A stretch of 64,000 bases of DNA from Micromonospora gifhornensis. GTDB lineage: Bacteria; Actinomycetota; Actinomycetes; Mycobacteriales; Micromonosporaceae. A model generated the notes under the pieces. The model was not told the DNA's origin. It searched no databases and saw only the letters and a program-made list of their open reading frames with translations. Numbering within the stretch: position 1 is the stretch's first letter; every line of letters begins with the position of its first letter. The stretch is from positions 62,001 through 126,000 of the forward strand of contig NZ_BOPA01000027.1 of assembly GCF_016863515.1 (NCBI RefSeq). Reading direction: 5' to 3'. Both the position numbers and the translations under genes were made by a program. This document shows positions 1-64,000 of this stretch, piece after piece.

Positions 1-40
1 GCGCAGTGATGAGCGTGCGTGCCGGCGGTAGGTTCACGGA

Positions 41-1252
41 ATGGAACAGCGAGCCGGGTCGCGTCCCCTGCGGGTGGTGGCGCATGACGTGGTGCTCGCG
101 CTGCTCGTCACCGTGATGCAGGTGCAGGGCACGGTCGCCAAGGTCGCCGTCGAGGGCGCGCCACGGCCGCTGACCGACTTCGGGAACCTCGGATACGCGC
201 TGCTGGTGGTCAGTGGACTGGTCCTGGCCGTGCGCCGTCGGTGGCCGGTGGCCGTGTTCGTGACCGCCGCGCTGGCCAGCCTGGTGTACTACGGTCTCGA
301 CTTCCCGGACGCGCCCGGTTGGCTGGGGTTGTTCGTCGCCCTGTACACGCTGGCCGCCTATGGTGACGGGCGTCGGTCGCTGGTGATCGCCGGTGTGGGT
401 GTCACGGTGCTCGCCGTGGGATGGTTGGTCGCGGCGGCGGACATCGAGCCGCGGGCCGCCATCGGGTGGGTGTTCTTCCGCATCGGCGCGTCGGTGATGA
501 GCGCGGCGCTCGGCGAATCCGTGCGGTCCCGACGCGTCATCGCCGCCGACGCCCAGCAGCGTGCGGAACTGGCCGAACGCAGCCGTGAGGAGGCGGCGCG
601 GGCACGGGTCGACGCCGAGCGGCTGCGGATCGCCCGGGAGGTGCACGACACCGTGGCGCACGCCATCGCCATCATCAACGTCCAGTCCGGAGTCACCGCG
701 CACGTGTTGGACAAGAGACCGGAACAGGCCCGGGAGGCGTTGCGGGCCATCGAGCTGACAAGTGCCCGGGCGCTGCGGGAGATGCGGACCATTCTCGGCG
801 TACTGCGTGACGACCACGACGCTCGGGTGCCGCAGGCGGGCTTGGAGCAGGTCGACGAGCTTGTCGCCAAGGCGCGTGAGGCCGGACTCGACGTCACGGT
901 CGAGGCGGCCTCGCCCGTTGCGTCGTTGCCGAGCGCGGTGGACGGTGCCGCCTACCGCATCCTGCAGGAGGCGTTCACAAACGTGATCCGTCATGTCGGT
1001 CCGACTCGGGTGACTGTCGTGTTGAGCGCCGGGGTCGACGTCCTGGAGGTTCGGGTGACCGACGAGGGCCGCCGCACCCCTGCGCCGGCGGGCGACGGTG
1101 CGGACACGCCGGCCGATCCTGGACGCGGGATCGTGGGCATGCGTGAGCGTTGTCAGCTGCTCGGCGGGGACCTCGACGCCGAGCCGACGCGGCGCGGCGG
1201 GTTCGAGGTCCGGGCCCGGCTGCCGCTGGCACCGGACGGGTCACGCCGGTGA
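41..1252 (+). CDS. NarL-family sensor histidine kinase
   Basis: A 403-residue membrane sensor kinase that autophosphorylates on histidine and passes phosphate to the regulator encoded immediately downstream. The N-terminal ~165 residues hold about four to five hydrophobic membrane segments with no recognisable extracytoplasmic domain. The dimerisation/phosphoacceptor box of the HisKA_3 type follows, with REVHDTVAHAIA around the likely phosphohistidine His202, then a HATPase_c domain with the N-box region YRILQEAFTNVIRH (~305-320) and the G-box GRGIVGMRERC (~362-372). The stop codon overlaps the GTG of the response regulator (GTGA), so the two are translationally coupled. The inducing signal is not visible from sequence. 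Confidence 0.93.
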   Translation: MEQRAGSRPLRVVAHDVVLALLVTVMQVQGTVAKVAVEGAPRPLTDFGNLGYALLVVSGLVLAVRRRWPVAVFVTAALASLVYYGLDFPDAPGWLGLFVALYTLAAYGDGRRSLVIAGVGVTVLAVGWLVAAADIEPRAAIGWVFFRIGASVMSAALGESVRSRRVIAADAQQRAELAERSREEAARARVDAERLRIAREVHDTVAHAIAIINVQSGVTAHVLDKRPEQAREALRAIELTSARALREMRTILGVLRDDHDARVPQAGLEQVDELVAKAREAGLDVTVEAASPVASLPSAVDGAAYRILQEAFTNVIRHVGPTRVTVVLSAGVDVLEVRVTDEGRRTPAPAGDGADTPADPGRGIVGMRERCQLLGGDLDAEPTRRGGFEVRARLPLAPDGSRR

Positions 1253-1935
1253 ACACGGCAGCTGCCCAGGCGCAGATCAAGGTGCTGCTCGCCGACGACG
1301 AGAAGCTGGTGCGTTCCGGGTTCAAGCTGCTGCTCGACCTGGAGGACGACATCACAGTGGTCGGTGAAGCGACGAACGGTGCCGAAGCGGTGGAGGGTGC
1401 TCGCAGCGCCCGCCCGGATGTCGTGGTGATGGACATCCGGATGCCGAAGCTGGACGGCATCCAGGCCACGACACAGATCAGCCGGATGCGCGGGCTGGAG
1501 CGGGTGCGGGTTCTCATTCTCACCACCTACGACACCGACGCCAACGTCTTCGACGCTCTGCAGGCCGGTGCCAGTGGCTTTCTGCTCAAGGACGCCGGAC
1601 CTGCCGAACTCCTGCACGCCATCCGGGTGGTCGCCGCAGGGGAGGCGCTGCTCGCCCCGCGGATCACCCGCCGGCTCATCGGCCAGTTCACGGCACGGCG
1701 GACGGCCGCCGACGCCGCTCAGCAGCGGCTCGCGGTGCTCACCGGCCGGGAGCGGGAGGTGCTGGCGCTGGTGGGGCGGGGTCTGAACAACGACGAGATC
1801 GGCGGCGAGTTGTTCCTCAGCCCGGCGACCGCGCGTACCCATGTCAGCCGTGCGATGGCGAAGCTGGGCGCCCGTGACCGGGCGCAACTGGTGGTCATCG
1901 CCTATCAGACCGGGCTGGTCGGCCCCGACATGTGA
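1249..1935 (+). CDS. NarL/FixJ-family response regulator
   Basis: A 228-residue DNA-binding response regulator, partner of the kinase just upstream. The receiver domain carries the phosphoacceptor in VVMDIRMPKLDG (Asp62), the conserved Thr in ILTTYDTD and the Lys in FLLKDAGP. A C-terminal LuxR-type helix-turn-helix (~165-225) begins LTGREREVLALVGRGLNNDEI. The start chosen is GTG 1249, which overlaps the kinase stop by four bases. An in-frame ATG about 100 bases further upstream would lie deep inside the kinase gene and adds no receiver sequence. The gene ends only 7 bases before the stop of the convergent dehydrogenase gene. Confidence 0.93.
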   Translation: MNTAAAQAQIKVLLADDEKLVRSGFKLLLDLEDDITVVGEATNGAEAVEGARSARPDVVVMDIRMPKLDGIQATTQISRMRGLERVRVLILTTYDTDANVFDALQAGASGFLLKDAGPAELLHAIRVVAAGEALLAPRITRRLIGQFTARRTAADAAQQRLAVLTGREREVLALVGRGLNNDEIGGELFLSPATARTHVSRAMAKLGARDRAQLVVIAYQTGLVGPDM

Positions 1936-1942
1936 CCGGGTG

Positions 1943-3055
1943 TCAGCGGCCGGGCGCGGAGAGCCAGTCCTCGGTCGGGGTGAGCGGGACGGCTGCGGGG
2001 CGCTCGACTGTCGTCGTCAGTTCGATCCGTCGGCCTTCGGTGGCTGACCGGAGCAGGGCGGTCATGATGTCGAGGACGTGCAGCGCCATGTCACCGCTGG
2101 CCCGTGGTGGGCGGGTCTCGTCGGCCCGGACCAGGTCGATCAGGCCGACCCCTCGGGCTGCGCCGACGTAGCCGGCCTGCGGTTCGAGGGCACGCCACTC
2201 GGGGTCGCCGAGCGTGAGCTGGCGGACCGTGCCGTCGAAGTGGTTGGGGTCGGGTACGGCGAGGGTGCCGTTGTCCCCGTGCACCTCGATCGGTGCGGCC
2301 GTGGTCGCGACGCCGTCGAAGCTGGTCGTGAGGGTGGTCAGCACACCCCCGGCATGTTCCAGCACCCCGGTCACGTGGGTCGGCACCTCGACCGGGATCC
2401 GCTGCCCGACGCGGGGACCCGAGCCGATGACCCGGGAGTCACGCAGTTGACTGGCGGCCCCGATCACCGCCCGGACCGGCCCGAGCAGGTGGACCAGCGC
2501 CGAGATGTAGTAGGGCCCCATGTCCAGCAGGGGGCCGCCGCCGGGGGCGTAGTAGAAGTCGGGATGCGGGTGCCAGCGCTCATGTCCGGGGGTGACCATG
2601 ACGGCCGAGGCGGCAAGTGGGCGGCCGATCAGTCCGCCGTCGATCGCCGCTCGGGCGGTCTGCGTACCGGTGCCCAGGACGGTGTCCGGCGCGCAGCCGA
2701 TACGGACGCCGGCCGACGCCGCCCGGTCGACGATCGACCGGCCCTGCGGGAAGGTGGCGGTGAGGGGTTTCTCGACGTAGACGTTGCGGCCGGCGTCGAT
2801 CGCCGCGCCCGAGACCTCGGCGTGCGCCGCCGGGATGGTCAGGTTGAGCACCGTCGTCACGTCGGGGTGGTGCAGCAGTCGCTCGACACTTACCGCCTCG
2901 GCGCCGGGAATCGTGGCGGCGGCCGCTTCGGCCCGCGCCGCGTCGATGTCGGCCACCGCGACGATGCGCACGGCGGGATGGTCGGCGAGGGTGCTCAGGT
3001 ACGCGCGGGAGATGAACCCGAGACCTACGATGCCGATGCCGTGCGGGTCGCCCAC
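1943..3055 (-). CDS. Gfo/Idh/MocA-family oxidoreductase
   Basis: A 370-residue NAD(P)-dependent dehydrogenase of the glucose-fructose oxidoreductase/inositol dehydrogenase type, probably acting on a sugar or cyclitol. The N-terminal Rossmann fold has the dinucleotide loop GIVGLGFISRAYL (from residue ~8) and the family EKP motif in NVYVEKPLTATF. The C-terminal half is the beta-sheet substrate domain. The start is GTG 3055, giving a 31-base overlap with the 3' end of the ThuA-like gene upstream. The reading frame stays open far upstream but that part is antisense or out-of-frame to other genes. The pairing with a ThuA protein is common in sugar catabolism loci, so a joint role is likely. The substrate cannot be assigned. 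Confidence 0.9.
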   Translation of the reverse strand: MGDPHGIGIVGLGFISRAYLSTLADHPAVRIVAVADIDAARAEAAAATIPGAEAVSVERLLHHPDVTTVLNLTIPAAHAEVSGAAIDAGRNVYVEKPLTATFPQGRSIVDRAASAGVRIGCAPDTVLGTGTQTARAAIDGGLIGRPLAASAVMVTPGHERWHPHPDFYYAPGGGPLLDMGPYYISALVHLLGPVRAVIGAASQLRDSRVIGSGPRVGQRIPVEVPTHVTGVLEHAGGVLTTLTTSFDGVATTAAPIEVHGDNGTLAVPDPNHFDGTVRQLTLGDPEWRALEPQAGYVGAARGVGLIDLVRADETRPPRASGDMALHVLDIMTALLRSATEGRRIELTTTVERPAAVPLTPTEDWLSAPGR

Positions 3056-3735
3056 ACCATTCCCCTCTCGATGATGGTCTGCACGCTCGGGTGTTCCAGC
3101 ACGTCGAGGCTGTGTCCGGGAGTCGTCACGACGATCCGCCCGGCACCCCAGTGTCGGGTCCAGATCGCCGGTGAGGTGACCGGCCGGTGCCACGGCTGCC
3201 ATTCCCGCGTCGGGTGGGTGGTGGTGGCCAGGACGTCGATCAGGTCGTCGTGCAGCACCCAGTACTGCTCGGTGACCAGATCGAAGTCCTCGATCCCGGC
3301 GGTGATCGGGTGCTGCCGACCATGGTCGGTGATCGTGATCGAGTGGGGCAGGAAGGCGTCCTGTTCTCCGCCGCGGCGATCGCACGGCGGGACGCTCGGA
3401 TGGGTGGCGAACTGGCCACCCACCAGGTGCAGGTAGTCCGAGCAGGCGCGGAAGGAGTCGACGATGCCGCCGTGCCAGCCGGTGAAACCCGTTCCGGCGG
3501 CGACTGCCGTGGCCAGGCCGGCCACCTGCTCGGCGGTGATCTGCGACATCGTCATGCACTGCACGATGAGGTCGGTGTCGGCCAGTTCGGCGGCGTCGGC
3601 GTAGATCTCCGTCGACCCCTCCACGCGTACCGTGTATCCGTTGCCTTCGAGGAACGGGATGAACAGGTCCGTCGCCTCGACCGGCCGGTGTCCCTCCCAG
3701 CCGCCTCGGACCACCAGGGCTCTGCGCCGCGTCAC
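3025..3735 (-). CDS. ThuA-like protein (trehalose-utilisation family)
   Basis: A 236-residue cytoplasmic protein of the ThuA family, a glutamine-amidotransferase-like fold linked in rhizobia to trehalose and disaccharide use. Recognisable stretches are ALVVRGGWEGHRPVEATDLF at the N-terminus, GTGFTGWHGGIVDSFRA in the middle, GGQFATHPS, and the C-terminal WGAGRIVVTTPGHSLDVL. The start is GTG 3735, preceded by a strong ribosome binding site GGGAGG at 3742-3748. The 3' end overlaps the Gfo/Idh/MocA gene, so the two form a bicistronic unit. The biochemical activity of ThuA proteins is not well defined. Confidence 0.88.
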   Translation of the reverse strand: MTRRRALVVRGGWEGHRPVEATDLFIPFLEGNGYTVRVEGSTEIYADAAELADTDLIVQCMTMSQITAEQVAGLATAVAAGTGFTGWHGGIVDSFRACSDYLHLVGGQFATHPSVPPCDRRGGEQDAFLPHSITITDHGRQHPITAGIEDFDLVTEQYWVLHDDLIDVLATTTHPTREWQPWHRPVTSPAIWTRHWGAGRIVVTTPGHSLDVLEHPSVQTIIERGMVWATRTASAS

Positions 3736-3913
3736 ACTTGCTCCCTCCCCGCTGCACCACTGTCGCCCGGCCGACGCCCGGCGCCGTCCGGCCATCGACA
3801 ACCGTACCCGTCGCCTCTGACGGCGCTACCCCGTGCGGTGGTGGTTGTTCGTCAGGGCCGCGGTGGCGCCGTCGGCGCCCTTCGTCCGCCGACGAGTCAG
3901 CGCACGCTGCTCG

Positions 3914-3944
3914 GGGCCGGCTCACGTCGCGGGTGAGCCGGCCC
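3914..3944 (-). terminator. Hairpin terminator downstream of alpha/beta hydrolase gene
   Basis: GGGCCGGCTCAC (3914-3925) and GTGAGCCGGCCC (3933-3944) form a perfect 12-bp stem with a 7-base loop, about 20 bases past the stop of the minus-strand hydrolase gene. There is no U-tract, as is usual in actinomycetes. It would end the hydrolase transcript before the ThuA gene. Confidence 0.7.
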
Positions 3945-3963
3945 GGGGCGGCGTGGTCCGGGG

Positions 3964-4662
3964 TCAGCCGGCGTGCTGTGCGGCGGTCACGATGACGTCG
4001 GCGACGACGGCGGGCTGCGTCATGAACACGGCGTGGCTGGCCGGGACGTTGGTGATCTCCGCGCCGATGCGCTTGGCCATGTGCTGAAGCATCGCCTGGT
4101 CGAAGGCCTTGTCGTCGGTGGCGATGACGGCCCAGCTCGGCTTGTCGCGCCAGGCGGCGTGCTTCACCGGCGTCCCGAAGGCCGACATGTTGATCGGCAC
4201 CTGCGTGTCGCGGAGGAAGGCCGCGTCGGCGTCGCTGGCGTCGGCGGCGAAGCCGGCCTTGAACGTGTCGTGGTTGAGGAAGCCGTAGCCGTCCGTGCCG
4301 ACGTCGATGACGAAGTCGGGGGTCGGGGCGAATCCCTGGTACTGCATTGTGGTGTTCTCGCCGGCGTCGGGTGCCAGCGCCGAGACGTAGACGAGTCCGG
4401 CGACCGTCGGGTGTACGCCCGCCTCGGTGATGACCGTGCCGCCCCAGGAGTGGGCGACGAGGATCGTCGGGCCGTCCTGCAGGTCGAGCACACGGGTGGT
4501 TGCGGCGACGTCGTCCTCCAGCGAGGTCAGCGGATTCTGCACGATCGTGACCCGGTAGCCCCGGGCCGTCAGGTTCTCGTACACGCCTCGCCAACCTGAG
4601 CCGTCGGCGAACGCACCGTGCACCAGTACGACGTTCTTGATTTCCTGCCGGGTGGTGCTCAT
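3964..4662 (-). CDS. Alpha/beta fold hydrolase
   Basis: A 232-residue cytoplasmic serine hydrolase of the EstC/pyrethroid-hydrolase-like group. It shows the oxyanion segment VVLVHGAFADGSGW (residue ~12), the nucleophile elbow VAHSWGGTV (Ser ~85) and the C-terminal histidine region PASHAVFMTQPAVVADVI. A lid helix region lies between. The start ATG 4662 has AAAGGA upstream (about 4669-4674). The gene stands alone between a hairpin and a ~410-base gap, so it is probably monocistronic. Close relatives act on small esters; the natural substrate is unknown. Confidence 0.9.
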   Translation of the reverse strand: MSTTRQEIKNVVLVHGAFADGSGWRGVYENLTARGYRVTIVQNPLTSLEDDVAATTRVLDLQDGPTILVAHSWGGTVITEAGVHPTVAGLVYVSALAPDAGENTTMQYQGFAPTPDFVIDVGTDGYGFLNHDTFKAGFAADASDADAAFLRDTQVPINMSAFGTPVKHAAWRDKPSWAVIATDDKAFDQAMLQHMAKRIGAEITNVPASHAVFMTQPAVVADVIVTAAQHAG

Positions 4663-5072
4663 GGGGTTTGTCCTTTCGTTGCCGCGCCGGCGTGGGCTGG
4701 GGCGGATCGGGTGAGTCGACGATCGTGGCGGGAAGTGTCGGCCGCGGTGCTGGTGAACCGTCGACGTCCCGGCTGGCTCCATGCTCGGCCGGCACAGGTC
4801 GAGTCGAATCAGTCATTTGCCTGCCGATCCGGCGGGTCTGCTGCCAGTGGGAGGCGCGGTGACGGGCTGCGGCAGCCCCGATCGGCCCTGCCCGGCAATG
4901 GCAACAAACCGGGCACCGCGCCGTCGATGGCCTGTCGTTTGTAGGTCATTCGACCGATGTCGCCGCCCCGGCCGCGCACCGACCGTGGGCGGTGGGTCGC
5001 GTTGCGCCGCAGACCTGACGCCGCCGGGAGCGGGTGGTTGCGGCTGAACACCGAAGAGAGAGATCATCACGC
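4663..5072. other. Divergent intergenic region, no gene seen
   Basis: This 410-base gap separates the minus-strand hydrolase gene from the plus-strand LuxR regulator. It must hold both promoters. I saw no convincing -35/-10 pair, operator palindrome or small ORF with a ribosome binding site. Confidence 0.5.
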
Positions 5073-8027
5073 ATGCTCGACGCCTCGCCCGAGGGCGACC
5101 GGACCCCGTCGACGGTTTCCACCCCGCGACTCGTGGGTCGTGATCGGGAGCTGGTGGCGCTTCGCAGCGCGGTGGCCCGGCCGCCGGCGATCGTGCTGGT
5201 GGAGGGCGAGGCGGGGATCGGGAAGAGCCGACTGCTGCGGGAGTGGCTGGCCGCGCCGGAGCAGCGCAGCGCCCTGGTGTCGGTGTGCCCGCCGCTTCGC
5301 GAGTCGCTGACGTTGGGACCGATCGTCGACGCGTTCCGGGGGATCGACCGCCCGGTGTCACGACTGCCGCTCACCGCGCTCGCGGGTGCGTTGCGGCCGC
5401 TGTTCCCGGAGTGGTCGTCGGATCTGCCGCCCGCGCTGGAGCCCTTGGACGATGCGAAGGCGGCGCGGCATCGCCTGTTCCGCGCCCTGGACGAGTTGTT
5501 GCGGGCGCTGGGTGTCGACGTTCTCGTGCTCGAGGACGCGCACTGGGCCGACGAGGTGACCCTGGAGTTCCTGCTGTTCCTCACCTCCCGGCAGCAGTCG
5601 GACGGGCCGAGCCTGGTGATCTCCTATCGGCCGGAGGAGGTGGACGTCGGATCGCTGTTGCTGCGGCTGACCTCCCGGTTGCCGGCCGGCGTGACCCAGC
5701 TGAGGATCGCCCTGGCGCCGTTGCGGCCCGACGACACGGCGGCGCTGGTGTCCTCGATGCTGGACGGCAACCCGATCTCGCAGGAGTTCACCACGTTCAT
5801 GCACGAGCGCACCGGTGGCGTTCCGCTGGCGTTGGAGGAGTCGGTTCGCCTCATGCACGACCGCGCCGACCTGGTCGTACGCGACGGGCAGTGGTTCCGG
5901 TTGAAGCTGCGCGAGCTGCAGGTGCCGCCCACGGTGCGCGATTCCACCCGGGAGCGGGTGGGCCGGTTGTCGCCGACGGCGCAGCAGGTGCTGCGGGCCG
6001 CGGCCATCCTGGCCGAGCGGTCGTCGGTGGCGACGATCGCGTCGACCGCCGGTCTGTCACCGGCGGCGTGTCGGGGCGCTGTCGTGGAGGCCGCCGGCGC
6101 CGGTGTGCTGGACGGCGACGAGCACGACAGGTGGCGATTCCGGCATGTGCTGGCCGCCACGGCCGTGTACGAAGCGATCCCGTTGGCCGACCGCAGGCAG
6201 TTGCATCTGCGGGCCGGCCGGGCCCTGGAAGACGTCCATCCGCCGCCCGTCGCCCGCCTTGCCCACCACTTCCGCGAGGCGGGCGAGACGCAGTCCTGGG
6301 CGCGGTACGCCGAGCAGGGCGCCGAGCTGGCCATGGCCTCGGGTGACCACACCAAGGCGGTCGACCTGCTTGTCGACCTGTTGTCGGGCACTGAGCTGCC
6401 GGCGGCGGATCGGGCACGGGTCGCGCGGATCGCCGGGGTGGCCGCGCTGGGTCGTCGGGAACCGGTCGACGACGTCTACCACCGGGTGATCCGTACCTTG
6501 CGTTCGGTGCTGGAGACCCCGGGTCTGTCCGCCCGCCAGCAGGCCGAGATCCGCAATCCCCTGGGTCGGCTCCTGATCATCGGGGGTGAGGCGCAGACCG
6601 CACTGCGTGAGCTGGCGCAGGCGGTGGCGAGCCTCGACCATGACCCGGTCGAGGCGGCACGGGCGATGACCTATCTCGGCTGGGCCTATGCGGGTCCGTG
6701 GCCGGCGGCGACCCACCGGCGGTGGCTGGATCGCGCCGCGGAGCTCGCCGTCGAGATCGATTCGCCCGCGGAGCGGCTGAACCTGGCCGGCAACCGCGCC
6801 GCCGCGCTGCTCATGCTCGGCGAGGAGGAGGCCTGGGACGTCGTCGCCGACCTGCCGGTCGACGGCGCGAGCGCGGCGGAGCGACTCGACGTGGCCCGCA
6901 TCCACGCGAATGTCGGCACCGGTGCCCTGATCTGGGGTCGGTATGCCGAGGCGGAGAAACACCTCGCCGTGGCCATGGACCTGGCCGAGGCTGAACAGGC
7001 GTCGAGGTTGCAGCACAACGTCCGACTCGAACAGGCCAACCTGGCGTGGCTTACCGGCCGGTGGGAGGGGCTGGCGGAGCGCAGCGCGGCACTGGCCGAC
7101 GCCGACCGGGACCGACCGGCGTGCTACCTCGGCAGCATTCGCCTCGCGGCCCGGCTGGCGGCTGCGGCCGGACGGCGGCGCGCTGCGGAGGAACAGTTCC
7201 GGTTGGTCCTTGAGGAGTTCGCCCGTCTCGGCGCGGCCGACGACACGATGGAGGCCGCCGCCGCGCTGGCCCGGCTGTGGCTGGCGGAGGGACACAGCGG
7301 CCGGGCGCTGCAGGTCACGAACGCGCCGATGGAGACGGTCGGAAACAAGGGCATCTGGGTCTGGGCGACGGATCTGGTCCCGGCCCGGGTCGAGGCGCAC
7401 CTCGCCGCGGGTGACGTGAGGGCCGCGACGCAGGTGTGCGACCAGTTCGCCAGGGGACTGCGGGGGCGTACGGCACCGGCGCCGCGCGCCGCTCTCGCCG
7501 TGTGCCGTGCCCTGCTGGCCGCTGCGGCCGGAGACCATGCCCGGGCGGCGGCGGCGTTCGATCGGGCGGCGCGCGCCTGGAGCGCGTTGCCGCGCCCCTA
7601 CGACGCCATGCTCGCCCGCGCGCGCCAAGCTGAGGCGCTCATCGCGCACGGCCATCTCGCCGCCGGTCGGGAGCTGCTGGCCGCACAGTACGAGCTGCTG
7701 TTCCGGATCGGGGCCCGGGGCGACGCCGACCGGGTCGCGCAGCGGCTGCGCGAACACGGCGCGGAGGTCCCGCGACTGTGGCGCGGCGGTCGACGGGGGT
7801 ACGGCGATCAGCTCTCCCCCCGCGAGCTCGACGTGGTCCAACTGGTCGTCGCCGGCAAGACGAACCGGGAGATCAGCCGGATCCTGGCCAAATCACCAGC
7901 CACTGTGGACCAGCAGCTGCGTGCGGCGATGCGCAAGTTGAAGGTGACCTCCCGGACCGCGCTGGCGGTCAAGGCCGTGGAGGCCGGCGTGTTCGCCGAA
8001 GACGATTCCTTTCACGACCTGTCGTGA
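5073..8027 (+). CDS. LAL-type LuxR family regulator with AAA ATPase domain
   Basis: A 984-residue transcriptional activator of the large ATP-binding LuxR type. Near the N-terminus LVGRDRELVALRSA opens an AAA_16 ATPase with Walker A VEGEAGIGKSRLLREW (~45-60) and Walker B VLVLEDAHWADE (~150-160). A long alpha-helical, TPR-like middle follows (~380-900). The C-terminus is a LuxR HTH beginning LSPRELDVVQLVVAGKTNREI. The start ATG 5073 is preceded by GAAGAGAGAG (5053-5062); an in-frame GTG at 5034 is possible. Such proteins often control secreted enzymes or secondary metabolism. The adjacent protease gene is a plausible target by position only. Confidence 0.92.
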   Translation: MLDASPEGDRTPSTVSTPRLVGRDRELVALRSAVARPPAIVLVEGEAGIGKSRLLREWLAAPEQRSALVSVCPPLRESLTLGPIVDAFRGIDRPVSRLPLTALAGALRPLFPEWSSDLPPALEPLDDAKAARHRLFRALDELLRALGVDVLVLEDAHWADEVTLEFLLFLTSRQQSDGPSLVISYRPEEVDVGSLLLRLTSRLPAGVTQLRIALAPLRPDDTAALVSSMLDGNPISQEFTTFMHERTGGVPLALEESVRLMHDRADLVVRDGQWFRLKLRELQVPPTVRDSTRERVGRLSPTAQQVLRAAAILAERSSVATIASTAGLSPAACRGAVVEAAGAGVLDGDEHDRWRFRHVLAATAVYEAIPLADRRQLHLRAGRALEDVHPPPVARLAHHFREAGETQSWARYAEQGAELAMASGDHTKAVDLLVDLLSGTELPAADRARVARIAGVAALGRREPVDDVYHRVIRTLRSVLETPGLSARQQAEIRNPLGRLLIIGGEAQTALRELAQAVASLDHDPVEAARAMTYLGWAYAGPWPAATHRRWLDRAAELAVEIDSPAERLNLAGNRAAALLMLGEEEAWDVVADLPVDGASAAERLDVARIHANVGTGALIWGRYAEAEKHLAVAMDLAEAEQASRLQHNVRLEQANLAWLTGRWEGLAERSAALADADRDRPACYLGSIRLAARLAAAAGRRRAAEEQFRLVLEEFARLGAADDTMEAAAALARLWLAEGHSGRALQVTNAPMETVGNKGIWVWATDLVPARVEAHLAAGDVRAATQVCDQFARGLRGRTAPAPRAALAVCRALLAAAAGDHARAAAAFDRAARAWSALPRPYDAMLARARQAEALIAHGHLAAGRELLAAQYELLFRIGARGDADRVAQRLREHGAEVPRLWRGGRRGYGDQLSPRELDVVQLVVAGKTNREISRILAKSPATVDQQLRAAMRKLKVTSRTALAVKAVEAGVFAEDDSFHDLS

Positions 8028-8056
8028 AAATTGACGTATCCGCCGGATAGCTACGG

Positions 8057-8077
8057 CATGTCGGTCCGCCGAACATG
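8057..8077. repeat. Imperfect inverted repeat after luxR-type gene
   Basis: CATGTCGG and CCGAACATG are arranged as a dyad over 21 bases, 30 bases past the regulator stop. It could be a weak terminator or a binding site in the leader of the short ORF and protease genes. The arms pair with a one-base bulge. Confidence 0.3.
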
Positions 8078-8107
8078 GCTGCATGATTCACAGCCCTGAG
8101 GCCATGC

Positions 8108-8269
8108 ATGCCTGAGCGACCTGTCACGGGTGACGGCTCCACCGTCGCACACCAGCCCTCGATCGAACTGCCGCGCGATCCGCGCGGCAGCGTCGACGAC
8201 GCCGACGACGCCCACGACGCCGCCGGTGCCGACGACCCGGAGAGCCACGACCCTTACCAACCCCTGTAG
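8108..8269 (+). CDS. Short acidic hypothetical peptide (53 aa)
   Basis: A 53-residue ORF in the gap between the LuxR regulator and the large subtilase. It starts at ATG 8108 with GAGG at 8098-8101, six bases upstream, and stops at 8269, 15 bases before the protease ATG. The codons are mostly G/C-ending, like the neighbours. The product is strongly acidic (13 Asp/Glu against 3 Arg, no Lys or Cys), has a DDADDAHDAAGADD stretch and ends DPYQPL. No signal peptide or membrane segment is visible. I do not recognise the family. Position suggests co-transcription with the protease. It could be a translational leader, a protease-linked peptide or chance. Confidence 0.45.
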   Translation: MPERPVTGDGSTVAHQPSIELPRDPRGSVDDADDAHDAAGADDPESHDPYQPL

Positions 8270-8284
8270 GTCGAAGGATCCCGC

Positions 8285-11200
8285 ATGAGACTTCCCGCCC
8301 TCGCCGCTTCGCTGGCCGCAGCGGTCGGCCTGAGCATGATCACGCCCGTACCGGCGTCCGCCGCGGAGCCGGATCCCGGCGCCGCCGCCAAGATCGCCTC
8401 GAATCTGAAGGACCGCTTCCGCACGGAGCCGGCGTCCGACTTCTGGATCACGTTCGACACCAGCGCCGACCTCGGTCCGGCGAAGAAGATCACCGACTGG
8501 GCCGCTCGTGGGCAGTTCGTCCACGACGCGCTGACCACCGCGGCGAAGACGTCGCTGGCATCCGTGTCCGGCGAACTCGACCGGGCGGGCGTGACATACA
8601 CCTCCTACCCGATCGCGAACACCGTGCTCGTCAAGGGAGGCACCGAGAAGCTCGCCCTCGACGTGGCGGCGAGGGCGCAGGTCGCCGAGGTCCACGCGAC
8701 GCCGCAGGTCGCGCTTGTCGATCCGGTGGAGGAAAAGGTCCCGGCCGACCAGGCTGCCCGCCCCGCCGCCCCGAAGTCCGCCGCCGCCCCGAAGTCCGCC
8801 GCCGAGCCGGTGACCGGCTCGTGGGGGCTGGATGCCATTCACGCCCCCGAAGCCTGGGCGATGGGCGCCACCGGTGCGGGCATCACCGTGTCGAACATCG
8901 ACTCGGGTGTGCAGTTCGACCACCCCGCTCTGCTGCACAGTTACCGTGGCACCGGGCCCGACGGCACCGTCGACCACAACTACAACTGGATGGCCACCCG
9001 GGGCCCGTGTACGGGCGTACCGTGCGACGACGACGGGCACGGCACGCACACCATGGGCACCATGGTCGGCGACGACGGCGCCCAGCGCATCGGTGTCGCG
9101 CCGGATGCCCGGTGGATCGCGACCGACGGCTGCTGCGCCAGCAACGGCGTCGAATCGCTGCTGCGCTCCGGCTGGTGGCTGCTCGCCCCGACCGACGTCC
9201 AGGGGAACAACCCCGATCCGGCCAAGCGCCCCCACGTCATCAACAACTCGTGGGGACAGACCGTCGAGGGCGACTTCGACGATTTCTTCCGGGCCATCGA
9301 CGAGGCGTGGAGCGCCGCCGGCATCTTCAGCGTCTGGGCATCTGGCAACACCTCGCCGTACGCGGCCTGCGACACCGTCTCCTCTCCCGGCGCCGCCGAG
9401 AGCGCCTACTCGGTGGGCGCCTACGACTCGGACGGCCGGCTCGGGTCGTTCTCCCGCAAGGGCGAGGGAGAGAATGGCCGGATCAAGCCGGAGATCTCCG
9501 CGCCGGGCGTCAACGTCCGTTCGTCGTACCCGAACAACAGCTACGTCGAGGCGTCCGGCACGTCGATGGCGGCACCCCATGTGGCCGGCGCGGTCGCGGC
9601 GCTGTGGAGCTACGACCCGACCCTCGTCGGGCAGGTCGAGCGGACCCGCCGCCTGCTCGCCGAGTCGGCGGTCGACGTCGATGACACCGAGTGCGGGGGC
9701 ACCGCCGAGGTCAACAACAAGTATGGGGAGGGCCGACTCGACCTCGTACGCCTGCTCGAACTCGCGCCCCGGCTGGGTGGCACCCTCACCGGTGTGGTGA
9801 CCGCCGACGGCGCGCCGGTCCCCGCCGCCGAGGTGACGATCAGCGGACCGTTCAGCCGGTCGATCGGCACCGACACCGACGGCCGGTTCACGACCAACCT
9901 GCCGGCCGGCGACTACCAGCTCAGCACGAAGGTTTTCGGCTATCTGACCGCGACCGCGAACGTCACGATCTCGCTCGGCGAGGACACCTCGGTCAAGCTG
10001 CCGCTCACGGCCGCCGCCCGGCGCGACATCAGCGGCACGGTCGTCGACGACACGTCGAAGCCGGTCCCGAACGCTGACGTCTCCGTCAACGGCACGCCGC
10101 TGAAGCCGGTACGTACCGATGCCGACGGCGCGTTCACGATCACCGGGGTCCCCGAGGGCCGGTACGCGCTGAGTGTCAGGCCCAACGCCTGTTTCTCGCC
10201 CACGACGGTGCCGCTGACCGTCGGCGCGCAGAACCAGCCGCTGACGATTCCCGTCGGGCTCGTCGTCGACGAGGGCGGCTACCGCTGCGCCGTCTCTGAC
10301 GGTGAGTATCTGCGCGGCACCGACCCGGTCACGTTCACCAGTGGCGTGTGGACGACGGTGAAGCTGCCGTTCCCGGTCGCGCTCTACAACAGCAGCCACG
10401 ACACCCTCGGTGTCGGCCTGCGCGGCGTGATCTCCCCGGACACCAGCACCGGGCCCGGCACCGGCGGCGCGGGCATCTTCCCCTTCTACGTCCAGTCCCC
10501 GATGGAGTTCGCTCCCGGCGGAGGAGTCTTCACGGCAGCCACCACGGTCGGTGGCGAGGACGCCTTCGTCATCGAGTACCGCAACGCCAGGATCTGGGCC
10601 TATCCGATCCGCTCGGAGTTCACCGAGCCGGTCAGCTTCTCGGCGACACTCACCCGCTCGGGCACGGTGATCTTCGGGTACGGCGACGGCGTCGGGTCCG
10701 ACGACCCGGTGACCGCCGGCGTGCACGCCGTGACCGGGATACAGGGCTGGGCCGGCGTCGACGGCATCCGGTTCTCCGACCGCGCTGCGGTGCTGCGCCA
10801 CGGAATGATCGTCACCTACGACATGCCTGACTTCGGTTATCTCGACGCGACAGTCGTCGACCGCAACGACGGGCTGCCGGTGGCCGGGGCGACGGTCTCC
10901 TTCAGCAACGAGTCCGGGCTCGTGGAAGCCGTGACGACAAACGCACTGGGCACCGTGCATCGTCAGCTTCCGGTCGGCAACTACACCATGACCGTCGACG
11001 CGCCGAACTACACGACTGCGGCGTACCCCTTCTCCCTCGACAAGCTGTACGCGCGTGCCACGGTCGACGCGCGTCTGGCCACGGGTGTCGCCGGTCTGAA
11101 GGCCGACGGCCTCGACGCGGTGCTGGGTGCCGACCAGAACGGTGTCGGCACGCTGACGCTCACCAACACCGGCACCGCGCCGCTGACGTACCGCCTGGGT

Positions 11201-14200
11201 GAGGCCGCGCGTCACCCCGCCCTCGACGCCGCCGGCGCCACCCGGCGCACCGGCACGGGTGCGGCAAGCACCATCGACCTGGCCGCGTGGCGGGCCGGTG
11301 CGAGCGGCATGACGCCCTCGGACGTCGCCGGCACGGCGGCGGGCGGAACAGCGGCGCAGGCGGCGGGCAAGGTCGGCAAGACCGCCGGCGGAGAGGTCAT
11401 CACCCGGTTCCCCCTTCCGGGCAAGGACAAGGTGCCCACCGGTCTCGGGTACGACGGCGACGTCTGGGTCCACGACTACACCGCGCGGACCAACACCGCC
11501 TACACGGTGACGGGCAGGCCGACCGGGAAGGTCTTCGACGCGTCGTGGAACCCGGCGTACCGGGCGTTCGACATGGCGCTGGACACCAGGACCGGTGACA
11601 TGTGCCAGATGGAGGACAGCCCGGCCAGCTACATCCACTGCTTCGACCGGGAGACCGGTAAGAAGACCCGAGAGATCAAGGGTGACTGGTCCACGCTGCA
11701 GCTGACCGGACTCGCGTACAACCCGGGCCGGGACGTGTTCTACGTCGGTGGTCGGGCGAACGGCCGGATCGGCACCGTCGCCGGGACGTCGCACGACAAC
11801 CCGGGTGCGCTGCTGTCCTTCTGCGCCCCGCCGCTGCCGGAGGTGATGGGTCTGGCCTACAACCAGGCCTCGGACACCATCTGGTACACCGACCTCACCT
11901 CGGGCCGGCCCACCCGGCTGCTGCAGGTCGACCCCGACGACTGCTCGATGGTGAACGCGTGGTGGTTCCCGGGCCAGAAGGCGGGTCAGGGCGCCGGTCT
12001 CGCGACCGACGCGACCGGGGCGTTGTGGGCGGTGGACCAGGTCGCCGATGACGTCGTGCTTGTCGACGTCGAGGACGATCTGCTCACCGATCTGCCGTGG
12101 CTGTCGCTCTCCTCGACCGGCGGCACCCTCGCGCCGGGCGCGTCGACGACCGTCAAGGTTTCGATCTCCGCGAAGGGCACCAAGGCCGGCGTCCTCGGCG
12201 CGAACATCGTGGTGAGCTCCGAGACCGGACGCCAACCGAAGACGTACGTGCCGGTGACGCTCACGACCACGACGTACCAGGTCGGCATCAACGCCGGCGG
12301 CTCGTCGTTCACCGACGGCGCCGGCTACACCTGGTCGGCGGACCAGGCCACCCGCAACGGGGCATGGGGCTACGAGGGCAAGACGAAGGTTGCCTCCACG
12401 CGGTCCGCGATCGACGGCACCACCGACGACGCCCTGTTCCAGTCGCAGCGCACCACGCCGCACACGGGCCTGTTCTACCGCTTCCCCGACGCACCCAGGG
12501 GCACCTACGCCATCGACCTCGGATTCGCCGAGATCGAGAAGGTGGCCAGGGGGAAGCGGGTGTTCGACGTCCTGGTCAACGGAGCGCTGACCGAGTACGC
12601 GTACGACGCGGTGGCGGCGGTGGGGCCGAACACGGCCGACTGGCGTACCGCCGTCGTCGCCCACGAGGGCGGGCCGCTGACCGTGGAGTTGCGGGGTTCG
12701 AAGGGTCTGCGGGCCCCGACGATCGCCGCGCTGCGGGTCACGCTCGACCCCCGCGCGGACGCGGCGGAGCCGCAGCCGGAGCCCGAACAGCCGGAGCCGG
12801 GTCCGGTGCCGGTGTCCCCCGCGGGTCGCTCGTACTCGGTGAAGGTGACCGAGGGGCTCTACCGTCAGGGCACCGAAGAGTCGGGGTGGTACGGCGATGA
12901 TTCCTGCGGTGTGCTGTGGTTCGCCGCCGACCGGCTGTTCCCGTTCTACGACACGGCCTGGGACGGCGTGTGCGTGACGACGAACGGTGCGCTGACCTTC
13001 GACCGCACCAACACGCGGGGCACCAACGGCGCATTGCCGTCGTCGAGTCCGATCGACGCGATCTATCCGTTCTGGGACGACCTGATCGTCGACGACCGGG
13101 CCGGCATCCACCTCGGCACCACCGAGGTGGACGGGCTGGCGGCGCAGGTCATCGAGTGGCGCGATGTCGCCTTCTACAGTGACCGGTCGGCCCGGGTGAG
13201 TTTCTCGGTGACGCTTGTCGCCGACGGGCGGATCCAGATCGGGTACGGCGCGGGTGTGGGCGGCGACAACCCCCTCACCCGGGGGTCGTCGGCGACGGTC
13301 GGCGTGGAGAGCCTGACGCGCAACGCCGCGAGTCAGCACTCCTTCAACCAGCCGGTCCTGACAGCCGGTCTGGGCTTGGAGTACACCCTCCCGGCCGCGG
13401 GCACGATCGAGGGCACGGTCACCGACGCGAACGACGACAAGCCGATCGCGGGCGCGGTCGTCACCCTCACGGGGCCCGGCGGTGACCGGGTCATCACCAC
13501 CGACGCGAAGGGTCGGTGGAAGGCCCAGGCGCTGGTCGGCGAGAACACGGTGCAGATCTGGGCGCCGAACTACGTCGCGGCCAGCCGCCCGGTGACCATC
13601 GCCAGGAAGGATCAGGCGGAGGTGGTCGACGCGGCGTTGACCTCGGGCGTCGCCACCGTCGCCGCCGGTGACCTCGACTGGCTGCTCGGCCCGGACCAGA
13701 AGGCGAGCGCCGAGGTGACGGTGACCAACAGCGGCTCCGCGCCGCTCGAGGTGCGGCTCAGCGAGCGCAAGCGCACCGACGACGGTGGGCACGAGGCCGC
13801 CGACCTGCCGTGGCTGACCCTCACGGGTGCGGCCGCCACCGGCACGGTCACGCTCGCGGTCGGCGAGTCCACCACCGTCACGGCCACGGTCGACAACGCC
13901 GCCGTCGTACCCGGTGTGCTCGTCGGTGGCCTGCTCGTGGCGTCGAATGCCGGCAAGGGCGACAGCCAGCTCAGGTCGGTGCGCCTGGCGACCTCGGCCT
14001 ACTGGCGGGGTGTCGACGTGGGCGGGGCGGGGCACGTGGATGCCGACGGTTTCGTCTGGTCGCCCGACCAGGCCCTCGGCTCGCGGCCGTGGGGCCACGT
14101 CGGTGGCAAGGCACGGACCACCAAGGCCGACATCGCCGGTACGCAGGACGACGCGCTGTTCCGCACCCAGCGGACCGGTGAGACGTTCAGCTACGTGTTC

Positions 14201-14476
14201 ACGAACGCGCCCGCCGGGACGTACCGGATCGGGCTCGGCTTCGCCGAGATCGAGAAGGTCAAGCCCGGTAAGCGTGCCTTCGACGTCCTGGTCGGCGGCA
14301 AGGCCGTGCTGCACGACCACGACGTGCAGGCGAGGGTGGGTGAGCTGACGGCGGAGATGAACGCGGTGACCATCGTGCACGCCGGTGGCGACCTGACGAT
14401 CGAGCTTCGTCGCGAGAAGGGCGAGCGCGATCCGATTCTCAACGCCCTGAAGGTCCAGCAGGACCCGCGCCTGTGA
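8285..14476 (+). CDS. Secreted multidomain subtilisin-like (S8) serine peptidase
   Basis: A 2063-residue exported protease. It has a signal peptide (~1-28, ending PASAAEP), a propeptide/inhibitor-like region (~40-150) and an S8 catalytic domain with Asp206 (SNIDSGVQ), His252 (DDGHGTHTMG) and Ser427 (SGTSMAAPHVAG). The rest is an array of accessory modules: carboxypeptidase-regulatory-like beta domains (~496-575, ~580-650, ~850-930, ~1700-1780), two nidogen-like segments, NTGTAPL-type repeats and two malectin-like carbohydrate-binding domains (~1328-1488 and ~1905-2061). The second half largely duplicates the first. Start ATG 8285 has AAGGA at 8274-8278. A role in digesting glycosylated extracellular protein is an inference. 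Confidence 0.93.
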   Translation: MRLPALAASLAAAVGLSMITPVPASAAEPDPGAAAKIASNLKDRFRTEPASDFWITFDTSADLGPAKKITDWAARGQFVHDALTTAAKTSLASVSGELDRAGVTYTSYPIANTVLVKGGTEKLALDVAARAQVAEVHATPQVALVDPVEEKVPADQAARPAAPKSAAAPKSAAEPVTGSWGLDAIHAPEAWAMGATGAGITVSNIDSGVQFDHPALLHSYRGTGPDGTVDHNYNWMATRGPCTGVPCDDDGHGTHTMGTMVGDDGAQRIGVAPDARWIATDGCCASNGVESLLRSGWWLLAPTDVQGNNPDPAKRPHVINNSWGQTVEGDFDDFFRAIDEAWSAAGIFSVWASGNTSPYAACDTVSSPGAAESAYSVGAYDSDGRLGSFSRKGEGENGRIKPEISAPGVNVRSSYPNNSYVEASGTSMAAPHVAGAVAALWSYDPTLVGQVERTRRLLAESAVDVDDTECGGTAEVNNKYGEGRLDLVRLLELAPRLGGTLTGVVTADGAPVPAAEVTISGPFSRSIGTDTDGRFTTNLPAGDYQLSTKVFGYLTATANVTISLGEDTSVKLPLTAAARRDISGTVVDDTSKPVPNADVSVNGTPLKPVRTDADGAFTITGVPEGRYALSVRPNACFSPTTVPLTVGAQNQPLTIPVGLVVDEGGYRCAVSDGEYLRGTDPVTFTSGVWTTVKLPFPVALYNSSHDTLGVGLRGVISPDTSTGPGTGGAGIFPFYVQSPMEFAPGGGVFTAATTVGGEDAFVIEYRNARIWAYPIRSEFTEPVSFSATLTRSGTVIFGYGDGVGSDDPVTAGVHAVTGIQGWAGVDGIRFSDRAAVLRHGMIVTYDMPDFGYLDATVVDRNDGLPVAGATVSFSNESGLVEAVTTNALGTVHRQLPVGNYTMTVDAPNYTTAAYPFSLDKLYARATVDARLATGVAGLKADGLDAVLGADQNGVGTLTLTNTGTAPLTYRLGEAARHPALDAAGATRRTGTGAASTIDLAAWRAGASGMTPSDVAGTAAGGTAAQAAGKVGKTAGGEVITRFPLPGKDKVPTGLGYDGDVWVHDYTARTNTAYTVTGRPTGKVFDASWNPAYRAFDMALDTRTGDMCQMEDSPASYIHCFDRETGKKTREIKGDWSTLQLTGLAYNPGRDVFYVGGRANGRIGTVAGTSHDNPGALLSFCAPPLPEVMGLAYNQASDTIWYTDLTSGRPTRLLQVDPDDCSMVNAWWFPGQKAGQGAGLATDATGALWAVDQVADDVVLVDVEDDLLTDLPWLSLSSTGGTLAPGASTTVKVSISAKGTKAGVLGANIVVSSETGRQPKTYVPVTLTTTTYQVGINAGGSSFTDGAGYTWSADQATRNGAWGYEGKTKVASTRSAIDGTTDDALFQSQRTTPHTGLFYRFPDAPRGTYAIDLGFAEIEKVARGKRVFDVLVNGALTEYAYDAVAAVGPNTADWRTAVVAHEGGPLTVELRGSKGLRAPTIAALRVTLDPRADAAEPQPEPEQPEPGPVPVSPAGRSYSVKVTEGLYRQGTEESGWYGDDSCGVLWFAADRLFPFYDTAWDGVCVTTNGALTFDRTNTRGTNGALPSSSPIDAIYPFWDDLIVDDRAGIHLGTTEVDGLAAQVIEWRDVAFYSDRSARVSFSVTLVADGRIQIGYGAGVGGDNPLTRGSSATVGVESLTRNAASQHSFNQPVLTAGLGLEYTLPAAGTIEGTVTDANDDKPIAGAVVTLTGPGGDRVITTDAKGRWKAQALVGENTVQIWAPNYVAASRPVTIARKDQAEVVDAALTSGVATVAAGDLDWLLGPDQKASAEVTVTNSGSAPLEVRLSERKRTDDGGHEAADLPWLTLTGAAATGTVTLAVGESTTVTATVDNAAVVPGVLVGGLLVASNAGKGDSQLRSVRLATSAYWRGVDVGGAGHVDADGFVWSPDQALGSRPWGHVGGKARTTKADIAGTQDDALFRTQRTGETFSYVFTNAPAGTYRIGLGFAEIEKVKPGKRAFDVLVGGKAVLHDHDVQARVGELTAEMNAVTIVHAGGDLTIELRREKGERDPILNALKVQQDPRL

Positions 14477-14501
14477 GGTAGGCGTCCAGGGTCGCCGGTA
14501 G

Positions 14502-14547
14502 GGGTCAGGGTCTCCGCGGAACGGTTCCGCCGTGGAGGCCCTGACCC
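14502..14547 (+). terminator. Hairpin terminator after the subtilase gene
   Basis: GGGTCAGGG (14502-14510) pairs with CCCTGACCC (14539-14547), and inside it GCGGAA (14516-14521) pairs with TTCCGC (14525-14530), giving a long interrupted stem starting 25 bases after the stop codon. Confidence 0.75.
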
Positions 14548-14681
14548 GCGCCCGTGTTCGGGTGCCCGTCTCACCGTCCGTCGCTCGCGCCTCGGCGGGA
14601 CTGTCGGCGTGGCGGGCATCACCGGCAGACGCGCCGCAATCGCCACAAAGGCCAAAGCCTGCTCAGATGACATTGACGCTC

Positions 14682-14687
14682 TTGACA
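14682..14687 (+). promoter_or_regulatory. Candidate -35 element of the GH43-type gene
   Basis: TTGACA at 14682-14687 is followed by an AT-rich stretch (to ~14712) unusual for this genome and then by the first LacI-type palindrome. No single -10 hexamer at the right spacing is clearly best (TAGTTA at 14703 or TAACAT at 14707). Confidence 0.4.
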
Positions 14688-14724
14688 TTCTCTAGAATGC
14701 ATAGTTAACATGACCGTAATCGTG

Positions 14725-14736
14725 TTAGCGCTAACT
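14725..14736. promoter_or_regulatory. LacI-family operator O1 (GTTAGCGCTAAC)
   Basis: A perfect 12-base palindrome with the central CG typical of LacI/GalR-family operators. It sits just after the candidate promoter, about 205 bases before the GH43-type start. The identical sequence recurs at 14903. Confidence 0.75.
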
Positions 14737-14902
14737 GCGTGTCTGTCCGAGGAAACAGCATCGGATGCGACCGCACACTAATGGTCGCGCACTCACGGAC
14801 CGGCCCTGCGGAAACCCTCTCCTTTACCTTTAACGGTCGCCTCACCACCGACTAGTCACACCACAGGCCGGCCAACCCGAAAAACGGACTCTTCCGCTCG
14901 CT

Positions 14903-14914
14903 GTTAGCGCTAAC
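14903..14914. promoter_or_regulatory. LacI-family operator O2 (GTTAGCGCTAAC)
   Basis: Second exact copy of the 12-base palindrome, 26 bases upstream of the start codon and overlapping the probable 5' leader. Two operators 178 bases apart would allow repression by looping. No LacI gene is present in the window, so the repressor must be encoded elsewhere. Confidence 0.75.
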
Positions 14915-14940
14915 CCTGCCGAATGGAAGGTTAGGAACTC

Positions 14941-16695
14941 ATGGCTGACGAAAGGGCCGCCGGGAAGCGACGTCGAGGCATAGCGGCGATCGGCCTCGCT
15001 CTCGCGGTAGGCGTCGGGATAGGCCAACTGTCACCGGTGGCGCCGGCTGCGGCGGAAAAGCCCGAGAAGCCGGGGGCACAGGGCGTCGGACCCAAGACCC
15101 AGCTGGCCAAGGTGCCGCTGAGCGGCGTCGACATGACGCAGACGTACGTCAACCCGATCAACCTGCCGGGGATGGCGGTACGCAACATCGTCGGAACGAT
15201 GCCGCCCACCGACGCGAATGTCGCCAACACCTCGCAGATTCCCGCCAGCTTGAACCTGCCGACGTGGACGGCGGCGTCCGGACGGACCCTCTCCAGCCGG
15301 TCCAGCGTCGGTTTCACCAGGATCTCGGAGAACTCGGCGCGCACCGGGGCGGACTGGTCCGCGGTGAACGTCGACGGGACCATCTACCTCTACGCCTCCG
15401 GCGCCATGCAGAACGCGCCGAACAACAACCGCACCGTCTGGTCCACCACCGACTACCTCACCTGGACGCCGCACGAGATGAACCTGGGCCTGGTGGCGCC
15501 CACCGTCGTGCAGGTCGGCGACACCTTCTACATGGCCGGCAACAACACCCCGGTCTACCGAGCGGACTCCCCCACCGGCCCGTGGACCAGCATGGGCAAC
15601 TTCCTGCGCCCCAACGGCCAGGTCCTGAGCGTCGGCGACGTGCAGTTCTTCCTCGACACGGACGGCCGGCTGTACCTGACGTACAACATCGGCTCGCCGA
15701 TCATGGGCGCCGAACTGGACCCGAACAACCCTCGCCAGCTCATCAGCGACCCGGTGGTGCTCTGGACCTTCGACCCACGCCAGGAGTGGCAGCACATCGG
15801 CGACAACAAGGCCACCTACACGCACGGGTACGTGGAGGGTTCGCAGCTGTTCAAGCTGGGCGACACGTACTACCTGCAGGTCGCGTCCGGCGGGACGGAG
15901 TTCACCACGTACGCGACAGGTGTCATGACGTCGGACCGGCCGCTGTCCGGGTTCAAGGAGACGCAGCGCAACCCGATCGGCGCCGGCGACAACCACCCCA
16001 GCGCGGTGTATCCGAACGCCGGGCACGGCAGCTTCGTGGTCGACGCCTCCGGCAACCTGGTGTTCTTCTACACCTACGTCATCGCCTACGAGGAGTTCTT
16101 CGAGCGACGCCTGGGGATGGACGTCTGCACCGTGATTCCCAACGGTCCGCAGAAGGGTGCGATCGAGTGCGAGTTGTCCAACACGCCGCAGTTGGCTCCG
16201 GGCAGGAAGATCTCCGGCCGCGACGACGTCGGGCTCTACAACGTGGCCACCAACAGCCAGGCGTACTGGTCGAGCAGCTACGCGCCCGGACGTAGCCCGT
16301 ACTACGGCAGCGACCGGTCCCTGTCGACCTGGTGGGAGCCGGCCGACAACGACAGCACGCCCACCTACATCAGGGGCTTCGGCACGGTGTTCCACATCTC
16401 CGCAGCCCAGATCCAGTGGAAGGAACTCGGGCGCACGTTCACCAAGGACAACGCCGTGCAGTACACCCTGGAGTACAAGGACATTCCCACCAACACGTGG
16501 CGGACGCTTGTCGACCGGAGTACGAACACCACCGCGTACACGGCTGACTACGTCACCTTCGACCGGGTGCTGACCAACGCGGTCCGACTGAGGATCCTGG
16601 GTACGACCGAGAACGTGAAGGTCGGCGTACACGAGCTAGGCGTGTTCGGGGAGAACTACCACCTGGTCGCCTCCAAGGGCATGCTCACCCCGTAG
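14941..16695 (+). CDS. Secreted GH43-type glycoside hydrolase with discoidin-like C-terminus
   Basis: A 584-residue exported enzyme of the five-bladed beta-propeller family 43 (arabinosidase/xylosidase type). The signal peptide is ~1-38 (hydrophobic AAIGLALAVGVGIG, ending PAAAEK). The propeller (~100-400) shows NVDGTIYLYASG, APTVVQVGDTFYM, the probable acid-bearing GYVEGSQLFKLGDTYYL, GAGDNHPSAV and the typical GHGSFVVDASGNLVFFYTY. The C-terminal ~150 residues resemble an F5/8 type C (discoidin) carbohydrate-binding domain. Start ATG 14941 follows AGGA. Two LacI-type operators lie upstream. The exact linkage cleaved cannot be told. Confidence 0.85.
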   Translation: MADERAAGKRRRGIAAIGLALAVGVGIGQLSPVAPAAAEKPEKPGAQGVGPKTQLAKVPLSGVDMTQTYVNPINLPGMAVRNIVGTMPPTDANVANTSQIPASLNLPTWTAASGRTLSSRSSVGFTRISENSARTGADWSAVNVDGTIYLYASGAMQNAPNNNRTVWSTTDYLTWTPHEMNLGLVAPTVVQVGDTFYMAGNNTPVYRADSPTGPWTSMGNFLRPNGQVLSVGDVQFFLDTDGRLYLTYNIGSPIMGAELDPNNPRQLISDPVVLWTFDPRQEWQHIGDNKATYTHGYVEGSQLFKLGDTYYLQVASGGTEFTTYATGVMTSDRPLSGFKETQRNPIGAGDNHPSAVYPNAGHGSFVVDASGNLVFFYTYVIAYEEFFERRLGMDVCTVIPNGPQKGAIECELSNTPQLAPGRKISGRDDVGLYNVATNSQAYWSSSYAPGRSPYYGSDRSLSTWWEPADNDSTPTYIRGFGTVFHISAAQIQWKELGRTFTKDNAVQYTLEYKDIPTNTWRTLVDRSTNTTAYTADYVTFDRVLTNAVRLRILGTTENVKVGVHELGVFGENYHLVASKGMLTP

Positions 16696-16720
16696 TCCGG
16701 TTACCCGGGGCGAGGCAACG

Positions 16721-16754
16721 GGAGCGGGCGAGATCAACCGATCTCGCCCGCTCC
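16721..16754. terminator. Bidirectional terminator between convergent glycosidase genes
   Basis: A perfect 15-bp stem, GGAGCGGGCGAGATC (16721-16735) with its complement at 16740-16754, and a four-base loop AACC. It lies between the two converging stop codons and would serve both transcripts. Confidence 0.88.
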
Positions 16755-16797
16755 TTCGTGTGGCGGTTTCCGCACCGCCTCGGCGTACCTGTGCCGG

Positions 16798-19758
16798 CTA
16801 CCGCACCGTCAGGTTCTGATAGGTGTCGGCGTGGCCCTGGTAGGTCGGGTTGCCGGAGTAGGCGACGTGGACCCGGTAGTTCCCGCGCTTCAGATCGGCG
16901 GTCTGCAGCGTGACGACGGCCTTGCCGTCGACAAGCGACACGACCTGCACGCTGCCGGCGAAGGTGACAGTGACCTCGCCGGTCGGGGTCGCCGCGTCCT
17001 TCTTCGGCCCACCCTTCGGCTCGACCGTCACGTTCAACGTGAACGTGTCGCCCCGGACCACCGACGCCGGTGCGGCCTTCGCGTGGACCTTCACAGCCTT
17101 CGAACCCTGCGGCACCTGGACCGACGCGGTACCCGCCGACGCCTTCAGGTAGTCGACGCCGAGGTACTCGGCCTTGACCGACCGGGTACCCGCAGGCAGC
17201 CCCGTCGGCAGCGTGACCGTGGCCGCGCCGTCGGTCAGGTAGGCGACCTCCGACCACGAGCCGACACTGAACCGCACCTGACCGCCGGTCTCGAACCCGT
17301 CGGCCGCGGTGACCGTCGCGGTGGCCGTGGTCGTCTGGGCCCCGCTCGCGTACGGCTCGACCGACACCTCGGTGGTGGTCGTGACGTCGCTGTTCGGGAT
17401 CCCGCGGATGTCGTTCCACTCGCGCAGGGTCAGCGGGATCACCGTGCCGTGACGCGGCCGGACGACACCGGCGTTGGTCATCGTGATCGGCTTGGCGTTC
17501 CAGGTCGGCGCCTCGATGTCCTCGTGGCAGGCGGCCTGGTAGCCACCACCGTTGGTGTACCGGTCACCCCAGAGGTAGAACTGGCCGGGGCAGGCGGTGT
17601 CACCAGGGTTGGCCTTGAAGATGACCGGCCCCTCGTAGCCCTGGTTGGCGACCCACGTCGTGCGTCCCAGCGCCGGAGCCAGCAGCGTCCAGTTGTTGAT
17701 GTTGCTGTCCAGGAAGTCGGTGTGCTTCTCCGAGAAGATGTCCGAGCCCTGGTTGCCGGCCTCGTTCTTGGTCACCCGGTAGTAGTGGTCGCCGACCTTG
17801 ATGGCGGTCGTGTCGATCCGCGACAGCGGCGCCGGGTCCTGCCAGACCTGCGGGGCGGAGAACGTCTGGAAGTCGCGCGTCGTGGCGTACCACATCTGCG
17901 CGTTGCCCTGACCCGTACGGTTCACCGGGTTGTTCCACAGCGACTGCGCCCAGAAGACGGCGTAGGCGCCGATCTCGTCGACCCACAGCGACTCGGGGGC
18001 GAAGGCGTTGCCCGCGTCGTCGGGGGCGACCTTCACGTGCCGCTGCGGAGTCCAGTTGACCAGGTCGTGCGACTCGAACACCTCGATGTACTGGGTGTCG
18101 TTGATGGCGTAGCCGCCCTGGTCGTACCAGTTCAGATCGGTGGCGATCATGTAGAACGTGTCGCCGTCGGGTGAGCGGACGATGTGCGGGTCACGAAGGC
18201 CCTGGTCGCCCAGCTGGGAGATGAGCGACGGCCGACCACCGGTCAGACCGGTCCAGTCCAGCGCGGTGTTGCCGTTGGAGGTGGCGAACATGATCTGCTC
18301 ACCGTCGGCGATCCCCTCACCCTTGAAGTACCCCATGAAGTACCGCTCGTACTCCTCGGAGCGGGGCATGGCGGTGATGGTCACCGGGAACGACTTGGTC
18401 TTCGACGCCGACCCCTTGGTGATGGTCGCGGTCAGGGTGGCCTCGACATCCGCACGGCCGAAGGCCGGACGGGTCACCTCGCCGGTCGGGGAGACGAGGT
18501 CGGTTGTCGACGTCCAGGTGATCGTGGACCCGAACTCGCCGGTCGCCGGGAGGTTGATGTTGCCGCGTACGTCGTCGGTGGCGTACAGGGTCAGGTCGAG
18601 CGTGTCACGGTCGACCGCCTGCGCGTTGTCGAACTCGGCCTTCACCACGACAGGGATGTCCCGCGTGGCGACCTCGGTAGCGCCCTTGCGGACCGTCGCG
18701 GTGAGGACGGCCGTCGCGTCGGGCTGTCCCTGCGCGGGCCGGGTGATCCGGCCGGTCACCGGCACCTTGCGGGCGCTGTTGACCGCCGGCGGGGTGTAGA
18801 CCGCGACGACCGACGGGTCCGAACTCGTCCAGGTGATGGTCGAGCCCGCCGCGGAGCCCACCTTGGGCAGCACGATGTCGCGTACGATCGCGCTGGTCAG
18901 ACCGAGGTCGATGGCGGCGGCATCGGCGCGGACGCCGTCGGAGACGGTCCGCTGCGCCAACGCGAGCGTCTCATCGGCGCTCACGGCCCGGTCGTAGATG
19001 CGGAAGTCCCGGAGCGTGCCGCGGAACGAGTAGTGGCCCGAGTTCTGCGAGCGGGCGAGGAAGTTGCAGGTGGTCCCTGCGGCGTTCACCGACGGCGGCG
19101 TGGTCAGGTTCGTCTGCGTCGCGTGCAGCACGCCGTCGAGGTAGAGCCGACCGGTCCAGCTGGTGCCGTTCGCGTTCAGCGACTGGGTGTACGTGACGTG
19201 CGTCCACGCCCCCTCGGTCATCCGGACCCGGTTCTGCTGCAGGTTCGCCGAACCCACCGCAATGCGGAAACGCTGGGTGTTCGACGCGAAGATGGCGCCC
19301 TGGGCGCCGGTGTCGGCGTCACACGACCCGGACTTCGCGCCGAAGCTCCACATCTGGTGCTCGCCGACGTTCGCCGGGTCGATCCACACGTCGTAGTCGA
19401 CGGTGAGGTTCGACATCCCGGCGGTGAGGTTGTCCGGCAACTTCACGTACGCGCCCTCAAGGGCGCCCTCGTACGAGTCGGGGTTGAACCTGACTCCGTT
19501 CCCGGTCAACGTTGCCTTCTGCGGATTGACGAGCGTGGCGTTCGCCGCCGCCCCGGCGCTACCGGAGTTGACGAGCGTCGTTCCGCTTGTCTCGTCGAGA
19601 GCGAAGCGGTGCACCAGGCCCTCGTTGAGCTGGTCGTCGGCCGCGTACGACGGGGTGGCCGCGAACGAGGTCGAGAGAAGCGCACCCAGGGCAAGGACCG
19701 CGATGGTCCTACCCTTGCGATTCAGCCTGGGACGTGACCTTGGCTGCCTCGATCTCAA
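16798..19758 (-). CDS. Secreted LamG-Ig-GH43-type glycosidase
   Basis: A 986-residue exported modular enzyme. In order: a signal peptide (~1-41, hydrophobic core IAVLALGALLSTSFAAT), a LamG/concanavalin-like domain (~46-266), two bacterial Ig-like domains (~270-460, each with a STITWTS motif), a family-43-type propeller (~463-783) with RDPHIVRSPDGDTFYMIATD, AFAPESLWVDEIGAYAVFWA and EGPVIFKANPG, and two C-terminal Ig-like domains. The start is TTG 19758, because AAGGAGG (19764-19770) sits five bases upstream. Upstream in-frame ATGs lack this site and lie beyond the operator. A role in arabinan- or xylan-like side-chain removal is inferred. Confidence 0.87.
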   Translation of the reverse strand: MRSRQPRSRPRLNRKGRTIAVLALGALLSTSFAATPSYAADDQLNEGLVHRFALDETSGTTLVNSGSAGAAANATLVNPQKATLTGNGVRFNPDSYEGALEGAYVKLPDNLTAGMSNLTVDYDVWIDPANVGEHQMWSFGAKSGSCDADTGAQGAIFASNTQRFRIAVGSANLQQNRVRMTEGAWTHVTYTQSLNANGTSWTGRLYLDGVLHATQTNLTTPPSVNAAGTTCNFLARSQNSGHYSFRGTLRDFRIYDRAVSADETLALAQRTVSDGVRADAAAIDLGLTSAIVRDIVLPKVGSAAGSTITWTSSDPSVVAVYTPPAVNSARKVPVTGRITRPAQGQPDATAVLTATVRKGATEVATRDIPVVVKAEFDNAQAVDRDTLDLTLYATDDVRGNINLPATGEFGSTITWTSTTDLVSPTGEVTRPAFGRADVEATLTATITKGSASKTKSFPVTITAMPRSEEYERYFMGYFKGEGIADGEQIMFATSNGNTALDWTGLTGGRPSLISQLGDQGLRDPHIVRSPDGDTFYMIATDLNWYDQGGYAINDTQYIEVFESHDLVNWTPQRHVKVAPDDAGNAFAPESLWVDEIGAYAVFWAQSLWNNPVNRTGQGNAQMWYATTRDFQTFSAPQVWQDPAPLSRIDTTAIKVGDHYYRVTKNEAGNQGSDIFSEKHTDFLDSNINNWTLLAPALGRTTWVANQGYEGPVIFKANPGDTACPGQFYLWGDRYTNGGGYQAACHEDIEAPTWNAKPITMTNAGVVRPRHGTVIPLTLREWNDIRGIPNSDVTTTTEVSVEPYASGAQTTTATATVTAADGFETGGQVRFSVGSWSEVAYLTDGAATVTLPTGLPAGTRSVKAEYLGVDYLKASAGTASVQVPQGSKAVKVHAKAAPASVVRGDTFTLNVTVEPKGGPKKDAATPTGEVTVTFAGSVQVVSLVDGKAVVTLQTADLKRGNYRVHVAYSGNPTYQGHADTYQNLTVR

Positions 19759-19806
19759 TGGGTCCTCCTTGGTGGTGGACTCTCTGGTGTGGACGAGAGT
19801 GGTGTT

Positions 19807-19818
19807 GTTAACGCTAAC
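19807..19818. promoter_or_regulatory. LacI-family operator O3 (GTTAACGCTAAC)
   Basis: A one-mismatch copy of the 14725/14903 palindrome, 48 bases upstream of the TTG start of the LamG-GH43 gene. On the minus strand a TTGACC hexamer sits about 16 bases before it, so bound repressor would cover the -10 region. Confidence 0.65.
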
Positions 19819-20065
19819 TTCGGCGTACTGCCAGGTCAACGAGACGATGCGTGACGACCGAGGCTGATGAATCCGGGTCAGCGGTCGTCCAGCGTCATCG
19901 CGCTCGACCGGGGCCCACGCCGAGCCGCCCGATCGTCCTGAGTACGCCCCCATTTGCATGTTCACGGCCCCACACGTACGCGTGAGCTGGGCTACACGTC
20001 CTTGCCCCTGACGTCGGCGTCAGCAATTAGCGTCGCCGGTCGACAACGAGTGAGGGAGTACGACA

Positions 20066-20986
20066 ATGAGCCGCGCGTTTGGGTATCGCGCCTTCGGTGG
20101 CCCGGAGGTCCAGTTCTACTTCGATCGGCCCGATCCACGGCCCGGCGATGGGGAGATCCTCATCCAGGTTCGGGCCATCGGGGTGGCCCGCATCGATCAC
20201 ATGCTCCGGTCCGGACTCGTCCGGGCGCTCAACGGGCACCTGCCCTTCCCGCAGGTGATGGGGATGGAGGCCGCCGGCGACGTGCTCGCGGTCGGTACCG
20301 GCGTCACCGACATCACGGTGGGCGACGCGGTATTCGGGTTCGCGCTCAGCGGCGCCGGCACGTACGCCCAGACGACGGTCCTGCCGGCGGCGAACGCGGC
20401 TCGTAAGCCGAAGGCCCTGCCCTACGAGTGGGCGGCGACGATACCGGTCTCCGGCACCACCGCCCTCGACGGGCTCGACCGGCTCGACCTGCCGGAGGGT
20501 TCCACACTGCTGATCAACGGCGTCGGGGGCAGCACGGGCCAGATCACCGCGCAGCTTGCTCGATCGCGGGGCCTGACGGTCATCGGAACCGGCAGCGACA
20601 GCAAGCGTGCCGAAGCCGAGGCTCTCGGCGTCGCCTTCGCCAGCTACACCGTCGGTGACGTCGTCGAACAGGTACGCAATGTCGCTCCGGCCGGTGTCGA
20701 CGGCCTGATCGACCTCGTCGGCGGCGACTCGCTGCGGTCGGTCGCCGCGCTGGTGACGGATGCCCGGCAGCTGTTGTCGGCCGCCGACGTCGCCGTCAGC
20801 GAACTGGGCGGCGAGTACCTGCCCCGCCGCCTCGACCGGGCGTCACTCGAGACGGTTGCCGCCCTGATGCTCAACGGCACCGTCGACCCGCGGATCACCC
20901 GCACGTACAGCTTCGACCAGAGCGCGGAGGCGCTGGCTGCCGTGGAGACCGGTCACACCGCCGGCAAGCTGGTGATCGCTGTCTGA
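20066..20986 (+). CDS. NADPH:quinone reductase-like zinc-independent MDR oxidoreductase
   Basis: A 306-residue medium-chain dehydrogenase/reductase of the quinone oxidoreductase group. The N-terminal GroES-like domain has VTDITVGDAVFGF; the Rossmann domain carries the nucleotide loop LLINGVGGSTGQITAQLA (~150-167). The structural and catalytic zinc cysteines of alcohol dehydrogenases are absent, which supports a quinone reductase or enoyl reductase. Start ATG 20066 has GAGGGAG at 20052-20058. It is monocistronic, ending before a strong hairpin. Confidence 0.9.
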   Translation: MSRAFGYRAFGGPEVQFYFDRPDPRPGDGEILIQVRAIGVARIDHMLRSGLVRALNGHLPFPQVMGMEAAGDVLAVGTGVTDITVGDAVFGFALSGAGTYAQTTVLPAANAARKPKALPYEWAATIPVSGTTALDGLDRLDLPEGSTLLINGVGGSTGQITAQLARSRGLTVIGTGSDSKRAEAEALGVAFASYTVGDVVEQVRNVAPAGVDGLIDLVGGDSLRSVAALVTDARQLLSAADVAVSELGGEYLPRRLDRASLETVAALMLNGTVDPRITRTYSFDQSAEALAAVETGHTAGKLVIAV

Positions 20987-21028
20987 CACGCCGCCGGCAG
21001 CGGCGATGGTCCCCGGCGGCATGACGCA

Positions 21029-21067
21029 CGGAGTGGAACCACGCCCGATGGCAGTGGTTCCACTCCG
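21029..21067. terminator. Bidirectional terminator, quinone oxidoreductase / RCC1 gene
   Basis: CGGAGTGGAACCAC (21029-21042) and its exact complement at 21054-21067 form a 14-bp stem with an 11-base loop between the two convergent stop codons. Confidence 0.85.
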
Positions 21068-21079
21068 TTGTCGATGCGG

Positions 21080-22315
21080 TCAGGCCGGCAGGAGGACCTG
21101 TCCCGGGGTCGTCCGGCCGGTGGTGGTGCCGTCACCGAGTTGCCCGAGGAAGTTGTCGCCCCAGCACCACAGGGTTCCGTCGGTGCGGACGGCGCAGCCG
21201 TGGTGCGACACCGCCAAACTTCCCGTCCAGGTCGTTGCGGTGCCGACCTGGGTCGGGGCCACCCGGTGGGTGGTGGTGCCGTCACCGACCTGCCCGTAGG
21301 TGTTCCTGCCCCAGCACCACAGGCTGCCGTCGGTACGGGCCGCGCAGGACGAGTCGATGCTCGCCTCGACCCGCGCCCAGGTGGTGGCGGTACCGATCTG
21401 CAGTGGCACGGTCTGGTGACCGCTGCCCCCGCCCAACTGGCCGTACCCGTTCTCGCCCCAGCACCACAGGGTCCCGTCGGTGCGGACCGCACAGGTGTGG
21501 ACGTACCCGGTCGTCACTGCGGACCACGTGGTCGCGGTGCCCACCTGGGTCGGTGTCGTCTTGTAGCTCATGATGCCGAGACCGAGCTGCCCGTCGGAAC
21601 TGCTGCCCCAGCACCACAGGGTTCCGTCGGTGCGGACGGCGCAGCTGTGTCCGTACCCGGTCGCAACACTGGCCCAGGTGGTCGCCGTGCCGACCTGGAG
21701 GGGGGTGGGCGACATCAGGTGGGTCATACCGACGCCGAGCTGGGCGTGAGTGTTCAGGCCCCAGCACCACAGGGTGCCGGTGGTCCGGACCGCGCAGGTG
21801 TGATTGTTGCTGGTGCTGACGCTGGCCCAGGTGGTGGCGTCACCGATCCGGACCGGAGTGGTCCGGCTCGTGGTGGTCCCGTCGCCGAGCTGCCCGTTGT
21901 TGTTGGCACCCCAGCACCAGAGCGTCCCGTCCGTGCGCACCGCGCAGGTGCTGCTCTTGCCGCCGTCGACCTGCGCCCAGGTGGTGGCGTCGCCGATCCG
22001 GACCGGAGTGGCCCGGCTCGTGGTGGTCCCGTCGCCGAGCTGGCCGTTGAAGTTGTTGCCCCAGCACCAGAGCGTCCCGTCGGTGGGGATCACACAGGTG
22101 TGCAGATCACCCGTGGCGACCTGGGACACCGCCGCGGCGGCGACCGAGGCGCTCGACGTGTCCCGGTCGGCGGGGCTGCCGCCCGCCGCGGCCGCGCCCG
22201 CCGTAAGGCCGACGGAGAGCACGGTGATTCCCACGACGGCCGTCGCCGCGGCAACGGCGGTTCGAGCTGCCCGCCGCCACCGCGTCCGCAGCCGGCCCTC
22301 CTGATGTTCCTTCAC
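21080..22315 (-). CDS. Exported RCC1-repeat beta-propeller protein
   Basis: A 411-residue protein with a basic N-terminus and a hydrophobic signal or anchor segment ([19 protein letters not shown], ~20-40), then seven RCC1-type repeats of about 50 residues that should close into one seven-bladed propeller. Each repeat carries the core [13 protein letters not shown] followed by NxxGQLGDG; two cysteines per repeat, outside the cell, suggest disulfides. The start GTG 22315 has GGGAG upstream; an in-frame start at 22393 is less likely. The repeats are similar at DNA level, so copy-number variation is possible. No enzymatic residue is evident; a binding role is likely, ligand unknown. Confidence 0.85.
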
Positions 22316-22574
22316 GTCTTGTTCTCCCAAGGCATCGTCGGTTGTGCAAAGTGGAGGCGGCGCTGCCTCGGCACGGGTACGGTTCGGCGGCATGGCTCAG
22401 CATGCTGCGAGTGCGATCAACTGACCGTGGCAGGCGGTTCGTTGCCCAGACGTCCCCATGCCCTCAGCCGATACAAGAGGGCGGGTGTTCCCGCGCGGAT
22501 GGCTCGCAGCAATCTTGCCGCACACCAGAGACAACCGTCAATGTTACTGCGTCCCAACCTCGAAGGACTCCCCG

Positions 22575-22904
22575 ATGACTGACCTGTTCGACCTCGCCGC
22601 TCTGGTCACCGCCCGGCTGGACGCCGTCAACGGCCGTAGCCGCGAGGAGATCGGCCTGCGCATCCTCAAGGTCACCGAAGAAGCAGGCGAAGTCGCCGCA
22701 GCGTGGATCGGCGCCATCGGCCAGAACCCCCGCAAAGGCATCACCCACACCAGCGACGACGTGGCCGCCGAGCTGGCCGACGTGGTGCTCACCGCCCTGG
22801 TCGCCATCACCAGCCTCGGCCACGACCCCCGCCACGTCGTCACCGCCTGCGCCGACAAGGCCGCCGCCCGCCTCGACACCTACCCGAGCACGCCGCCCGA
22901 ATAG
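22575..22904 (+). CDS. MazG-like nucleotide pyrophosphohydrolase family protein
   Basis: A 109-residue all-alpha protein of the MazG/dUTPase-like superfamily. It has LRILKVTEEAGEVAAAWIG, matching the EExxE metal-binding signature, and a second acidic helix DDVAAELADVVLTALVAI (ExxD). Family members hydrolyse non-canonical NTPs to NMP and pyrophosphate. Start ATG 22575 follows AAGGA (22563-22567). It is divergent from the RCC1 gene across ~260 bases with no gene seen between. Confidence 0.85.
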   Translation: MTDLFDLAALVTARLDAVNGRSREEIGLRILKVTEEAGEVAAAWIGAIGQNPRKGITHTSDDVAAELADVVLTALVAITSLGHDPRHVVTACADKAAARLDTYPSTPPE

Positions 22905-22977
22905 CTACACGCCGCCGAGCGTGCCAAAGCCTCCACCACCCGAATACGAATCGGAAGCCAGGGGTCAACCGCAGCGG

Positions 22978-23799
22978 TCAGGGACAGTGGTCCGGGCGGA
23001 GGAAGCCTGACAGCAGTTGCCTGAACTCGTGCGGGTGCTCGATCGCCGGTACGTGCCCGCATCGGCCGAACACGTGCAAACGGACATCGGCCAGGTGTGC
23101 GAGTAGCGGCTGGGCTGCCGTCTCGAGCGGAGTGACCCGGTCCTCGGCGCCGTGTACGAGCAGCACGGGCACGCGGATCCCTGCCAGCGTCTGCGCGGAG
23201 AGGGTGAGGTCGTCGGCCCATCGCGCCCGGGGTGGCGGGAACAGCGAGGCGAATGCGTCTGCTCCCGCTCGCATGGCGGCGGCGCGGGCGTCGACGGCCG
23301 CATCGGTCACGAGTGTCTGGTCGAGGACGAGGCGACTGAGCATGTCTCGTGCGCCGAGCACGCCGGCGGGCGCAGCCCAGATCGCGTCGAGATCGGCGGA
23401 CAGCGGCGCGTCGGGGGCGCCCATCGTCGAGACAGCCACGACCCGGGTGACCTGCTGGGGGCGGGCGGCCGCCAACGCCAGTGCCACAGCGCCACCCATG
23501 GAGTGACCCATCACGGCGTAGTGCTCGATGCCGAGAGCGTCCATGAGGCCTGCGGCCTGTTCCGTCCACAGCCGGAGCCCGCCCCTGGAGCCCGCCGGGA
23601 CGGGTGTGCGGCCGAATCCGGCCTGGTCAGGAGCGACGAAGTGCCAGGAGGTGCCCAGTGCCTGCGCGGTGGTCGCCCAGGCTCCGGACCCGGTCGTGCC
23701 GGGTCCGGAGCCGTGCAGCATCAGCACCGCAGGTCCGGTACCGCTCTCCATGAGGTGGACGGGAGAGCCGTGGACCGTGACGGTCCGAAGTGCTGTCAC
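22978..23799 (-). CDS. Alpha/beta hydrolase (C-C hydrolase/esterase type)
   Basis: A 273-residue serine hydrolase resembling the meta-cleavage product hydrolase group. Motifs: oxyanion LMLHGSGPGTTGSGAW, nucleophile elbow VMGHSMGGAVALAL (Ser ~110), acid in HGAEDRVTPLETA, and catalytic His in GRCGHVPAIEHP. Start is GTG 23799, without a strong ribosome binding site. Its start lies 17 bases from the stop of the DJ-1/PfpI gene on the same strand, so the two are probably co-transcribed. Confidence 0.9.
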   Translation of the reverse strand: MTALRTVTVHGSPVHLMESGTGPAVLMLHGSGPGTTGSGAWATTAQALGTSWHFVAPDQAGFGRTPVPAGSRGGLRLWTEQAAGLMDALGIEHYAVMGHSMGGAVALALAAARPQQVTRVVAVSTMGAPDAPLSADLDAIWAAPAGVLGARDMLSRLVLDQTLVTDAAVDARAAAMRAGADAFASLFPPPRARWADDLTLSAQTLAGIRVPVLLVHGAEDRVTPLETAAQPLLAHLADVRLHVFGRCGHVPAIEHPHEFRQLLSGFLRPDHCP

Positions 23800-23815
23800 C
23801 GGAAGATGCCAGTGC

Positions 23816-24379
23816 TCACGCGGGGTTGACGGACTTCGAGAAGACTTCCATCATCGCCCTGCCGAACTGCGGCATGTCGGGCCATCCCCGGCAGGAGACG
23901 AGGTTGCCGTCCACGACGTCGGGGGCGTCGATGACCGTCGCGCCCGCGTTCTCCATGTCACCGGTGATGGGTGGGAAGCATGCGGTCTTTCGACCCTTCA
24001 GCAGCCCGTACACCGCGGGCACCTGGGCGCCGTGGCACACAAGCGCGATGGGAAGGTTGCGGGCGAAGAAGTGTTCGGTGATGCGCCGGACGTCGGCGTC
24101 GACCCGGATCCACTCGGGGGCTCGTCCGCCGGGGATGATGAGGGCGTCGTAGCGTTCGACGTCGACCTCGGCCCAGGGCACGTCGACCGGTAGCTTCCGG
24201 CCGTTCTTCTCCACGTAGGCGTCGGAGTTGGGGTCGAACTCGTGGATGACCAGTTGCACGTCACGCATCGTGCGTGACGAGACGTCGACGTCCCAGCCGC
24301 CTTCCTGCACGCGGTAGTAGGGGTACATGGTGTCGAGTTCTTCGGCGGCGTCGCCGGTCAGGAGCAGCGCTCTGGGCAT
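23816..24379 (-). CDS. DJ-1/PfpI family protein
   Basis: A 187-residue cytoplasmic protein of the DJ-1/PfpI superfamily. It has the nucleophile elbow ALVCHGAQVPAVYGLL with the reactive cysteine (~112) and the nearby glycine-rich DALIIPGGRAPEWI. Family members act as glyoxalase/deglycase or peptidase-like stress proteins; the activity here is open. Start ATG 24379 follows GAGGAG. A GATCGTAT-type motif shared with the ABC operon region lies 38 bases upstream, so the nearby GntR protein may control it. It precedes the alpha/beta hydrolase gene by 16 bases. Confidence 0.88.
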   Translation of the reverse strand: MPRALLLTGDAAEELDTMYPYYRVQEGGWDVDVSSRTMRDVQLVIHEFDPNSDAYVEKNGRKLPVDVPWAEVDVERYDALIIPGGRAPEWIRVDADVRRITEHFFARNLPIALVCHGAQVPAVYGLLKGRKTACFPPITGDMENAGATVIDAPDVVDGNLVSCRGWPDMPQFGRAMMEVFSKSVNPA

Positions 24380-24416
24380 CTGCTTCTCCTCGCATCTGGG
24401 GACGGGCGAGATAGAT

Positions 24417-24427
24417 CCAATACGATC
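24417..24427. promoter_or_regulatory. Candidate GntR-type operator, DJ-1 promoter
   Basis: CCAATACGATC reads GATCGTATTGG on the minus strand. It matches GATCGTATAGG at 25287 at 10 of 11 positions. It lies between the GntR stop and the DJ-1 start. Confidence 0.4.
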
Positions 24428-24462
24428 GGATCGGTTCAGCATTACCCGGCCCCGTCCGCCCG

Positions 24463-25206
24463 TCAAGCCTCTACCGCCACCGGGTCCGTTTCCTTGAGTT
24501 CGTCGAACAGTCGTCGAAAGCGCTCGCCGGAGCGCAGGATGTGCCGGCGCATCGCGTAGGCGGCGGCGTCGGGGTCTCGTGCGGCGATCGCGGCCACGAC
24601 GTCCTCGTGCTCGGCCATGGCCAGGTGGGTGACCTGGGCGTCGCGGTGCAGCCGGAAGAGGTGCACGTGGCTGTGCAGGCGGGCGAGCGTTTCACGGATG
24701 ACCTGGTTCTCCGCGCTCAGGGCGACGAGGTCGTGAAAGGCGGCGTCCCGCAGACCGAAGGCGCCGTAGGCGGTGGGCCCATCTCCCCCTTCCAGCTCGG
24801 CCATCTCCTCCAGCATTCGTCGCAGGTCGGCCACCTGCGCCAACGTTGCGCGTTCGGCGGATCTGCGGGCCGCTGCCGGTTCGAGGAGCAGGCGGACCTC
24901 CAGCATGTCCTCGAACCGGTTACGGGTGATCTGGGGCGGAATGCGGTAGCCGGCGTGGGGCACGCGTACGACCAGACCCTCGGACTCCATGCGGTTGAGG
25001 GCGTCCCGGATCGGTGTCTGCGAGACTCCCAGTTCTCGCGCCAGAACGTCGATCGTGACCCGGGAGCCGGGCTCGATCCGCAGCGACATCAGCTGTCCGA
25101 GCAGCGCGTCGTACACCTCGTCGGCCAGCCGGCCGCCGGCACGCCCCGACGATCCTCCGCCCGTCCCCGCCCTGCGGCCCCGCCCGATCATCGCTTCGTC
25201 ATCCAT
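24463..25206 (-). CDS. GntR-family regulator with FCD domain
   Basis: A 247-residue repressor-type regulator. The N-terminal winged helix includes TIDVLARELGVSQTPIRDAL and LVVRVPHAGYRI. The C-terminal helical FCD domain (~105-230) carries the metal/ligand residues in RDAAFHDLVALSAEN, LARLHSHVH and EHEDVVAAIAARD. FCD-GntR proteins usually sense carboxylic acids or sugar acids. Start ATG 25206 follows AAGGAAGG at a long spacing. It is divergent from the ABC operon, which makes that operon the natural target. Confidence 0.9.
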   Translation of the reverse strand: MDDEAMIGRGRRAGTGGGSSGRAGGRLADEVYDALLGQLMSLRIEPGSRVTIDVLARELGVSQTPIRDALNRMESEGLVVRVPHAGYRIPPQITRNRFEDMLEVRLLLEPAAARRSAERATLAQVADLRRMLEEMAELEGGDGPTAYGAFGLRDAAFHDLVALSAENQVIRETLARLHSHVHLFRLHRDAQVTHLAMAEHEDVVAAIAARDPDAAAYAMRRHILRSGERFRRLFDELKETDPVAVEA

Positions 25207-25596
25207 CGTGGCGTGAGGTCCTTCCTTGCGTCTTCCGGAACTCATTGACACCAGCCATCACGCTGCGGCATGCTGACGCCCCACCGGATCGTATAGGAAA
25301 AGTGGCGACTGACCGCCATCCTGCAACCCGCAGGGCACCGCCCACACCACCGCTCCGCTCGATCATCTGAAGCTCCCCTCAGCATGCGCGACGTCGGGCT
25401 CGGTTCGTCACCGGGCGGCAGTTGGACCGACGATTTCTCAGCGGCATGACGGCCCGGTACAGCGCGGCGCACTCGGGGTGCCGGTCCGTGGGTCGCCCTT
25501 GGGCGGCCCGGCACCACGCGCTGAACAACTCAGCAACTGCTCGGCGAAGCACATAGCGAGGTTCTTGAAGCCCGTCCCCAGAAAGCAGGCAGGAAT
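25207..25596. other. Divergent regulatory region, GntR / ABC operon
   Basis: This 390-base gap has no convincing gene. It holds a TTGACA hexamer at 25245-25250 and the candidate GntR operator at 25287-25297. A matched -10 for the operon was not clear to me. Confidence 0.5.
25287..25297. promoter_or_regulatory. Candidate GntR-type operator (GATCGTATAGG)
   Basis: Eleven-base motif in the divergent region 80 bases upstream of the GntR start. Its near-copy lies upstream of the DJ-1 gene at 24417. On the minus strand TATACGAT inside it could also be the -10 of the GntR gene, which would give autoregulation. Confidence 0.4.
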
Positions 25597-27030
25597 ATGC
25601 GGCATTCACAGCGAATGGATCGATTGTCCGCTCCCCGGCGGAAGGTGCAGCTGGCAACGGCGGCCATGCTGCTGATGGCCACGACCGTGGCGGCATGCGG
25701 CGACGGCGGGGACGACGGTGCGACGGCGAGCGCTCCGAAGGCACCGGCGACCATCCCGGAGCTCACCAAGGACCCGCTGACCCTCAGCTTCATCTGGTTC
25801 GACTGGCCCCCCGCCAAGGCCCTCGAAGACTTCGCAAACGCGGAGTACACAAAGGACCGCCCGAACGTCACCGTCAAGGTCAACACCGTACCGAACGCGA
25901 ACTGGCACGACGCGATGTTCACCCAGTTCGCCGCCCGCAAGACCGACTTCGACATCGCGATCCTGGACTCGCAGCACATCGGCGAGGCCGTGACGAACGG
26001 CAACATCCTCGACATCACCGACTTCGTCAAGAACAACATCGAGGTCGACGCGTACAACCCGTATCTGCTGGCGGCCTACGGCCAGTTCCCGCAGGCGGAG
26101 ACCGGCCAGCGCGACGAGAACGCCAGCCTGTACGGGCTGCCGCTGCTCGGCGACACCTGGACGATGATCTACCGCAAGGACCTGATCGGCGACAAGCCGC
26201 CGCAGACCTGGGACGAGATGATCTCCGTCGCCGAGAAGTGTCAGGCGGACAACCCTGGCGTCAGCGGGCTGGCTTTCCACCAGGCCAACGGCTCCGACGC
26301 CGCGGCCGTCACCTACAACACGGTCAACGGCGTGTACGGCGGCAACCTCTGGGACCCGAAGACGCGCAAGATCGACGGTGTTCTCAACGACGCCGCGGGC
26401 CACGAGGCGATGGACGTCCTTGTCAACAAGATGAAGCCGCTGACCGCCAAGGGCTCCGGCAACTGGTTCATCGACGAGGTGAACGCGGCGGTCGCCCAGG
26501 GCAAGGCATGCATCGCGTTCAACTGGATCGCCGCGAGCGGCGGCCTGCTCGATCCGAAGGAGTCGACGCTCGGCAGCACCCGGGAGCAGATCCTCGACAA
26601 GCTGGGTTTCGCCACCCTGCCGAGCCAGAAGACCGACCTGGTCCCGCTCGGCGGCATGGGGATGCACGTGTCGGCCTACTCCGCCGAGGCGAACCAGGTG
26701 GAGGCCCTGAACTTCATGAAGTGGTTCCAGCAGGCTGATGTCCAGAAGAAGTGGGCTGCGGCCGGTGGTGTGCCGTCGCGTACGGACGCCCTGTCCTCGC
26801 CCGAGTTCCTCAACGCCGGGCCGTTCAACCAGGTGTACGCCGACTCGGTGCCGCGGATGCGGGACATGTGGAACGTGCCCGAGTACGCGCGCCTCGTCGA
26901 CATCGAGAACACCAACGTCAACGCGGCTCTCAACGGTGCGAAGAATCCGAAGGCTGCGCTCGACGACATCGCCAAGGAGCAGCAGAGCGTACTGGACTCC
27001 AGCGGCCGCAAGGGTGGCGGCGGACTGTGA
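25597..27030 (+). CDS. ABC transporter sugar/polyol-binding lipoprotein
   Basis: A 477-residue extracellular solute-binding protein (family 1 type). The N-terminus has basic residues, a hydrophobic segment and a lipobox TTVAACGDG with Cys34 as lipid anchor. The body has the family pattern with DFDIAILDSQHIGE, TWTMIYRKDLIGDKPPQTWD and FMKWFQQADVQKKWAAAGGVPSR near the end. Start ATG 25597 follows AGGA. It is the first gene of a tightly packed operon (GTGA overlap with the next gene). The ligand is unknown; the downstream alcohol and aldehyde dehydrogenases favour a polyol or related compound. Confidence 0.92.
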   Translation: MRHSQRMDRLSAPRRKVQLATAAMLLMATTVAACGDGGDDGATASAPKAPATIPELTKDPLTLSFIWFDWPPAKALEDFANAEYTKDRPNVTVKVNTVPNANWHDAMFTQFAARKTDFDIAILDSQHIGEAVTNGNILDITDFVKNNIEVDAYNPYLLAAYGQFPQAETGQRDENASLYGLPLLGDTWTMIYRKDLIGDKPPQTWDEMISVAEKCQADNPGVSGLAFHQANGSDAAAVTYNTVNGVYGGNLWDPKTRKIDGVLNDAAGHEAMDVLVNKMKPLTAKGSGNWFIDEVNAAVAQGKACIAFNWIAASGGLLDPKESTLGSTREQILDKLGFATLPSQKTDLVPLGGMGMHVSAYSAEANQVEALNFMKWFQQADVQKKWAAAGGVPSRTDALSSPEFLNAGPFNQVYADSVPRMRDMWNVPEYARLVDIENTNVNAALNGAKNPKAALDDIAKEQQSVLDSSGRKGGGGL

Positions 27031-27974
27031 GTTCCGTACCTGTGATGACCGACGATGCCGGGCAGGTGGCGGCGACGCCGCCACCTGCACCGGGTCGGTC
27101 CCGCCGGCTGAGCGACCGCGGACTGGCGGTGGCGTTCATCTCCCCCGCGTTGCTGCTGTTGCTCGCGATGTCGGTGTTCCCGCTGCTGTGGGCGCTGTAC
27201 CTGTCGTTCACCGACTACTCGGCCACCCGTGGCGGGCGCGCCTATTTCGTCGGGTTCGGCAACTACACCGCCATCCTGACGTCGGCGCAGGTCCACCAGC
27301 GGGCCCTGACGACGTTGATCTACGTGGTCGGCGCGGTCACCCTGCAGACGGTGCTCGGCTTCACCATCGCGTACCTGATCTCCCGGCGTACCCGTGGGCG
27401 AGGGCTGCTGACCACGTTGTTCCTGGTCCCGATGATGCTGTCGCCGGTCGTGGTCGGGCTGTTCTGGCGGTTCATGCTCGACGCACAGTTCGGCGTGGTC
27501 AACAGCATGCTCGGGTCGATCGGCCTGGGTCAGGTGGAGTGGCTGACCCGGCAGCGCACGGCGTTGATCTCCCTGATCGTGGTCGACACCTGGCAGTGGA
27601 CGCCGTTCATCATGCTCATCGCGTTGGCGGGGCTCACCGCGGTGCCCAAGTACCTGTACGAGGCCGCCTCGATCGACCGGGCGTCGGAGTGGTTCCGGTT
27701 CCGCACCATCACCCTTCCGCTGGTGTGGCCGCTGCTGCTGATCGCCGTGTTGTTCCGGGCCATCGAGGCCTTCCGGCTGTTCGACCTCGTCTACATCCTC
27801 ACCAACGGCGGCCCGGGTGTCTCCACCGAGACGTTGTCGTTCCACGTCTACAAGGTCGCGTTCCTGGGCTTCAACACCGGAACCGCATCGGCGTACGGGA
27901 TCCTCATGGTCCTCGTCGTCATCGTCCTCTCGCAGATCTACCTGCGCTACCTGAACAGACTCAAGGAGGGCTGA
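27027..27974 (+). CDS. ABC sugar transporter permease (MalF-like)
   Basis: A 315-residue inner membrane permease with six predicted membrane segments. The cytoplasmic EAA loop YEAASIDRASEWFRFRTITLP (~215-235) docks the ATPase. The start is GTG 27027 overlapping the binding-protein stop; ATG 27045 in frame is an alternative. Followed by an ATG overlapping its stop codon (TGATG). Confidence 0.92.
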   Translation: MSSVPVMTDDAGQVAATPPPAPGRSRRLSDRGLAVAFISPALLLLLAMSVFPLLWALYLSFTDYSATRGGRAYFVGFGNYTAILTSAQVHQRALTTLIYVVGAVTLQTVLGFTIAYLISRRTRGRGLLTTLFLVPMMLSPVVVGLFWRFMLDAQFGVVNSMLGSIGLGQVEWLTRQRTALISLIVVDTWQWTPFIMLIALAGLTAVPKYLYEAASIDRASEWFRFRTITLPLVWPLLLIAVLFRAIEAFRLFDLVYILTNGGPGVSTETLSFHVYKVAFLGFNTGTASAYGILMVLVVIVLSQIYLRYLNRLKEG

Positions 27975-28885
27975 TGGCCGTCTCCGTCGACGAGGCCGTG
28001 TCCACAGGTCCTGCCCGGGATCGCGGCCGCCCCGCACGCCGCCGGGGCGGCCGGGGCCGCTCGGTGCTGGAGGTCGCGCTGCTGACCGTGCTGGCCGTCG
28101 TGATGCTCTTCCCGGTGCTGTGGATGATCGAGACGTCCATCAAGGAGAACCGGGACGTCTACGCCGTCCCCGCCGAGTTCTTCGGCTTCACGGTCACGAT
28201 GGAACATTTCAAAGACGTGTTCGTCGGCCCCGACGGCGGTCGCTCGGCCCTGTCCGTCGCGTTCCTCAACTCCGTGCTGGTCGCCGGGGCCTCGACGGTG
28301 CTGGCCACCCTGCTGGGGGTCCCGGCGGCCTGGGCCTACTCACGCTTCGCCGTGAAGGCCAAGAAGGACCAACTGTTCTTCATCCTGTCCACCCGCTTCA
28401 TGCCGCCCGTGGTGGTCGTGATCCCGATCTTCCTCATGTACCGCCAGGTCGGACTCATCGACAGCAAGCTCGGCCTGATCCTCATCTACGCCGCGTACAA
28501 CCTGCCGTTCACCATCTGGATGATGAAGGGATTCGTCGACGAGGTGCCCTCGGAGTACGAGGACGCCGCCATGCTCGACGGGTACACCCGTCTGCAGGCG
28601 TTCCGGCGACACACCCTTCCCCTGCTCGTGCCCGGCATCGCCGCGACGGCGGTCTTCGCCCTCATCTTCTCGTGGAACGAGTTCGTGTTCGCCATCTTCC
28701 TCACCTCCAGCGACAGTGTGCGTACCGCCCCACCCGCCATCGCCGGCCTCATCGGTGGCACCACGACGGACTGGGGTCTGGTGGCCGCTGCCTCCGTGGT
28801 GTTCGCCCTACCGGTGCTCGTCTTCGCCTACCTGGTCCGCAAGCACCTCATCGCCGGTGTGACGCTCGGGGCGGTGCGACGCTGA
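27974..28885 (+). CDS. ABC sugar transporter permease (MalG-like)
   Basis: A 303-residue second permease subunit. An Arg/Gly-rich cytoplasmic N-terminus (~15-30) precedes six membrane segments; the EAA loop is YEDAAMLDGYTRLQAFRRHT. Start ATG 27974 has AAGGAGGG at 27963-27970. The stop overlaps the ATG of the first ATPase gene by one base. Confidence 0.93.
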   Translation: MAVSVDEAVSTGPARDRGRPARRRGGRGRSVLEVALLTVLAVVMLFPVLWMIETSIKENRDVYAVPAEFFGFTVTMEHFKDVFVGPDGGRSALSVAFLNSVLVAGASTVLATLLGVPAAWAYSRFAVKAKKDQLFFILSTRFMPPVVVVIPIFLMYRQVGLIDSKLGLILIYAAYNLPFTIWMMKGFVDEVPSEYEDAAMLDGYTRLQAFRRHTLPLLVPGIAATAVFALIFSWNEFVFAIFLTSSDSVRTAPPAIAGLIGGTTTDWGLVAAASVVFALPVLVFAYLVRKHLIAGVTLGAVRR

Positions 28886-29952
28886 TGGCCGGCATCGAGG
28901 TGACCGCCCTGCACAAGCGCTACCCGGACGGCACGGTCGCGGTCGAACAGGTCGACCTGTCGATCGGCCACGGCGAGTTGTTCGTGATGCTCGGCCCGTC
29001 GGGTTGCGGCAAGACGACCACGCTGCGCGCCATCGCCGGCCTGGAGCGGCAGACGACAGGCGACATCCGCATCGGTGACACGCTTGTCAACGACCTGCCG
29101 CCGGCCGAGCGGGACATCGCCATGGTGTTCCAGTTCTACGCCCTCTACCCGCATCTGAAGACCCGCGACAACCTGGCGTTCCCCCTGCGGGCCGAGGGGC
29201 TGCCCAAGTCGGAGGTGCTCAAGCGGGTCGACGAGGCCGCCCGGCTGATGCGGCTCGGTCCGCTGATGGATCGGCGACCGCGTCAACTGTCCGGCGGGGA
29301 GCAGCAGCGAGTCGCGCTCGCCCGCGCCCTGGTGCGACGGCCGCGCGCATTCCTGATGGACGAGCCGCTCACCAACCTGGATGCGGAGCTGCGGGCGGAC
29401 ATGCGTACCGAGATCAAGCACCTGCAGGGAGAGTTGGGGGCGACGATGGTCTACGTCACCCACGACCAGGTCGAAGCGATGTCGCTCGGCCACCGCATCG
29501 CCATCCTCAACAAGGGCCGCGTCGAGCAGATCGGCACGCCGCTGGAGGTCTACGACCGTCCGGCGAGTCTCTTCTGCGCCGCCTTCATCGGCTCACCGCC
29601 GATGAACCTGATCGAGGTGGAGGTGGCCGACGGGGCGTTGCGCGCTCAGGGCGGGCTGGCCCTCACGCCACCGCCCGGTCTGTCCCGCGACTGTCACCTG
29701 GTCGCAGGTGTGCGGCCGGAGGCGCTGGAGGTCACCGCACCGGGGGCGGAGCGTTCGGTCCCGGCCCGCGTGGTCTCGGCGGAGTGGCTGGGCGACGAAA
29801 TCATCTACGTCGTCGACCACGGCGGCCAGCGCGACGTGCGGGTGCGGATGCCACCGACCGTCCGATTCGACGCTGACGCACCGGTCGGGCTCCGGCACAC
29901 CGGCGCGACCCCGGCGGTCTACGACCTGCGTACGGAAGAGCTGGTGGCCTGA
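28885..29952 (+). CDS. ABC transporter ATP-binding protein 1 (MalK/UgpC-like)
   Basis: A 355-residue ATPase with a full set of motifs: Walker A GPSGCGKTTTLR, signature LSGGEQQRVALARAL, Walker B AFLMDEPLTNLDAE and switch histidine His193 in VYVTHDQVEAM. A C-terminal TOBE-type domain (~235-355) follows. One-base overlaps with the genes on both sides show tight coupling. It most likely pairs with ATP-binding protein 2 as a heterodimer. Confidence 0.93.
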   Translation: MAGIEVTALHKRYPDGTVAVEQVDLSIGHGELFVMLGPSGCGKTTTLRAIAGLERQTTGDIRIGDTLVNDLPPAERDIAMVFQFYALYPHLKTRDNLAFPLRAEGLPKSEVLKRVDEAARLMRLGPLMDRRPRQLSGGEQQRVALARALVRRPRAFLMDEPLTNLDAELRADMRTEIKHLQGELGATMVYVTHDQVEAMSLGHRIAILNKGRVEQIGTPLEVYDRPASLFCAAFIGSPPMNLIEVEVADGALRAQGGLALTPPPGLSRDCHLVAGVRPEALEVTAPGAERSVPARVVSAEWLGDEIIYVVDHGGQRDVRVRMPPTVRFDADAPVGLRHTGATPAVYDLRTEELVA

Positions 29953-31028
29953 TGGGAACCGTGGCAGCACACGGGCTGTGCAAGTCCTTCGGCAAGGTTC
30001 AGGCCCTGGACGGGGTGAGTCTGGACGTGCCGGACGGTGCCTTCTTCGTCGTCCTCGGCCCCTCCGGGGCGGGCAAGACGACGACGCTGCGGGCGATCGC
30101 CGGTCTGGAGAAGCTCGACGCCGGGTCGGTGCACCTGGACGGCAGGGACGCGACAGGTGACGCTCCGGCCGAACGCGACCTGGCCATGGTCTTCCAGAGC
30201 TACGCCCTCTACCCGCGACACACCGTGTACGAGAACATCGCATCGCCGCTGCGGGCCCGCCGCTGTTCTGCCAGCGAGATCGCCGCCGCCGTCGAGCAGA
30301 TGTCTCGCCTGCTGCACATCGAACGGTTGCTGCAACGTCGTCCCGCGCAGTTGTCCGGCGGTGAGATGCAGCGGGTCGCCCTGGCCCGGGCACTGGTCCG
30401 TAGCCCGCGCGCGTTCCTCATGGACGAGCCGCTGACGAACCTCGACCTCAAACTCCGCGTCGAGATGCGTACCGAGCTCACCCGCATCCACCGCAGCCTC
30501 GGAGCAACCTTCGTCTACGTGACGAACGACCAGGTCGAGGCCCTGTCCATGGCCGACCAGGTCGCGGTCCTCAAGGAGGGAACGGTGCAACAGGTCGGCA
30601 CACCGACCGAGGTGTACGAGCGTCCCGCCAACCAGTGGGTCGCCGGATTCGTCGGCAGCCCTCCGATCAGCCTGCTCGCCTGCCATGCCGAGGGAGATCG
30701 TCTGGTCGGTGCGCAGGGGTGGACGCTGCCGCGGCCCCGCTGGAGCACCGCGCAGGACGGTCAGCCGCTGCTGCTGGGCCTGCGGGCGGAGGACCTGTCC
30801 GTCGAGCAGCGGGGGGACGCGTCGTTGCCGGGAGAGCTCTACGGGCTTGAGCCGCTCGGTGACCGGACGGTGGTCGACGTCCAGGTGGGGACGACGATCG
30901 TCAAGGTCAAGGCACGACCCACGGTCACCGGTACGCCGGGCGAGCGGCTGCAGGTCACGGTCGACCTGGACCGGGCGCACCTGTTCGACGCGGACACCGG
31001 CCTGTCGGTGTCCGAGGCGGGGCGGTAA
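29952..31028 (+). CDS. ABC transporter ATP-binding protein 2, switch His replaced by Asn
   Basis: A 358-residue ATPase paralogous to the one upstream. Walker A GPSGAGKTTTLR, signature LSGGEMQRVALARAL and Walker B AFLMDEPLTNLDLK are intact, but the H-loop reads VYVTNDQVEAL, with Asn192 where the switch histidine is expected. A TOBE-type C-terminal domain is present. In heterodimeric ABC ATPases one degenerate site is common, so this subunit may contribute a weakly hydrolysing site. The codon is AAC, so one base change from CAC would explain it. Confidence 0.92.
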   Translation: MGTVAAHGLCKSFGKVQALDGVSLDVPDGAFFVVLGPSGAGKTTTLRAIAGLEKLDAGSVHLDGRDATGDAPAERDLAMVFQSYALYPRHTVYENIASPLRARRCSASEIAAAVEQMSRLLHIERLLQRRPAQLSGGEMQRVALARALVRSPRAFLMDEPLTNLDLKLRVEMRTELTRIHRSLGATFVYVTNDQVEALSMADQVAVLKEGTVQQVGTPTEVYERPANQWVAGFVGSPPISLLACHAEGDRLVGAQGWTLPRPRWSTAQDGQPLLLGLRAEDLSVEQRGDASLPGELYGLEPLGDRTVVDVQVGTTIVKVKARPTVTGTPGERLQVTVDLDRAHLFDADTGLSVSEAGR

Positions 31029-31032
31029 CCGC

Positions 31033-31061
31033 GCCGGGCGCGACGACACGCCGCGCCCGGC
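31033..31061 (+). terminator. Hairpin between ABC genes and aldehyde dehydrogenase
   Basis: GCCGGGCGCG (31033-31042) and CGCGCCCGGC (31052-31061) form a perfect 10-bp stem with a 9-base loop, starting just after the ATPase stop. It may end or attenuate the transporter transcript before the two dehydrogenase genes. Confidence 0.65.
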
Positions 31062-31118
31062 TCGTCCTTGCCTGCGCCCAGGTGCAGCCCAGCGTTGATG
31101 ATCACAGGAGGCGACGCG

Positions 31119-32579
31119 ATGAGTGACCCGACGAACGTCCTGGCCCCCGAGCACCGGCGGCTGCGCATCGGCGACGCCTGGCGCGATGCCGCAAGCGGGG
31201 CCACATTTGCCGTCGAGGACCCGGCCACCGGCAAGACCATCGCCGAGGTGGCGGACGCCGGTGTCGTCGACGGGCTCGCCGCGCTGGACGCGGCGAGCAG
31301 GGCGGCGGGCCAGTGGGCGGCGACCGCGCCGCGGAAACGGTCGGAGTTGCTGACCGCGACGTACCGGGCCCTGACCGGACGATCCGAGGAGGTCGCCCGG
31401 CTGATAACCCTGGAGATGGGCAAGCCGCTCGCCGAAGCCAGGGCGGAGGTGGCCTACGGCGCCGAGTTCTTCCGATGGTTCGCTGAGGAGGCGGTACGCG
31501 TCGAAGGCCGCTACAGCACCGCTCCCCCAGGCGGGTACCGCATCCTCACCGTGCCGAAGCCGGTCGGCCCGTGCGTGTTCGTGACGCCCTGGAACTTCCC
31601 GCTGGCCATGGGCGCCCGCAAGATCGCTCCCGCGCTGGCCGCGGGCTGCACGACCATCACCAAGCCGGCCGCCCAGACCCCCCTGACCATGCTGTTGCTG
31701 GCCCGCATCATGCAGGAGATCGGCGTTCCCCCGGGCGTGGTCAACGTGGTGACCACCAAGCGTTCCGGCGAGGTGGTCTCCGCGCTGCTGGCCGACAGCC
31801 GGACCCGCAAGCTGTCGTTCACCGGGTCGACCGAGGTCGGGCGGGTGTTGCTCCGACAGGCGGCGGACAACGTGCTGCGCACCTCCATGGAATTGGGCGG
31901 CAACGCCGCCCTGATCGTGTGTGCCGACGCCGACCTGGACGTCGCGCTCGACGGCGCCATGGTGGCCAAGATGCGCAACATCGGGCAGTCCTGCGTCGCC
32001 GCCAACCGGATCTACGTCGAGGAACCGGTGCGCGAGGAGTTCACGGCACGCTTCGCCGAACGGATGGCCGCGCTGTCGGTGGGCCATGGTCTCGACGACG
32101 GCGTGGACGTCGGAGCGTTGATCGACGCCGTCTCGGTCACCACGATCGACGACCTCGTCGCCGACGCCGTCGGTCGCGGCGCCCGGGTCCTGGTGGGCGG
32201 CGAACGTCCGGACGGGCCGGGCCACTTCTACCCGCCCACGGTCCTCACCGACGTGCCCGACGACGCGCGGATGCTGCAGGCCGAGATCTTCGGCCCGGTG
32301 GCGCCGATCATCTCGTTCACCTCCGACCAGGAGGTGATCGCCAAGGCCAACGACACCGAGTACGGCCTGGTCGGCTACGTCTTCACCCGTGACCTGCGGC
32401 GTGCGCTGCGCTTCATCGAAGGGCTGGACACGGGAATGCTCGGCGTCAACCGTGGTCTGATCTCGGACCCGTCAGCGCCGTTCGGAGGCGTGAAGCAGTC
32501 CGGCATCGGCAGGGAAGGGTCGCACGAGGGCATCCTCGAGTACCTCGACCTCACCTACGCCGCGATCGACCTCCCGTGA
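31119..32579 (+). CDS. NAD(P)-dependent aldehyde dehydrogenase (succinate-semialdehyde type)
   Basis: A 486-residue ALDH-superfamily enzyme that oxidises an aldehyde to its acid. Key features are KLSFTGSTEVGR (cofactor), MELGGNAALIV with general base Glu258, and NIGQSCVAANRIYV with nucleophile Cys292. The late motif EIFGPVAPIISF is also present. The overall pattern is closest to GabD-like succinate/glutarate semialdehyde dehydrogenases. Start ATG 31119 has AGGAGG at 31106-31111. With the next gene it should convert an alcohol imported by the upstream transporter via aldehyde to acid. Confidence 0.92.
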   Translation: MSDPTNVLAPEHRRLRIGDAWRDAASGATFAVEDPATGKTIAEVADAGVVDGLAALDAASRAAGQWAATAPRKRSELLTATYRALTGRSEEVARLITLEMGKPLAEARAEVAYGAEFFRWFAEEAVRVEGRYSTAPPGGYRILTVPKPVGPCVFVTPWNFPLAMGARKIAPALAAGCTTITKPAAQTPLTMLLLARIMQEIGVPPGVVNVVTTKRSGEVVSALLADSRTRKLSFTGSTEVGRVLLRQAADNVLRTSMELGGNAALIVCADADLDVALDGAMVAKMRNIGQSCVAANRIYVEEPVREEFTARFAERMAALSVGHGLDDGVDVGALIDAVSVTTIDDLVADAVGRGARVLVGGERPDGPGHFYPPTVLTDVPDDARMLQAEIFGPVAPIISFTSDQEVIAKANDTEYGLVGYVFTRDLRRALRFIEGLDTGMLGVNRGLISDPSAPFGGVKQSGIGREGSHEGILEYLDLTYAAIDLP

Positions 32580-32705
32580 CCGGCCTGCTGCCCCGGCCGC
32601 TCAGCGTGTGCCTGCGTCACCCGGAGGGCCAACTGTCCCCGGTCTCGCAGGTGACCTGGACGTCCGCCCCGCCAATCGTCGCCGACGTTCCGGAGAGGCA
32701 CCGAC

Positions 32706-33923
32706 ATGCTTGAGACCGTCCGCGGACCACGCCAACTGATCGTGGGCGAAGGGGTCGCGCAGAACATCCCCCGAGTGGTGGCCGAGAGCGGCTCACGCGT
32801 CCTCATCGTGACCGACCAGGTGCTTCTGGGGCAGCCGGGCGTGGCCGACATCGTGGCCGCCGTACGGGAGAAGGTCGAGGTCGTCGAGGTGTTCTCCGAC
32901 GCGACCGCAGACGTGCCACTCACCGACGTCGCCCTGGCCGTCTCGGCCGCCGCCGAGGTGGACGCCGACGTGATCCTCGCCATCGGCGGCGGCACGGTCA
33001 TCGACCTCGCCAAAATCGTCGGCGTCATCCGCCGCCACGGCGGAACGCCGCGCGACTACTACGGCGAGTCCAGAGTGCCGGGGCCGACGATTCCACTCGT
33101 CGCGGTCCCGACGACGTCGGGCACCGGCTCCGAACTCACCCCCGTCTCGGTGTTGACCGACCCGGACCGCGCCCTCAAGGTCGGGGTCTCCAGCGTCCAC
33201 ATCGTGCCCGACTTCGCCATCGTCGACCCCGAACTCACCTACACCTGCCCGGCGACCGTCACCGCCCACTCCGGCATCGACGCGTTCTGCCACGCGGTGG
33301 AGAGCTACACCGCCCGACCCCGGGCCCACGGACCACGCGACCCCGTGGAACAGGTGTTCCTCGGCCGCAACCCGGTCACCGACCACTACGCGCTCCAGGC
33401 CGCACGGCGCATCGCCCGTAGCCTGCGCCGTGCCGTCAGCAACGGAGGCGACACGCAGGCACGCGCCGACATGTCCTACGGGTCCATGCTCGCCGGACTC
33501 GCCTTCTCCCACGCGGGCAACGCGGCCCCGCACGCCCTCCAGTACCCCATCGGCGCCGCCACGCACACGCCGCACGGCCTGGGCGTCGGGCTGCTACTGC
33601 CCTACGCCCTGGACGCAGCCCGGGACGCCATCGGCGACCGGCTGGCCGTCCTCGCCGGGGTGTGCGGGCTCGACGTGACCGACGCCTCGGATGCCGAGGC
33701 CACAGACACGTTCCTCACCTGGCTCGACGGGCTCCTCGCCGACATCGGCATCCCGCCCACCTTGGCGGACATCGGCGTGGCCCGCGCCGACCTGCCCCGC
33801 TTCGCGGAGATGGCCAGCGGCGTCACCCGCTTGATCCAAAACCATCCCGGCCCGACCGACACCGCCAGCCTGACCGCGATCCTCGAAGCGGCCTGGACCG
33901 GCGACCGAACCCGACGGTCCTGA
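32706..33923 (+). CDS. Iron-containing alcohol dehydrogenase
   Basis: A 405-residue group III metal-dependent dehydrogenase. The N-terminal nucleotide domain includes VILAIGGGTVIDLAK; the metal ligands lie in GIDAFCHAVESYTA and in HAGNAAPHALQYPIGAATHT-PHG. VPTTSGTGSE is the conserved dinucleotide-binding stretch. Relatives act on propanediols, butanol or lactaldehyde. Start ATG 32706 follows GGAGAGG. The 126-base gap from the aldehyde dehydrogenase holds no gene; the two are probably one transcript. Confidence 0.92.
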   Translation: MLETVRGPRQLIVGEGVAQNIPRVVAESGSRVLIVTDQVLLGQPGVADIVAAVREKVEVVEVFSDATADVPLTDVALAVSAAAEVDADVILAIGGGTVIDLAKIVGVIRRHGGTPRDYYGESRVPGPTIPLVAVPTTSGTGSELTPVSVLTDPDRALKVGVSSVHIVPDFAIVDPELTYTCPATVTAHSGIDAFCHAVESYTARPRAHGPRDPVEQVFLGRNPVTDHYALQAARRIARSLRRAVSNGGDTQARADMSYGSMLAGLAFSHAGNAAPHALQYPIGAATHTPHGLGVGLLLPYALDAARDAIGDRLAVLAGVCGLDVTDASDAEATDTFLTWLDGLLADIGIPPTLADIGVARADLPRFAEMASGVTRLIQNHPGPTDTASLTAILEAAWTGDRTRRS

Positions 33924-33940
33924 GCCCGCGCGGAGATGGT

Positions 33941-33990
33941 GACCGGGCGACCGGTGCCCCGATAACGGTGGGGACACGGCTACCCCGGTC
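33941..33990. terminator. Possible bidirectional hairpin between Fe-ADH and HEAT genes
   Basis: GACCGGG (33941-33947) pairs with CCCGGTC (33984-33990), and inside it GTGCCCC (33954-33960) can pair with GGGGACAC (33970-33977) with a bulge. The right arm runs into the stop codon of the convergent HEAT gene. Confidence 0.5.
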
Positions 33991-36900
33991 AGCTCATGTC
34001 GATGGCGTATGCCTCTGCGCGCACGTCGAGGTCCGGGTGCTGGCGTAGCCGGATCAGCAGGTCTCGCCATGGCGTTTTCCATCCGAAGCCGGCGCCGTGA
34101 CGGACCAGCGATACCGCGAACAGGCCACCGGCAAGGTCGCCGCGCTCTGCCAGGTCGACGATGGTGGTGGCGAGAGCGTCGGTGTCGGGCCACTCGTGCA
34201 GGCTGCGCAGGCGGACGCCGACGCGTTCGGCGGTGCGGACCGCGAGGACGGGTCGGCCTTCGCACAGGTCGGCGATCTCGTCGAGATTGTCGAGTCGGTG
34301 AAGGTCGACCAGCAGCGCGGTCGCCGTGCCGGTGAAGCCGGGTCGGGTGGCGAGCCAGCGTGCTGATTCGACAAGTGTGCTGCGGTCGGCACTGGGCGGC
34401 TGGTGGCCGGATCGGACGGCCGCACCCCGGGCGAGAAGTTCGATGCGGCGTCGGTGCGGGCGGTCACCCGTGGCGGGGTCGCCAGGATGGTTGTCGTCGG
34501 CATCCCGGGCGACGAGGCGTGTCAGCGCATCACGGAGTACGTCGTCGCCGCCGGCCTTGAGCAGATCGGCGACCTCGCTGGACGTGGTCGTCTCGTCAAG
34601 GTCGATGAGGCGGTGCACGACGAGGTCGGCGACTCCGGTCAGCCACGGTGACCAGGCCCCGAGTTGGACGAACGCGGCACGTCGGATCTCACGGTCGGTG
34701 GCCCGACAGGCGTCGACGACGAGCGCGCCGTAGGCCGGGCGGTGTCGGTGCGGGATCGTGTCCGGGTACGCGTCGAGGACGGCGCGGCGCTCCTCCCGGC
34801 TACCGTCGACGGTGGCCCGCAGGATGGTCCAGCTCGCGTCGGTGTGTAGCCGCTGCCGGGCGGCGGACACGATCGCCGCGCGCACGTCGCGGTGCGCGTC
34901 CGGGCGTCGGTGGACGTCGAGCAGGGTCGTCAGCGTCTGCGGCGGCCCGTAGCGGGCCAGCAGCCGAGCTGCCTCCTTCCGGCTGGTGATCTTCACCGCG
35001 CCGGTGAGCACCTCGCTGAGCAGCCGCACCAGCAGCGACGGTGCGACGTGCCGGGCGGCCCGGCCTGCCGCGTACAGCGCGACCCGAGCCCGGTCGCTGT
35101 CGGCGTACCGCAGCAGGAGCCGCAGTGCCTCGTCGGGCCGGTCGGTCCAGACCAGCGCGCCCAGCGCTGCCTCGGCAATCGCCACCTCAGGGGCGTCGAC
35201 GTGACGCAACACCAACTCCCGTCCCGCACCCGGAACGCGGGCAGCGGTCCAGATCGCCGCCGCCCGGAACCACACCTTCTGCCCTGTGTCGGCGATGACG
35301 AGTTCCTGCAGGTGCACGAAGCGGGCCTGTTGGCGGGGCAGCCAACGCTCCGGGTGCACCGCCCGGACGGGCACCCACGGCGTTCCCGCCTCGATGAACC
35401 GGCCGCGGGGACGGTGGTCCAGCGCCTGGTCGAGCAGGTCGGTGCGGACGGTGCAGATCGTCGTCCACACCTCGTCGATCGTCACCGCCGACGGATCGGT
35501 CGCGACTACCTCGGCGACGCGGCCCGCACGCGTACGTGGATCGTCCAGCCACAATCCGATTGCGGTACGGGCCACCGAGGGCAGCGTGTGCGGGCCGATC
35601 GCGCGACGCAGCAGGTCCTGCAGTTGCGGCACGCGCCAGGCTCGTTTGCCGAACGCGTAGCTGAGCGCGAAGAGCGGCCCGTACCGGCCCCGGTCGATGC
35701 CGGCCGTGACCCAGTCGTGCAGCCGCTGGAAGACCAGCGTCTCCTGCCCTCGCCGCAGCACCGTGTCGAAGCGGCGCAGCACCGGCACGTGGGCACCGGT
35801 GCTCACCAGGTCGATCGTGAGTAGCGCCCACTCCCACAGCGGCGGCACGGCGACGTGGTGTTGCAGCACGTCGACGGCGAGGCTACTCAGTGCTGTCGTG
35901 GTGGCGGCGGAGGCGTCACGGGCGTCGACCGCGTCGGTGCTCAGCTGCGTGAGACCGGCTGCCGTGTCCGCGGTGAGCAGTGGCGCCACCCTCGCCAGTG
36001 CGGTGAGCGCGGCGGCCCGGACCGGATCCTGCTCGTTACGCAGCCGACTGAGCCGCACAACCACCTCCGCCACCGCCTGTGGGTCACGGGAGCGGCGGGC
36101 GGCCTGCAAGAGCAGCGTGTAGCTGTGCGCCCGCTCGTCGGCGTCGCCCGAACGCAGCGCGTTCTCCAGCGCCGCGGACGCCTGCGGCCAGTTCAGGTAC
36201 GCCGACCAGGTCCGTACGTCGGCCTCCCGTTCGCGGATCTTCGGCAGGCCCAGCACCCGGTTCGCCTCACGCACCCGGACCGCGGCTGGCAGCACCTCCA
36301 TGATCTCGGCGCTCGGTATCCACGCCGCCGTGTCGACCTCGGCCAGGGCACGGTCGTACAGCTCCCCACGCCGGGCCGGCGCGACAGCATCGAGCAGTGC
36401 CGCCAGAGCCCGGCTGCGGTCGTGGAGCCGACTGGCCAGCGACACCAACTCGTCGGTGGGCAGCACCGCCAGCCGCCGCAGCACAGCCGGCGGAAGCGCG
36501 GAACGCCGCAGCCACGCAGCCCGGCCAGGCGCGGTGAGCAGCCGGATAACCCGGCTGGCGTCGTACGCCGCGAGCACCCCGTACGCGGTGAGAGGGCCGG
36601 GTAGCCACTCCTCAGGCGCGTACCGTTCGAGCAGGTCGAGTGCCTGCGCCGGGTCGCACCTCAGCACCGCAGCAGCGGCCTCGACCCAGATTCTTTGCCG
36701 CAGTTCGGGTCGGGCTGCGGCGAGCCGCTCGCGGACCCGGTCCAGCAGCGGGCCGGAGTGCCACCGGACAAGCCGCTCCAGGCGCATCGCGTGCTCCAGG
36801 TCGGGCAGCAACGCCCGCACCGTCGCGGTGCCGCATGCCGGCAACAAGGCGGCGGCTTCTTCATCACCGAACTGGGCACGGATCTCGCCGATCAGCGCAT

Positions 36901-37264
36901 CGGCGATGTCCGGTGCGGGCCGGCGGCGAAGATCCCGATAGACACGCCGTCGCTCTACCGCCGGCCGATCGGTGACCTCACCGATCGGGAGACCCATACG
37001 CAGCGCCGAGGTGAGCGCGGCACCCCTGATCGATGGCTGGGGATCACGCAGCGCCGCGACGACGCCATCGCTGTCCCCCGCCACCCGCGCCGCGACGAAA
37101 GCGAGGTGCCGCTCGTAGGGGCCCCGCTCGCGGAGGTCGGCACACACCTGCATCCGGTCAGGGGCAGTCTGCGCCCACTGCGCGAGACGGTTCATCCGTT
37201 TGCGGTAGGGCAACGGATCGAGCGAGTTCAGCAGGTCATGGGTGGCAGTGAGCACAGCGTGCAT
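33989..37264 (-). CDS. Large HEAT-like repeat protein, function unknown
   Basis: A 1091-residue, Leu/Ala/Arg-rich, almost entirely alpha-helical protein without signal peptide or membrane segment. Repeating pairs such as AALRDPQPSIRGAALTSALR and DPVRAAALTALARVAPLL indicate HEAT/ARM-type solenoids along most of the length. I saw no Walker motif or other catalytic signature. Start ATG 37264 is fixed by GGAGGG just upstream; the frame stays open further but that part is antisense to the PARG gene. It follows the NACHT and PARG genes on the same strand (181-base gap). It could be a scaffold, a sensor or a regulator of the same system. Confidence 0.82.
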   Translation of the reverse strand: MHAVLTATHDLLNSLDPLPYRKRMNRLAQWAQTAPDRMQVCADLRERGPYERHLAFVAARVAGDSDGVVAALRDPQPSIRGAALTSALRMGLPIGEVTDRPAVERRRVYRDLRRRPAPDIADALIGEIRAQFGDEEAAALLPACGTATVRALLPDLEHAMRLERLVRWHSGPLLDRVRERLAAARPELRQRIWVEAAAAVLRCDPAQALDLLERYAPEEWLPGPLTAYGVLAAYDASRVIRLLTAPGRAAWLRRSALPPAVLRRLAVLPTDELVSLASRLHDRSRALAALLDAVAPARRGELYDRALAEVDTAAWIPSAEIMEVLPAAVRVREANRVLGLPKIREREADVRTWSAYLNWPQASAALENALRSGDADERAHSYTLLLQAARRSRDPQAVAEVVVRLSRLRNEQDPVRAAALTALARVAPLLTADTAAGLTQLSTDAVDARDASAATTTALSSLAVDVLQHHVAVPPLWEWALLTIDLVSTGAHVPVLRRFDTVLRRGQETLVFQRLHDWVTAGIDRGRYGPLFALSYAFGKRAWRVPQLQDLLRRAIGPHTLPSVARTAIGLWLDDPRTRAGRVAEVVATDPSAVTIDEVWTTICTVRTDLLDQALDHRPRGRFIEAGTPWVPVRAVHPERWLPRQQARFVHLQELVIADTGQKVWFRAAAIWTAARVPGAGRELVLRHVDAPEVAIAEAALGALVWTDRPDEALRLLLRYADSDRARVALYAAGRAARHVAPSLLVRLLSEVLTGAVKITSRKEAARLLARYGPPQTLTTLLDVHRRPDAHRDVRAAIVSAARQRLHTDASWTILRATVDGSREERRAVLDAYPDTIPHRHRPAYGALVVDACRATDREIRRAAFVQLGAWSPWLTGVADLVVHRLIDLDETTTSSEVADLLKAGGDDVLRDALTRLVARDADDNHPGDPATGDRPHRRRIELLARGAAVRSGHQPPSADRSTLVESARWLATRPGFTGTATALLVDLHRLDNLDEIADLCEGRPVLAVRTAERVGVRLRSLHEWPDTDALATTIVDLAERGDLAGGLFAVSLVRHGAGFGWKTPWRDLLIRLRQHPDLDVRAEAYAIDMS

Positions 37265-37445
37265 TCTGCCCTCCACCCCATCCGCGAGGAGATCGATATA
37301 TCGTCCCGTTCGGCGGCAGCCAGCCGTCGTCAGCGAGGATCTGCCGGATCTCGATGGAGCCGAGATGCCTGCGGACGGCGTCGGGTAGCAGCGCCGCCGC
37401 AGTCCGCCTGTTGAGGGCGTGCGTCCGCGCTCCCAGCCGCCGATT

Positions 37446-38258
37446 TCACGGCAGTTCCGGAAAGCGCTCCACGAAGGTGCGATACACCGGTGTGCCCGGC
37501 AGACCATCGCGGATGGCAAACACCACGCGGTCGAATCGGTCGACCATCTCCAACGCGTCGGCGAACGCACCGGCCACCGCGGCGGGGTCGTTGCGGAACA
37601 CGCCGCACCCCCACGCACCCAACACCAGCGTCCGATGCCCGTGCGCAGCCGCGGCCTGCAGCACCCGCCGGGCGCGCCGGACCAGCACCGCCGGTACGTC
37701 CGTCGTATGCTCGGGCTGGTTGCGGAGGATCGCGCCAAGGTTCGGCGCCGCAGCGGTCAGGAACGATGTGGTGTACGACTGGTCGAGCAGGTTGCCCTTG
37801 TCGTCACGGAACACCGGCACGTTCGGGGAGTAGATGACGCGGTCGCTGTACCGCAGATCCCGCTGTCCTCGATGGAACGTGTAGAACTCTGGTGCCGCAA
37901 GCAGACACGGGTACAGCGCCGATGCGCGGGCGATGCTCTCCTCCTGCGCTTTCGCCCCGCCCAGGAATCCGCCACCCGGGTTCTTCGCCGACGCGAACAC
38001 CAGACAGGCCGCCCCAGGCCCCAGCCGGTAAGCCGCCTGCAACGTCGACTCGTACGTCACCTCCACCTCACCCGCGCCAGGCGCCGCGCTTTCCACCGCA
38101 AGGACCTCGTTCGGCAGGTGATGGCGCGTGCCGGCGACTGCGGCACGTACCGCCTCGCCGATGACGACCTCATCACCGGCGGCGTTGCGATAGCGTCCCG
38201 ACTCGGCGATCGCCACCGTCTGCCGAGCGATCTCACGAAGTCGGCCGCTCACCGGCAC
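37446..38258 (-). CDS. Bacterial-type poly(ADP-ribose) glycohydrolase (TIGR02452/DUF2263 family)
   Basis: A 270-residue macrodomain-fold protein of the microbial PARG family. The defining signature GGG-x7-QEE is present as NPGGGFLGGAKAQEESIAR, with GGG at 95-97 and the catalytic Glu pair at 106-107. YSPNVPVFRDDKGNLL and LGAWGCGVFRNDP are the other conserved blocks. Such enzymes release ADP-ribose from poly(ADP-ribose). Start GTG 38258 has no strong ribosome binding site; GTG 38252 is an alternative. It lies 101 bases after the NACHT gene stop on the same strand, which suggests co-expression and points to ADP-ribose or NAD chemistry in this locus. Confidence 0.88.
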   Translation of the reverse strand: MPVSGRLREIARQTVAIAESGRYRNAAGDEVVIGEAVRAAVAGTRHHLPNEVLAVESAAPGAGEVEVTYESTLQAAYRLGPGAACLVFASAKNPGGGFLGGAKAQEESIARASALYPCLLAAPEFYTFHRGQRDLRYSDRVIYSPNVPVFRDDKGNLLDQSYTTSFLTAAAPNLGAILRNQPEHTTDVPAVLVRRARRVLQAAAAHGHRTLVLGAWGCGVFRNDPAAVAGAFADALEMVDRFDRVVFAIRDGLPGTPVYRTFVERFPELP

Positions 38259-38359
38259 ACTCGGTGAGTCGGAAGGTGAAGGGTCCGCACAGCCAGCAGG
38301 CTAGGCAGGTAGCGCGGCTGACGACAAGCGGTTTCCCGGGCCCTGCACGAGGCCGTGGA

Positions 38360-41300
38360 TCACGGAAAGTCGTCGGGCGTGATGTCGGGCAGCGTGGCGA
38401 GCAGTTGCCCGGCCAGGCGCCGTACGGTGTCGTCGTCCCGCTGGCGGCCGAGCCGTATGAGCAGCTCTCGAGTCCGGGTGTCTCGGTAGTGGTGTCGGGT
38501 CAGCGCCAGCAATGCGGTCCGGCGGATTTCCCAGTCGTTGTCAGCGGCCAGCCGGAGCAGCAGCTCCGGCACTCCGGCCCGGCCGGCCAGGGTCGCGCCG
38601 AGTTGTTCCACCGCTCGGCGCCGGACCTCCAGGGCCGGGTCGTCGCGGACCAGTCCGACGAGCAGCACCTGAACCTCGGGGTCGGTGCCGAAGTGTTCGC
38701 CGAGCGCGGCGGCGATGCGGGCACGGATCGCCGGGTCCTGGTCGGACAGGCGGCGCATCAGTCGCAGTGTCACCGCCATGGAGGCGCTCCCCTGCTCGGT
38801 GAGGCAGCAGACCGCGGCGTCGAACACGGTCGGGTCGGTGTCTGACTCGACGCATTCCAGCAGCGTGTCGGTCACCACGTCGGGACTGCCGTGACGGCAG
38901 AGCGTCCGCACGGCGGCCAACCGGATGCCGACGTAGCTGTCCCGGCGGGCTCGCCGGCACAGTGTTTCGACAAGGCTGTCGGTCTCGCCGTGCCGGGCGA
39001 GCGCGTCGGCGGCCGCGCGCAGCACGTTCGGGTCGGGATCTCGGCTGACCTGTTCGGCCAGGCACTCCCGTACGGCGGGGTCGGGTGGGTCGGCGAGACG
39101 GGCCAGGCTTCGGGTGACCCGCAGTCGGACGAGCGCGTCGCGCTCTTCGAAGGCTCGGCTGATGAGCAGGTCGCGGGTGGCACGGCCGAACAGTTGTCGG
39201 CCGGTGAGCAGGTCGACGGCGGCGAGTCGGACGCTGGCGGTCGGGTCGCGTCGGGCGCTGGCCAGTAGTAGTTCTTCGGTACGCGGGTCCGGGTGGGTCT
39301 CGGCCAGGGCGCGTACCGCGGCGAGGCGTACGGTGGCGTCCTCGTCGGCGCGAGCCGCCCGCGCCACCACGGTCCAGCAGGCGTCGTCGGTGCTGTCCCG
39401 GTCGATCAGTGCGGTCACGGCGGCAGCCCGCACGGAGGCGTCCTCGTCCTGTTCAATCTGATCGATCAGCCGGGCCCGGCAGCGGCCGTCCGGGTCAGGC
39501 ACGAGCGTCAACCGCTGTACGGCGGTGGCGCGGAGCCGGGCGGAGCTGTCTGAGCCGGCCAGCTTCAGCAACAGCTCGGTCTCCTCCGGCCCGGCCCGGC
39601 CCGGCAGCAGTCTGGTCGCCAGGCAGCGCCGCACCTCGTCCGGGGAGTCGCCGGTCATTCGCTGTAGCGCGCGACTGCGGGCGGTCTCGGCGTGTTCGGG
39701 CAGGGCCAGCAGGGCTGTCAGCGCCTCCTGCACGACTGCGGGATCGGAGTCCGTGGCCAGCAGTCGCTGGAGGGTGCCGGGTGCGTGCGGTAGGTCGGTG
39801 CAGCGCGCGGTGAGCACGGCGACCGCCGCCCGTCGTACCGTGGCGGCGTTGTCCTCGGTGGCCCGGAGCAGGACGTGGCGGATGTTGTCGCTGAGTTCCG
39901 CCCGACCGCCGAGAGACTGTACGGCCAGCGCGCGGACCGCGGGGTCGGGCGAGTCGGTGAGGTCGCGTAGCTCGTGGATGAGGTCGGCATCGGCGCCGAA
40001 GTGAGTGATCAGGGCCCGTACGGCGGCCTGCCGAACGGCGGTGGAGACCTCGGCTCCGGCCTGTGTGATCAGGATGTCCCGGTAGCGGTGACGGTCGCCG
40101 TCGGTGGCGTTCAGCCGGCCGGCGGCTTCGGCGAGCCCGGCGACCAGGGCGAGGTGGGCTTGCCGCTCGCGGCCGTGCTGGAGCTCCCGGACCAGCAGTT
40201 CCTCCAGGTGTTCCTCGGTGGTGGACAGCGCTGCGGCGATCCGGGTGGCAAAGGTGGAGCCGGAGCGCCAGCTGGTGCGTACGCCGCGGCGGCGGTACCA
40301 GTTCAGGAAGGTGTGCCGGCCGGGCCAGTTCGGCCCGAGTGCCCGCACCGACGAGAGCAGTTCCTGTTCGGTGAGCTCGGTCAGGTTGGGGTCGTCGGCG
40401 GAGATGCCGTGTTCGACAAGCAGGACGATCTGGCACAGCACGGCGTTACCCGCAGCGGTCAGTTCGGCGGGCTGTGGGGTTTCGGCCACGCATTGTGCGG
40501 CCAGCACCAGGTTCCAGGGCGGGGCGGTCAGGTTCAGCGGCGGCCAGGGTTGGGTGGTCTCGGTGGCGAGCAGGGTGATCAGGTCGTTGGCGATCCGGGC
40601 GGGTAGGGCACCGGCGACGAGGCGCAGCACCTCTCGCCAGGACGGGTCGGCCCAGTGTTCGCGGAAGAGGGCGCGGAGCCGGTCGAGGTCCCAGGCACCG
40701 GGGTCGTTTTCGAACCTGTCCACGATCTCCTCGGCGCAGAAGAATTCCAGGAACGCGCGGTGCACGAACCCGAACAGTCGCAGTCCGTATCGTTCCAGGA
40801 TGAAGCTTCGGTGACGCAGTTTTTCGATCATCGAGTAGGCCATGGCGAGCGCCCGCTCGTTCTCGAAACCGTAGAACGCGACGAGGTGGTCCCGGAAGAC
40901 GCGGCCCAGTTCGTCGGAGTCGATGTAGTTGCCTGCTGGTCCCGATTCCCGGAACTGCATGTGGAATGCCAGGTGACGCAGTAGTCGACGCTTCGCCTGC
41001 AGGTCCAGCGACGGGACGTCGCCGTGGCTCTCCCGCAGTTGTTTGGTCACGTCCCACTCGGAGATGAGGACGTCGGTGACGTGTGCGTACAGTCGGCGTC
41101 GGTTGCGGGGCAGGGGGTGGCTACGGCCGACGATCGTCATGAGCATCAGCAGGAGTGGGTTGCCGGCGATCTCGTGCATCGCTCGGGAGTTGCGCAGCAT
41201 GTCGAGAAGCTGTCGTCGTTGCCGTTGTGCTTCGACAGCTGGGGTGGACATCACGTAGCGGTACCAGTTGTCGAGGAACTGGGTGATTTGTTCGTCGTCG

Positions 41301-42574
41301 AGGTCTTCGAGGGTGAAGTGGTCGAACCCGGCGTTGGCGAACGTGTGTCGCTGGTAGCCGGCCGCCCGTGAGGTGACCACTGACAGCACTCCCGGGTACT
41401 CGTTGGCGAAGGTGGCGATCTGTGCGGCCACCTCTTCGCGCTGAGCCGGGTCGAACACCTCGTCGAGTCCGTCGAAGAGGAAGAGGGCTTGGCCGCCTTG
41501 GCGCAGGTATGACTCCAGCACCTCCTGGTCGATTCCGGTCAGTCCCTGTTGGTGGCGGTGTCCGACGTAGTCGAGTAAGCCGTCGCAGCGGCCGTCGCCG
41601 CGGTGCGCGGCGTAGGAGCGAAGCTCGATCAGCACGGGCAGGTACTGGTTGAGCGCCGCGAGTCGCGGTTCGTCGCAGGCTCCGGCCAGTGCCAGTGCCA
41701 GGTACTGCGCGGCCGCTGACTTGCCGGAGCCTGGGTCGCCGAGCAGGACGATCGTTTGGCGGCCGGGGTCGCAGACCACGTCGAACAGCGAGAGCGCGTC
41801 CTTGGCCGCGTACTCCTCCCAGAGTCGTTCGAGCTCTTCCGGGTTCACCACGCCGGGTAGGCCGCTGGTGTCGCCGTCGGATGTGGTGCCGGCCCATCGC
41901 CACCAGGCCAGTGGCATCTCCGGGCGGGCTTCCTCGTGTACTCGGGGCTCGACGAACAATTTCGGCAGTCCGACGGTGAGGTAGCCGATGGTGGGACGTG
42001 GTGAGACGGCGTCGACCGGGACGGCTTGATATCTGAGCGCCAGTTGCTTGTGGTAGTGGCTGCGTACGGCTTCGGGTAGGTGGGTGTCCGGATCGGCGGG
42101 TCCACGTGCGGGAGAGCGTCCACTGCGTACGTCGGCCAGCGCCGCGGTGACCTTGGCGGTGAGGTCGTCGACGCTGGTGAAGAAGGCGCACAGGTGTCGT
42201 TCCTTGAGTTCGCGGCGCAGTTCGACGATTCGCTCGCCGTCGGCACCCCGGTCGACCTGGTCGACCGGCCAGGGGGTCTCCTCGGCGAGGAGGAAGACCA
42301 GGCAGGGTTTTCCGGCCGCGAGTGCCTCGCGGTACTCCAGTTCGGTGATGGAGGATTCCTGACCGGGCGGGCGAAATCCGTAGCGCCAGGCAAAAAGTCC
42401 GATGTAGAGGTCGCAGCGGCGTACGTCGGCCAGGCAGCGGTCGAGCGGTGGTCGGACGTCAGCACCGTACGCTTCCATGGCGACGTCCTCGATCTCCAGA
42501 CGGCGTGCCACTGCGTGTACGGCAGCGCGATATTCCAGCAGGTCTTTCTGAGTGGCCGAAAGGTAGACCTTCAT
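38360..42574 (-). CDS. DUF4062-NACHT-HEAT STAND-class protein
   Basis: A 1404-residue NLR-like protein. Residues ~2-145 are a DUF4062 domain (MKVYLSATQKDLLEYRAAV, CDLYIGLFAWRYGF, SSITELEYREAL). A NACHT NTPase follows, with Walker A VLLGDPGSGKSAAAQYL (~275-290) and Walker B ALFLFDGLDEVFD (~362-374), then a winged-helix/helical region (~440-700). About 550 C-terminal residues (~830-1390) form HEAT repeats spaced near 31 residues. This is the layout of bacterial STAND immune sensors: N-terminal effector/adaptor, central switch, C-terminal sensor. Start ATG 42574 has GGAG ten bases upstream. It is the first of three minus-strand genes and divergent from the SCO2521-like gene. Confidence 0.88.
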   Translation of the reverse strand: MKVYLSATQKDLLEYRAAVHAVARRLEIEDVAMEAYGADVRPPLDRCLADVRRCDLYIGLFAWRYGFRPPGQESSITELEYREALAAGKPCLVFLLAEETPWPVDQVDRGADGERIVELRRELKERHLCAFFTSVDDLTAKVTAALADVRSGRSPARGPADPDTHLPEAVRSHYHKQLALRYQAVPVDAVSPRPTIGYLTVGLPKLFVEPRVHEEARPEMPLAWWRWAGTTSDGDTSGLPGVVNPEELERLWEEYAAKDALSLFDVVCDPGRQTIVLLGDPGSGKSAAAQYLALALAGACDEPRLAALNQYLPVLIELRSYAAHRGDGRCDGLLDYVGHRHQQGLTGIDQEVLESYLRQGGQALFLFDGLDEVFDPAQREEVAAQIATFANEYPGVLSVVTSRAAGYQRHTFANAGFDHFTLEDLDDEQITQFLDNWYRYVMSTPAVEAQRQRRQLLDMLRNSRAMHEIAGNPLLLMLMTIVGRSHPLPRNRRRLYAHVTDVLISEWDVTKQLRESHGDVPSLDLQAKRRLLRHLAFHMQFRESGPAGNYIDSDELGRVFRDHLVAFYGFENERALAMAYSMIEKLRHRSFILERYGLRLFGFVHRAFLEFFCAEEIVDRFENDPGAWDLDRLRALFREHWADPSWREVLRLVAGALPARIANDLITLLATETTQPWPPLNLTAPPWNLVLAAQCVAETPQPAELTAAGNAVLCQIVLLVEHGISADDPNLTELTEQELLSSVRALGPNWPGRHTFLNWYRRRGVRTSWRSGSTFATRIAAALSTTEEHLEELLVRELQHGRERQAHLALVAGLAEAAGRLNATDGDRHRYRDILITQAGAEVSTAVRQAAVRALITHFGADADLIHELRDLTDSPDPAVRALAVQSLGGRAELSDNIRHVLLRATEDNAATVRRAAVAVLTARCTDLPHAPGTLQRLLATDSDPAVVQEALTALLALPEHAETARSRALQRMTGDSPDEVRRCLATRLLPGRAGPEETELLLKLAGSDSSARLRATAVQRLTLVPDPDGRCRARLIDQIEQDEDASVRAAAVTALIDRDSTDDACWTVVARAARADEDATVRLAAVRALAETHPDPRTEELLLASARRDPTASVRLAAVDLLTGRQLFGRATRDLLISRAFEERDALVRLRVTRSLARLADPPDPAVRECLAEQVSRDPDPNVLRAAADALARHGETDSLVETLCRRARRDSYVGIRLAAVRTLCRHGSPDVVTDTLLECVESDTDPTVFDAAVCCLTEQGSASMAVTLRLMRRLSDQDPAIRARIAAALGEHFGTDPEVQVLLVGLVRDDPALEVRRRAVEQLGATLAGRAGVPELLLRLAADNDWEIRRTALLALTRHHYRDTRTRELLIRLGRQRDDDTVRRLAGQLLATLPDITPDDFP

Positions 42575-42849
42575 AAACGGCAACTCCAGGGGTAGCTGGC
42601 GTCCGCACTATCGAAAATATCAGTCGTCGTCACGTTCGTGCGGCCGGCGACGCTCCGCCGCCATAGGATTCCCGCCGATGTCGGGCCTATGATGCCCCCA
42701 GGGCAGACGCCGACCCGCGGGTCGATTCCGTTTTCGCCGGGTCCCGTTACCTCAATGGGGTCGGTGTCCGCGCAGGTCACGGCGAGGTTAATCAGCGGGG
42801 GTCGCATTCCGCAGGATGATTGCGGGCGGACGGCGATGCGGAGGAAGCC
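42575..42849. other. Divergent promoter region, NACHT gene / SCO2521-like gene
   Basis: A 275-base gap with no gene seen. The end next to the NACHT gene is AT-richer (around 42610-42625, GAAAATATCAG), a likely -10 area for the minus strand. No clear operator palindrome was found. Confidence 0.45.
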
Positions 42850-43806
42850 ATGATCACTTTCGGTGAGGTGCACACCAACCTGCTTCAACACAGCACGGCG
42901 CTGGTTCAGGAGCAGAGTTCGCAGGTGCTCAGCCTGGTCGAAGGCGAGGCCGTGCTGACATCCCGCCGTCCGTCGCTCTATGCGGTCTCGCCCGATGTGC
43001 GCACCGGCGTGGACTGCTGGCTGCCCAGCGCCAGGCGGAGGAGGCTACGGGGGGTGGGCGCGGTGGTCACCCGGGCCATCATCACCGGTGGCCGAATCGT
43101 GCAGGCGTCGTCGGTCATCCAGGTCGTCGCCGGAGAACGTCGCCAGCCCTGGTCGCACTATCTGGCCAACCCGGGCATCCTGGAGACGGTCGGCAAGCTG
43201 GACAGCGCCGACCTGACCTCGGGGTTCCTGCACGGCCACGACACGGACGTGCTGAACCTGGAGGCGATCACCGGGCGGGTGCTCGACGGGGTGCAGATGT
43301 CCGACCTGCTGGACCGGCGTCCGCCGCTGCGTGCGGCGCGTACCCGGCTGCGCTGGACCGCGCAGGTGGGCCAGCAGCCGGACCGGGAGGTTTCGGCCGT
43401 CGTCACCGTGGACTCCCCGACCCTGCGTACGGTCGAACTGGTGCTTGCCCCCCAGGACGTGCCGGCGGCCGTGGCCGGTCTCTGCGAGGACCTCGCGTTG
43501 CACGACTGGCTGCTGACCACGCTCTCCTCCCTGATGGAGGCCGTTGTCACCCGGTCGGGCAACGGGCAGGAGCATGTCGAGCGATTGCGTCCCGTGTTGG
43601 AGCACCTGCTGCATCTGTGGTTGCCGGGCGCGCGGGTCGACCCGCGACTGCGGCCCATCTGGGACCGGTTGGAGCAGGTGCCCGGATTCAGCCGCCAGTG
43701 GAACTCGTCGGTGAACTGGATCCGCGATCAGATCAGTGTGGGCAACCTGGCGCTACTGCGTGACCTGGCGAGCCGCATGTCGGTCGACCAGCCATGTGGA
43801 CGCTGA
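42850..43806 (+). CDS. SCO2521-family-like protein, function unknown
   Basis: A 318-residue soluble protein with no motif I recognise as catalytic. It opens MITFGEVHTNLLQHSTALVQ, has an Arg-rich stretch (~60-70) and a helical C-terminus with LRPVLEHLLHLWLPGARVD. The family assignment is by recall and by position: it heads a gene set that runs in the same order as the SCO2521-SCO2525 families. Start ATG 42850 is set by GGAGGAA at 42840-42846. Unlike the other four genes of the set it is on the plus strand, and its stop is six bases from the convergent SCO2522-like stop. It is divergent from the NACHT gene. Confidence 0.7.
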   Translation: MITFGEVHTNLLQHSTALVQEQSSQVLSLVEGEAVLTSRRPSLYAVSPDVRTGVDCWLPSARRRRLRGVGAVVTRAIITGGRIVQASSVIQVVAGERRQPWSHYLANPGILETVGKLDSADLTSGFLHGHDTDVLNLEAITGRVLDGVQMSDLLDRRPPLRAARTRLRWTAQVGQQPDREVSAVVTVDSPTLRTVELVLAPQDVPAAVAGLCEDLALHDWLLTTLSSLMEAVVTRSGNGQEHVERLRPVLEHLLHLWLPGARVDPRLRPIWDRLEQVPGFSRQWNSSVNWIRDQISVGNLALLRDLASRMSVDQPCGR

Positions 43807-43812
43807 GCACAC

Positions 43813-44790
43813 TCACCCGCCGATGAACACGTAACTCAGCCGGTCGACGAGCTCGCTGGGCAGGTCCAGGCCTTCACCACCGGCGCGCCGGGTGACCTGT
43901 TGCGCGACCGCCGGCGGTACCGCCACCTGACCGAGGATGGTCCGTACCGCCAGCTCGACCGGCAGGTACTGGGTGTCCATGAGGGTCAGTGTGCGGTACG
44001 CGCAAAACGGCGCGGCAGTCGGGTTGAGCTGGACGATCGCAGGCAACTCGTCCCAGTCGGCGGGTAGCTCGCCGGTGAGCCGGCTCGGTTGCATCAGGGT
44101 CTGCCCGCGGTGTCGCAGCACGCCCAGCCGGGCCATCTGCCAGACCGATGCGAGCAGCGCGCACGCCCACTCCCGGGTCTTCGGTCCGTCGGACCACAGC
44201 TCTATGTCGACGAAGATCGAGTGCCGGGGGTCACCGGACTGCACCGGCGGGGACCAGGGGCGAGGCAGGGTCATCGCCGGCGCGTCCACGTACCCGGGTG
44301 AGCGCATGCCGTTGGACAGCCACCCGGATTCACTGAGCGGGGGCCGGCTTCCGGTGGTGTGCCGAGGTGGCTCCACCACGAGGGTGTCGACCACCATCTG
44401 GGCGAGTTCGACGCCGCCGTGACGGGCGAAGCTGGATTCCCGAGCCACGTAGTCCAACACCAGGCCCAGCTCTGCCGCGGCACTCTGCACCTGTGGGATC
44501 ACCTCGCGGGGTGAGCCGAACCGGTGGAAGTAATCGTCCACCATGAAGCAGGTGCTGATCCGCGGCTGGCGCGGGGCCGACAGTCCCTGGCGGGCCAGCG
44601 CCGGGATCGCCGGTGACCAGTCGGCGATGCGCGCGAACCTGCGCCGCAGGTCCTGGCAGCCGCTGCCGAAGTCGTCCGCGTAGAAGTGGCCCAACTCGAC
44701 CGACAGATGTGAGTACGCCACGCTCTCTGTCCGACGCACCGCAGCTGCCTCCTGGAACCTGACATCCACGTCGATCACACGGTTTCCCAT
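43813..44790 (-). CDS. SCO2522-family-like protein, function unknown
   Basis: A 325-residue soluble protein. Distinct stretches are SVELGHFYADDFGSGCQDLR, ISTCFMVDDYFHRFGSP and FVDIELWSDGPKTREWACAL. I see no known catalytic motif, membrane segment or signal peptide. Its start overlaps the 3' end of the P-loop gene by 16 bases, so it is translated from the same mRNA. Family name is by recall and gene order, next to the P-loop protein as in the SCO2521-2525 set. Confidence 0.72.
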   Translation of the reverse strand: MGNRVIDVDVRFQEAAAVRRTESVAYSHLSVELGHFYADDFGSGCQDLRRRFARIADWSPAIPALARQGLSAPRQPRISTCFMVDDYFHRFGSPREVIPQVQSAAAELGLVLDYVARESSFARHGGVELAQMVVDTLVVEPPRHTTGSRPPLSESGWLSNGMRSPGYVDAPAMTLPRPWSPPVQSGDPRHSIFVDIELWSDGPKTREWACALLASVWQMARLGVLRHRGQTLMQPSRLTGELPADWDELPAIVQLNPTAAPFCAYRTLTLMDTQYLPVELAVRTILGQVAVPPAVAQQVTRRAGGEGLDLPSELVDRLSYVFIGG

Positions 44791-45704
44791 GCGGTCTCGT
44801 CGAAGAGCTTTTCGGTCAGCTCCACGATGGCGTCCACCGTCTTCACATTCGCAATCTTGGCTTGTACGTCATGGTCCGAGATGAGCTGTTCGCGCCACTG
44901 CAACAGCGGGTCCAGCGGTACCGCGCCGAGCAGCGTCGTGCGTCCGACACCTCGACGGCGGGCCAGTTCCGACAGTTCCGTGTCGCACTTGCGCAGGAAT
45001 GCCTGCTGCGCGAGGTCGAGGTGGCCGACCTCGGGGCCGCGGGAGTCGATCACTGCCGTGCGGATGAAACGCAGCGACTCCCGCAGCCGCTCCGGCTCGT
45101 GGCCGTACTCTTTGGCCATGGCGAGGATGCCACCCGCCTCAAAGGCGAGATCAGCCGCCGCGGTGACGTGCTGAGGAGTCCAGCGATGGAAGACCAACCA
45201 GCGCGCGACCACCTTGCGTAGCGCGGGGGTCGCGGTGGCAGCCAGCACCATCTGACTGGCGTACGACCGGCCGGCGCTGAGGTCCACGAGGGTCAGGTCG
45301 AACTCCTCTTCCAGTCGGAGGAAGAGCTCGGCGCAGCGTTTGGCGATGTCGTTGGTGAAACCGAACTCACTGCCGTTGCGCTGGCCGGGTAGGAGCACCA
45401 ACGGACCCGAACCGATCGGTCGCTGGCGCAGGCTGGCCCGTTCCGAGCTACCCCACACGTCCAACTGCTCGGGAAACGGGATTTCTCCGCGCAGGTAGCG
45501 GTGCAGGCCTCCGTTGTTGGGTCCGGCGCCCTCCACCCCGTTGACGGCGTCCGGGATCTGAAACGTGATGCCGGCGGTAGGCGAGCCGAAGTCGTAGTCC
45601 AGGTAACAGGTGGGACGGCCGGACAGGGCGCTGCGGTAGGCGATGTTCGCGGCGGTCACCGAACGACCGGTGCCACCCTTGTGCGACGTGACGAAGACCA
45701 GCAT
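44775..45704 (-). CDS. SCO2523-family-like variant P-loop (ParA/MinD-like) protein
   Basis: A 309-residue protein of the SIMIBI/ParA-like NTPase type. It opens MLVFVTSHKGGTGRSVTAAN: the deviant Walker A KGGxGK[ST] is present but the catalytic Lys is Arg14. The signature lysine at 9 is kept. YLDYDFGSPTAGITFQ corresponds to the ParA switch DxD region, and FDLTLVDLSAGRSYASQMV to Walker B. Nucleotide binding may survive while hydrolysis is weak or lost. Start ATG 45704 overlaps the SCO2524-like stop by one base, with GAGGGG upstream. The frame stays open further upstream, but that part is a shadow of the SCO2524-like gene. Confidence 0.85.
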   Translation of the reverse strand: MLVFVTSHKGGTGRSVTAANIAYRSALSGRPTCYLDYDFGSPTAGITFQIPDAVNGVEGAGPNNGGLHRYLRGEIPFPEQLDVWGSSERASLRQRPIGSGPLVLLPGQRNGSEFGFTNDIAKRCAELFLRLEEEFDLTLVDLSAGRSYASQMVLAATATPALRKVVARWLVFHRWTPQHVTAAADLAFEAGGILAMAKEYGHEPERLRESLRFIRTAVIDSRGPEVGHLDLAQQAFLRKCDTELSELARRRGVGRTTLLGAVPLDPLLQWREQLISDHDVQAKIANVKTVDAIVELTEKLFDETAWETV

Positions 45705-47545
45705 CAGATCCCCTCGCTGGCTTTCTGCTGCCCGGTAGTGACGTCGTTGAGCAGGAGCAGCAGCGTGTTCGCCAGGGCGGCCGCCGTGCCCGGGCGTTCG
45801 TCCACCAGCAGTTGCGCCTGGCGCAGGCTCGCCCGGATGCTGCGCATGCTGCGTTGCATCGCCTCGCCGGCGAACGTGCCGCGCATCAACTCCCGGTCGA
45901 ACAGGTATTCCGCTTCGTCGATCAGATCCTGCGCGTACCCGGAGAGCCGGGCTGCGCGCGGGAAGGGCCGATCCCAGAGCAGCTGACCGGCGTTGACCAG
46001 CGCCTGTACGACCCGCGCGGTCAGATACCAGGAGGGCGCCTCCGGCCTGGGAGCCAGCCCGGGGAAAGCGCCGCCGGCATGGTCCCACAGCCCTCGGTGC
46101 CGGCCGTCGGGAATGCGGCGCAGCACCAGGTGGTCCCACACCTCGTCGGCCAACTCGAGCAGTTCGCTGCGCCGCCGGGCGTTGCTCAGCAGACCGGCGA
46201 CGGTGATCGCCCGCTGCAGCAGCACGGTGGAGAACTCGTTCACGACCCACGTCATGATCGGCTTGGACGTGTCGTCGTTGAGGGTGACCCGCTTACCGGG
46301 AGTGTGCACAAGCAGCGCTGACTCGCCGGGCGTTGCGCGTCGGGTGACGCGGGCCCGCTGGGCCAGTTCCACCAGGACCGCGGCGATGCGGCCGAGTTCC
46401 TCGTCGCCGCCGCGTCCGACCGCGAGCAGTCCCTTGACTGCCAGCGACGTCGCTTGGAGGGTGTAGTAGTCGGTGCGGTCGCCGTCGGTCGTGCGCCACG
46501 GGATGTCCTCGATGGGCCATCGCCGACGGTTGCCGAAGGTCGCCACCGTCGCCCAGTAGGTCCGGGTCAGCTCCCAGCGTAGCTGCAGCGCCCGGGACAA
46601 CCGCTGTTGTTCCTCGTTGAGCAGGCCGAGCAGGCGGGTACGTTCGGAGTTCAGGTCTTCGATGGCATCCATCGCGATGACCGTGAAGTAGAGGTAGGGG
46701 GCATTCTCGGCCGAGCCTTCGCGTTGCCGGCCGATCGACTCGCTGGTGGGGACTTCCTCGGCGCCGGCGATGATGCCCCACGACCAGCCGCATTCGAAGA
46801 GCATGTCGCTGTTGTCGAGGTCTTCGGTGACCCGGCCCGACCCGATGACCACGCTGCGCAGACTGGCCATGGTGTCTCGCAACTGCTCGCGCAGCGCCGC
46901 GACGAGTTCCCGGCGCGGTAGCTCGTCCTGGTTTACCATGTCGCACAGTCGTCGGCCGTACTCGTCGGTGGAGGTGAAGACGAAGGTGCTGAAGCTGCGC
47001 AGCAGGCCCACCATGGCGGCGGTGAGCCGAATGCTGGCCATCGTCTCCAACTCGTCCAGTTGCGCGAGCAGTTCCCGTCGCTGGGTGGCACTGCGGTAGA
47101 CCTTGACGAAACCGATGGTCGCCAGCGTGAGGGTGACGGAGACGGCGAACGAGTCGACGATGTCCTGGGACCGTTGTTCCTCGGTGAGCTCCGGGCCGCC
47201 CTCGACGGGGGTGAGGTAGCCGCCGCCGCCGAAGACGGGCGTGCCGTCCTCGGCGGTGTACCGCCGGAAGTAATCGATCATGACGGTGACCAGCCGGCGG
47301 GGTATTTCGATCGCACCGCCGAGGGAGTTGAGGGCCTCGATCACCTCGTCGTCGGCGCGGTCGGGGTCGTCGAGCGACAGCGCAGGGATCTTCGATGCGG
47401 GCAGGAGCAGGGTCAGCAGTTGCTCGGCATCATTTATGGAATTGCTACCGCTTCGGCCGCCCCAGTGCCATTCGCCTTTTTCCCAGCAGCTCCGCACCGT
47501 GGCCCGCCAGATGTCGAGGATCTCCTGGCGCGGCTGTATCCGCAT
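45704..47545 (-). CDS. SCO2524-family-like protein, function unknown
   Basis: A 613-residue, mostly helical protein. It begins MRIQPRQEILDIWRATVRSC and contains a Gly-rich GTPVFGGGGYLTPVEGG, a stretch SFAVSVTLTLATIGFVKVYR that could be a buried or membrane-associated helix, and HRGLWDHAGGAFPGLAPRPE with PSWYLTARVVQALVNAG near the C-terminus. No NTPase or nuclease motif was seen. Start ATG 47545 is the best of several (weak GGTGGA upstream); 47626 is possible. Coupled to the P-loop gene by a one-base overlap. Family by recall and order. Confidence 0.75.
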   Translation of the reverse strand: MRIQPRQEILDIWRATVRSCWEKGEWHWGGRSGSNSINDAEQLLTLLLPASKIPALSLDDPDRADDEVIEALNSLGGAIEIPRRLVTVMIDYFRRYTAEDGTPVFGGGGYLTPVEGGPELTEEQRSQDIVDSFAVSVTLTLATIGFVKVYRSATQRRELLAQLDELETMASIRLTAAMVGLLRSFSTFVFTSTDEYGRRLCDMVNQDELPRRELVAALREQLRDTMASLRSVVIGSGRVTEDLDNSDMLFECGWSWGIIAGAEEVPTSESIGRQREGSAENAPYLYFTVIAMDAIEDLNSERTRLLGLLNEEQQRLSRALQLRWELTRTYWATVATFGNRRRWPIEDIPWRTTDGDRTDYYTLQATSLAVKGLLAVGRGGDEELGRIAAVLVELAQRARVTRRATPGESALLVHTPGKRVTLNDDTSKPIMTWVVNEFSTVLLQRAITVAGLLSNARRRSELLELADEVWDHLVLRRIPDGRHRGLWDHAGGAFPGLAPRPEAPSWYLTARVVQALVNAGQLLWDRPFPRAARLSGYAQDLIDEAEYLFDRELMRGTFAGEAMQRSMRSIRASLRQAQLLVDERPGTAAALANTLLLLLNDVTTGQQKASEGI

Positions 47546-47774
47546 GATCCACCGCCGTCTGCATGTAGTCGCCGACTCGGAATTGCTGGTGTTGCTGTGC
47601 GCACGGTGATCCACGATGACCGGCACGGATGTGCAGTGTCATGGTAACGGGCCGGTCGAGTGTCACCGGAGACGCTCTGCCACCCGCATGTCAGCGAGCC
47701 GCAGGACATGGTGCAGGGTTCCACGCGGCAGGCCGGGGCATCCGGTCGGGGGCTTCCATGACAGTCGCCGGCGC

Positions 47775-48563
47775 CTATCCGCGGGTGCGGCCGGTGGTCA
47801 GCAGCATGCTCTGGTATCCGTCGCGCAACGGCGGTCGAGGGCGCTCCTCGTGGACGGTCACGTCGTACGCGCCGGCCGCGATGCCAGCCACCACCTCGGC
47901 GCGGTGCAACGCCACGGCCGGAAACGAGCGCAGGCCGACGCGGTATCCGACGGATCCGAGCATGACGGCCACGGCGAAGGGTGCGCCGGGACGCAGCGCC
48001 CGCAGGAACCGGGCGACGGCGTGTTCGGCCTCCGCCCGGTCGGCCGAGATGGAGCAGGCCACGAAAAACATCGTGCCCGCGTCCCAGGTGTGCTGCGGCA
48101 GGTCGAAGACGCTGGTCCGGCAGACCTGGCCGACCTGAGCCAGGCGCTGTCGCGGATCCGACAGCGCCGCGTACGCCGGATGCTCGACGCAGACCTGCCA
48201 GTACGGATCCCAGAGTTCGTCGTAGCCGTCGACCTGCGTACGCAGCCAGCGCACGTTCGACGTGGACAATTCACACAAATCGATGGCACGCGCGAACGGC
48301 AGGAGCGTCAGGGCCGGATAGAGGTTGGCGCCCGATCCGACGTCGACACAACGCGCGTCGGTCAGCTTCGCTGCGGCGAAGAAGTCCCGGGTTCGGCGGA
48401 GCAGCTCCCGGTCGTCGGAGCGCAGGTCCGCGTAGTTGTGCCGGACATAGGCCTGCGGGTCGAACCTGTCCCACTCGACCTCGGTGTTCACCGGCCCCGG
48501 GGACTGCATCGGCACGGATGACGCGGAATCGCCACGACCGCCGGCCTCCGGGGTCAACGCCAT
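47775..48563 (-). CDS. SCO2525-family-like SAM-dependent methyltransferase
   Basis: A 262-residue class I methyltransferase resembling the NNMT/PNMT/TEMT group of small-molecule N-methyltransferases. Motif I is CVDVGSGANLYPAL (~92-105), followed by AIDLCELSTSNVRWLR (motif II region); VNTEVEWDRFDPQAYVRHNY at the N-terminus is typical of that group. Start ATG 48563 follows TGGAGG. It is first in the minus-strand series SCO2525-, 2524-, 2523-, 2522-like, with a ~230-base gap before the 2524-like gene. The substrate is unknown. Confidence 0.85.
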   Translation of the reverse strand: MALTPEAGGRGDSASSVPMQSPGPVNTEVEWDRFDPQAYVRHNYADLRSDDRELLRRTRDFFAAAKLTDARCVDVGSGANLYPALTLLPFARAIDLCELSTSNVRWLRTQVDGYDELWDPYWQVCVEHPAYAALSDPRQRLAQVGQVCRTSVFDLPQHTWDAGTMFFVACSISADRAEAEHAVARFLRALRPGAPFAVAVMLGSVGYRVGLRSFPAVALHRAEVVAGIAAGAYDVTVHEERPRPPLRDGYQSMLLTTGRTRG

Positions 48564-48879
48564 GGACGTGCCTCCATCGGTCTCAGCGGATCACACTGGG
48601 TTCTCGCTCCGGCGCGCTCGGTGCACTGGCCATTGTGTATCGAACCTGTTACCTGCCCGCAAGTGACGGCACGTCACCACGGACAGCGCCAGAGGAGCGC
48701 TCGAGTGAACTCGATGGAGGCCCGCCAGTGCGTGCGCATGCACATTCACATCGATTGACGTGGTGCGATTGCTTCACGACGTCGCGGCCCACACGGACAC
48801 CGGGTTCTTCGCAAGGCCAGCACGAGCCGGCCCGGTGCGCTCCACCAGGCTCAAGCGCTGGTTGGCGGCCGGCTTTCCA
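48564..48879. other. Intergenic region upstream of the methyltransferase gene
   Basis: A 316-base gap between two minus-strand genes. I found no gene, hairpin terminator or clear promoter. An AT-richer segment around 48630-48650 may belong to the promoter of the SCO2525-like gene. Confidence 0.4.
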
Positions 48880-49788
48880 TCATGTCCGCGGCCCCACGGA
48901 AGCCAGGTCCTGGGAAAACGGGAGAAGCCGGTGGAACTTGCCGGCATAGCTCGCGATATCGGCAGCATTCTGCGAGAAGTGATTGTCGTCGTCATGGTCC
49001 GACATCGACACGGTCCGGTGCATGATCCTTCCGTCGATGACAACAAATGACTCGCGAAGCGACTTCTGTATCCGGCGGTTCTGCACCCATTTGACGTTGA
49101 TCCCGAGATTTGCCTCAATTTCCATGAGGTCGTAGAGTTTCGGTGTCACGTTCTCGGAGATGAAGATGCGGGAGATTCGGACACCGCGGTCGGCGATGAG
49201 CGAACGCTGGATCTCCAGATACTCGCGGTAAAGCGGCAACTGCCACCACACGTCCTCGACCTCGGCCGGGCTCGTGCCGAGCACCTCGGTTGTGGCGGAG
49301 CGCATCAGATCCAGCAGCACGTTGGAGTACGTGAAGTCGAGTTGCAGACGGCCATCGGCGAGGCCGGACAGGTCGTCCAGAGTGTTTCGTACCCGCGCCA
49401 CGGCCTGCTCCACGAGGATGTGATCGAGGTTCTCCGCGCGGCTGGCCTGCCCGATCTTCGCCAGCCGCTTGACCTCGGGGTCGAACAATCCGAGGTTGGC
49501 GCCTCTGCTGATGAAATCGTACGTCTCGGTAACCGAGCGCAGGGCAGACTCAGTTCGCGTCCAGCCCTGGTCCAGTTCGCGGTGCGCGCGGGCCTGCTCT
49601 TCCTTGATCTCGTTGAGTTTCTGCATCATCCCGAACAACAGGCTCGTGGCCACGCCCGTGAGACCCAGGGCAACGCTCATCGGCCCGCTGATGCCAGCCA
49701 GCAACGTGGCGACGATTGCGACGAGAGAGACCAGCGTGCCCAGAACCGAGATTGCCCAGTCAGCCGTGAACCTCTTGAGGTCGCGCAT
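48880..49788 (-). CDS. Two-TM membrane-anchored protein with C-terminal unknown domain
   Basis: A 302-residue protein. Two adjacent hydrophobic helices (~8-31 VLGTLVSLVAIVATLLAG and ~34-53 VALGLTGVATSLLFGMM) form a membrane hairpin with both ends cytoplasmic. A charged, probably coiled-coil segment follows (~55-85, KLNEIKEEQARAHRELDQGW), then a ~190-residue globular domain with VWWQLPLYREYLEIQRSLI, VRISRIFISENV and ESFVVIDGRIMHRT. The last part resembles domains placed after HTH or TM anchors in PLD-like and regulator-like proteins, but I cannot name it. It lies upstream of the SCO2525-like gene on the same strand. Confidence 0.72.
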   Translation of the reverse strand: MRDLKRFTADWAISVLGTLVSLVAIVATLLAGISGPMSVALGLTGVATSLLFGMMQKLNEIKEEQARAHRELDQGWTRTESALRSVTETYDFISRGANLGLFDPEVKRLAKIGQASRAENLDHILVEQAVARVRNTLDDLSGLADGRLQLDFTYSNVLLDLMRSATTEVLGTSPAEVEDVWWQLPLYREYLEIQRSLIADRGVRISRIFISENVTPKLYDLMEIEANLGINVKWVQNRRIQKSLRESFVVIDGRIMHRTVSMSDHDDDNHFSQNAADIASYAGKFHRLLPFSQDLASVGPRT

Positions 49789-49882
49789 TCGATGACCACC
49801 CTAAACCCCGACCAAGGAGTGATGTCGTTGGCGCAATCTCGGCGGAATCATCCACCAAGGAACTCATCCTAGGAGCCGTAGT

Positions 49883-50088
49883 CAACGCAAGCCGGCTGCA
49901 CCGTGCACCTCGCACCGGTGCTGATCCAACCGATGGCAGCCGACGACGTCGTCGCGGTGGCCGAGGTCGTGGTCGGCGCGCCGGCCAACGCGGTGGTCGA
50001 GGTCGCCGGCCCGGAGCAGTTCCACCTCGACGATCATGGACAGCATTTCGTGGATAGCGGGCGCGATCCCGTGCGTCTGTGGTGGTGA
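49883..50088 (+). pseudogene. Remnant of an NAD(P)H-binding SDR (NmrA-like) gene
   Basis: The translated segment PVLIQPMAADDVVAVAEVVV followed by GAPANAVVEVAGPEQFHLDD matches the C-terminal third of atypical SDR/NmrA-like oxidoreductases (the usual pattern is QPIAADDVA...GTVEIAGPE). No N-terminal Rossmann region exists upstream; the preceding sequence is the promoter side of the minus-strand membrane gene. The remaining frame is about 60 codons and ends early. I call it a decayed gene; limits are approximate. Confidence 0.6.
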
Positions 50089-50116
50089 ATGAGGCGTACG
50101 GGACGGAGTTCAGCGG

Positions 50117-50359
50117 TTGGACGACAAGGCGAGAGCCAGGTTCGGTGACTTCGCGCAGAACCGGACCGCCGCCCTGATCAGGGCGGCGTACCTGCTCACC
50201 GGCGACCAGCATGCCGCCGAGGATCTGGTGCAGTCGGCGCTGGCCAAGACGTATGCCAGATGGCCGACTCTCCGGCACGAGGACCCCGAGGGGTACGTGC
50301 GCGCGGTGATGTACCGCGAGCGGGTCAGCTGGTGGCGGCGCCGGGGACGACCGCGATGA
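50117..50359 (+). pseudogene. SigE-type ECF sigma factor, truncated after region 2
   Basis: The 80-residue frame has a full sigma-70 region 2: FAQNRTAALIRAAYLLTGDQ, HAAEDLVQSALAKTYARWP and YVRAVMYRERVSWWRRRGR. SigE-family factors are about 165-175 residues; here region 4 is missing and the stop comes right after the Arg-rich end of region 2. The start is TTG 50117 with GGACGGAG eight bases upstream. The stop overlaps the ATG of the next gene (ATGA), a normal operon junction, so an in-frame internal deletion is likely. Without region 4 it should not recognise a -35 element, though a short functional protein cannot be excluded. Confidence 0.7.
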
Positions 50360-50697
50360 ACACCTCGATCGACGACCTCATCCGATCCACCCTTACCGAC
50401 CTTGCCGAGGAGGCAGTTCCGATGAACCTGACAGACTCCGCCGTCGCCCGGGCGCGCCGGCGTCGTACCCTCACCGTCTCGGTGGGGGTGGCGGGCGTGG
50501 TCGCCGCCCTCATGGTCGGCACGCCACTGGCGTTGGCGGTGAGCCGGGACGCCCCGCCGTCCGCGCCCGCCGATCAGCCACCGGTGAACTTCCCCAGCCC
50601 TGTCCCCTCCCCGCCGGTGGACCTGCCGAGTCCTGTCCCGATCAGCCCTGTCCCCTTCCCTCCGGTGGATCCGAAGGGTCCGGGCGCGGGTTCCTGA
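50356..50697 (+). CDS. Small single-TM protein downstream of sigma factor (putative anti-sigma-like)
   Basis: A 113-residue protein. The N-terminal ~40 residues are cytoplasmic (MNTSIDDLIRSTLTDLAEEA, then ARARRRRT), followed by one membrane helix (VSVGVAGVVAALMVGTPLAL) and a proline-rich exterior with VPSPPVDLPSPVPISPVPFP repeats. Genes of this form commonly follow SigE-type factors and may act as membrane regulators, but no zinc-binding anti-sigma motif is seen. It starts at ATG 50356 overlapping the sigma stop by four bases. Confidence 0.7.
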   Translation: MNTSIDDLIRSTLTDLAEEAVPMNLTDSAVARARRRRTLTVSVGVAGVVAALMVGTPLALAVSRDAPPSAPADQPPVNFPSPVPSPPVDLPSPVPISPVPFPPVDPKGPGAGS

Positions 50698-50865
50698 CTC
50701 CAGGAACCATCGGCCGGGCGGCCCGAGCTTGGACAGACCGGAGCCGCCCACCGCCGGGCTTGCCGCACGTCTGCGCTCGGCGGTGATGTGCACGTGGGAA
50801 TTGGCCCGTCAAAGCCGTGCAAGCGGGGCGTGTGCTCGGCCCGGAGGGGGTGCGAGGCTGAACGC

Positions 50866-51012
50866 GTGGCTCCCCGATCGACGTACCTGCGGCAGGTTGA
50901 TGACATCCTCGCCCGGGTCGAGGTCATTGCCAGGTCTCTCGACTCGTACGCCCCGGGTGCCCGCGAGTCCCTGGGCCGGTGCGATGCCCGCCTGCCGGTG
51001 ACGCCTGTATGA
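50866..51012 (+). CDS. Possible small protein (48 aa) coupled to AEC transporter
   Basis: A short frame from GTG 50866 whose TGA overlaps the ATG of the transporter gene (ATGA). The product begins VAPRSTYLRQVDDILARVEV and looks helical, with no known domain. GGAGGGGG lies about 16 bases upstream of the GTG, farther than usual. The overlap is the main support. The ~170 bases before it hold nothing I recognise. Confidence 0.35.
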   Translation: MAPRSTYLRQVDDILARVEVIARSLDSYAPGARESLGRCDARLPVTPV

Positions 51013-51941
51013 GCCTGGTGTCGGCGTTCGTGCCGATCTGGATCCTCACCGCGGTCGGCTACGCGGCTTGTCGGTGGGGCCTGCTGGGCGAGGCGGGGGC
51101 GTCGGTGCTCGGCCGGTTCGTATTCCACCTTGCGATGCCGGCCGCCCTGTTCCTGGCCCTGTCCCGAATGCCGCTCTCCGGGTTCGCAGGCCGCCCGCTG
51201 CTCGCCTTCGCGGTGAGCACCGCCGTGGTCCTCGGATTCGGGTGGGTTGGCGCGAGCCGGCTGTTCGGTCGCGCACCCGGCGAACGGCCCATCTGGGGCA
51301 TGGCCGCCGGGTACGTCAACTCGGCGAACCTCGGCATCCCCATCGCCACGCAGGTTCTCGGCGACGTGTCGTTCCTGGCGGAGGTGGTGCTACTCCAGGC
51401 ACTGGTGGTGACACCCGTGATCCTGGTCGCCCTGGACCGGCACAGCGACCCGGCCGGGCGGGTACGGGTCCGCCGCATCGCCTCCCTGCCGGTACGCAAC
51501 CCGGTGATCCTGGCGTCGCTGCTCGGCGTCGCGTGCTCGGCTGCCGACCTACAACTGCCGTCGGCGGCCGACGCGTCGCTCACCCTGCTGGCGGGTGCCG
51601 CGGTTCCGGCGGCCCTGGTCGCCCTCGGCGCGTCCCTGCACCACACGGCGCCGTCCCGGGCAGAGCCGGCCGAACCGGTCGGGGTGGCCGAGCTGGCTGT
51701 GATCACCGCGTTGAAGCTCGTCGCACAGCCGGTCATCGCGTACGCGGCCGGGCTGGCCTTGCACCTGTCCGCGCCGCAGTTGCTCGCCGTGGTGGTGTGC
51801 GCGGGCCTGCCGACAGCGCAGAACACGTTCATCTTCGGCCAGGAGTACGGTGTCGGCCAGGCGTTCGCCAATCGGGCGGTGGTGGTGACCACGACGCTGT
51901 CGCTGGCGACCCTGGCCGCCGCGGCGACGCTGCTCGGGTAG
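51009..51941 (+). CDS. AEC-family transporter (auxin efflux carrier type)
   Basis: A 310-residue membrane carrier with about ten hydrophobic helices in two similar halves. Recognisable family features are the N-terminal SAFVPIWILTAVGYAACRWG, the AAGYVNSANLGIPIATQVLG segment (conserved Asn-rich crossover) and the second-half GLPTAQNTFIFGQEYGVG. Bacterial members export malate, malonate or similar small molecules; the substrate is unknown. Length is normal for the family. Start ATG 51009 has no strong ribosome binding site, in line with coupling to the small frame upstream. Confidence 0.9.
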   Translation: MSLVSAFVPIWILTAVGYAACRWGLLGEAGASVLGRFVFHLAMPAALFLALSRMPLSGFAGRPLLAFAVSTAVVLGFGWVGASRLFGRAPGERPIWGMAAGYVNSANLGIPIATQVLGDVSFLAEVVLLQALVVTPVILVALDRHSDPAGRVRVRRIASLPVRNPVILASLLGVACSAADLQLPSAADASLTLLAGAAVPAALVALGASLHHTAPSRAEPAEPVGVAELAVITALKLVAQPVIAYAAGLALHLSAPQLLAVVVCAGLPTAQNTFIFGQEYGVGQAFANRAVVVTTTLSLATLAAAATLLG

Positions 51942-52055
51942 GCCCGTCAACTGACTGGTCCGGCAATCCTGGTGAATGCTCCGGTCGTGGGCGAACGCGC
52001 GCGTTGACCTGCGCCGAGAAGCCTCGTCAGCCAGGCTGCCTGGCACCGCGGGCGT

Positions 52056-52772
52056 TCACGCGTACGGACTTCGCACCTGCTCGAAGTGGAACTCGCGGAT
52101 GAAGCAGTCTCGTGGTTGACCGACCGCGAAGAGCACGCAGTCGATGACCGACCGCGCGGTGAGGTCGCTGTCCGCCTGCCGCGGCCCGTCCTGGACGAAG
52201 TCCGGTGGAAACAGGGAGATCACTCGGATCCCTTCCGGCCGGAGCCGGTACGACAGGATCTCAGCGAGCCCGGCATGGGCGTGCTTGGCCGCGTAGAACG
52301 CGGGATGGGCGCCTGAACGGCGGTGCCCCACCTCGCCGCACGCGGAGATCATGTTGACGACGTCGGGCCGCGACGATGCGCGTAGCAGCGGCAACAGATG
52401 CTTGGTCAGTAGCACGGTGCCGGTCCCGCCCGCAGCCATCACGCTTTCGATCGCATCGTCGGAACCGTCTGTCAGGTCCTGACCTTCGAGGTATGCGGCA
52501 CCATTGTTGATCAGCACATCGAGGTGGCTCGTCCGGTCGGCCACGGCCGCGGCGAACACGCGCACGGAGTTCGGTACGGCGAGGTCGCAGCGGAACGCGT
52601 GAGCCCGACCCGGCCCTCGCCGGCTGATCGCATCCGCAACCTGCTCGGCCGCCGCCAGGTCGCGGGCCGAGAGGAAGACCTGTGCGCCGCGTTCGGCGAA
52701 CGCTTCGGCCAGGAGTCGCCCCGTGCCCCGTGCCGCACCGGTGATGACGACACGCACACCATCAAGATCCAC
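52056..52772 (-). CDS. SDR-family oxidoreductase
   Basis: A 238-residue classical short-chain dehydrogenase/reductase. Cofactor loop ITGAARGTGRLLAEAF (TGxxxGxG, ~10-25), DVLINNGAAYL (NNAG-like), catalytic Ser region NMISACGEVG and active-site FYAAKHAHAGLAEIL (YxxxK). The Ser position reads MISACG, consistent with the family SS/SA variation. Start is GTG 52772. Substrate unknown. Confidence 0.9.
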   Translation of the reverse strand: MDLDGVRVVITGAARGTGRLLAEAFAERGAQVFLSARDLAAAEQVADAISRRGPGRAHAFRCDLAVPNSVRVFAAAVADRTSHLDVLINNGAAYLEGQDLTDGSDDAIESVMAAGGTGTVLLTKHLLPLLRASSRPDVVNMISACGEVGHRRSGAHPAFYAAKHAHAGLAEILSYRLRPEGIRVISLFPPDFVQDGPRQADSDLTARSVIDCVLFAVGQPRDCFIREFHFEQVRSPYA

Positions 52773-52806
52773 GGCAGGCAGTGAAGCACCTCAACTCTGG
52801 TTGAGG

Positions 52807-53556
52807 TCAACCCATCTGTGATCTCAGTACGTCGAACTCGCAGCCTGGCGAGGAGGGGTCGAAGCCGTGTTCGGTCAGCCAGCGGGATGCCAGCAAGCTG
52901 CGTAGCGACCACCAGGCGCGGATCACGTCCCGGTCGACGTCGGTGCCGTAACCGGCGAGGAGGTCGCCGAGACGTTCCTCGTGCCCGAGAGTCAGGATGG
53001 CCAGGTCGAACAGCGGATCGCCAGGTGCCGCCTCGGACCAGTCGATCACCCCGGTGACCTCGTCGCCGTCGGTGAAGATATGGGTGATCTGCAGATCACC
53101 GTGCATGAACACTGGCGTCCACGGCCGAATCGCGGCCTGGGCTATCTCGCGGTTGCGGTCGACCAGGCCGGCAGGCAGGACGCCGTTGTCGACGAGCCAG
53201 GCGCATTCGCGCTCGAGTTCCGCGTCCAACCCGACGAGCTTCTTACCGACCCACGGCGGCGGTGGCGCGTCGTGCAGCTTCCGGATCGCAGCACCCGCCG
53301 CGGCCCAAGCCGCCGGTGACGCGGGTGACGGCTCACCGAGACGGCCGAGTGCCTGGCCAGGGAGGGCGGCGATCGCGAGGACGGGCGGCTTGCGCCACAG
53401 GACCTCGGGAGTCGGGACGGGTGCCAGCCGCATCGCCTCGACATCGACATCGATGCGCGCCTGATCGCTGTCGACCTTCAGGAACACGTCGCCGACGCGC
53501 AGGGTCACGCGCTCGTTGTGGGCGACGACGACCGCAACCTCTTCCACACCGGCCAT
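52807..53556 (-). CDS. Aminoglycoside phosphotransferase (APH)-like kinase
   Basis: A 249-residue protein kinase-like-fold small-molecule kinase. The Brenner motif is FMHGDLQITHIFTDGDEVTG, with catalytic Asp, and the metal-binding DWSEAAPGDPLFDLAIL follows. The N-lobe Lys is in DVFLKVDSDQA. Family members phosphorylate aminoglycosides, choline, homoserine or sugars; resistance cannot be inferred from this alone. It lies 34 bases upstream of the SDR start on the same strand, so the two may be co-transcribed. Confidence 0.88.
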   Translation of the reverse strand: MAGVEEVAVVVAHNERVTLRVGDVFLKVDSDQARIDVDVEAMRLAPVPTPEVLWRKPPVLAIAALPGQALGRLGEPSPASPAAWAAAGAAIRKLHDAPPPPWVGKKLVGLDAELERECAWLVDNGVLPAGLVDRNREIAQAAIRPWTPVFMHGDLQITHIFTDGDEVTGVIDWSEAAPGDPLFDLAILTLGHEERLGDLLAGYGTDVDRDVIRAWWSLRSLLASRWLTEHGFDPSSPGCEFDVLRSQMG

Positions 53557-53743
53557 TATCGAAGGCTGGCTGTCGACGCCGCCACGGATTGTCTGCGTGC
53601 GTTACGGCGCCACAAGCAAGCGCCCTGGCCGACTCGTCCCACACCGGCACGACCATCCGCTGGACGTCGCCGTCGAGGCTCCGCGCCGCCTTGCCGTTCC
53701 TCTTGGAAGAGGCTTCAGGTGCGCGCGGGGTGTAGGCGGCTCC

Positions 53744-54067
53744 TCAGGCGACCGGGAGGTCGATTCGTCGTCCGGTTCCGTCCGGAGCCCCGTCATCGGT
53801 GACGATGGCGAACGCGCCCGCCGGCACGCCGTCGAGAGTTGCCACCCGTGATGCGGCGGCCAGCAGGCTGGCCTCGCTCGCTGCGGTGATGAAGAAGACG
53901 TACACGTCGCCGAGTTCCTCGCCGTCGTCGTACACCTCGATCGTGCCTTCGTCTTCCACGTCGACCAGGAAGTCCTCGACCTGGTCGATCCAGGGAAACG
54001 CGTAGGCGTCCGGATCAAGACCCGGAGTTGGCACCAATGGGACGTGGATCTCGACGATGCTGGCCAT
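53744..54067 (-). CDS. Small hypothetical protein (107 aa)
   Basis: An acidic 107-residue cytoplasmic protein beginning MASIVEIHVPLVPTPGLDPD, with alternating strands and helices (FLVDVEDEGTIEVYDDGEEL, DVYVFFITAASEASLLAAA), a ferredoxin-like small fold pattern. I do not recognise the family. Start ATG 54067 has GAGAGAT upstream; an upstream in-frame start is possible but adds Arg-rich, non-conserved-looking sequence. The ~190 bases downstream towards the APH-like gene hold nothing recognised. Confidence 0.75.
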   Translation of the reverse strand: MASIVEIHVPLVPTPGLDPDAYAFPWIDQVEDFLVDVEDEGTIEVYDDGEELGDVYVFFITAASEASLLAAASRVATLDGVPAGAFAIVTDDGAPDGTGRRIDLPVA

Positions 54068-54161
54068 GTCGACATGATCTCTCACGCGGAGGTGGGCGGC
54101 TCGCGTGCGTAGTCTGCGGCAGCGCCGGTAGCCCTCATGTCGCGGCGCGCGTCCGGACGGT

Positions 54162-55010
54162 GTGATGGGCTGCGAGAGTGTTCGGGTGTACGACCCGACC
54201 CAGTTCAAGGGCACCGCGCGGTACTACCGGCAGGGGCGGCCGCCCTACTCCGCTCAGCTGGGCGAGGTGCTGGCAGGTGAGCTGGGGCTCGACGGTAGCG
54301 GCCAACTGCTGGATGTCGGGAGCGGCCCGGGCACGGTGGGGCTGCAACTCGCGTCGCTGTTCGCGCACGTGACGCTGCTGGAGCCGGACCTGGACATGCT
54401 CGCCGAGGCCCGCACCTACGCTGCGGCAGAGAGGGTGGCAGGGGTCGACTTCGTCCGGGCCACCGCTGAGGACCTTCCCCACCTGGCGCTGCCGCCGATG
54501 CGGACGGTGACGTTCGGGCAGTCGTTTCATCGCACCGACCGCGTCCGTGTCGCCGAAGCCGTCTGGCATGCATTGGAACCGGGTGGGGCGATCGTGCTCA
54601 TCGGTCACGACCCGACCCGGCCGGCCCCGCGGCAGCTGCCGGACACGCCACCCGTTCCGCATGACGACGTCGATCGGCTCATCAGCGCCTACCTCGGGCC
54701 GCAGCGACGCTCGGGTGCCCGACCAGCAACGTTCTACCAGGCGGAGCGCTTCGAGCAGACGCTTGCCCGCACTCGCTTCGGAAGGCCGCGCGTGGTCTAC
54801 GCGCCGGGACGGCCCGACATCGTCCGTGATGTCGACGGCGTCATCGCCGGCTACCTGTCGATGTCCTTCGCTGCGCCTCACCTGTTCGGGTCCAGGCTGA
54901 ACGCGTTCATCGCAGAGCTTCGGGTCCTGCTGGAGCAGGCATCGCCGGCGAGCGGTCTGTTCTGGGACTGGCCCGGTGACACAGAAATCCTGATCGCCGA
55001 ACGACGGTGA
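54162..55010 (+). CDS. Class I SAM-dependent methyltransferase
   Basis: A 282-residue methyltransferase. Motif I LLDVGSGPGTVGLQLASLF (~49-67), followed by TLLEPDLDMLAEAR (motif II) and the VTFGQSFHRTDRVRVAEAV segment where the catalytic FH pair of Methyltransf_11-type proteins lies. PTQFKGTARYYRQGRPPYS at the N-terminus is typical of this subgroup. Start GTG 54162 or ATG 54165; no strong ribosome binding site. Substrate unknown. Confidence 0.88.
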   Translation: MMGCESVRVYDPTQFKGTARYYRQGRPPYSAQLGEVLAGELGLDGSGQLLDVGSGPGTVGLQLASLFAHVTLLEPDLDMLAEARTYAAAERVAGVDFVRATAEDLPHLALPPMRTVTFGQSFHRTDRVRVAEAVWHALEPGGAIVLIGHDPTRPAPRQLPDTPPVPHDDVDRLISAYLGPQRRSGARPATFYQAERFEQTLARTRFGRPRVVYAPGRPDIVRDVDGVIAGYLSMSFAAPHLFGSRLNAFIAELRVLLEQASPASGLFWDWPGDTEILIAERR

Positions 55011-55213
55011 CGTCCTCCAACGGCACACGAAGTACATGCGGTTGACTCCAGGAAGGCGGTCCGACAGCCTGCGCGCCGCGGCGACGGTCGGTCGACGGCA
55101 ACCCGACGCCCTGCCCATTGCGGCGGTTCAGCACAGCAACGCGGCGCCAGTCTCCGTCCGCACCAGGCCGGTGCCCCTCACCACCGCTACGCGGAAGCCA
55201 CGGACGCGTGTGT

Positions 55214-55927
55214 TCAGTGTGGTCGTTGGGCGAGGATGAGCCGGCAGCGCGGGTTGCCGTCGCGGCGCTGTCCCAGGGCGGTCAGCGCGACGGTGGTGAC
55301 GGTGAAGCCGGCCGCTGTCAGGTCGTCGCGAACTGCGGGCAGCGGGTTGGTCCGGTAGTACATGACGAACGGGGGTCGCCACACGGTGTTGCGTACCCGC
55401 ATGGCCAGGTCGAAGCCGAGCGCGGCCCAGTGCGCGGTCGAGGTCAGCGGCGGCGGTGCACCGATCGGGAGGGCGAAGATCCCGCCGGGCCGCAGCGCGC
55501 GGTAGACGCCCGCGAAGAGGGCGGGTCGCTCGGTGGGCAGGAAGTGCCCGAGCGCTCCGAAGCTGACGGCCAGGTTGAAGCCTCCGGTGAACGGCAGGGC
55601 GCGGGCATCAGCCTGAACCCACGTGGCGTCCGGGTGGGTGCTGCGTGCCTGGGCGAGCATGCCGGCGCTGAAGTCCACGCCCGTGATGCCTGCGCGGCAC
55701 ACGGACCTGAGCACCGCCATGCCCGCTCCGGTGCCGCAGCACACGTCCAGGCCTTGGTCGAACGGCCCGAGTTCGGACAACGCGTCGGCGGTCGCGCGGA
55801 GATAGCTGTCCGGCGTACGAAAAGGTGTGTGGTCGAACTTCGGGGCCAGCAGGTCATAGCCGCGCTCGACCGAGGAGAACGCCTGGACGCAGAGTTCCCG
55901 CAGAGACGGACCCTGAGGCGAGAACAC
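55214..55927 (-). CDS. Class I SAM-dependent methyltransferase
   Basis: A 237-residue methyltransferase with motif I GLDVCCGTGAGMAVLRSV (~60-77), ITGVDFSAGMLAQAR (motif II) and VSFGALGHFLP. AFSSVERGYDLLAPKFDHTP at the N-terminus is common in the UbiE/CmoA-like group. Start is GTG 55927. It stands alone and is convergent with the preceding methyltransferase gene; they are not close paralogues. Confidence 0.88.
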   Translation of the reverse strand: MFSPQGPSLRELCVQAFSSVERGYDLLAPKFDHTPFRTPDSYLRATADALSELGPFDQGLDVCCGTGAGMAVLRSVCRAGITGVDFSAGMLAQARSTHPDATWVQADARALPFTGGFNLAVSFGALGHFLPTERPALFAGVYRALRPGGIFALPIGAPPPLTSTAHWAALGFDLAMRVRNTVWRPPFVMYYRTNPLPAVRDDLTAAGFTVTTVALTALGQRRDGNPRCRLILAQRPH

Positions 55928-56020
55928 CGGCCAAGGGTACCTGCCGAAGCCTCCTGTGGGGCGTCCTCCCGGTGATCACCGAGTGCTGGCCTCGGCCGTG
56001 GTCGGACCGCCCGTGGCTGA

Positions 56021-56914
56021 TCAGGCGCGGGTGCGCTGCCGCAGCCGAGTCGAGACGACCGCGACGGCCACCATGAGGACTGCGAGGACCAGGGACGGCA
56101 GGGCGTCAGGCCGGCGCAGCAGCTCCCCCGTTCCGGCGTTGCCCAGTTGATGCAGCGTGCCCAGCAAGAGGGTCGGGGCGACGGCGATAAGCAGTCGCTG
56201 GTCGGCCGTCGCCACCCACAGGAAGACGGCTACGCCGACGATCACCATGGCGATGGAGATGATCTGCGTACTCACAGGGGCGGGGCGGTAGCCTTCCACC
56301 GGGATCAGATGCAGCGCGACTATGACGGCGGTGACCAGAATTGCGTTGCCCCGGGGCGCAGGCGGCACGTCGGCCGGTCGCCGCAGGCCTGCGATGATCA
56401 ATGGCGCGGCGACGACCGGTGCCCACCACTGCGTTAGTCCGTTGAGGAACAGGTACGGAGAGATGACGGTCGGCACCACCGCTGCAGTCACCACCAGGAC
56501 GGCAGCAGTGCGGTCGTGGCCCACGACGAGCGCCACCAGCGCTGCGCTCACCATGACCAGGTGGATGCCCTGATCCCGCAGGACGCCGAGGGGGTCCAGG
56601 AATACGCCGAACTGGAACGTCCCGACGATGTCGTTCAGGCCGATGAGCACACCCAGTGCCAGCACCGCCATGGCGCCCAGGTGCAGCCCCTGCCAGAGCA
56701 GCACGGCGGTGGGCCGGGCCGCGGTGCTGCCGCCGTGCACCCGCAGGCCGCCCCGGATCAGTGAGGCCGCCTGCCGGATGCTGGGCCAGCGGCGGGTGGT
56801 CGGTTCGTCGCCGATCAACGTGTCGATCAGTTCGTCGGCACGCTCCCGGCGGTAGTCGGCCGGGTAGGCCCGCAGCAGCATGCGGTACCGCTTCTCCAGA
56901 ACATCAGAACTCAT
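56021..56914 (-). CDS. Integral membrane protein, partner of PadR regulator
   Basis: A 297-residue protein. The N-terminus (SSDVLEKRYRMLLRAYPADY, then RRERADELIDTLIGD) is a cytoplasmic segment common to actinobacterial membrane proteins encoded beside PadR regulators; about eight to nine membrane helices follow. No catalytic motif is evident. Its ATG overlaps the PadR stop (ATGA), so the two genes are one operon. Confidence 0.82.
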   Translation of the reverse strand: MSSDVLEKRYRMLLRAYPADYRRERADELIDTLIGDEPTTRRWPSIRQAASLIRGGLRVHGGSTAARPTAVLLWQGLHLGAMAVLALGVLIGLNDIVGTFQFGVFLDPLGVLRDQGIHLVMVSAALVALVVGHDRTAAVLVVTAAVVPTVISPYLFLNGLTQWWAPVVAAPLIIAGLRRPADVPPAPRGNAILVTAVIVALHLIPVEGYRPAPVSTQIISIAMVIVGVAVFLWVATADQRLLIAVAPTLLLGTLHQLGNAGTGELLRRPDALPSLVLAVLMVAVAVVSTRLRQRTRA

Positions 56915-57294
56915 GCTGGTCTGGTCCTCACGATAGAAGGTTGATCGGTGCTTCCCAGCGGGAAGCTCCGGTGCGGCAAACGATCCATGACCACCCGGGC
57001 GGCCCGGGCGAGCCGGTCGGCTTCCTCGGCGAGTACGCGGTAGCCCTCGTCGGTGAGCCGGTAGTAGCGACGGGCACGCCCGTTGACAATCTCCTCACCA
57101 TCGGCGGTGATGAGTCCCTCGCCGAGCAGCCGGTCAATCACCGAGTACAGCGAACCGGCAGCGAGTGTCACCCGCTCGTCGGACAGCTCGGTCACCCGCT
57201 TGATCACGGCATAGCCGTGGAGCGGGCCGCCGATCAGAGCCGCAAGGACGAAGTACGACGGTTCCCGCAGCGCGGGACGCGAAGTCGATCGCAT
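56911..57294 (-). CDS. PadR-family transcriptional regulator
   Basis: A 127-residue winged-helix repressor. The PadR signature is seen as EPSYFVLAALIGGPLHGYAV, LAAGSLYSVIDRLLGEGLI and RARRYYRLTDEGYRVLAEEA. Start ATG 57294 gives the normal family length; upstream codons belong to older unrelated sequence. An ATAC-N11-GTAT dyad lies immediately upstream and is probably its own operator. It is coupled to the membrane protein gene, the usual PadR arrangement. Confidence 0.9.
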   Translation of the reverse strand: MRSTSRPALREPSYFVLAALIGGPLHGYAVIKRVTELSDERVTLAAGSLYSVIDRLLGEGLITADGEEIVNGRARRYYRLTDEGYRVLAEEADRLARAARVVMDRLPHRSFPLGSTDQPSIVRTRPA

Positions 57295-57303
57295 GACTCG
57301 AAT

Positions 57304-57322
57304 ATACAAGCAACATGAGTAT
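57304..57322. promoter_or_regulatory. Candidate PadR operator (ATAC-N11-GTAT)
   Basis: Dyad with half-sites ATAC (57304-57307) and GTAT (57319-57322), ten bases upstream of the padR-type start. PadR-family sites are often ATAC/GTAT or ATGT/ACAT dyads, and autoregulation is typical. The segment is markedly AT-rich against its surroundings. Confidence 0.55.
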
Positions 57323-57344
57323 CTTGCCAAGGTGACCGTCCAGC

Positions 57345-57547
57345 ATGGTGGCGGCGGCGGCCTCCCCGGTGAGACCAAGTTCAGCGGCCTCGGTCGGGGT
57401 GAGCAGGCAGGCAAGGACATCCACGCCGATGTCACGCAGGGCGGTCATCTCGTCGTCGAGCCAGTCGTCGCCGCGCGGTCGCGGCATCGTGCTCAACTGG
57501 CCGGGTGGCGGCGTCGGAATGCGGTACAGGGTGGGAGTGAGTCGCAT
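57345..57547 (-). pseudogene. N-terminal remnant of a tyrosine-phosphatase-like protein
   Basis: From ATG 57547 the frame gives MRLTPTLYRIPTPPPGQLST, then PRPRGDDWLDDEMTALRDIG and VLACLLTPTEAAELGLTGEA. This matches the start of actinobacterial dual-specificity/tyrosine phosphatase family proteins (~160 residues). After about 67 codons the similarity ends and the frame runs into the promoter and coding region of the PadR gene. The catalytic HCxxGxxR part is absent. The break suggests that the PadR pair replaced the 3' end. Confidence 0.55.
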
Positions 57548-57711
57548 GTGGTGGCCTGACTGTGTTCGGAAGGGCGGGGTCGTTTGTCAGGGTCGGCCCA
57601 CCGGCGTAGGACGAGGTTTCCGAGGGCGAACGTAAGGAACAGAGCCCCGAGGATGCCGAGCGGGACCTGCGGTGATGCGTCTGTGGAGTTGCTCAGGTCG
57701 GCGGAAAGCAC
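57493..57711 (-). CDS. Possible small single-TM protein (72 aa)
   Basis: A 72-residue frame from GTG 57711 with one clear membrane helix, VPLGILGALFLTFALGNLVL, followed by a basic RRWADPDKRPRP. It overlaps the 5' end of the phosphatase remnant by 55 bases, as upstream operon members often do. I do not recognise a family, and no strong ribosome binding site was seen. Confidence 0.35.
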   Translation of the reverse strand: MLSADLSNSTDASPQVPLGILGALFLTFALGNLVLRRWADPDKRPRPSEHSQATTCDSLPPCTAFRRRHPAS

Positions 57712-57764
57712 AGAACGACGCTGACACGGCTTCGGATCCGTGTAAACGTTTAGGTGCTTGCAGG

Positions 57765-58651
57765 TCAGTCGTCGTCCTCGTCGTTGTCGGTGGGGAACAG
57801 CAGCATGTCGGCGACAAAGCAGGTCACGTGTCCGGCAGTGTCATAGCCGATCCAGGTCGGGTAGCTGCCGTCGCCCCAGCCGCTGGACCATGCGACCATC
57901 GCTCCAGAGTCGATCGTGCGGTGCCGGGGGTCGACCAGGCCGTCGAGGGTCAGCCAGACGTCCTGCATCCGTTCGCTGGCGTCCGCGTCGACGAAGCAGG
58001 CCATGCCGGCGTCCACGCCGAATCCGAAGTACTGCCGATGGCCCAGATCGATCGGGTTCTGGCCATCGCGCAGGGCTTGAGGGGGCGCGGCGCTCGCCAC
58101 GGCGCACGGGCCTCCACGCGCACCGGCAACTCGTGCTGGACGGCGTCGACGATCTCGCGGGATGTCTCTCCGGCGAGGCGTAACAGCTCGTCCCATCGGC
58201 CGAAGGCCGGGATGGGTAGCCGCGGCGGTCGCTGCTGCGAGGTTGAGTCCCGCCTGGTGCCTCGGTCACCGTGCGGTTCCACGATGTCGGTACGCGTTCC
58301 GGAAACGGTGTACGTGGTGGTCATCCTGGCCGCGACGTGCGGATATTCGTGCTTGCCTACGTCGGCCGGGCCATCCCAGGTGCGGACTTCGCGCAGGAAC
58401 AGATCGCCCTCGCCGGTGCCGCGCAGCAGGTGCCGAGACAGGGTTCTCTCCGCGGCGTCGAATCGAGTTATCCGGCAGTACCCGTCGCTCCAGGACAGGT
58501 CCATCACCGCATGCAGCCGACCGTGGAGCAACAGCACGACGGTGTACGGCTCGGCCGCCGCGTCGCGTGCTTTCGCAGCGCTCGACGTCAACGGATTGAC
58601 GACACCAGCGTCCCATCCGTCGCAGTAGACAGCCTCCAGCCTGGCTCGCAC
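57765..58651 (-). pseudogene. DUF4241-type protein gene, frameshifted
   Basis: Two overlapping minus-strand frames encode successive parts of one protein. The 5' part (from 58651) begins MRARLEAVYCDGWDAGVVNP and runs through VVLLLHGRLHAVMDLSW. The 3' part (ending 57765) carries the DUF4241 C-terminus: QYFGFGVDAGMACFVDADAS and SSGWGDGSYPTWIGYDTAGH. The frames switch between about 58080 and 58115, near a run of five G at 58081-58085. A one- or two-base indel would restore about 295 codons. It is either a recent pseudogene or a sequencing error. DUF4241 function is unknown. Confidence 0.65.
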
Positions 58652-58883
58652 GGAGGTGACCCTACCTCCGCGTCTTCTCCTTCAAGACCGGGTGTGCACA
58701 CCTGGCTTGGTTCGGCTGATCCGTACCTCACCGGGCTGAGGTCGGCGGGAAGGTTGCTCACCTGGCACGGGGATGCATCCGCACCTGCCCGGTCGTGTGG
58801 CGGCACACGTCGCTGATGGGATGGCGTGGCCACCGGTTCGGCGACAGCGTGCCGGCACGCCAGCGGTGTGTCACGATGCTGCC

Positions 58884-59393
58884 GTGGTGAACATCGAGGT
58901 TGTGATGGGTGACATCACGCGGGAGGACGTGGACGCCATCGTCACGGCGTCCAACGAGTCGCTGCTCGGCGGTGGTGGTGTCGACGGTGCGATCCACCGG
59001 GCTGCCGGGCCTCGCCTGGCCCGGGCCGGGGGTGCGATCGGCCCCTGCGAGCCGGACGACGCGATGGCTACCCCGGCCTTCGACCTCGACCCGCCGGTGC
59101 GGCACATCATCCACGCGGTCGGGCCGATCTGGGAGGGCGGCGGCCACGGTGAGGCGGACGTCCTGGCCTCCTGCTACCGCAGGAGCCTGCAGGTCGCCGA
59201 CGAACTCGGCGCCCGCAGCGTCGCCTTCCCGGCAATCGCCACCGGCGTGTACGGCTTCCCTGCCGACCAGGCAGCCCGCATCGCCGTAGCAACGATCAGG
59301 TCAACGGCGACAAACGTCCAACGGGTACGACTCGTCGCGTTCGACGAAGACGCCCGCGAGCATCTGCAAGCCGCGCTGACGGCCACGGGTTGA
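58884..59393 (+). CDS. Macrodomain protein (ADP-ribose binding/hydrolysing)
   Basis: A 169-residue single-macrodomain protein of the YmdB/MacroD-like group. The ADP-ribose site is seen as VVMGDITREDVDAIVTASNE, SLLGGGGVDGAIHRAAGP and IATGVYGFPADQAARIA. Family members remove mono-ADP-ribose or O-acetyl-ADP-ribose acetyl groups. The usual VNAAN is VTASN here, which keeps the key Asn. Start GTG 58884 or 58887; no good ribosome binding site. The ~230 bases upstream hold no recognised gene. Confidence 0.9.
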   Translation: MVNIEVVMGDITREDVDAIVTASNESLLGGGGVDGAIHRAAGPRLARAGGAIGPCEPDDAMATPAFDLDPPVRHIIHAVGPIWEGGGHGEADVLASCYRRSLQVADELGARSVAFPAIATGVYGFPADQAARIAVATIRSTATNVQRVRLVAFDEDAREHLQAALTATG

Positions 59394-59492
59394 TCCGTCC
59401 GGCACTGCGGCCGGCGGCGTGACAAGCGCGGTGCTGCGAAAGGCCCGCGTAGCCTGCGATCTGGTGCGGGGTTCATTCAGGTGCCGATCCTC

Positions 59493-60179
59493 TTACCGGT
59501 CGCCGCGTCCTGAGGCGATCGTGATCGCCTCGATCACCCGCCGGGCCGCCGCCGGATCATCGACGAAGCTGGCGGCGGCTTCGAGGTCGACCGGCGGCCC
59601 ACCGGCAAGGCTCGCGGCCAACGCGATCATCTGCCGGTCGCGGTCCGGCACATCGGCAGTCGCGGCGAAGCGAACCACTGCCTCCCAATCGCGGACCTGC
59701 CCCATCTCCACGGTGCCATCCGCGCCCCACAGCAGACTGAGGCGCTCCACGAGGTCAGCGAAGCCGGGCTGATCCGGGACTGCGGTGAAGGTCAGCAGGT
59801 GCACGGCGGCCCGCCGACCGGGTGGGGCACCGGTGGCGATGTCGGTGTCCAGGAGACGCCGAATCACGTCACCGGTCAACTCGGAGGGGAGGTCCGGCCG
59901 GGGACTGCGATGCAGCGGCGGCGCGGTCTCGGGGTCGGCCAGCAACTCCGCCACCCTTAGGCACTCTCCACACGGCGGCAAGGCGGCGATGTCCACGTGC
60001 GTGTCAGTGCGATACGCGTCGTAAGGAACGTCGATCGCCGCCTGGTCATCGCCTCGGACCGGACGCTGCGGGGCCGAACACAGCGTGTAACCCGTCATGC
60101 CGTCGTCGCCGCCGCCCACCGGGTGGAGGTCCACGGACAGGTGCCGGAACGTGCCGTCCGTACACGGTTCAGGTGTCAT
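59493..60179 (-). CDS. Hypothetical protein (228 aa)
   Basis: An acidic 228-residue cytoplasmic protein. The N-terminus has MTPEPCTDGTFRHLSVDLHP and a pair of cysteines in ALPPCGECLRVAELLADPE that could bind metal with others nearby (TLCSAP). The C-terminal half is helical (ALAASLAGGPPVDLEAAASF). I do not recognise the family. Start ATG 60179 is fixed by GAGGAGG upstream. Stand-alone, divergent from the VanZ-like gene. Confidence 0.78.
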   Translation of the reverse strand: MTPEPCTDGTFRHLSVDLHPVGGGDDGMTGYTLCSAPQRPVRGDDQAAIDVPYDAYRTDTHVDIAALPPCGECLRVAELLADPETAPPLHRSPRPDLPSELTGDVIRRLLDTDIATGAPPGRRAAVHLLTFTAVPDQPGFADLVERLSLLWGADGTVEMGQVRDWEAVVRFAATADVPDRDRQMIALAASLAGGPPVDLEAAASFVDDPAAARRVIEAITIASGRGDR

Positions 60180-60329
60180 CGGGTCCTCCTCGCCACCGGA
60201 CACGACCCGGCAGCCCGTGACAGCGAAGTCTATCCATGTCCGGCAAGGAGGTTCCGCCCCACGGCATCCGACCCGCTGGCATCTCGTCAAGAGTCAGCCG
60301 GATCCCGGCCCGGACTACGATGCCCCACG

Positions 60330-60878
60330 ATGATCCCAGGCGGGTACCTGCGTTGGCTTCCGGTCGTGGCGACTGCGGTGGCTCTCGTCATGGCCGGCCT
60401 GGTCGGTACGCGTCACCTCGTGGCCTGTTACCGCAAGCGCGGTGTCCCGGCAGGGCTGGCGGCCCGGCGGGCATGGGCCACGACGGTCATGTCGGTCTGG
60501 ACGCTGCCGTGGCTGGTGGTGGTCCTCACCCCACTCGACGCACCCCGTGATGTTCGGTTGGTGCCGCTGCGTGACCTTGTGGAGATCCTCGCCGACCCTC
60601 CGCTGACCGCGTTCTTCCAGATCGTCGGCAATCTGCTGGTGTTCGCGGCGGTCGGGTTCGGTCTGGGCATGGGATGGCAGGTACGGCTCACACATGTGGT
60701 CATCGTGGCTGCCGGCATGTCGACCGCGGTGGAAGTGTTGCAGTACGCCCTGGCACTCGGACGTGTCTCGTCGATCGACGACGTGCTGTTGAACACGGCG
60801 GGCGCGGGCCTGGCCGTCCTCGCGGCGCGTCGGCTGCCGGTTCCCGCTCGCCTGTTGCCCGTACCGCCGCCGCGATGA
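60330..60878 (+). CDS. VanZ-like membrane protein
   Basis: A 182-residue membrane protein with four to five helices. The VanZ-type core is FFQIVGNLLVFAAVGFGLGM and STAVEVLQYALALGRVSSID, then DDVLLNTAGAGLAVL. Close relatives are widespread in actinobacteria and are not by themselves evidence of glycopeptide resistance. Start ATG 60330 gives the normal family length. It ends six bases from the convergent acyltransferase gene. Confidence 0.85.
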   Translation: MIPGGYLRWLPVVATAVALVMAGLVGTRHLVACYRKRGVPAGLAARRAWATTVMSVWTLPWLVVVLTPLDAPRDVRLVPLRDLVEILADPPLTAFFQIVGNLLVFAAVGFGLGMGWQVRLTHVVIVAAGMSTAVEVLQYALALGRVSSIDDVLLNTAGAGLAVLAARRLPVPARLLPVPPPR

Positions 60879-60884
60879 GCCCGG

Positions 60885-62057
60885 TCACGGAGCCGGACAC
60901 CCACCACGTTCGGGGCTTCTCCCCCGGTTCCTTTCCGGAACTCCACGGGCTGCTGGTGTTCCCGATCCGGGACGGCGCGACGCTTCGATGCGGCCGCCCA
61001 GCATCAGCCCACCCAGCAGGACGAGTGCGAAGATCGGCAGCCAACCGAGGCGGGGGAGGATCCACCACGGTGTCTCGGGTGCGGTGTGCAGTCCGGCTAG
61101 TCGGGCGTGGCCCAGCGCGAACATTGTCACCGCGACCAGCGCGGTCTGGTGCCACAGGAAGATCCGTACGGCCCACAGGTTCGCCAGGGCCACGACTGCC
61201 CAGGCCAAGGGGCGGCGGACGAGCCGGGTCAGCGGGCCGCGCAGCAGTACCGCGAGCCCCACCTGGGCCAGCCCGAAGGTCACCGCGACGAGCGCGGGCG
61301 GGTTCAGGTTGGACCGGCTTTGACCCGGGACGCCGACGAGGCTGGCGGGATAGCCGAACCAGAGCATCAGCACGGCGGTGGCCGCGGTCCCGCCGACCAG
61401 TAGCCCGACCGCCGGCAGCCGGGCCCCTCGGGCGCAGGCCACCCCGAGACAGAAGGGCACGAGCCAGGCGGTGGGCACGTTCATTCCACCGAGCCAGGCC
61501 GGGCCGCCGAGGCCGAAGCGCGCCACGTCGACCGCGACGACCGCCGTCACGAGCGGCACGACGAGCCGACCGGGGCGGTTCAGCACGAGCGGGGTCACGG
61601 TGAGGAGCCCCGCGTACACCACGAGGAACCACAGCGGGCTCAGCACGATGGTCCAGACGGCTCGCGCCGATTCGCCGTCGATGGCCGGCATCCAGATCAG
61701 TGCCGCCACGGCCCAGAAGGCTACAAGTGCCAGCGCCGGACGAAAGAGCCTGTTCATCCGCGCCAGCAGCCATTCGCGGTAGCCGCCTGCCGTGGGCAGC
61801 CCGCGCGCTGCGGCGTACCCGCCGACGAAGAAGAAGACGGCGAGGGTCTGCAGTAGCCAGGACAACGGTGCGAGAGCGGGAAGGTACGACAGCGGGCTGG
61901 CCACCCGCAGCCCCGGCTCGGTGACCACGAACGCGGTGACCAGCCAGTGACCGAGCACCACGCCGGCGATGGCCAGTGCACGAAGTGCGTCGATGGATCG
62001 GTCCCGACCGGCCGGCGTGACCGCTTCCACGCGCGCGGCGAGTGACCTGGCGGTCAT
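60885..62057 (-). CDS. Acyltransferase-3 family membrane protein
   Basis: A 390-residue integral membrane protein with about ten helices. The N-terminal RDRSIDALRALAIAGVVLGHW carries the conserved Arg and His of the acyltransferase-3 (AT3) family; AVFFFVGGYAAARGLPTAGG and LARMNRLFRPALALVAFWAV follow. AT3 proteins transfer acetyl or other acyl groups to cell-surface or exported molecules. Its ATG overlaps the stop of the lipoprotein hydrolase gene (ATGA), so the two are one operon. Confidence 0.87.
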   Translation of the reverse strand: MTARSLAARVEAVTPAGRDRSIDALRALAIAGVVLGHWLVTAFVVTEPGLRVASPLSYLPALAPLSWLLQTLAVFFFVGGYAAARGLPTAGGYREWLLARMNRLFRPALALVAFWAVAALIWMPAIDGESARAVWTIVLSPLWFLVVYAGLLTVTPLVLNRPGRLVVPLVTAVVAVDVARFGLGGPAWLGGMNVPTAWLVPFCLGVACARGARLPAVGLLVGGTAATAVLMLWFGYPASLVGVPGQSRSNLNPPALVAVTFGLAQVGLAVLLRGPLTRLVRRPLAWAVVALANLWAVRIFLWHQTALVAVTMFALGHARLAGLHTAPETPWWILPRLGWLPIFALVLLGGLMLGGRIEASRRPGSGTPAARGVPERNRGRSPERGGCPAP

Positions 62058-62794
62058 GACTCCCCCAGTGCCACGGTGGCCAGACTCCGCAGCGACGTGG
62101 TTCCCGGCAGGAAGTACCCGTCGTGCCCTTCGGCACCCGAAACGTTCAGGTACCGGGCGCCGAACGAGGGCCGGCTCGGGTTCGTTCCGTGTCCCAGGCC
62201 GAGGATCCGCACCTCGGGAATCCGGCGGGTCCAGTCACCCTCGGCGGTGCCGACCCACAGTCGCGCGCCGGTCCTCAGCTGATCGGCGTTACCGACGTCG
62301 AGGCCGGGGCTTCCGAGCACCACGATGTCGGTGACCTGAACGGGCAACCGGGCGGCGGCGTACGCGAGGACGAGGGAGCCGTAACTGTGCCCGATCACCG
62401 TGATCGTTGCGTGTGGCCGGGCCGTGGCGAGCTGCCTGACGTAGCCCGTCAGGGCAGTTGCCCCCGCCATCGCGCGTTCCGACCGGGCCGCAGCGAGGCC
62501 GATGCCGTCGGGCGGCAGATAGCCGAGCCAGGCAACCACCGCGACCCGCCCGCCGCACGCGGCGTGCAACTGCCGGGCCTGCCAGTGAGGCGAGCGGTGC
62601 GCGACGTCACCGTGCCCACGGTCGAAGTTCTCAGAGGTGGTGTCCACGCCCGGCACGAGTACGACGATCCGGTCCGCGGCCCGCAGATCACCCACGGCCC
62701 GCACCACCGGCGGACCGGTCGGCACCGCAGTCGGGGCTGGGCACGCCGCGGTCAGCAGCGCCGCCGCGAGCAGCCGCAACAACCATCGCTTCAT
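62054..62794 (-). CDS. DUF1023-like alpha/beta hydrolase, probable lipoprotein
   Basis: A 246-residue exported serine hydrolase. The N-terminus KRWLLRLLAAALLTAACPAP has a lipobox ending at Cys18. VVLVPGVDTTSENFDRGHGD is typical of DUF1023, the nucleophile elbow is TVIGHSYGSLVLAYAA, and a C-terminal His lies in GAEGHDGYFLPG. Start ATG 62794. First gene of a two-gene operon with the AT3 acyltransferase, which suggests work on the same exported, acylated molecule. Confidence 0.85.
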   Translation of the reverse strand: MKRWLLRLLAAALLTAACPAPTAVPTGPPVVRAVGDLRAADRIVVLVPGVDTTSENFDRGHGDVAHRSPHWQARQLHAACGGRVAVVAWLGYLPPDGIGLAAARSERAMAGATALTGYVRQLATARPHATITVIGHSYGSLVLAYAAARLPVQVTDIVVLGSPGLDVGNADQLRTGARLWVGTAEGDWTRRIPEVRILGLGHGTNPSRPSFGARYLNVSGAEGHDGYFLPGTTSLRSLATVALGES

Positions 62795-62867
62795 GGCAGT
62801 GACGCTAGGTACCGGCCCTCTGGTGCGGCGTCACTCTCGGGTGCCGATCCCGACCGGTACCGGGGTA

Positions 62868-63533
62868 CTACCCGCCGGGGTTGATCAGGCCACTTTCGTA
62901 CGCGTAGACCACCGCTTGCGCCCGGTCTCGCAGGTTCAGCTTCGTCAGCATCCGGCTGACGTGCGTCTTGACGGTCTGCTCGGCGAGCACCAGATCTGTC
63001 GCGATCTCCCGGTTGGACAGCCCGCGGGCGACCAGCCGCAGCACGTCCGTTTCCCGCTGGGTGAGCGTGTTGATCGGATCCGAGCGGGCGGGTCGCGGCC
63101 GGGCCCGGCTCGCATAGTCCTCGATGAGTCGCCGGGTCACCGAGGGGGCGAGCAGCGCGTCACCGGCGGCCACCACGCGTACCGCGTGAACGAGGTCGGC
63201 AGCCGGTGCGTCCTTGAGCAGGAACCCGCTCGCGCCAGCCCTCAGCGCCTCGAAAACGTAGTCGTCCAGGTCGAAGGTGGTCAGGATCAGCACTCGCGGC
63301 CGGTGCCGGCCGGGTGGCACCTCCAGGATCCGGCGCGTCGCGGTCAGACCGTCCATGGTCGGCATACGGATGTCCATCAGGACGACGTCAGGGTCGTAGC
63401 GGCGCGCGGCGGCGACCGCCTGCTCGCCGTCAGCGGCGTCCGCGAGGACCACCATGTCCTCCTGGGCGGAGAGCAGCGCCCCGAAACCCTCCCGGACCAT
63501 TGCCTGGTCGTCGACGAGCAGAACCTTGATCAC
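62868..63533 (-). CDS. NarL/FixJ-family response regulator
   Basis: A 221-residue response regulator. Receiver: VLLVDDQAMVREGFGALL, phosphoacceptor ~Asp54 in VVLMDIRMPTMDG, ILTTFDLDDYVFEALRAGAS and FLLKDAPAADL. LuxR HTH: LTQRETDVLRLVARGLSNRE. Start GTG 63533 overlaps the kinase stop (GTGA). It points away from the AT3/hydrolase operon only by a 73-base same-strand gap, so those genes may be targets. Confidence 0.92.
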   Translation of the reverse strand: MIKVLLVDDQAMVREGFGALLSAQEDMVVLADAADGEQAVAAARRYDPDVVLMDIRMPTMDGLTATRRILEVPPGRHRPRVLILTTFDLDDYVFEALRAGASGFLLKDAPAADLVHAVRVVAAGDALLAPSVTRRLIEDYASRARPRPARSDPINTLTQRETDVLRLVARGLSNREIATDLVLAEQTVKTHVSRMLTKLNLRDRAQAVVYAYESGLINPGG

Positions 63534-64000
63534 GTCTGGCCGTCCAGGGGCAGCGTCGCCTGCACCTCGAAACCGCCGTCCTCGGTCGGTTCGGCGTTCA
63601 GCCTGCCGTGGAGCATGGCCACGCGTTCGCGCATGCCGCGCAGGCCCTGCCCGCTGGAACCGGACGCTGCGGTATCCGTCGGGGCAGCCGGCCGATCACC
63701 GCCGTCAACCGTCGCCTCGTTGCGCACGCGGATGTTCACCTCGTTGCGGGTTCGGCGAAGCGTGAGGTCGACCGGCGCGCCCGGAGCGTGCCGTGCCGCA
63801 TTGGACAGCGCCTCCTGCACGATCCGGTAGGCGGACAGATCCACGGCGTCCGGCACGCCGGTCAGGTTCCCGTCCACCGCCAACGCGACCGGGGTTCCGG
63901 CCGCCCGCGTACCTGCCACGAGCGCGCCCAGGTCCGCGAGGCCGGGCTGAGGAGCTGTCGACGGCTGCTCGTCCGGGCCGCGCAGCACGCCCAGCAGTCG
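63530..64000 (-). CDS. NarL-family sensor histidine kinase, 3' part
   Basis: The C-terminal ~156 residues of a sensor kinase whose 5' part lies beyond the right edge. Visible are LLGVLRGPDEQ, typical just after the HisKA_3 box, then the HATPase_c region AYRIVQEALSNAARHAPGAP and the G-box GQGLRGMRERVAMLHG. It is coupled to the response regulator. Same architecture as the kinase at the left end of the window but a different sequence. Confidence 0.9.
   Translation of the reverse strand, partial: RLLGVLRGPDEQPSTAPQPGLADLGALVAGTRAAGTPVALAVDGNLTGVPDAVDLSAYRIVQEALSNAARHAPGAPVDLTLRRTRNEVNIRVRNEATVDGGDRPAAPTDTAASGSSGQGLRGMRERVAMLHGRLNAEPTEDGGFEVQATLPLDGQT

Follow-up and report, generated by a model that had tools for sequence, protein, structure and literature searches.

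An invariant arginine in place of the phosphate-loop lysine in the SCO2523 family of ParA/MinD-fold proteins

P-loop ATPases are commonly disabled by mutating the lysine of the phosphate loop. In the soil actinobacterium Micromonospora gifhornensis, a ParA-like gene on a 64,000-nucleotide stretch of contig NZ_BOPA01000027.1 (positions 62,001 to 126,000, forward strand; referred to as the window) encodes arginine at precisely this site. This raises the question of whether the arginine is an accident of one strain or a fixed feature and, if the latter, what kind of nucleotide switch such a protein might be. We report that arginine is fixed family-wide at the lysine site while the remaining catalytic site is kept, and we discuss what this, together with the gene neighbourhood, suggests about function.

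The gene is located in the middle of a conserved gene cluster, SCO2521-SCO2525, and the relevant features are as follows (positions are those of the window):

42820-43806, plus strand: SCO2521-family gene, convergent with the operon (NF040565, 368.4 bits, cut-off 150)
43813-44790, minus strand: SCO2522-family gene (NF040566, 458.4 bits, cut-off 200)
44775-45704, minus strand: SCO2523-family ParA/MinD-fold gene, assigned on the basis of the NF040564 match, conservation, the AlphaFold2 (AF2) model and fold matches
45663-45680, minus strand: P-loop codons Lys9 to Arg14 of the SCO2523 gene, counted from the start codon at 45704
45663-45665, minus strand: Arg14 codon, counted likewise from the start codon at 45704
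SCO2523 protein, Asp36 and Asp38 (switch I), Asp141 and Arg146 (Walker B/switch II): active-site residues
SCO2523 protein, residues 173-179: HRWTPQH motif
45704-47545 (ORF to 47626), minus strand: SCO2524-family gene (NF040567, 806.9 bits, cut-off 300)
47775-48563, minus strand: SCO2525-family SAM-dependent methyltransferase (NF040568, 312.6 bits, cut-off 240; PF01234, 40.6 bits)

The minus-strand frame from 45704 to 44775 encodes 309 amino acids followed by a stop, and the product begins MLVFVTSHKGGTGRSVTAANIAYRS. Its P-loop reads HKGGTGRS, with the signature Lys9 retained, Arg14 at the site of the phosphate-loop lysine and Ser15 directly after it; reading the frame thus bears out the motif, residue numbering and coordinates given in an initial annotation of this DNA. 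There is a one-base overlap between the start ATG and the stop codon of the SCO2524 gene upstream (TGATG), and the 3' end overlaps the SCO2522 gene by 16 nt (44775-44790). For SCO2524 the start was set at 47545, i.e. residue 28 of the ORF, where the NF040567 model begins. The window protein matches NF040564, "SCO2523 family variant P-loop protein", with 426.6 bits (cut-off 200) over residues 1-308 and model positions 1-304 of 305, and the best 20 named records nearest to it carry Micromonospora or Verrucosispora titles. It is an ordinary member of this catalogued family, and the variant P-loop is already recorded in the published family name; the oddity is not new with this window.

Genomes with a SCO2523 match over the cut-off numbered 7 of 396 in the phylum, 37 of 394 in the class and 114 of 200 in the family (Micromonosporaceae), with draws that overlap; in the phylum search the profile scores drop from 425 bits to 39.6 bits. 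The full-length alignment comprises 165 rows, i.e. the window protein and 164 relatives, among them the window's own copy under the handle L001, with identities to the window protein between 45 and 100% (median 54%). A reduced alignment (A1) combines the window protein with 88 sequences from a set of 99 representatives (90% identity). Left out were 4 of the 168 distinct SCO2523 matches, all fragments of broken copies in two loci (L121 and L122), where the SCO2523 frames are apparently decaying. The P-loop is covered by two of these fragments, both with arginine, and lies outside the other two.

All 165 rows have Arg14 and none has lysine. Arg14 is likewise present in all 7 additional copies, which come from two other families of the order. 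We also looked for a Lys-type subgroup within the SCO2523 family and found no member among the 165 rows. The initial annotation had noted that lysine in most homologues would make the arginine a strain-specific mutation, and the alignment gives the opposite result. The codons at site 14 (n=164) are CGC (83), CGG (46), CGT (17), CGA (10) and AGG (8), so that all but one of the six arginine codons occur, and AGG is one step away from the lysine codon AAG. Since synonymous codons vary at this site, it is the amino acid that is held and not the DNA. The absence of lysine and the variation in codon usage support the view, already put forward in the initial annotation, that the change is not random decay.

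The rest of the site is also conserved. Ser/Thr15, Asp36 and Asp38 are present in 165 of 165 rows, Asp141 in 164 and the signature Lys9 in 163, and Arg146 is invariant (165/165). Other residues invariant in the 165 rows include Gly11, Gly13, Asn20, Gly40 and Gly145 as well as Trp169, His173, Arg174, Trp175, Thr176 and Gln178. Together with the gene content discussed below, which was scored in 110 loci, these data show that the remaining catalytic motifs and the operon have been retained.

In 110 SCO2523 loci of at least 8 kb, a set that counts near-copies too, SCO2522 and SCO2524 were each found in 108, SCO2521 in 103 and SCO2525 in 68. Among the 200 Micromonosporaceae genomes, SCO2524 was detected at E 1e-20 in 113 (112 over the cut-off) compared to 114 for SCO2523, and the listed genome sets are identical except for one genome (G857); SCO2524 is a constant partner of SCO2523. 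Some genomes carry multiple copies of the cluster (L266, G864, G939 and G1009), and in L266 the clusters are arranged in tandem about 7 kb apart. Two long minus-strand frames near the cluster in the window should also be mentioned: 48880-49788, which has no NCBIfam or Pfam match and was not found in the 110 loci (mostly 5-6 kb flanks), and 33989-37738, which has no NCBIfam match and lies outside the reach of these flanks. Crude gene calling of the neighbourhoods, which yields many antisense frames, gave no further clear conserved neighbour, and among the neighbours Pfam names no ParB- or MinE-like partner. PADLOC returned only weak, partial matches, and SCO2524 had a single weak match (E 0.049) among the sequences of solved structures.

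The two rows lacking Lys9 are L050 (K9T) and L112 (K9R together with G10D and D141G). Both belong to a group of 4 loci (of 110) for which the tblastn search found no SCO2522 or no SCO2524, and the other two of these four, L117 and L195, retain Lys9. This is no more than a hint that retention of Lys9 goes with retention of the partner genes. As separate observations, SCO2524 was not found at L050, neither SCO2521 nor SCO2522 was found at L112, and both look like decaying copies.

In Streptomyces coelicolor, HupS is reported to control the operon sco2521-sco2526 and SCO2525 to be "necessary for normal growth" (excerpts of PMC11472566); SCO2525 is also described as "with a morphogenetic role" (excerpt of PMC6344877), and SAM and antibiotic production have been connected with it (excerpt of PMC3017869). 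Our literature search using the SCO2521-SCO2525 locus tags did not return the SCO2523 tag itself.

With respect to the neighbouring SCO2522, the AF2 model has a pLDDT of 84.2 and is low around residues 141-183. VIA-align placed the ArgRS structure 2zue first (Z 11.7, rmsd 3.6, 210 aligned residues), and all 50 listed rows are class I aminoacyl-tRNA synthetases; Foldseek alone gave weak matches, the best being 1iq0 (E 2.7e-3). Invariant residues of SCO2522 are S30, E32, G34, H35, D86, R117 and E118, of which, on our reading, E32, G34 and H35 (ELGH in the window) fall where a HIGH motif would be expected, with D85-D86 placed where ArgRS has its N-D pair. Comparing SCO2522 with 22 ArgRS cores using hhalign gave a probability of 0.2. 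Pfam identified no tRNA-synthetase family in 74 SCO2522 members; 12 Pfam families match only one or two members each and none of them convincingly. Searching the sequences of solved structures with SCO2522 returned nothing convincing, and profile comparison between SCO2522 and SCO2523 found nothing. The predicted class I aaRS-like core is therefore best taken as a lead from the structural model, to which the profile comparisons lend no support.

Next to the cluster, on the far side of SCO2521, we find:

38360-42583, minus strand: DUF4062-NACHT-HEAT gene encoding an NLR-like STAND NTPase (PF13271, PF05729 and PF13646 over cut-off)

Using the window copy as query (E 1e-100), NACHT-HEAT matches were present in 39 of the same 200 Micromonosporaceae genomes. 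Of these 39 genomes, 32 have their best copy at a distance of 2.1-3.8 kb from SCO2523, a count to be read knowing that a linked query favours linked orthologues. In the remaining seven genomes all copies lie elsewhere and are weaker, with scores of at most 407 bits. An additional unlinked copy exists in 7 of the 32 linked genomes (347-797 bits), and two of these are nearly equal to the linked copy. In the 86 genomes without SCO2523 the only matches are weak copies in two genomes (343 and 362 bits). Fisher's test for the linkage gives p = 3e-9 with kinship ignored. In G864 each of the two SCO2523 copies has its own NACHT-HEAT copy, and in five loci where SCO2521 was not found the NACHT-HEAT gene adjoins SCO2522. 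A linked copy is missing in 82 of the 114 SCO2523 genomes at E 1e-100, and the NACHT-HEAT gene is therefore an optional partner.

The AF2 model of the SCO2523 protein, calculated as a monomer without nucleotide from 89 family sequences, has a pLDDT of 93.0 and a pTM of 0.92. Foldseek ranks MinD-like FlhG (4rz2) at the top (E 1.1e-10), with FlhG, MinD and FleN among the first matches. VIA-align aligned 241 residues with Helicobacter pylori Soj (6iub; Z 22.9, rmsd 2.6) and gave Z values of about 22-23 for several MinD and ParA chains; BcsQ structures are also among the fold matches. The ParA/MinD fold covers residues 1-305. At the sequence level, Mrp/NBP35-type carriers are closest among the solved chains (3kb1, E 4.7e-6), and the Pfam matches of the window protein, CbiA (20.4 bits) and ParA (20.0 bits), are both under their cut-offs. 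As judged from the alignment, Arg14 would occupy the position of the phosphate-loop lysine in the active site.

The KGGVGR family (NF047398, "KGGVGR-motif variant AAA ATPase") provides a relative with the same arginine, although the window protein scores only 37.8 bits against it, under the cut-off of 90. We scanned eight KGGVGR proteins with Pfam, several of them frames cut off by locus ends: NB-ARC is over the cut-off in four and just below it in one, TIR_2 is present in three, and the FxSxx_TPR model is matched in part by six, two of them over the cut-off. One protein has TPR repeats instead and one is without any such module. An extra switch II arginine is present at position 146 in 19/19 SCO2523 rows and at position 143 in 18/18 KGGVGR rows, and arginine occurs at neither position in 26 other rows (21 KGG..K and 5 RGGTGK).

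For the 23 next-best loci below the SCO2523 family (L008-L030) the motif was read in 22, L029 being the unread one; they are KGG..K types, five RGGTGK, one KGGTGR (L022, which is a KGGVGR protein) and two KGGTGA (L017 and L018). The five RGGTGKS relatives (L008, L009, L011, L014 and L021) are among the best-scoring non-members in the phylum search (at most 39.6 bits). We calculated two trees with the arginine column omitted. The first was built from 58 rows out of 86 prepared, with near-copies and roughly half of the SCO2523 rows left aside and RGGTGK rows absent, and its rows were chosen by motif, i.e. Arg or Lys at site 14 is there by construction; SCO2523 and KGGVGR lie together on the same side of one branch (support 87/49), unstarred and with long branches. 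In the second tree of 50 rows (10 SCO2523 and 14 KGGVGR rows, with RGGTGK rows added) the support is 91/77, also unstarred and with long branches. As far as such comparisons of sequences go, a single origin of the arginine in SCO2523 and KGGVGR would be favoured a little.

What could a protein with this site do? Our leading reading, which we hold as tentative, is that SCO2523 is an ATP-binding, slow-turnover, nucleotide-locked scaffold or switch for SCO2524 and SCO2522. In such a protein Arg14 would supply the lysine's charge on the beta and gamma phosphates of ATP-Mg, Ser15, Asp38 and Asp141 would hold Mg and water, and the kept signature Lys9 would close the usual two-fold ATP dimer. Turnover would be slow on its own and give rise to a long-lived nucleotide-locked state, which could then serve the co-encoded SCO2524 and SCO2522; Arg146 in switch II may set or partly replace the catalytic geometry. 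The output would probably be a stress, developmental or self/non-self signal, a suggestion that derives from the link between the cluster and the NLR-like NACHT-HEAT gene in many genomes. The proposal of the initial annotation, a nucleotide sensor or partner switch rather than a fast ATPase, is a plausible hypothesis. The invariance of Arg14 would also fit the site of another ligand or a structural role.

According to an excerpt of PMC6254361, proteins with a lysine-to-arginine change "often, but not always" bind ATP without hydrolysis, and the authors' own Msh2 changes showed binding defects. Our literature search for lysine-to-arginine changes in ParA proteins did not find a direct test. TadZ, which has lost both lysines, is reported to be ATPase-active, and a mycobacterial MinD homologue with alanine in place of one or the other lysine showed no significant change in ATPase activity (excerpts of PMC10482377); Arg14 does not, therefore, prove slow hydrolysis. 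These two reports are also in favour of an active ATPase in which Arg14 takes over the role of the lysine while Arg146 or another residue compensates, and in which MinD/ParA-like cycling positions or recycles partners. The nearly complete retention of Ser/Thr15, Asp38, Asp141 and Lys9 and the fold similarity to Soj and MinD point in the same direction. Against it, lysine never appears in the 165 rows even though it is one codon step away in eight of the genes, which a simple substitute for lysine would not require, and the neighbours include no ParB- or MinE-like partner named by Pfam. We consider such an enzyme unlikely.

It is also conceivable that the domain no longer uses nucleotide and has become a protein-protein interaction fold or a decoy. 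Kaur et al. (2020) predict related MinD/ParA-like domains of actinobacterial conflict systems to be inactive, referring to an "inactive MinD/ParA-like domain" on AP-ATPases of peptide-processing systems (excerpt of PMC7159879), and the KGGVGR family, with the same arginine, is joined to TIR, NB-ARC and FxSxx_TPR modules in several proteins. A dead site should, however, drift at Asp38, Asp141, Ser15 and Lys9, and hardly any drift is seen; in addition, both copies without Lys9 are among the four loci where tblastn found no SCO2522 or no SCO2524, with L117 and L195 keeping the lysine. Loss of nucleotide use thus appears rather improbable. Finally, a strain-specific mutation or a meaningless sequencing error can be dismissed with near certainty given the arginine in every aligned row and every further copy.

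Returning to the nucleotide-locked switch, a broader and in our view doubtful extension is that the cluster and the NACHT-HEAT gene form an undescribed actinobacterial signalling or anti-phage/stress system, in which an ATP-locked Arg-type ParA switch would act with an aaRS-derived SCO2522 and a STAND sensor/effector. If true, Arg-type ParA domains would be general partners of STAND ATPases, joined to them in the KGGVGR-TIR-NB-ARC proteins and encoded by a separate gene in the SCO2523 cluster. Apart from this, Arg14 is a real and well-kept feature and a known hallmark of a catalogued family, and the interest of the locus lies in the clean test that it offers and in the NACHT-HEAT linkage. Swapping arginine for lysine (R14K) would directly test ParA-type proteins as nucleotide-locked switches versus cycling motors, and the linkage to an NLR-like gene is a concrete lead on the role of a little-studied actinobacterial cluster.

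How does the SCO2523 protein compare with known systems? The deviant Walker A ATPases MinD, ParA and Soj share the common fold, the signature lysine, the Walker A Ser/Thr and the switch I and Walker B aspartates with it, and differ in that the window protein has arginine as the phosphate-loop residue. It is a variant-motif relative of these ATPases and not a canonical member, since the phosphate-loop lysine of KGGxxK[S/T] is arginine in all 165 rows. To NF040564, whose name records the variant P-loop, the match is full-length, with no tested difference in the window protein. NF047398 has the same lysine-to-arginine change with the signature lysine kept in all 25 over-cut-off loci that were read (L212-L236), and both families have the switch I pattern D-x-D-x-x-[SA]-P and the extra switch II arginine. 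They differ in the switch II sequence, DLSAGR in the window protein compared to DSRTG in NF047398, and SCO2523 is a stand-alone gene, unlike the NF047398 domain. In the RGGTGKS relatives the pattern is mirrored: the signature residue is arginine and the phosphate loop retains its lysine (5/5). These relatives have the D-x-D-x-x-S-P switch I as in SCO2523. BcsQ, for which the P-loop is listed as RGGVGTT (Table 1 of PMC9178275), and TadZ, in which both lysines are lost (excerpt of PMC10482377), have the same fold. BcsQ and TadZ alter both lysines, whereas in SCO2523 the change is confined to the phosphate-loop lysine, with arginine in every case.
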